A stretch of DNA of 19,843 nucleotides from a bacterium (GTDB lineage Bacteria; B130-G9): assembly GCA_021160245.1 (NCBI GenBank), contig JAGHCW010000094.1:1-19843 (forward strand), read 5' to 3'. The translations under genes were made by a program, and so were the position numbers. The notes below the pieces were generated by a model that was not told the origin of the DNA, searched no databases, and worked only from the letters and a program-made list of their open reading frames with translations. Shown one piece after another: positions 1 through 19,843 of this stretch; the first letter of the stretch is position 1; every line of letters begins with the position of its first letter.

Positions 1-733
1 CCCTCAACATTTTCGCCGCACGCTCGATTTTCTTGAATACCCCGCGGCCTCTTCTCTCGTCAGTCTCCGCCTCGAGGCCCTCCACGCTCAGCATCAAACC
101 TGTATTGCCAAGCTCCGAGAGGCGCCGCGCGACATCCTTCGTTATGCACTGGCCGTTCGTGTAAATCTGGAACCAGCAGTCCTTGTGCTTCTCATAAACG
201 TCGAGCATCTCAGGACGCATGAACGGCTCCCCGCCGGTGATCGTGAAGAAATGCACGCCAAACTCCTCCTTCGCCTCATTGATCACCCGGTGGATGACGT
301 CAAGCGACAGGTCCGGATAGCCCCTATACTCATTCGCCCAGCAACCACGACAATTCAGATTGCACTTCGAGGTGACGCTCAAAACGATAAGATCGGGCGG
401 CCTGAAACCCTCGCGGTCTCGAAAAGCGAGTCGCTTCTCCTCACCCACGAACATCGAGTTGAAAAACACATTCTCAACAAAACCGGTTCGGCACGACTCG
501 TTCAGCTGCGATGAGAGCCGCTTGAGCCACTTGCCAATCGGGTGACCCTGAACGATTATCTCGCGCAGCTTTCTCGAGGCCACTCTGTGGTCCTCCACAA
601 GCGCAAGCCGCTCCCAGAATTTGGTCATCCGAACGATCTCCTCGTCCGAACCACTCGATAGCGCGGCGAGAATCTGCTTGCTAATATGCTTGGCAACGCC
701 CTTCGAAAGATGCTGAATCAGTGTCCGTCTCAT
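1..733 (-). CDS. Radical SAM domain protein, C-terminus cut off by the window edge
   Basis: About 244 codons read without a stop from ATG 733-731 to the left edge, so the C-terminus is missing. The start is supported by a GAGGGAGGA Shine-Dalgarno a few bases upstream; a nearer in-frame choice does not exist because ATG 738-736 stops at once. Residues 1-115 are a helical N-terminal extension without a recognisable family. The radical SAM core begins about residue 118 with the [4Fe-4S] motif C124-x3-C128-x2-C131 (CNLNCRGC), followed by the GGEP motif at 167-170 that contacts SAM. Family knowledge: such enzymes cleave S-adenosylmethionine to a 5'-deoxyadenosyl radical. The substrate cannot be told, and any SPASM or auxiliary-cluster domain would lie outside the window. 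It lies 79 bp behind the TetR gene on the same strand, so the two probably form one operon and the TetR protein may control it. Confidence 0.88.
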   Translation of the reverse strand, partial: MRRTLIQHLSKGVAKHISKQILAALSSGSDEEIVRMTKFWERLALVEDHRVASRKLREIIVQGHPIGKWLKRLSSQLNESCRTGFVENVFFNSMFVGEEKRLAFRDREGFRPPDLIVLSVTSKCNLNCRGCWANEYRGYPDLSLDVIHRVINEAKEEFGVHFFTITGGEPFMRPEMLDVYEKHKDCWFQIYTNGQCITKDVARRLSELGNTGLMLSVEGLEAETDERRGRGVFKKIERAAKMLR

Positions 734-812
734 CTCATTCCTCCCTCTCTGCTAGGCGATGTCCCAACGCTCGCCTTCTGCCTCTTAGATAAATCGATGT
801 GAATAACCGCTC

Positions 813-1439
813 CTACGTTCTCGTAACCGAAGCACTTCTCGGCGAGAAGAATATGTCAACAATGGACGATGCTCGCTCACGGGCGCATTCAACCTTGCCC
901 TCGGAAAGCCATCTGGAAAGATGAGCATCAACAGTGCTGATTAGAGCAAGCGCCTTCGCCCGCGAATCGCCGCACAGAGCGTCACTCTCCTCGATCCAAT
1001 TCCTGAGCGCATCCTCGGCGTGCTCTGCATATCTCGAAATCTGAGCCCTCACCTGCTCCGAAAGCCCATCCATCGACCCGTGCGCCAAGCCGAACTTCTC
1101 ATTCATGTATATCCTGAAAAACTGAGCGTTCTCCTGAAAATACTGAAGATGCCTCTCAATAAACCGCTCTATCGCCTTCTCTCCAGCCACGTCCGCCTCT
1201 GTTATCCCCCTCAAACGCTCCTGCAAGCGCGAAATATGCTCGTCAATGAGTGAGGCGTAAATTTCGCGCTTGCTCTTGAAAAACTTGTAGAGAGTGGACA
1301 TCCCGAACTCCGATTGCCTCGAGACGTCGCCCATTGTGGTGCCGGGAAAGCCCTTCCGAGCAAACATCTCCTGTGCTGCCTCAAGAATGCTGCGCCTGCG
1401 GAGACGATGCTCCCTTTCTTTTCTGCCGATCATCTTCAT
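813..1439 (-). CDS. TetR/AcrR-family transcriptional regulator
   Basis: 208 residues, the usual length for TetR regulators. Residues 13-62 form the N-terminal DNA-binding domain, with the pattern ILEAAQEMFARKGFPGTTMGDV and the recognition-helix end STLYKFFKSKREIY. The rest is a helical ligand and dimer domain without a specific signature, so the inducer is unknown. The start at 1439 is tentative: GGGAAG lies 10 bases upstream, and an in-frame ATG six bases downstream (1433) is also possible. The radical SAM gene follows 79 bp downstream on the same strand. A sigma70-like promoter (1524-1552) with a palindrome immediately downstream of its -10 box suggests autorepression, which would also govern the radical SAM gene. 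That regulatory reading is inferred. Confidence 0.9.
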   Translation of the reverse strand: MKMIGRKEREHRLRRRSILEAAQEMFARKGFPGTTMGDVSRQSEFGMSTLYKFFKSKREIYASLIDEHISRLQERLRGITEADVAGEKAIERFIERHLQYFQENAQFFRIYMNEKFGLAHGSMDGLSEQVRAQISRYAEHAEDALRNWIEESDALCGDSRAKALALISTVDAHLSRWLSEGKVECARERASSIVDIFFSPRSASVTRT

Positions 1440-1502
1440 AAGTTCGCCACTTCCCTCGAGATGAGATTAGTCATTCCAAGAATATATCTATTACCCAAAA
1501 GC

Positions 1503-1516
1503 GGAATACTCATTCC
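1503..1516. promoter_or_regulatory. Palindromic operator candidate for the TetR regulator
   Basis: GGAAT-ACTC-ATTCC is a perfect inverted repeat lying just downstream of the -10 box of the leftward TetR promoter, at the likely transcription start. The 8-mer TCATTCCA occurs here (1510-1517) and again at 1471-1478 in the TetR 5' leader, giving a second half-site. Palindromes of this size at the start point of a TetR gene are typical autoregulatory sites. Binding is inferred. Confidence 0.5.
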
Positions 1517-1523
1517 ATACACC

Positions 1524-1552
1524 ACTATAAGCTCCTATGAAAAAAACGTCAA
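1524..1552 (-). promoter_or_regulatory. Sigma70-type promoter for the TetR/radical SAM genes
   Basis: On the minus strand TTGACG (1552-1547, 5/6 to consensus), a 17-bp spacer, then TATAGT (1529-1524, 5/6). The start of transcription would fall near 1517, about 80 bases upstream of the TetR ATG and next to the palindrome at 1503-1516. Confidence 0.65.
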
Positions 1553-1652
1553 CCCAGCATCAGCATAGTCCCTAGAAACGACACGAACACATCCATCTTC
1601 GCCTTTGCATTTTCCCCGTTTCTGCCTTGATGAATTCCTCCTCAAGAAAGAC

Positions 1653-1682
1653 TTGACTCGCGTGGAGCTCGACTGATAGAGT
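1653..1682 (+). promoter_or_regulatory. Weak promoter candidate for the secreted-protein cluster
   Basis: TTGACT (1653-1658), an 18-bp spacer, and TAGAGT (1677-1682, 4/6). It is the best rightward match in the 307-bp divergent intergenic region 1440-1746. The remainder of that region holds the TetR promoter and operator on the other strand; I see no RNA gene or further ORF in it. Confidence 0.3.
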
Positions 1683-1746
1683 GGGATAGCCGAAATACAA
1701 AATTGCTTATCACCCAATAATATCGGTAGAAATGGAAGGGAACATC

Positions 1747-1971
1747 ATGTTGGCACGTTTCGGGATCTTTGTCTTGTTCGCTATTATTTTCTCCGGATTC
1801 CTCAACTTCGCAACGTGCGCTGCGATCGAGGTTAAGGTTGACGCCTCCGATCTCGCCGCGCCACCAAATGCAATGGACAGGGAGGTTTATGAGTTCACTG
1901 TCGCCGGCGGCAGGGACGGCGGAGGCTCTCCACCCCAAAACGATGCCAAGATAGCAAAGGAGGAGAAGTGA
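1747..1971 (+). CDS. Small exported protein (74 aa), probable relic of a beta-helix paralog
   Basis: ATG 1747 is chosen because GGAAGGGAA lies six bases upstream; the earlier in-frame ATG 1732 has no such site. Residues 1-25 form a clear signal peptide (MLARFG, a hydrophobic run, then ATCA before the likely cleavage). The mature part is only about 50 residues. Its end, YEFTVAGGR followed by DAKIAKEEK, resembles the end of the downstream beta-helix protein (AEFLIMGGER... DAKIAKEEK). The stop TGA (1969-1971) shares one base with the ATG of the next gene, and the last codons contain that gene's AAAGGAGG ribosome site, so translation is probably coupled. I read it as the two ends of a former full-length paralog left by an internal deletion. 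It could instead be a genuine small leader or exported peptide. Confidence 0.55.
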   Translation: MLARFGIFVLFAIIFSGFLNFATCAAIEVKVDASDLAAPPNAMDREVYEFTVAGGRDGGGSPPQNDAKIAKEEK

Positions 1972-2020
1972 TGAGAACGGGTCGTATCATTCTTCTGGTT
2001 GGCGCGTGTCTGCTAATCGT
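1942..2020 (+). repeat. Junction repeat, copy 1, with embedded Shine-Dalgarno
   Basis: 79 bp that recur at 3975-4053 with one mismatch (1947 C versus 3980 T). It spans the last nine codons of the upstream gene (DAKIAKEEK), the ribosome site AAAGGAGG (1956-1963, seven bases from the start), the TGATG stop/start overlap, and the first 16-17 codons of the next signal peptide. The period is 2033 bp. It marks the boundary of the tandem duplication unit. Confidence 0.93.
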
Positions 2021-4004
2021 ATCCTTCTCAGCACGAGGGGCGTTGTCGGCGGATTATTACGTCGATGCGGAGCTCGGCAGCAATGACAATTCTGGCCTCT
2101 TGCCAGACGAGGCGTTCAAGACAATCACTTACGCTCTGGATACTATCAGGACGGACATCACGACACCAGCGACGATTCGTCTTGCGGCTGGCACCTATTC
2201 GGAGGATACGAATGGAGAGACATTCCCGATAATGATGACATCGGCAACATCTCTGATTGGAGGAGGGCCTGAACTCACGATTCTGTTCTTCGACCAGACG
2301 GAGAGTGAGGTGGGCAAACCCAAATGTATATTTTGTAACGAGATTACGGACGTCCACATTGAGGGGATTTCTATTGAAAGAGCCGGTGAGAAGAGCATAG
2401 CAGTGGCTTTTTACTCGTGCCACGGGCAGACGTCAGTTAAGAACTGCAGCATGAGAGGTGTTAGCAACGGCGTCATGAATTACACACCGAATCGCTACGA
2501 TGAACACTGGATACTCGATATTGAGGAGTGCTACATTGAGGGGGGAGTATATTACGACGGTACCAAGCAGGAAACAATCAAATCCTGCACTTTTGCCGGC
2601 GGCTTCGTTCTGGGTGGTACTCTTTTGACAATTGAGGACTGCGCTTTCATTGAGTGCTATGTCCATCCAGGCGGCAACCCGGGTCGTATATCGAACTGCA
2701 CGTTTCTGGACTGTGGGCTTCGAATTGATGGCGGAGTTTTAACAATGGAGAAATGCAGTGTCATTCGGGGCAATGTGATAGGCGACACCTGCGACTGGCC
2801 GCCATCGGGCATCGATGTCTCGATCAATGATTGCCTATTCGTCCCACGCTCCGATACTCGGCCGGTCTATGCCGCGATTGATTTCACTGTTTTCCACGTC
2901 GGGGACATGCCATCGACGTATCCTACAATCAAGTTCTCAAAAGATGTCGAGCCGGGCGTGAAACTCAAAGTCAACAACTGCCAGATTGCGAATGGCAAGT
3001 ACGGCATAAGGACATTTTTACAGGGCAGTCCCTCGGTGGGGTGTGATTCGACGATCACAAATTGCAGGATATCGGGAACCCAATATCCGATTTGTCTCAG
3101 CGGGCATTCGGCGCTTCGAAACTGCCTCATCACCGCCAACTCGGGTGATGGCTATGCGCTCTTCTTACAGCATGGCGGGAATGTCTGGAATTGCACAATC
3201 GCTGGCAATGACATGTTCGGCATTGGAGCGAGTGACGGACAGGCGACGGTAAGGAACACAATTCTAGAGAATTCGGGAGAGGAGATCACTTCATCGGGGA
3301 AATACGAGGCAGTTGTCATGCGCAGCCTCATTGAGGGTGGTTTCGAGGGGGAGGGGAACATCGATGCCGACCCGCTCTTCGTCCCGGGTCCGCTCGGGGA
3401 CCACTACCTCAGCCAAGTGGCGGCCGGGCAGGATGCGGACAGCCCGTGCGTGGACGCTGGCACCGGCCTGGCAGCCAGTTACGGACTTGCTAGCAAAACG
3501 ACCAGAACGGACAACGTGCCCGACGCCGGCATGGTGGACATCGGTTACCACTACCCCGGAACGCCTCCTACGATCGACTGCCGAATCGCCACCGGCTCGA
3601 TCGTTGCGGCAGGCGTTGACGAGGCGCCTCGTTTCACGCCTGGTGATAGGCTGACGGCTCAGGCGTCGCTCAGGAACGACGGCCCGCCGATTTGGGTTGA
3701 CATTTACGCGGGATTCTTGTGCCCGGGTGGCAGCATCCTCTGCCTCACTGCGGAGGGTTTGACGCCCGATTTCGGCCCGCTGGTGCGCGACTTCCTCTTG
3801 GACACGGGCATGGCAATTGACCCGACTACGCTGCTCTCATACGAGATCACGGTCCACGTGCCGGAGGGCGAGTACGCCTTCGCCACAGCGCTCTCCTTCG
3901 CCCGCGAGCCATTCCGACCCATCGGCCAAATCTCCACCGCCGAGTTCCTGATTATGGGTGGCGAGAGAGCACCTGATGCTAAGATAGCAAAGGAGGAGAA
4001 GTGA
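1971..4004 (+). CDS. Secreted right-handed beta-helix protein, paralog 1
   Basis: 677 residues from ATG 1971; the GTG at 1968 is in frame but sits too close to the strong AAAGGAGG site. Residues 1-27 are a signal peptide ending ALSA. Residues 28-75 (DYYVDAELGSNDNSGLLPDEAFKTI) match the DUF1565-like opening of many extracellular beta-helix proteins. Residues ~85-450 are rungs repeating about every 20-25 residues around an Asn/Asp/Glu-Cys step (KNCSM, SNCTF, NDCLF, NNCQI, TNCRI, RNCLI, WNCTI), implying a cysteine ladder. Residues ~464-528 carry the DADPLFVPGP...SPCVDAG...VDIGYHYPG signature that closes such helices. Residues ~530-660 form a separate beta-rich domain also found in the protein at 9623-11803. 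No catalytic residues for polysaccharide cleavage are evident. The last 13 residues or so (ERAPDAKIAKEEK) are absent from paralog 2 and come from the junction repeat. Confidence 0.9.
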   Translation: MRTGRIILLVGACLLIVSFSARGALSADYYVDAELGSNDNSGLLPDEAFKTITYALDTIRTDITTPATIRLAAGTYSEDTNGETFPIMMTSATSLIGGGPELTILFFDQTESEVGKPKCIFCNEITDVHIEGISIERAGEKSIAVAFYSCHGQTSVKNCSMRGVSNGVMNYTPNRYDEHWILDIEECYIEGGVYYDGTKQETIKSCTFAGGFVLGGTLLTIEDCAFIECYVHPGGNPGRISNCTFLDCGLRIDGGVLTMEKCSVIRGNVIGDTCDWPPSGIDVSINDCLFVPRSDTRPVYAAIDFTVFHVGDMPSTYPTIKFSKDVEPGVKLKVNNCQIANGKYGIRTFLQGSPSVGCDSTITNCRISGTQYPICLSGHSALRNCLITANSGDGYALFLQHGGNVWNCTIAGNDMFGIGASDGQATVRNTILENSGEEITSSGKYEAVVMRSLIEGGFEGEGNIDADPLFVPGPLGDHYLSQVAAGQDADSPCVDAGTGLAASYGLASKTTRTDNVPDAGMVDIGYHYPGTPPTIDCRIATGSIVAAGVDEAPRFTPGDRLTAQASLRNDGPPIWVDIYAGFLCPGGSILCLTAEGLTPDFGPLVRDFLLDTGMAIDPTTLLSYEITVHVPEGEYAFATALSFAREPFRPIGQISTAEFLIMGGERAPDAKIAKEEK

Positions 4005-4053
4005 TGAGAACGGGTCGTATCATTCTTCTGGTTGGCGCGTGTCTGCTAATCGT
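3975..4053 (+). repeat. Junction repeat, copy 2, with embedded Shine-Dalgarno
   Basis: Second copy of the 79-bp block at 1942-2020, 2033 bp downstream, 78/79 identical by eye. It again encodes DAKIAKEEK, places AAAGGAGG (3989-3996) seven bases before the next ATG, and joins the genes by TGATG (4002-4006). The third gene lacks this block at its own end, so the array stops there. Confidence 0.93.
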
Positions 4054-5998
4054 CTGCTTCTCGGAACGAGGCGCGTTGGCTGCGGACTACTACGTCGATG
4101 CAGAGCTCGGTAGCAATGACAACTCTGGCCTATTGCCAGACGAGGCGTTCAAGACAATTGCGTATGCCCTTAACACTGCTGCATCAACGCCCGCCACAAT
4201 CGCTGTGGCTGCCGGGACTTACTCCTTCGAGACAAATGGCGAGACTTTTCCGCTTGCGATGATGTCATCTACTTCATTGATGGGGGAAGGAAGTGATTCC
4301 ACTAGAATCCTCGCTGATGCCGAATCTCAGTGGATAATTGAGGCCAGCCATTTGGACAAGGTGAGGGTAGAAGGGCTGTCATTGCTTAGGCCGTTCCCGG
4401 TCTCAACCAGAGCAGGTGGGATGGTAACATATAGTTGCGGAAGCGTTTGCCTGCGAGACTGCGTCGTACGTGGGAATGCATCCTTTGGCCTTTCGTTAGG
4501 GGTATCTTCGTCTCCGAGTGCACAAGGGACGCTCTCGATCGACAGCTGCATAATAGCCGATAACGGTTTGTGTGGCATATCATGTGATAGCCCCAACACA
4601 TGGATTAGGAATTCTTACATCGAGGACAGGGCCTCTCTTAAGAAGCAATTCACAGTTGTGAATTGCACATTTATCGGCGACGGCGTCTCTGGAGGCGGCC
4701 ATCCTGGTCTTATATCGAACTGCACTTTCTCGGACTGTGGGATTAGCCTTAATAGCGGCACTTTGACGATGGAGAAATGCAGTGTCATTAACGGTAACGT
4801 GATAGGCGAGACCTCTGACAGGGCGTTGCATGGCATCGACGTCACGATCAATGATTGCCTATTCGTCCCAAGTTCCGACGCTTGGCCGGCCGATGCCGCA
4901 ATCGATTTCACGGTGATGGACGCCGGCGGCGACATGCCATCGACATATTCTACAATCAAGTTCGCAGAAGACCCCAAGCCGGGCGTGAAGCTGAAGGTCA
5001 ACAACTGCCAGATCGCCCAAGGCGAATACGGCATACGCACATTCTTATATGACAACCCCTCGGTGGGCTGTGATGCGACGATCACAAACTGCAGGATATC
5101 AGGAACTCAATATCCCGTCGATCTATTCGGGTATTCGACGCTTCGGAACTGTCTCATCACTGGCAACTCAGGTGATGGCTATGCGGTCTTCCTGGAGCGG
5201 CGTGGAGAAGTCGAGAACTGCACAATCGCTGACAACGATATGTTCGGCATCGGCGCCAGGATACGCACAGCGAGTATCACGAACACCATCCTGCAAAACA
5301 CCGGCGATGAGATCACTTTATTAGGGGGATACCAGCTAGTTGTCATGCGCAGCTTAGTACAGGGTGGTTTCGAGGGCGAAGGCAACATCGACGCCGACCC
5401 GCTCTTCGTCCCGGGCCCGTTTGGCGACCACTACCTCAGCCAACTCGCCGCCGGGCAAAATGCTGATAGCCCCTGCATCGACGCTGGTTCAGGCCTTGCG
5501 GCAAGTTATGGACTTGGCAATAAGACCACCCGAACGGACAACATGCCCGACACCGGTATGGTTGACATAGGCTACCACTACCCAGGAACGCCTCCTACAA
5601 TCGACTGCCAAATAGGCTCCGGCTCGACCGTTACGGCTGGCGTTGACGAGGCGCCTCGTTTCACGGCTGGCGACACCCTGACGGCTGCGGCCTCGCTCAA
5701 GAACGATGGCCCGCCGATTTGGGTGGACGTTTACGCGGGATTCTTATGCCCAGACGGTAGCATCCTATGCCTCACGGCTGCCGGTCTAACACCCGATTTT
5801 GGCCCGCTTGTCCGAGATTACCTTCTGGACAGGGGCATGTCGATTGATCCGACAACGCTGCTATCCTACGAGTTGAGCGCCCATGTCCCACAAGGCGAAT
5901 ACACATTCGCAACGGCCATCTCATTCGCCCGCGAGCAATTCCGATCAATAGGTGCAATCAGCACAGCGCCATTTGCGGTTGTAGGCTCGGGTAAATGA
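4004..5998 (+). CDS. Secreted right-handed beta-helix protein, paralog 2
   Basis: 664 residues from ATG 4004, which overlaps the preceding stop by one base. The signal peptide (to about residue 27, ending ALAA) and the YYVDAELGSNDNSG opening are nearly identical to paralog 1. Residues ~75-235 diverge strongly in sequence and length. Rungs such as SNCTF, NDCLF, NNCQI, TNCRI, RNCLI and ENCTI then realign. The helix-closing signature (DADPLFVPGP ... VDIGYHYPG) and the C-terminal beta domain (DGPPIWVDVYAGFLCPDGSILCL ... GEYTFATAISFA) are again close matches. It ends naturally in AVVGSGK without the junction tail. Likely role, by family and export signal: cell-surface or extracellular structure, adhesion or glycan binding. 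No enzyme activity can be claimed. The paralogs differ mainly in the early rungs, which would be the variable face. Confidence 0.9.
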   Translation: MRTGRIILLVGACLLIVCFSERGALAADYYVDAELGSNDNSGLLPDEAFKTIAYALNTAASTPATIAVAAGTYSFETNGETFPLAMMSSTSLMGEGSDSTRILADAESQWIIEASHLDKVRVEGLSLLRPFPVSTRAGGMVTYSCGSVCLRDCVVRGNASFGLSLGVSSSPSAQGTLSIDSCIIADNGLCGISCDSPNTWIRNSYIEDRASLKKQFTVVNCTFIGDGVSGGGHPGLISNCTFSDCGISLNSGTLTMEKCSVINGNVIGETSDRALHGIDVTINDCLFVPSSDAWPADAAIDFTVMDAGGDMPSTYSTIKFAEDPKPGVKLKVNNCQIAQGEYGIRTFLYDNPSVGCDATITNCRISGTQYPVDLFGYSTLRNCLITGNSGDGYAVFLERRGEVENCTIADNDMFGIGARIRTASITNTILQNTGDEITLLGGYQLVVMRSLVQGGFEGEGNIDADPLFVPGPFGDHYLSQLAAGQNADSPCIDAGSGLAASYGLGNKTTRTDNMPDTGMVDIGYHYPGTPPTIDCQIGSGSTVTAGVDEAPRFTAGDTLTAAASLKNDGPPIWVDVYAGFLCPDGSILCLTAAGLTPDFGPLVRDYLLDRGMSIDPTTLLSYELSAHVPQGEYTFATAISFAREQFRSIGAISTAPFAVVGSGK

Positions 5999-6136
5999 CG
6001 AGATAGAAGGCTCGCGGTCTTCATCCGGGTGTAGATAAAAACCAGGGCACTTAATCCAAATGGATGATGTTCGGAAGAGAAAAGCAGCAACAAAGATAGT
6101 ACGTAAGCCTCTTTGGCAAGCTCAAAATAGCACACC

Positions 6137-6217
6137 GTCCCCCTGTGACCGGTAAGAGAGGCCGGTGCATTGGGATGTACCAATGAGGTGGGGACCGCCG
6201 CCGCCCGCCCAACGGCG
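6137..6217. other. Intergenic segment with a predicted three-way junction plus hairpin
   Basis: Between the convergent beta-helix and IclR genes. An outer stem GTCCCC (6137-6142) / GGGGAC (6190-6195) encloses two perfect hairpins: ACCGG (6148-6152) / CCGGT (6162-6166), and CATTGG (6168-6173) / CCAATG (6180-6185). A further stem CGCCG (6196-6200) / CGGCG (6213-6217) follows at once. No T-run makes it a standard terminator. It may act as a bidirectional transcription barrier, a small RNA, or a remnant of a mobile repeat. The rest of 5999-6249 shows nothing I recognise. Confidence 0.45.
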
Positions 6218-6249
6218 TAGCCCACCACCAGTTTCTGCGATCTTAATCT

Positions 6250-6927
6250 CTAGCCCAGCGCCTCACCAAGAGCAGCTGCTTTCTGACTGCAGAGCTCCGC
6301 ATAGTTCTTCTTGACGCTGGCGTCTAGCCGCTGCTTCGGCGCTAGAATGGCAAGAACTCCCAGCTTATTCTTCTTCGAATCGAATACAACGGAGCTGATG
6401 ACTCCGATGTCCTTGTCATCATGAGAAGTGGTATAGTCACTTACGGGCATTGCCGCTCTCGTCGCCAGATTCACGTCGTCAAGCGCAATACCAAAGGCCT
6501 TCTCAGAAACGCACTTGCCGATATATGGCTGCAACCTGATTGGCCTGTCAGTCGGTCTTTCCGACACAACCAGAAGACCCGGAAACTCCCCGCCCGCAAC
6601 GGCGAATAGCACAGTCTCGTTGGTTGCCGCAGACAAGTCATCCATCACGGGTTCGATCTTATCCGAAGAGAAGTCTCTCCTCAACACTGTCGAGCCCAAC
6701 GCGAAAACCTTAGGTCCTGGTCTATATGCGCCCTTTGGTTTTTGGAGCACGTATCCCATTTCCTTCATGACCTGAAGAACTCTGTGCGCGGTTGACTTGC
6801 TGATGTCCAACTTCCGCGCTATCTCGCTTACCGTCAGTTCCTTTTCACTCCAACACACAATCTCAAATACGTTGAGACAATGTGAAACCATCGGCAAGCC
6901 AGCATACTGATCAGGTGGCCGTCCCAT
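6250..6927 (-). CDS. IclR-family transcriptional regulator
   Basis: 225 residues, slightly short for a family that usually runs about 250. Residues 12-65 are the winged helix (LTVSEIARKLDISKSTAHRVLQVM, then MGYV and the wing). Residues ~85-220 are the IclR effector domain (NETVLFAVAGGEFPGLLVV, YIGKCVSEKAFGIAL, and a closing IGVISSVVFDSKKNKLGVLAI strand region). The start is supported by GAGGTGAACA directly before ATG 6927. The usual 'HATA.GKA.LA' stretch is modified to GKCVSEKAFGIAL, so the ligand cannot be guessed. The genes on either side are transcribed away or convergently, and no catabolic gene is adjacent. Its promoter lies within a long inverted repeat at 7035-7107, a plausible operator for this protein. 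Confidence 0.88.
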   Translation of the reverse strand: MGRPPDQYAGLPMVSHCLNVFEIVCWSEKELTVSEIARKLDISKSTAHRVLQVMKEMGYVLQKPKGAYRPGPKVFALGSTVLRRDFSSDKIEPVMDDLSAATNETVLFAVAGGEFPGLLVVSERPTDRPIRLQPYIGKCVSEKAFGIALDDVNLATRAAMPVSDYTTSHDDKDIGVISSVVFDSKKNKLGVLAILAPKQRLDASVKKNYAELCSQKAAALGEALG

Positions 6928-7014
6928 TGTTCACCTCATTCCATTCCAAATGTTACAAAAACACTACAAATTCTTCCGTTTATAGTACTCTTAAGACTTA
7001 GGTTTATATATATT

Positions 7015-7043
7015 ACTATTGTTCCTGAGACCGGTTTTGTCAA
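7015..7043 (-). promoter_or_regulatory. Promoter for the IclR regulator
   Basis: On the minus strand TTGACA (7043-7038, perfect), a 17-bp spacer and AATAGT (7020-7015, 4/6), next to an AT-rich downstream stretch. The -35 box is inside the outer arm of the inverted repeat 7035-7107. Confidence 0.6.
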
Positions 7044-7107
7044 GCGATTATTGAGGCAAATTTCACATAGGAGCGGAAACACCTCAATAATCTAACTCTT
7101 GACAAAA
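7035..7107. repeat. Interrupted inverted repeat holding two back-to-back TTGACA boxes
   Basis: Outer arms TTTTGTCAAG (7035-7044) and CTTGACAAAA (7098-7107) are perfect complements. Inner arms GATTATTGAGG (7046-7056) and CCTCAATAATC (7082-7092) are also perfect. They are separated by one base on the left and five on the right, with a 25-base centre. The outer arms contain the -35 boxes of the leftward IclR promoter and of the rightward repeat copy A. The arrangement suits a regulator binding both arms, or a DNA hairpin. Confidence 0.8.
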
Positions 7108-7410
7108 TATGTGAAAACATGTCCTATGTCTTCGTAGTGTTTTGAGGGGAATTCTTGAGTGTTAGGTTAGAACCCGGGCCCATTGGATTCTGGTGCTGCA
7201 AAATTGTGACGCCGTTACACGCACGGGGAAAACAGCATGACTTGTCCGTCGAGGGTAGATGGAGTCCGCGCGCCTCGTAACCGAGCGCAAACATCCGGCG
7301 CGCCAATGGCTCGAAACGCGCCTCATGCCATCCTCAAATGCCTTTTACAACACCCGATTCACCTATATGAGAGGGAGCATGAATCAATTCAGGGAGGAGG
7401 CTCGCTCATC
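7075..7410 (+). repeat. Promoter-led ~335-bp element, copy A (decayed)
   Basis: Aligns with 9175-9512 across its whole length, roughly three quarters identical by eye, with single-base indels. It starts with TTGACA (7099-7104), but the -10 position reads TCCTAT, a poor match. The hairpins that are perfect in copy B are each broken here by at least one mismatch (for example AGAACCC facing GGATTCT). No reading frame on either strand is shared throughout: frames are interrupted by a stop or an indel in one copy. It probably represents a non-functional copy of a non-coding element. It ends about 45 bp from the convergent radical SAM gene. Confidence 0.8.
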
Positions 7411-7456
7411 TGATTACGAGAGATTCATCTCGGAACAATTGAATCTTGGATAGGGA

Positions 7457-8917
7457 CTAGTTCTTCACAAGCAACCGGAGCAGCTTGCCGAAGTATGGCC
7501 GGTTGAAAATGAGCTGCGCAGGCTTGGTTATCAGCAGGCGCATCACAAATCTCGGCGCCTTTGTATTGAAGAGGCCTAGCACGAAGTTGAGGTAGGTCCG
7601 TTTCTTGTGGAAGAGCTGTTTGCGATACACTTGCTCTCTCCAATCGGTGATTATACCAGCCTCGACCGCCCTGTCACCCAACTCCGTTCCAGGAAATAGC
7701 GTCAGGCAGAAATATTGGATGAAATACGGCCTCTTGAGCCGCAACAGGAGGCGGATACTCTCGATTACGTCCTCATCCACCTCCATCGGATTGTCGATGA
7801 TGATGTCGTAGCGAGGAGGCAGTATCCTCGGAACATACCCGACTAGCCTATTCGCAATTGAGATGATCTCATCGTTGGAGAAAGGCCGTTTATACATCTT
7901 GCGAATCCGCTCGCTGCCCGTCTGAATGCCCATTTGCAGGTAGATCATGCCGGCATTGACCATCATCTCGAGCTTGTTATCGTTAATGCCAAACGGAGTC
8001 CCAAGCGAGAAGAAGGGCAATCCAATCTTAGCCCTGTAAGCCTCGCAGAACTCACGTATCTGCAACTCATCGGTGTCGAAAAAGGAATCGTCACTCAAAA
8101 CCAGCAGCTGAACGAATGGAAGGTTCTTGCGAACCCACGAAAGCTCCTCAATCACGTTCTCCACCGACCGGCGCCTCACGAATGCGCGTCCGCCGTAGAG
8201 TTTGAGTAGCGAGCGGTTGCAGCAGTAAGTGCAGGCATAGCGGCAGCCCCTTGTCATCATCGTGATGTAATAGGGCTTTTCCTGCGCGGTCTTCTTGCCG
8301 GGCGCTGCGGTTAGCATGATTCGCTCGAGCAAATCCATATCCATCTTCTGTAACTTGTCGTCAAGCAACACGTAGTCGTCATCAAGCGAGTAATCCGGAA
8401 AGGGAATGTCGTCCATATTCGCGACCAGTGGCCTGGGAGGATTTCGAACCAGTTCGCCCTTCTTGAGGTGGCAAAGGTTGGCAATGCCGGACACATCCCT
8501 GCCATCAGAAAGAGCCCGTGCGATATCGACAATCGCTCCCTCGCCCTCGCCGAGGCAGACGTAGTCGGCAAACTCCGCGCACTCTCCGGGCATCAGCGTA
8601 GCATGAATGCCGCCGATCACAATCGGGACATCGATCCTCTCACGTAGGAATTCACACAGCTGCACCACCCGATCGAAGTAATTCGTCATGAGCGATACCC
8701 CGACGAACAAGGCGTCCTTGCAGAGCTCGCCGACCTGCTCCAGAACTTCCTCCGAATAAAGGAATAATCCGGGTGGGATATCGCCCTTTTCTTGCGCAAT
8801 CTGCAAGAAGAGCTTTCTGGTCTTGAAGCCGGCCTGCTTGAGGCAGCTGGACAGTATCCTGGGCCCCATGGACGAAATGTCAGAGTACGGTGATATGATG
8901 ACCGCTGGCTTATCTAT
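7457..8917 (-). CDS. B12-binding-type radical SAM protein, probable AUA start
   Basis: The first in-frame ATG is 8869-8867 (470 residues), but no ribosome site precedes it and it falls after the first beta strand of the N-terminal domain. Reading back to AUA 8917-8915 adds IDKPAVIISPYSDISS, the expected Rossmann strand, with AGAGAGG nine bases upstream; a stop lies a few codons further. With this start the product is 486 residues. Numbering from the ATG, residues 1-150 are the cobalamin-binding-like fold (FVGVSL, VPIVIGGIHATLMP, YVCLGEGEGAI) without a DxHxxG motif, so true B12 binding is doubtful. Residues ~195-410 are the radical SAM domain with C209-x3-C213-x2-C216 (CRYACTYCC). A C-terminal tail follows. 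Family members act on lipids, cofactors or peptides; the substrate is unknown. It is flanked by the two direct repeats at 7075 and 9175. Confidence 0.85.
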   Translation of the reverse strand: MDKPAVIISPYSDISSMGPRILSSCLKQAGFKTRKLFLQIAQEKGDIPPGLFLYSEEVLEQVGELCKDALFVGVSLMTNYFDRVVQLCEFLRERIDVPIVIGGIHATLMPGECAEFADYVCLGEGEGAIVDIARALSDGRDVSGIANLCHLKKGELVRNPPRPLVANMDDIPFPDYSLDDDYVLLDDKLQKMDMDLLERIMLTAAPGKKTAQEKPYYITMMTRGCRYACTYCCNRSLLKLYGGRAFVRRRSVENVIEELSWVRKNLPFVQLLVLSDDSFFDTDELQIREFCEAYRAKIGLPFFSLGTPFGINDNKLEMMVNAGMIYLQMGIQTGSERIRKMYKRPFSNDEIISIANRLVGYVPRILPPRYDIIIDNPMEVDEDVIESIRLLLRLKRPYFIQYFCLTLFPGTELGDRAVEAGIITDWREQVYRKQLFHKKRTYLNFVLGLFNTKAPRFVMRLLITKPAQLIFNRPYFGKLLRLLVKN

Positions 8918-8926
8918 TTTAGAGAA

Positions 8927-8933
8927 CCTCTCT
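8927..8933 (-). promoter_or_regulatory. Ribosome binding site deciding a non-AUG start
   Basis: AGAGAGG on the minus strand, nine bases before AUA 8917-8915. No ATG, GTG or TTG occurs in frame between the upstream stop and ATG 8869, which itself has no purine-rich site. Confidence 0.5.
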
Positions 8934-8997
8934 TTCGATAACTTGCAGCACTACTGAATCAGCAATCCGCCTCAGGTTTGATGCCACTCTGCCTCAG

Positions 8998-9026
8998 AAT
9001 ATCCTCCTAACGCCCATTCATGTCAA
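8998..9026 (-). promoter_or_regulatory. Promoter for the B12-type radical SAM gene
   Basis: On the minus strand TTGACA (9026-9021, perfect), a 17-bp spacer and GATATT (9003-8998, 4/6), giving a leader of about 75 bases before the AUA start. Between 9027 and 9174 I see only an inverted repeat AGCGGC / GCCGCT near 9110-9155 and no gene. Confidence 0.5.
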
Positions 9027-9174
9027 CGTCTCTCTCGCTTCTGCAATGGGCTCATGGAACCCGACTAAGAATTATGATGCGAAGTTGGTTCACAGATTGA
9101 AAGGCTGTAAGCGGCATTTTGCACTTTCTTTGTTCAAAGGCTTGACGGCCGCTGGAAGCTAGTTCGTCTAAATA

Positions 9175-9512
9175 CGAAAACTCCTCATAAATAAGCAGTT
9201 GACAGAATATGTGAAAACACATTTAATGCAATGGTAGTATTCTTAGGGGGATTTTCGAGTGTTAGTTTAGAACCCGCGGCCCATTGGGTTCTGGCGTCGC
9301 ATAGTTGTGACGCCGGTACACGGACGGGAGAGACAACATGGCTTGTCCGTCAAAGGTGGGTGGAGTCCGCGCGCCTCGTATCCGAACGCAGGCGTTCGGC
9401 GCCAGAATGGCCCGTAATGCGCCTCATACCCAGCCTGAAATGCCTTGTATCGCACGCGATTCGCTCTATAAGAGCGGAAGCATGAGGCAATTTCAGCAGG
9501 ATGCGCGAGGCC
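9175..9512 (+). repeat. Promoter-led ~335-bp element, copy B (intact; candidate ncRNA or leader)
   Basis: Homologous to 7075-7410. After its promoter come four perfect hairpins in a row: AGAACCC (9269-9275) / GGGTTCT (9286-9292); GGCGTC (9293-9298) / GACGCC (9309-9314); GACGGG (9323-9328) / TCCGTC (9346-9351, one G-U); CCGAACG (9382-9388) / CGTTCGG (9393-9399). Differences between the copies in the best minus-strand frame fall on all three codon positions (about 5, 7 and 9 in 37 codons), which argues against coding. It ends about 110 bp before the ATG at 9623, so it may form the 5' leader of that gene, or be an independent RNA, or a mobile repeat. I do not recognise a known riboswitch, RNase P, tmRNA, SRP or 6S consensus. 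Confidence 0.7.
9199..9227 (+). promoter_or_regulatory. Strong sigma70-type promoter with palindromic spacer
   Basis: TTGACA (9199-9204, perfect), a 17-bp spacer, TTTAAT (9222-9227, 5/6). The spacer and the first base of the -10 box hold the palindrome ATGTG-AAAA-CACAT (9209-9222), a classic place for a repressor. It would drive transcription of copy B and possibly of the secreted-protein gene at 9623. Confidence 0.65.
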
Positions 9513-9622
9513 ACCCTCCATAGCAACGCTCGGCGAATAGTACGGCTCACCGGGGTAATTGACAAGCAGGCTATTCTTTCTTTCGCAACATGAGTTCGTC
9601 AGTTGATAAGGGGATATTTGTA

Positions 9623-11803
9623 ATGGCACTAAGATCTAATGTTTTCGGATTTTCGGTTCTCGTCTTTCTTTTTTTCGTTTTCGTTAACCCACATTGTGTG
9701 CTGGGGGGGCGTATTGAGCTATCGCATGATAATGGCGCTAGGGATGTGGACGGCTGGTGGTCGCGCCCGGGAACCCCGGACACGAACTATGGGATCGCTG
9801 TCCGGTTCGATCCCCCGGCCTATCCATGTTTTGTTCGAGAGGTCTCGGCGTTTGTAAATGGGACGGGAGAGTTCCGCTTTCGGATACTAGACCTCTCGGG
9901 AAATGAGCTCTATTGTGGGGCTCCTATTTCTGCAGAAGAGCCAAATTCCTGGGCAATTCAGCAGATACTTGAAGAGATCAGGCTCGATTCGGGCGGCTTT
10001 TATGCCGTGGCGGAGATACTGACGCCGCTTGAACCGTGTATAGGCAAGACTGCCGACGTCGCCGGCGGAACCTCCACACACAGCTTCTTATGGACCTCTA
10101 AGTACGGCATAATAATGGGTGAGTCAGCGGACGTGATGATACGCGTGAAGGTGGACCAGCCGCTTCACGTCAGGCTCAGTTCAAGTTCAAACAGTCCGCG
10201 AAACAGGCACTTCTTCATTGAGTTCGAGTCGCCCATGGACGAATCGACGCTCAATGCCGAGAATCTGCCGTTTACGACTACATCGACCTGGGAGCCTGAG
10301 CTCATATCGGGCACTTACGACTACAACGGGATACTGAACAGGCTGGAGTTCATCCCCGATGAGCTGCTTGATGCTGGCAGTCTCGACCTGACAATCTCAG
10401 CTGGCATCTCCGACATATACGGCAATCATCCGCCTAAAGACGTCAGCAGTTGGATATTTGTCGATGATGAGCTGGACGTGATGGCGCCTGATATGCCCGA
10501 TTTGATCAACCTTCAGGCCTATGGCGATTCGCTAACCGCGAGTTGGCCACCAGTGCCTTTCTGCGGCGTTATAGGTCATTGGTTTTACTTTGGCCCTTCG
10601 GACCCCAAGATGAGCAATGAGGATTGGCTTACTGTGGCCAACAAGGTTGATATTGGGAACGTAACCGAGTACACCGCGCCGGTCTTTCATGAGGGAGCAT
10701 ACTACCGCGTCGGCGTATCAACATACGATAGTGCTCGTAACGAGAGCGAGGTAATCATCGGCGATTGTGCCCCGCGACTCGGCTCGGTTCTGGTCGTTTT
10801 GGAAGAGCCGATGTTGAGGCAGCGGGCATACTACGATGATGATGCTCAGGGCCTCATAGATGCAGTTGAGGCGGGGGCCTTCAATTATGAATTCTGGCGC
10901 GAGGCTGATCGAGGAGTGTTGCCATCGCTTGAGCACTTGCAGAGGTTCGATGCGGTCCTGTGGAGCATGGGCCCCCGGTGGGTCAATGAGGATACGCAAG
11001 TCCTGCAATTGCTCACCGATTACATGGCCGGTGGCGGAAGGCTGTACTACGAGGCGCGGAGCCTTCTGTCCTATACACTACTTTCGGACCTCTTCTTCCC
11101 GGAGTGGCTTCATCTGACGTTTGAGTTCGGGAATTCGGACTGGGAGGCGCCGGTGGTTTCAGGCGCTGCCGGCGACGCGATAGGCGACGGTTTGGAGCTT
11201 GTCTATGTAACGGACAGGACGGCGCGGAAGGAATACTTTGTGCCTCAGGATGGCGCGGTTCCCTTTCTCAGCGTGAAGGACAAGCCTGAGGAGGTCTGCG
11301 CCCAGCGTTTTGAGGACCCGGGAGAATATGGCTACAAGGTGGTATTTTCGACATCTCTTCTCTCTCCCATTTATACGGTTGAGGACAGGGACAAGCTGCT
11401 GTCACGATCGCTTGTCTGGCTGCAGGACAAAGAGCTGGACCTCAGGATTGCCACCAATACTAGATCACTTGCGCCCTATCGCGTCCTTGAGCTCTTCGTG
11501 GCGGCCAACAACATCGGCGAACCGGTCGATGTTGACGCATACCTTTGCGTCGAATTCAAGACGGCAAGCGGAGCTGGATTCATGTATTTCGACGGGGCCT
11601 CATTCGTTTCGGAGTCCGTCCCATTTGCGTCGAACGTGCGCCTCGAGAGGGGGCTGTTTCTTCCCAGGACAAAGATACTTGAATATCTGCTGCGCGAGGG
11701 GTTAACCGCGGGAGAATATGAATTCTCAGTCGGTCTGATGTTCGCCAATACGCTTTCGCCGGCCGGCGAGTCGAATAGCATATCTGTCTTCGTAAGGGAA
11801 TAG
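9623..11803 (+). CDS. Secreted multidomain protein (Ig-like, FnIII, GATase-like, shared C-terminal domain)
   Basis: 726 residues from ATG 9623, preferred to ATG 9590 because AAGGGGAT lies upstream and a normal signal peptide then begins (MALRSNVFGF, hydrophobic run, ending VLG). Residues ~30-175 look like a jelly-roll domain (WWSRPGTPDTNYGIAVRF). Residues ~180-285 resemble a bacterial Ig-like (Big_5/SbsA-type) domain (FFIEFESPMDESTLNAENL ... LDLTISAGISDIYGN). Residues ~290-390 resemble fibronectin type III. Residues ~395-610 resemble a ThuA/glutamine-amidotransferase-like Rossmann fold (VLVVLEEPM, FDAVLWSMGPRW, YMAGGGRLYYEARS) without an evident catalytic Cys-His pair. Residues ~615-726 are homologous to the C-terminal domain of the beta-helix paralogs (VDAYLCVEF ... 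GEYEFSVGLMFA). Likely a surface or extracellular protein. Its promoter may be the one in the repeat upstream. Confidence 0.85.
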   Translation: MALRSNVFGFSVLVFLFFVFVNPHCVLGGRIELSHDNGARDVDGWWSRPGTPDTNYGIAVRFDPPAYPCFVREVSAFVNGTGEFRFRILDLSGNELYCGAPISAEEPNSWAIQQILEEIRLDSGGFYAVAEILTPLEPCIGKTADVAGGTSTHSFLWTSKYGIIMGESADVMIRVKVDQPLHVRLSSSSNSPRNRHFFIEFESPMDESTLNAENLPFTTTSTWEPELISGTYDYNGILNRLEFIPDELLDAGSLDLTISAGISDIYGNHPPKDVSSWIFVDDELDVMAPDMPDLINLQAYGDSLTASWPPVPFCGVIGHWFYFGPSDPKMSNEDWLTVANKVDIGNVTEYTAPVFHEGAYYRVGVSTYDSARNESEVIIGDCAPRLGSVLVVLEEPMLRQRAYYDDDAQGLIDAVEAGAFNYEFWREADRGVLPSLEHLQRFDAVLWSMGPRWVNEDTQVLQLLTDYMAGGGRLYYEARSLLSYTLLSDLFFPEWLHLTFEFGNSDWEAPVVSGAAGDAIGDGLELVYVTDRTARKEYFVPQDGAVPFLSVKDKPEEVCAQRFEDPGEYGYKVVFSTSLLSPIYTVEDRDKLLSRSLVWLQDKELDLRIATNTRSLAPYRVLELFVAANNIGEPVDVDAYLCVEFKTASGAGFMYFDGASFVSESVPFASNVRLERGLFLPRTKILEYLLREGLTAGEYEFSVGLMFANTLSPAGESNSISVFVRE

Positions 11804-11900
11804 GGGCCAACTCATCGGTTGCATGGCTTTTTAGACGGATGGGTCACTCTCTGCAGGTCTCCCCACACAATCAACCTGCATTTTCGGGTTTATTCAAATG

Positions 11901-11929
11901 TTGACAGAATTCTCTCAATGCACTATTGT
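11901..11929 (+). promoter_or_regulatory. Sigma70-type promoter of rpoD
   Basis: TTGACA (11901-11906, perfect), a 17-bp spacer, TATTGT (11924-11929, 4/6). The leader of about 110 bases contains a small hairpin CGTGG (12009-12013) / CCACG (12021-12025) ending ten bases before the GGAGG ribosome site. The rest of 11804-12044 shows no gene and no convincing terminator. Confidence 0.6.
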
Positions 11930-12044
11930 ATCAACGAGATGCGAGGCGAGCGCGGTGAATCCAACTACTTGTATTCCCCTTGCCTTCTTAGCAGTTGCTG
12001 TTTTTCACCGTGGGTTCTTTCCACGAACTTCATCGGAGGTGTAG

Positions 12045-13835
12045 ATGCGGCCCAAAGCAAGACTCACCGAAGTTAAAGACGCTCTTTTCAAGAGGGCAAG
12101 TGCCAAGATGATTGTGAGTTATCAGTGGATAAGGGACCAACTGCCTCCTGGCGTTCCAATATCTGGCGAAGAGCTCGACGACTTGATGATGACACTCAGC
12201 CAGAGTGGCATTGAGATAGTCGATGACGCTGCGGATGAGTACATCAACCAATTCCTGGAAAAACCGAGTCCTGGAACCCCCGCAGAATTGGTGGACCCCG
12301 AGCTTGAGATTGAGGAGGCGCACCAGCATTTCGATACGAATCGGGAGCACGCGCCGGTCAATGTTAGCGACACGTTGAAGATGTACTTCAGGGACATGGG
12401 TAAGGTTCCTCTTCTCGACAGAGAGGGAGAGGTCAAAATCGCCAAGAGAATAGAAAGAGGCAAGACGAAGACGCTGAAAGCCGTCGTTGCTTGCCCTCTT
12501 ACGATCAAAGACCTCTTGCGATTCTCCTCAGACCCAAAGAGAAGGACCAACATTCGCCCGGTCATCAAAATAGAGGATTATCGGGAGAATTTCGACGAGA
12601 ACTTGGAGCGTGCGCGTGTTCTCAATATACTTGCCGAGGTGAAGACTAGTTACCGCGACTACTTGAAGTTGGTCCGGCAGTGCAAGCGAAGCGCACAGGT
12701 GACCAAAGAGGATAAGAAGCGGATTGGGAAGACATTCGCTCGAATTGTTGACATGCTTGTGTCCTTGAATTTGAGCGAGAAGTACAACGGGCGGATGACG
12801 GGGAAGATCCACGAGACTCTAAAGCAGTGGAACGATTGCGAGAACGAAATTCGCAAGTATGAGCAGCACTGCGGAATGGCCGTAACCGAGATCCGGACAT
12901 GGATACGTAAACTACGTCAGGTCTCGCCGGAGCAGAGGAAGAGCAAGGAATCGACGCTGAACTATACACTCGAGGAACTTGAGGAGATAGACAGCATAAT
13001 CAAGGACCGGCGCAAGAGGATTAAGAAAATGAAGAGCGAGACCGGGATGACGCTAGCCGGTCTCATGCAGACTTCACACAAGATGGCAATGGGGCAGGAG
13101 ATAGCTAAGGAGGCAAAACGGGAGCTTTCCGAGGCGAATCTACGACTCGTTGTGAGCATCGCGAAGAAGTACGTAAACCGGGGGCTTCATCTATCTGATC
13201 TTATTCAAGAGGGCAACATCGGCCTTATGAAGGCGGTGGACAAGTTCGAGTACAAACGAGGCTATAAGTTCTCGACGTATGCCACGTGGTGGATTCGACA
13301 GGCCATCACAAGAGCTATGGCAGACCAGGCCAGGACAATCCGGATACCGGTTCACATGATCGAGACGATCAATCGCATCGTCCGGACATCACGGTACCTT
13401 GTCCAGGAATACGGCCGTGAACCGACACCGGAGGAGCTCGCCCAGCGATTGGCGATGCCGTCTGACAAGATTCGCAAGATCATGAAGATCGCACAGGAGC
13501 CCATCTCGCTTGAGACGCCAATCAATGAGGAGGAAGACAGCCACATTGGGGACTTCATCGAGGACAAGAAGATCATGTCTCCGAGTGAGTCTATGGACAA
13601 GTCAAACCTCAGAGAGATAAGCCGAGGGGTGCTCGGGAAGTTCTTAACGCCGCGAGAGGAGATGGTGATCAGGCTTAGATTCGGCATAGACACGGGCTAT
13701 GAACATACGCTTGAGGAAGCTGGCATCATGTTCAATGTTACCCGTGAACGAATACGCCAGATTGAGGCCAAGGCATTGAGGAAGCTCCGCCATCCCACGA
13801 GGCGCAAGCTCTTCAAGGGCTTTGGACCGGGCTGA
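12045..13835 (+). CDS. rpoD: Primary RNA polymerase sigma factor (sigma70)
   Basis: 596 residues; ATG 12045 follows GGAGG at 12035-12039. Residues ~5-70 correspond to region 1.1 ([26 protein letters not shown]). Region 1.2 is at ~107-140 ([29 protein letters not shown]). Residues ~141-355 are a long non-conserved region of the kind seen in primary sigma factors. Region 2 (~360-434) is essentially canonical ([48 protein letters not shown]) and contains the -10 recognition helix. Region 3 is ~435-510. Region 4 (~530-590) has the -35 helix-turn-helix [19 protein letters not shown]. It directs core polymerase to housekeeping promoters, consistent with the TTGACA-type promoters found in this window. 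There is no dnaG upstream; the phosphoesterase gene follows 24 bp downstream. Confidence 0.97.
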
Positions 13836-13859
13836 GAGCCGATTGCATAGTCGCTGTAA

Positions 13860-14678
13860 ATGAGCATTATCGCTATCTCCGATCTGCATCTCGGGCCGTC
13901 CGAGGATGCTATGCAGGCTGATTTTGTCGATTTCCTTGACCACATCAAGGTCGAGGCCGAGAACCTCATCATAAATGGCGATCTCTTCAGCTTCTGGTTC
14001 GGCTATCGTGACGTAGTTCCTTACTGCTACCTGCCGTCGCTCGCGAAGATGACGCAGCTTGTAGATCATGGTGTTCGATTCACTTACCTGCATGGCAACC
14101 ATGATTTTGTTCCGGGCCCGTTTTTTGAGCGATATCTTCCGGCAACGATAATTGAGAACGATATTCGCATTGAGTATCTCGGGGCCAAAGTTCATGTTGA
14201 ACATGGCGATCTTGTGGACCGGGATGATTTTGGCTACCGCCTTCTCAGAACAGTTGTAAGAAGCAGGCCAATAACATGGCTGTTCCGGCTAGCGCCGCCT
14301 CATATAGGACTCGGTGTGGCAAATGCCTGTGCTCATGTCAGCAGAAATTACGTTGTCAGCAAGGGCGCGGGCTTCTACTACTTCTGCTATGCGGCCGCAT
14401 ACGATCGAATGAAGGATGGGGCAGACCTCGTCCTTTACGGTCATGGTCACAGGACTATATACTCCGAGATGGTCGTTGATGGCCGAATGAGAATCATGGC
14501 GGTAGTTGGTGGATGGGCAAAGGAGGGTCTATGCTTCCTTCGCCTGTCGAAAAAACAAAGTGGATTATTCGTCTTCGATCCATCAACGAAGAAAGAGCGC
14601 GCGCTGCACATCTTCGATTGCGCCTCGTTGGGAAAGAAGATGGAGGATTTGGCCACTGACGCTAATACTCGGGATTGA
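13860..14678 (+). CDS. UDP-2,3-diacylglucosamine diphosphatase-like metallophosphoesterase (LpxH family)
   Basis: 272 residues. All calcineurin-like metal motifs are present: D8-x-H10 (SDLHLG), G-D41 (NGDLFSFWFG), GN80H81D, H115 (EHGD) and GHGH with H195 and H197. The GDLFSFW and HGD context is LpxH-like. LpxH removes UMP from UDP-2,3-diacylglucosamine on the cytoplasmic face of the inner membrane during lipid A synthesis. The E. coli enzyme has GNRDF where this protein has GNHDF, so a related phosphatase remains possible and I leave the symbol blank. Residues ~125-185 form the helical cap expected for acyl-chain binding. ATG 13860 is required by the first beta strand although no clear ribosome site precedes it. 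The 3' end overlaps the tsaD start by 23 bases. Confidence 0.82.
   Translation: MSIIAISDLHLGPSEDAMQADFVDFLDHIKVEAENLIINGDLFSFWFGYRDVVPYCYLPSLAKMTQLVDHGVRFTYLHGNHDFVPGPFFERYLPATIIENDIRIEYLGAKVHVEHGDLVDRDDFGYRLLRTVVRSRPITWLFRLAPPHIGLGVANACAHVSRNYVVSKGAGFYYFCYAAAYDRMKDGADLVLYGHGHRTIYSEMVVDGRMRIMAVVGGWAKEGLCFLRLSKKQSGLFVFDPSTKKERALHIFDCASLGKKMEDLATDANTRD
14642..14658 (+). promoter_or_regulatory. Ribosome site and CUG start of tsaD inside the upstream gene
   Basis: GGAGG (14642-14646) stands nine bases before CTG (14656-14658), whose frame gives the family's normal N-terminus (M)TLILGIDTSCDDSA. There is no ATG, GTG or TTG close to this position in frame. Confidence 0.6.
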
Positions 14679-15687
14679 CACCTCATGTGACGATTCCGCC
14701 TGCTCTGTAGTTCAGGACGGACGGAAGGTACTCTCAAGTGTTGTCGCATCACAAGTCGCGGACCATAGCAAGTTCGGGGGCGTGGTTCCTGAAATAGCAT
14801 GTCGCAAGCACATCGAGAATATCATCAAGGTGGTTCGCGATTCTCTTTCCCAAGCGGACCGAGAGCTTGCTGATTTGGACGCAATAGCTGTTACATACGG
14901 CCCCGGGCTGGTCGGCGCATTGCTCGTCGGGATAGGAGTCGCAAAGGCCATCTCCTACTCCTGCAATAAACCCCTCATCGCTCTGAACCACTTGGAAGGG
15001 CATTTGCTATCCGCCCTGCTCATTCCGAATGAGAAGATCGAATTCCCGTTCGTGTCTTTGATCGTATCGGGTGGTCACACTAGCCTCTTCCTTGCGAGCG
15101 GACTGGGGGATTACGAGCTAGTCGGAAGAACAGTCGATGACGCCGCCGGTGAGGCGTTTGACAAGGTTGCAAAAGCGCTCGGACTGCCATACCCGGGAGG
15201 CCCCGTGATCGAGGCGCTGTCTGGGGAGTCTGCCGGCGACGAAGTTGCATTTCCCAGCCCGATGATCAAACACAAGAACTACAACTTCAGCTTCTCCGGC
15301 TTGAAGACCGCGGTGCTGAACTACTTGAGATTCGACTTAGGCATAACATCACCGGACGAGGCGCGAGGGATGCCGCGTGGTCAATTAACTAGTATAGCGG
15401 CCGGTTTCCAAAGCGCGGTTTTCAATGTGCTGATTGAGAAGACGCTGAGATTCGCGTGCGCGGAGCGTGTTGAGCTGATAACGCTTGGTGGTGGAGTGTC
15501 AGCAAATGGTGCTCTCAGGGAGCGATTCTCTCATGCGGCAGTTGATGCGGGTATTCGGCTTGTCGCTCCTAGTAGGGAATTCTGCACTGACAATGGCGCC
15601 ATGATAGGCTGCGCGGCGTATCATCATTATCAGAATGGGCAGTTTGCGGGTCTTGCGCTTGACGCGGAGCCGAATCTAAAACTCTAG
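14656..15687 (+). CDS. tsaD: tRNA N6-threonylcarbamoyladenosine transferase subunit TsaD
   Basis: 343 residues from CTG 14656, matching the usual ~340. A reading from the upstream ATG 14506 would add 50 residues that are only out-of-frame phosphoesterase sequence. TsaD moves the threonylcarbamoyl group from its AMP adduct (made by TsaC) to A37 of ANN-decoding tRNAs, with TsaB and TsaE. Visible family motifs are ILGIDTSCDDSA at the N-terminus, VPEIACRKH, metal ligands H112 and H116 (NHLEGH), LIVSGGHTSL, the SFSGLKTAVLN stretch, ITLGGGVSANGALR, and the third ligand D312 (CTDNGAMIG). The 23-base overlap with the phosphoesterase gene implies translational coupling and a shared message, perhaps from the rpoD promoter. 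tsaB and tsaE are not in the window. Confidence 0.96.
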   Translation: MTLILGIDTSCDDSACSVVQDGRKVLSSVVASQVADHSKFGGVVPEIACRKHIENIIKVVRDSLSQADRELADLDAIAVTYGPGLVGALLVGIGVAKAISYSCNKPLIALNHLEGHLLSALLIPNEKIEFPFVSLIVSGGHTSLFLASGLGDYELVGRTVDDAAGEAFDKVAKALGLPYPGGPVIEALSGESAGDEVAFPSPMIKHKNYNFSFSGLKTAVLNYLRFDLGITSPDEARGMPRGQLTSIAAGFQSAVFNVLIEKTLRFACAERVELITLGGGVSANGALRERFSHAAVDAGIRLVAPSREFCTDNGAMIGCAAYHHYQNGQFAGLALDAEPNLKL

Positions 15688-15780
15688 CAGCCACCACGTG
15701 TGGCATTATCCCCCATATCACTAGTGCCCCCATTTCCCATTCACCCATTCCTGTTTTGTGGAGATTCATCTCAGAGATTT

Positions 15781-15813
15781 ACCGTTGACTTAACCGTTGT
15801 TCCACGGTAGTTT
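15781..15813 (+). promoter_or_regulatory. Possible promoter/operator before the HD-GYP genes
   Basis: ACCGTTG is repeated directly (15781-15787 and 15793-15799), and the second copy also forms the hairpin ACCGT / ACGGT (15804-15808). TTGACT (15785-15790) with a 17-bp spacer meets only a weak TAGTTT. It is the only notable signal in the 258-bp gap 15688-15945. A frame from 15826 to 15942 could encode 38 residues but has no ribosome site. Confidence 0.3.
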
Positions 15814-15945
15814 CTTGATAAGTTAATGCAGTTATTCTGGTCTGTCATCTTTGCGATTGCGGATTCAAGCAAGGAGGAACTCAAACAGAGGGGCGCGAAT
15901 CTCTTGATTTGGCCAGCTCTACCTTCAGCGCTTTTGGAGTAAAAG

Positions 15946-16863
15946 ATGGTTGAAAGTATGATACTCGCGAAGAAATCCAAGATGCGGTACTATAAAATCC
16001 CTCTTTACACAAAAGCGCAGGACGGCCACTTCATGCTCTATAAGCCCGAAGGTCTCCTCCTCAAGTCGATGCGGGTCGGTTCAGGTCGCTATCCTTCCGA
16101 ACTATATCTAAGCTCAGAGGACAAGATGAGGGGCATTCAAGAGGTTCAGAAGGCCTTTAATAAGGAGTTGAGGGAGTCCATCAAAGGCGGAGAGGCAAGC
16201 GTTGTGAAGGATATGATTGTCAGCGTAGTTGAGGAGACGTTGACTGAACCGAGAAGTGGTAGCCTTGAGGGTATTGCCGAGACTGTGAACATATTATCGA
16301 CCGAGTGTGCCAATCAACCAGGTGTTCTAAGGGCGCTGGCGAACGTCTCCTTCACAGACTACACGACAGCATTGCATTCGGTGAATGTCATGGCTCTCAC
16401 GCTAGGCCTTTGCCTCTTCTCGGGATTCGACCAGAAGCTGCTCAATGCCTTCGGACTCGCCGCGCTGCTGCACGACGTTGGCAAGACCAAAGTCGATCCG
16501 GGAATAATAGGCGCGAGTAGAAAGCTCACAACGGCCGAGTTTGAGGAGATCAAAAAACATCCAGCACTAGGATTTGATATATTGTCGGAGTGTGATTTCG
16601 AGGGTGATACAACCGGCCTTGGCGCTCTTGAGCATCACGAAAAGCTGGACGGCAGCGGCTATCCGAGGGGAACCAAGGCGATCTCTCAAGTAGGCCAGAT
16701 AATCGGAATCGTCGATTGCTACGAAGCGATAACCAATGATGACAGGCCCTATAGAAGCGCGATGGACCCTCTTGACGCCCTGTCTCTCTTGAAGCGAGAT
16801 GTTGAAAACGGCAAGTACAGCATGGAGCTTTTTAAGAAGTTCGCATACAGCCTGACCAAATAG
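15946..16863 (+). CDS. HD-GYP domain protein, copy 1 (possible cyclic-di-GMP phosphodiesterase)
   Basis: 305 residues; GGAG lies six bases before ATG 15946. Residues ~14-60 are a small beta-rich N-terminal part (RYYKIPLYTKAQ...FMLYKPEGLLLKSMRVG) unlike a receiver or PAS domain. Residues ~125-300 are the HD-GYP domain with H144, H176-D177 (LHDVGK), H205, H230-H231 and the signature HHEKLDGSGYP (to 240). D257 sits in IVDCYEAITNDRPYR-like sequence. These are the metal ligands and GYP loop expected of an active enzyme hydrolysing cyclic di-GMP or a related dinucleotide; activity itself is inferred. No sensory or membrane segment is visible, so regulation would be through the N-terminal part or a partner. 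The second HD-GYP gene starts 36 bp downstream. Confidence 0.9.
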   Translation: MVESMILAKKSKMRYYKIPLYTKAQDGHFMLYKPEGLLLKSMRVGSGRYPSELYLSSEDKMRGIQEVQKAFNKELRESIKGGEASVVKDMIVSVVEETLTEPRSGSLEGIAETVNILSTECANQPGVLRALANVSFTDYTTALHSVNVMALTLGLCLFSGFDQKLLNAFGLAALLHDVGKTKVDPGIIGASRKLTTAEFEEIKKHPALGFDILSECDFEGDTTGLGALEHHEKLDGSGYPRGTKAISQVGQIIGIVDCYEAITNDDRPYRSAMDPLDALSLLKRDVENGKYSMELFKKFAYSLTK

Positions 16864-16899
16864 GTGCAGATAACTTAAGACCTAGAGGAACTCTTCATC

Positions 16900-17652
16900 A
16901 TGGCAGAAGACAAGATGAGCGATGACAAAAACTCTCAATCAGCGCTCATTGGCCAACTGCGCGAGCATTTCCAGTCAAAGAACGCGCCAAGAATAAAGGC
17001 GGTTCTTGCGCAGCTATGTGATGAGTTGCTTCAAAACGTTGGGAAGCCGAAGCTTGAGGAGGCTGCGGTAGTCGTTGAGATGCTAATCGAGGAATACTCG
17101 ACAAGACCCAGGATGTTGGCATCTCTCGCCAATCTCAAATTCACCAAATACAACCTTAGCATTCATTCGGTCAACGTAATGACGCTCACGTTGTGTTTCT
17201 GCCTCTATGTGAAGTACCACCCCCAAGCGGCCAAGACAATGGGCGTGGCCGCAATTCTTCACGACGTCGGCAAGACCCAGATCGATCCGAACATACTGAA
17301 CTGCGACAGAAGGCTCACTGATGAGGAATTTGAGATGTTTAAGACACATACGGTTCTGGGTGCGAATATGCTCAGAAAAAGTGATTTCAAGGAGAATATC
17401 CTGCCCATGGTAGCCCTTGAGCATCACGAGAAACTTGATGGTAGTGGCTATCCAAATGGCATTCACAACGTCTCAATGGCCGGGCAGATCATCGGGCTCG
17501 CCGATTCCTTCGAGGAGATGACCATCAATGGCCGGCCGTACAGGAAAGTGATCGATCCTTTTGACTCGCTCTCGATCTTGAGGCGAGAAACGGAGGCCGG
17601 TAAATACAGCAAGACCCTCTTCCGTAGGTTCGCCTACAGCATTGCGGATTAA
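16900..17652 (+). CDS. HD-GYP domain protein, copy 2
   Basis: 250 residues from ATG 16900, with GAGGA about ten bases upstream; ATG 16915 is an alternative. It is a paralog of the preceding protein from about residue 45 onward, aligning nearly without gaps (HSVNVMTLTL, ILHDVGKTQIDPNIL, ALEHHEKLDGSGYPNG, FAYSIAD). All metal motifs are kept: H89, H121-D122, H150, H175-H176, and GYP at 183-185. D202 lies in the closing LADSFEEMTINGRPYR. It lacks the beta-rich N-terminal part of copy 1 and has instead a short, charged, probably helical segment. The pair lies 36 bp apart in one likely operon and probably arose by tandem duplication. Separate input domains suggest different control or a heterodimer. 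The following gene converges with a gap of only 30 bp. Confidence 0.88.
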   Translation: MAEDKMSDDKNSQSALIGQLREHFQSKNAPRIKAVLAQLCDELLQNVGKPKLEEAAVVVEMLIEEYSTRPRMLASLANLKFTKYNLSIHSVNVMTLTLCFCLYVKYHPQAAKTMGVAAILHDVGKTQIDPNILNCDRRLTDEEFEMFKTHTVLGANMLRKSDFKENILPMVALEHHEKLDGSGYPNGIHNVSMAGQIIGLADSFEEMTINGRPYRKVIDPFDSLSILRRETEAGKYSKTLFRRFAYSIAD

Positions 17653-17682
17653 GGTGGCGATTGACGCTGCTTGCGCTCGCTA

Positions 17683-18927
17683 TCAGTCTCCTGAGTCTGG
17701 CTTCCTGGCCTTCAACCACCTAATGCGACCGGACACGTCTTGAAAGCGCCCGCGCCTCACAAGCACAAATAGTAGTCTAGCTCCTGGGGCGAGTCCCGTC
17801 TGGCCCACGAGGCCCACGCGTTGCCCCGCCTCAATCGCCTGACCACTCCTCACAACTGACGCCCCGAGGTGCCCATAGACGCTCAGCTCATTCCGTCCAT
17901 GGAGAATCGCGATTGTGAGCCCGGCGCCCGGAACGTAATCACACAGAACAACAGTGCCCGCGCCGACCGCGAATACAGGCTCAGCATCCCTAGCGCCGAC
18001 AAACGGTCCAAGATATAGCCCGAGATCATCCGCTGGCAGCTCCTCCGTCACACACTTCAACGGCACAGGGAGCTCTTTCGGGAGCGCATTTTGCTTTTTT
18101 CCCCGGAGCTTCGGCTCAAGCTCCGCGCATACTCGCGATATCCTGGCCAATAGAACTTCTCGAACACAGGAGGCAAGTTCATCTCGCGAACGCTTGCTCC
18201 CAAGACCTGCGAGTAGCGACGCCAATTGCTCTTGCTTTGCGACTTCAGCTTTCGCCAGATTACGCCCCCTCAAAGCCAGCTCCGACCTCGTCTCAGTCAC
18301 TTGCTGATACGCATCCTGCTTGGCTATACGGACTTGGTTTCTGGAGTCCAGACCATAATCAAGAGACAACTGGAACTGCGTCATCACCACTCTTGCCGCA
18401 CAGACCATCTCTCGATATGGGGGCCCATCGGCGCCTCGGTCATTCGGCGCCTGGGAATCGTCCGCGCTCACCGCCCAAACAGGCAGTGCGAGCGCGAAGC
18501 TCTGAGAACTTGCCCGGACCCTTACTATTTTAGATTCCAGCTCCTTGAGCGATCCAATGAGCTGGTCGAGCTTGGAGTTCCGCGCGGCAAGCTCCTCGGA
18601 CCGAGCAAGCAGATGCGAGCGAGCAGCAATAATTTCAAGATCCCACCTAGCCAGCTCCGCCCACGCTATCTTTGTCGCCTCGTCTGCGCTCTCGGAGCAT
18701 CGAGAGAGCTCATATCGCCCGGTCTCCGAAAGGTGGGTAGTCCCCTTCTCTTTCAACGCCGCGTCAACACCCTCTGCTCTTAAATTGCGAGCGTTGGTGG
18801 TTTCCCCGCTAAAGGCAGAAGCCATAAGTGTTGCGAAGGTGGCAAGCAGAACCAGCCATCTTCCCTGCCGAATCGCAAACGCGACGATCAAATTACATCC
18901 TCTCCGGCCACTATTCGCCGAACACAT
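17683..18927 (-). CDS. EnvC-like murein hydrolase activator (degenerate M23/LytM domain)
   Basis: 414 residues. ATG 18927 is preceded by GGAGAG and overlaps the end of ftsX by 17 bases; a TTG about 12 codons in is another possible start. A hydrophobic segment near residues 22-40 (WLVLLATFATLMASAFS) is a signal peptide or anchor. Residues ~75-260 are largely helical and charged, in part probably coiled coil. Residues ~300-394 are a LytM fold (AVGAGTVVLCDYVPGAGLTIAILHG, YGHL at 351-354, SGQAIEAGQRVGLVGQTG). The zinc ligands are lost: the HxxxD site is replaced and the usual HLHF reads RLLF (384-387). E. coli EnvC has the same kind of inactive LytM domain and activates septal amidases under FtsEX control. 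Being directly behind ftsX supports that role. Confidence 0.85.
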   Translation of the reverse strand: MCSANSGRRGCNLIVAFAIRQGRWLVLLATFATLMASAFSGETTNARNLRAEGVDAALKEKGTTHLSETGRYELSRCSESADEATKIAWAELARWDLEIIAARSHLLARSEELAARNSKLDQLIGSLKELESKIVRVRASSQSFALALPVWAVSADDSQAPNDRGADGPPYREMVCAARVVMTQFQLSLDYGLDSRNQVRIAKQDAYQQVTETRSELALRGRNLAKAEVAKQEQLASLLAGLGSKRSRDELASCVREVLLARISRVCAELEPKLRGKKQNALPKELPVPLKCVTEELPADDLGLYLGPFVGARDAEPVFAVGAGTVVLCDYVPGAGLTIAILHGRNELSVYGHLGASVVRSGQAIEAGQRVGLVGQTGLAPGARLLFVLVRRGRFQDVSGRIRWLKARKPDSGD

Positions 18928-19843
18928 CGACTCTCCGAAGCCTAGTTCGGAAAACGAGTATCATTAGACCGACCGACAAGATGACGGATATTAGGGCCAC
19001 GAATATAGACCACGAGACGCCCAGCTGAGTCGCGAATGGCGCCCCCAGCTGCGCGGCAATATGGGGCAAGCCATTTGCCCAAGCCATCGGCAGAAAGACA
19101 TGCCAGAGCGAAGCGGCAATCACCAAGGCAAGGCCCCATTGCGAGGCGCTGTACGCTAGATAGGGTCCCAACATCGCCTCGTAAGCTGCGCCAGAGAGTT
19201 TCATAATTGAGAGCTCGTCAATTGATGCCGCAAATAGGCTCAAATTGCCGACGAGAAGCGCGGAAATCACGCACAAAGTGACCACAACAAGCAGAAAGAG
19301 GCTGAAGACGCCTATGGTAGCGAGCGTCTCTGAAAGCTTAAGCAGAGCGTCGCCCCGGAAAAAGACGTCCAAGACGTTTTGTCGAGACTTGATGTCTTGT
19401 ATGAGTTGAGCGGTCTCTTTGCGGGACAGTTCGCCTCGATTCATGCTGACGAGAATTACGCCCGGTGAGATACCCTCTGGAACCGCACCAAATGGCTTAC
19501 GGTCCACGGAAAGCGCGTCGCAGAGCGTGGAGAAGTAGTCATCAAAGGGCTTCCTTGCCGCATTCTTGACTGCCTCCTGAGACTCCAACCATGATGCGAG
19601 TTTTTCCAGTGAAGGTTCTGAAGCATCGGGCGAAGTATAGACAGTTAGCTGATCGACGGCGTCGAGCTTCTCCTCGATAATCGCACCAGCTCGCATCACC
19701 ACGATATGGGCGGAGAGAAGAAGGCCAAAACAAGCCAATGCAAGAGCTCCCAGGAGAAAGCCCACCAAGCTCTTGCGGATATTCCGCCGGCCGTTGTCCA
19801 GAAATAGAAGGAAGACCCCGGCAGCTCTAATCAGATTCTGGCG
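18911..19843 (-). CDS. ftsX: Cell division protein FtsX, N-terminus beyond the window edge
   Basis: The reading frame stays open to the right edge, so at least 310 residues are visible and the true start lies outside; the GTG at 19768 falls just before the first membrane segment and is not the start. The topology is that of FtsX: one N-terminal membrane helix (GFLLGALALACFGLLLSA), a periplasmic loop of about 130 residues, then three helices (near TIGVFSLFLLVVVTLCVISA, AYSASQWGLALVIAASLW, and FVALISVILSVGLMILVF). The cytoplasmic coupling region reads DELSIMKLSGAAYEAMLGPYLAYSASQWG, the family signature that meets the FtsE ATPase. FtsEX transmits ATP hydrolysis to periplasmic hydrolase activators. 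The EnvC-like gene follows with a 17-base overlap. ftsE is expected just outside the window. Confidence 0.92.
   Translation of the reverse strand, partial: RQNLIRAAGVFLLFLDNGRRNIRKSLVGFLLGALALACFGLLLSAHIVVMRAGAIIEEKLDAVDQLTVYTSPDASEPSLEKLASWLESQEAVKNAARKPFDDYFSTLCDALSVDRKPFGAVPEGISPGVILVSMNRGELSRKETAQLIQDIKSRQNVLDVFFRGDALLKLSETLATIGVFSLFLLVVVTLCVISALLVGNLSLFAASIDELSIMKLSGAAYEAMLGPYLAYSASQWGLALVIAASLWHVFLPMAWANGLPHIAAQLGAPFATQLGVSWSIFVALISVILSVGLMILVFRTRLRRVDVFGE

Follow-up and report, generated by a model that had tools for sequence, protein, structure and literature searches.

Some transposable elements insert at a fixed place: Tn7 inserts at glmS, and yeast Ty1 and Ty3 insert upstream of Pol III genes. 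Within the IS4 superfamily of bacterial insertion sequences (ISs), the range of target duplications includes 8-12 bp, the lengths found in the family described below. Short elements near promoters are represented by the Correia elements of Neisseria and by MITEAba12 of Acinetobacter, which, like the MITEs reported here, are geneless, have inverted ends and target duplications, and occur in many copies. MITEAba12 supplies outward-facing promoters of its own and inserts preferentially into AT-rich targets (PMC6382973). A different comparison is offered by structured 5′ leaders and riboswitches, in which several hundred nt of hairpins lie between a promoter and a gene, much as may hold for one of the two repeats examined here.

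The window, a stretch of 19,843 nt, comes from a Candidatus Coatesbacteria-like metagenome-assembled genome (MAG) of 3.43 Mb in 244 contigs; its nearest named genomes are Candidatus Coatesbacteria MAGs. An initial annotation had described two repeats in this window as a candidate ncRNA or leader family, a structured non-coding element with one live and one dying copy. Taken alone the repeat pair is a modest finding, probably a duplicated promoter and leader of which one copy is dead, and the IS beside it matters more.

Results

Two homologous segments, one with a consensus promoter

Copy A (7074-7404) and copy B (9175-9507), both on the plus strand, are homologous (77% identity); their MAFFT alignment starts at 7074/9175 and extends to about 7404/9507. 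The two ~335-bp segments of the initial annotation therefore stand, with slight corrections at their edges, where transposon ends were found: the 5′ edge of B (9171-9186) is itself a transposon end, and the 3′ edge of A runs into another at 7396-7419. A repeat scan of the window gave blocks 77-80% identical at a spacing of 2100-2102, and the TTGACA boxes, at 7099 and 9199, lie exactly 2100 bp apart, as had been noted. Three single-base indels separate the copies, all of them 3′ of the promoter. When copy B was used as a BLAST query against its own genome, the sole real second match was copy A (7074-7389, 316 bp, 77% identity, E 5.5e-63); all other matches had E>0.04.

A sequence scan places the promoter of copy B at 9199-9227 (plus strand, TTGACA-17-TTTAAT), with a transcription start expected near 9234. 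The corresponding remnant in copy A, at 7099-7127 (plus strand), reads TTGACA-17-TCCTAT, such that the -10 position is TTTAAT in B (9222-9227) and TCCTAT in A (7122-7127), in agreement with the earlier description. A consensus scan, which demands A at position 2 of the -10 box and so misses copy B's own box, listed nothing promoter-like on the plus strand from copy B to the next gene downstream. On the other side of copy A, the promoter of an IclR-type gene (minus strand, -35 at 7043-7038) stands back-to-back with the plus-strand promoter of A. Both sit within perfect inverted repeats that are nested, TTTTGTCAAG/CTTGACAAAA and GATTATTGAGG/CCTCAATAATC, and that may serve as an operator for the IclR regulator; of the region scanned for folding, this interval (7035-7107) gave the strongest signal (z about -4 to -5).

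The segments do not behave as coding sequence. Substitutions in a 149-bp indel-free block fall 9/12/8 over the three codon positions, confirming the reported lack of codon-position bias, and non-synonymous codons outnumber synonymous ones in all six frames. The statement that no frame survives in both copies holds in substance, there being no coding signal, and needs amending in one detail: a single frame on the minus strand stays open in A and B alike across the 149-bp block, without synonymous bias. ORFs of the two segments matched no protein family or domain above noise. A protein-coding repeat was rejected on three counts, namely the 1-nt indels that would shift any frame, the lack of synonymous bias and the lack of a domain.

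Local folding of copy B and the search for relatives

Pair analysis of the plus strand of copy B yielded four hairpins, at 9269-9292 (7 bp), 9293-9314 (9 bp), 9320-9350 (9 bp) and 9382-9399 (7 bp). All of their pairs are perfect, as the initial annotation had it, and copy A retains 27 of the 32, with five broken. The block from 9264 to 9360 folds better than 200 of 200 dinucleotide shuffles (z -3.41), as against z +0.45 for the equivalent block of A; for the whole leader the values are -1.96 (B) and +1.86 (A). Copy B is listed as a promoter with a structured leader segment and copy A as a decayed promoter and leader segment that folds no better than shuffles.

The comparison of the copies gives no measurable sign that pairing has been maintained in A. 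When the substitutions were placed at random, 25.1±2.0 pairs survived, as against the 27 observed; changes between A and B occupy 8 of 64 stem positions versus 26 of 123 others (Fisher P 0.17); and compensatory double changes number zero among the 32 pairs in this comparison of two sequences only. Searching the genome and its relatives with both copies and a covariance model, as the initial annotation had suggested, recovered only A and B: the model built from the two copies found nothing else in their own genome and three family-level genomes (G000-G003). Rfam gave no meaningful match for A or B at gathering or permissive thresholds, consistent with the earlier remark that they were not recognised as a known RNA class. 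A tRNA/tmRNA scan returned none, and no terminator-like hairpin was found in 9300-9620.

DNA searches for homologs of A or B were likewise empty in the genomes of 60 relatives and in plasmids, phages and viral contigs. Synteny revealed no similar segment beside the IclR, radical SAM or surface-protein genes of relatives, where the neighbours differ. We also sought a congener, finding none among genome contigs with the downstream protein, and only already-known relatives and distant genomes with an alignment of the radical SAM protein.

A structured RNA family is thus not supported: there are two copies only, no further homologs in the genomes and collections searched, no compensatory pairs, and pair retention in A no better than under random substitution. 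The claim of such a family is without any comparative support. What survives of the picture of one live and one dying structured copy is that the element is non-coding, that B is the better preserved and A decayed, and that the promoter of B appears real (see below). A structured transcript from copy B alone is possible, judging from its predicted fold.

IS relics and neighbouring genes

Immediately upstream of copy B lies an internally deleted IS relic (9074-9186, plus strand), in which a transposase N-terminus (9074-9152) is joined to a right end (9158-9186). The two parts match the first 31 residues of the transposase and the right end of an intact IS in a relative (locus L123; tblastn E 2e-5, blastn E 2e-10). 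The right end, AATACGAAAACTCCTC, stands 12 nt from the TTGACA of copy B; between them are a presumed target duplication, ATAAATAAG (9187-9195, plus strand), and 3 nt (CAG) that precede the -35 box. The duplication is predicted from the rule of the family set out below, its left flank having been lost: only the right end of the relic survives, and the left end and first copy of the target duplication are gone.

A second right-end relic, GGAGGCTCGCTCATCTGATTACGA, occupies the 3′ edge of copy A (7396-7428, plus strand), where 22 of 24 positions agree (7396-7419); about 20,000 random 77-mers from the window never exceeded 16 of 24. Copy A begins with CGGAAACACCTC (7074-7085, plus strand), 13 nt upstream of TTGACA, a possible decayed IS or MITE right end that agrees with the one at copy B in 10 of 12 positions, a match that is weak alone. 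The bodies of A and B show no sign of derivation from the transposase gene, to which tblastx and blastn gave no match beyond the ends.

Directly repeated IS ends surround the gene between the copies, which encodes a B12-binding radical SAM protein (7457-8869, minus strand) and has orthologs in other neighbourhoods in relatives. These repeats suggest how the locus may have been rearranged. The first gene downstream of copy B encodes a surface-type protein (9590-11803, plus strand), with a more likely start at ATG 9624 and a signal peptide. In relative G001, the ortholog of this gene has upstream of it a right end, 11 nt, TTGACA and then a leader of several hundred nt, which has no detectable sequence in common with copy B. 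That locus (L083, G001:C141, 2030-2550) holds two MITEs end to end, of which it is the promoter-proximal one that stands 11 nt from TTGACA; the ortholog there is also preceded by a 123-aa secreted-protein ORF that is absent from the window. Elsewhere in the window, at 1968-5998, are tandem right-handed beta-helix surface proteins whose genes have DNA blocks 74-89% identical and overlap by 4 bp; a gene related to this pair adjoins the IclR ortholog in G001 and G003.

An IS family found at a fixed distance from promoters

The intact IS at L123, in relative G003, encodes a 424-aa transposase with a PF01609 DDE_Tnp_1 domain (E 1.7e-12), and the window's own genome carries 3′ ends of this IS type. 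By sequence, the relic at 9074-9186 and L123 are assigned to the IS4 superfamily. Membership in IS701 or a named IS4 subgroup was rejected, as scores against these nearest NCBIfam models fall below the curated cut-offs (49 versus 150 bits and 46 versus 115 bits). Members end in the terminal inverted repeats CAGGAGTTTTCG...CGAAAACTCCTC and are flanked by target duplications 8-12 bp long. Its MITEs are short and lack the transposase gene, and have the same ends and target rule as the autonomous IS. Members include the relic at 9074-9186, L011, L012, L017, L020, L040, L142, L159 and others; the IS itself breaks contigs in these fragmented assemblies. At L017 (G000:C94), a MITE is located upstream of what looks like groES, accompanied by a CIRCE-like repeat, suggesting that the family also occupies heat-shock promoters.

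IS and MITE ends were gathered from the own genome, G001 and G003. Among these fetched loci, which are not a full census, a -35-like box was present 10-16 nt downstream of 19 of 26 exact right ends (shuffled tails, mean 0.9 and at most 5), whereas only 1 of 23 exact left ends had one. A -10 box with ≤2 mismatches followed at 16-18 nt in 20 of 27 cases (shuffles, 16%). Because loci were picked by their match to the IS end and not by promoter, save those fetched as gene flanks, the association is not an artefact of promoter-based choice. Target duplications of 8-12 bp reached the threshold 21 times in 50 oriented entries, in which most elements are counted in both orientations, compared to 0.65 in a swapped-flank control. 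In all nine elements scored for both features, with duplications of 8, 9, 11 or 12 bp, the -35 box starts exactly 3 nt past the target duplication.

The same spacing was seen in a distant IS with 41% protein identity from an unrelated genome, where the duplication CGAAGATTGGA is followed by GGG and then TTGACA-18-TAGACT; a close relative of that IS has TTGAAT-17-TATTAT after it. Other distant IS relatives provided no clear case of promoter spacing, and no copies of the distant IS were found on plasmids. Since the family adjoining copy B docks 3 bp from real -35 boxes, its rule marks TTGACA-17-TTTAAT as a probable true promoter, at least at the time of insertion. Folding of 34 leaders behind promoters marked in this way gave a mean z of -0.24 (sd 1.0), so that such leaders are not generally structured.

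Discussion

Origin and role of the two copies

Building on the homology of the copies, the IS relics and the promoter rule of the family, we propose, with a probability of roughly 0.6, that a promoter and its leader were duplicated locally, that B is the intact copy and leads the gene at 9590/9624, that A has decayed, and that an IS or MITE relic lies against the promoter of B. Both copies would descend from one promoter-plus-leader segment. An IS4-superfamily element or MITE would have inserted with its right end upstream of a host promoter, 3 bp before the -35 box, leaving the promoter intact, and recombination between directly repeated IS ends may have produced the duplication and allowed the radical SAM gene to enter. 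Copy B would keep a sigma70-type promoter (9199-9227) from which transcription is expected, and probably yields a structured 5′ leader of ~390 nt for the gene at 9590/9624. We read B as the promoter and leader of this gene because its promoter is IS-marked, the gene is the first downstream, no promoter-like site is listed between them, and the layout in G001 is similar. In copy A both the -10 box and the fold are gone, and the segment faces the 3′ end of the unrelated radical SAM gene.

Copy B could also be a free-standing RNA gene, or its hairpins could be incidental. The former, with B as an independent structured small RNA or a member of a fast-evolving RNA family and A as its dying paralog, would account for the row of four perfect hairpins (z about -3.1 to -3.4), for a consensus promoter whose site is marked as real by the IS rule, and for the non-coding character of the segment. 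We nonetheless regard it as unlikely, given that neither the covariance model in three family-level genomes nor searches elsewhere yielded a homolog, that none of the 32 pairs shows compensatory change and A keeps no more of them than expected at random, and that 9300-9620 is without a terminator-like hairpin. Much the same standing is given to the possibility that the pair is a neutral remnant, left by an old duplication of an intergenic segment and now functionless, in which the hairpins and promoter of B are leftovers or chance; the lack of conservation in relatives and the overall z of only -1.96 would fit, whereas B retains a near-consensus promoter and a local fold that beats every shuffle, and copy A shows what decay looks like. 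A mobile origin, in which the segment between IS right ends moved as a unit and A and B are two copies of this non-autonomous element, is very unlikely. Such ends do mark B at its 5′ edge and A at its 3′ edge, and possibly A at its 5′ edge too; however, they are direct rather than inverted, only two copies exist, both within 2.1 kb, no target duplication was found, and the body is unlike every MITE fetched.

For the IS family as a whole, we think it likely that a clade of IS4-superfamily transposases, together with its MITEs, targets sigma70 promoters and cuts at a point 3 bp before the -35 hexamer, always with the same end promoter-ward, probably through recognition of the DNA of the promoter or of RNA polymerase bound to it, and that the promoter of copy B is one such site. 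Selection without transposase targeting could produce an association of this kind if insertions survive only where promoters stay intact: intergenic insertion is generally tolerated, and every insertion seen leaves the -35 and -10 boxes intact. That selection alone is responsible seems highly improbable, as it would fix neither a distance of 3 bp beyond target duplications of varying length nor an orientation with the right end promoter-ward, and the 3-bp spacing recurs at 41% protein identity.

Comparison with known systems

Searches of open-access papers turned up no description of a promoter-targeted insertion sequence, which is weak evidence of absence. The family resembles the IS4 superfamily (IS4/IS701 groups) in its DDE_Tnp_1 transposase, in its best NCBIfam models and in having terminal inverted repeats; it differs in scoring far below every NCBIfam cut-off, and we know of no IS4-superfamily member that cuts at a fixed point by sigma70 -35 boxes in one orientation. 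Copy B, for its part, departs from described structured 5′ leaders and riboswitches in having neither an Rfam match nor, in the genomes searched, a homolog other than copy A.

In contrast to MITEAba12, the promoter here is that of the host, starting 3 bp outside the duplication. The likeness to Tn7 and to Ty1/Ty3 lies in a fixed insertion site and a host gene left intact; the difference is that the target would be the general bacterial promoter, and to our knowledge no targeting protein has been described for the present family. If the rule is true, IS and MITE relics would naturally map where the real promoters of uncultured bacteria lie, and the choice of target through recognition of promoter DNA or of RNA polymerase would become directly testable. 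A transposon that lands 3 bp upstream of the -35 box would then be a bacterial counterpart of the promoter-docking elements of eukaryotes.
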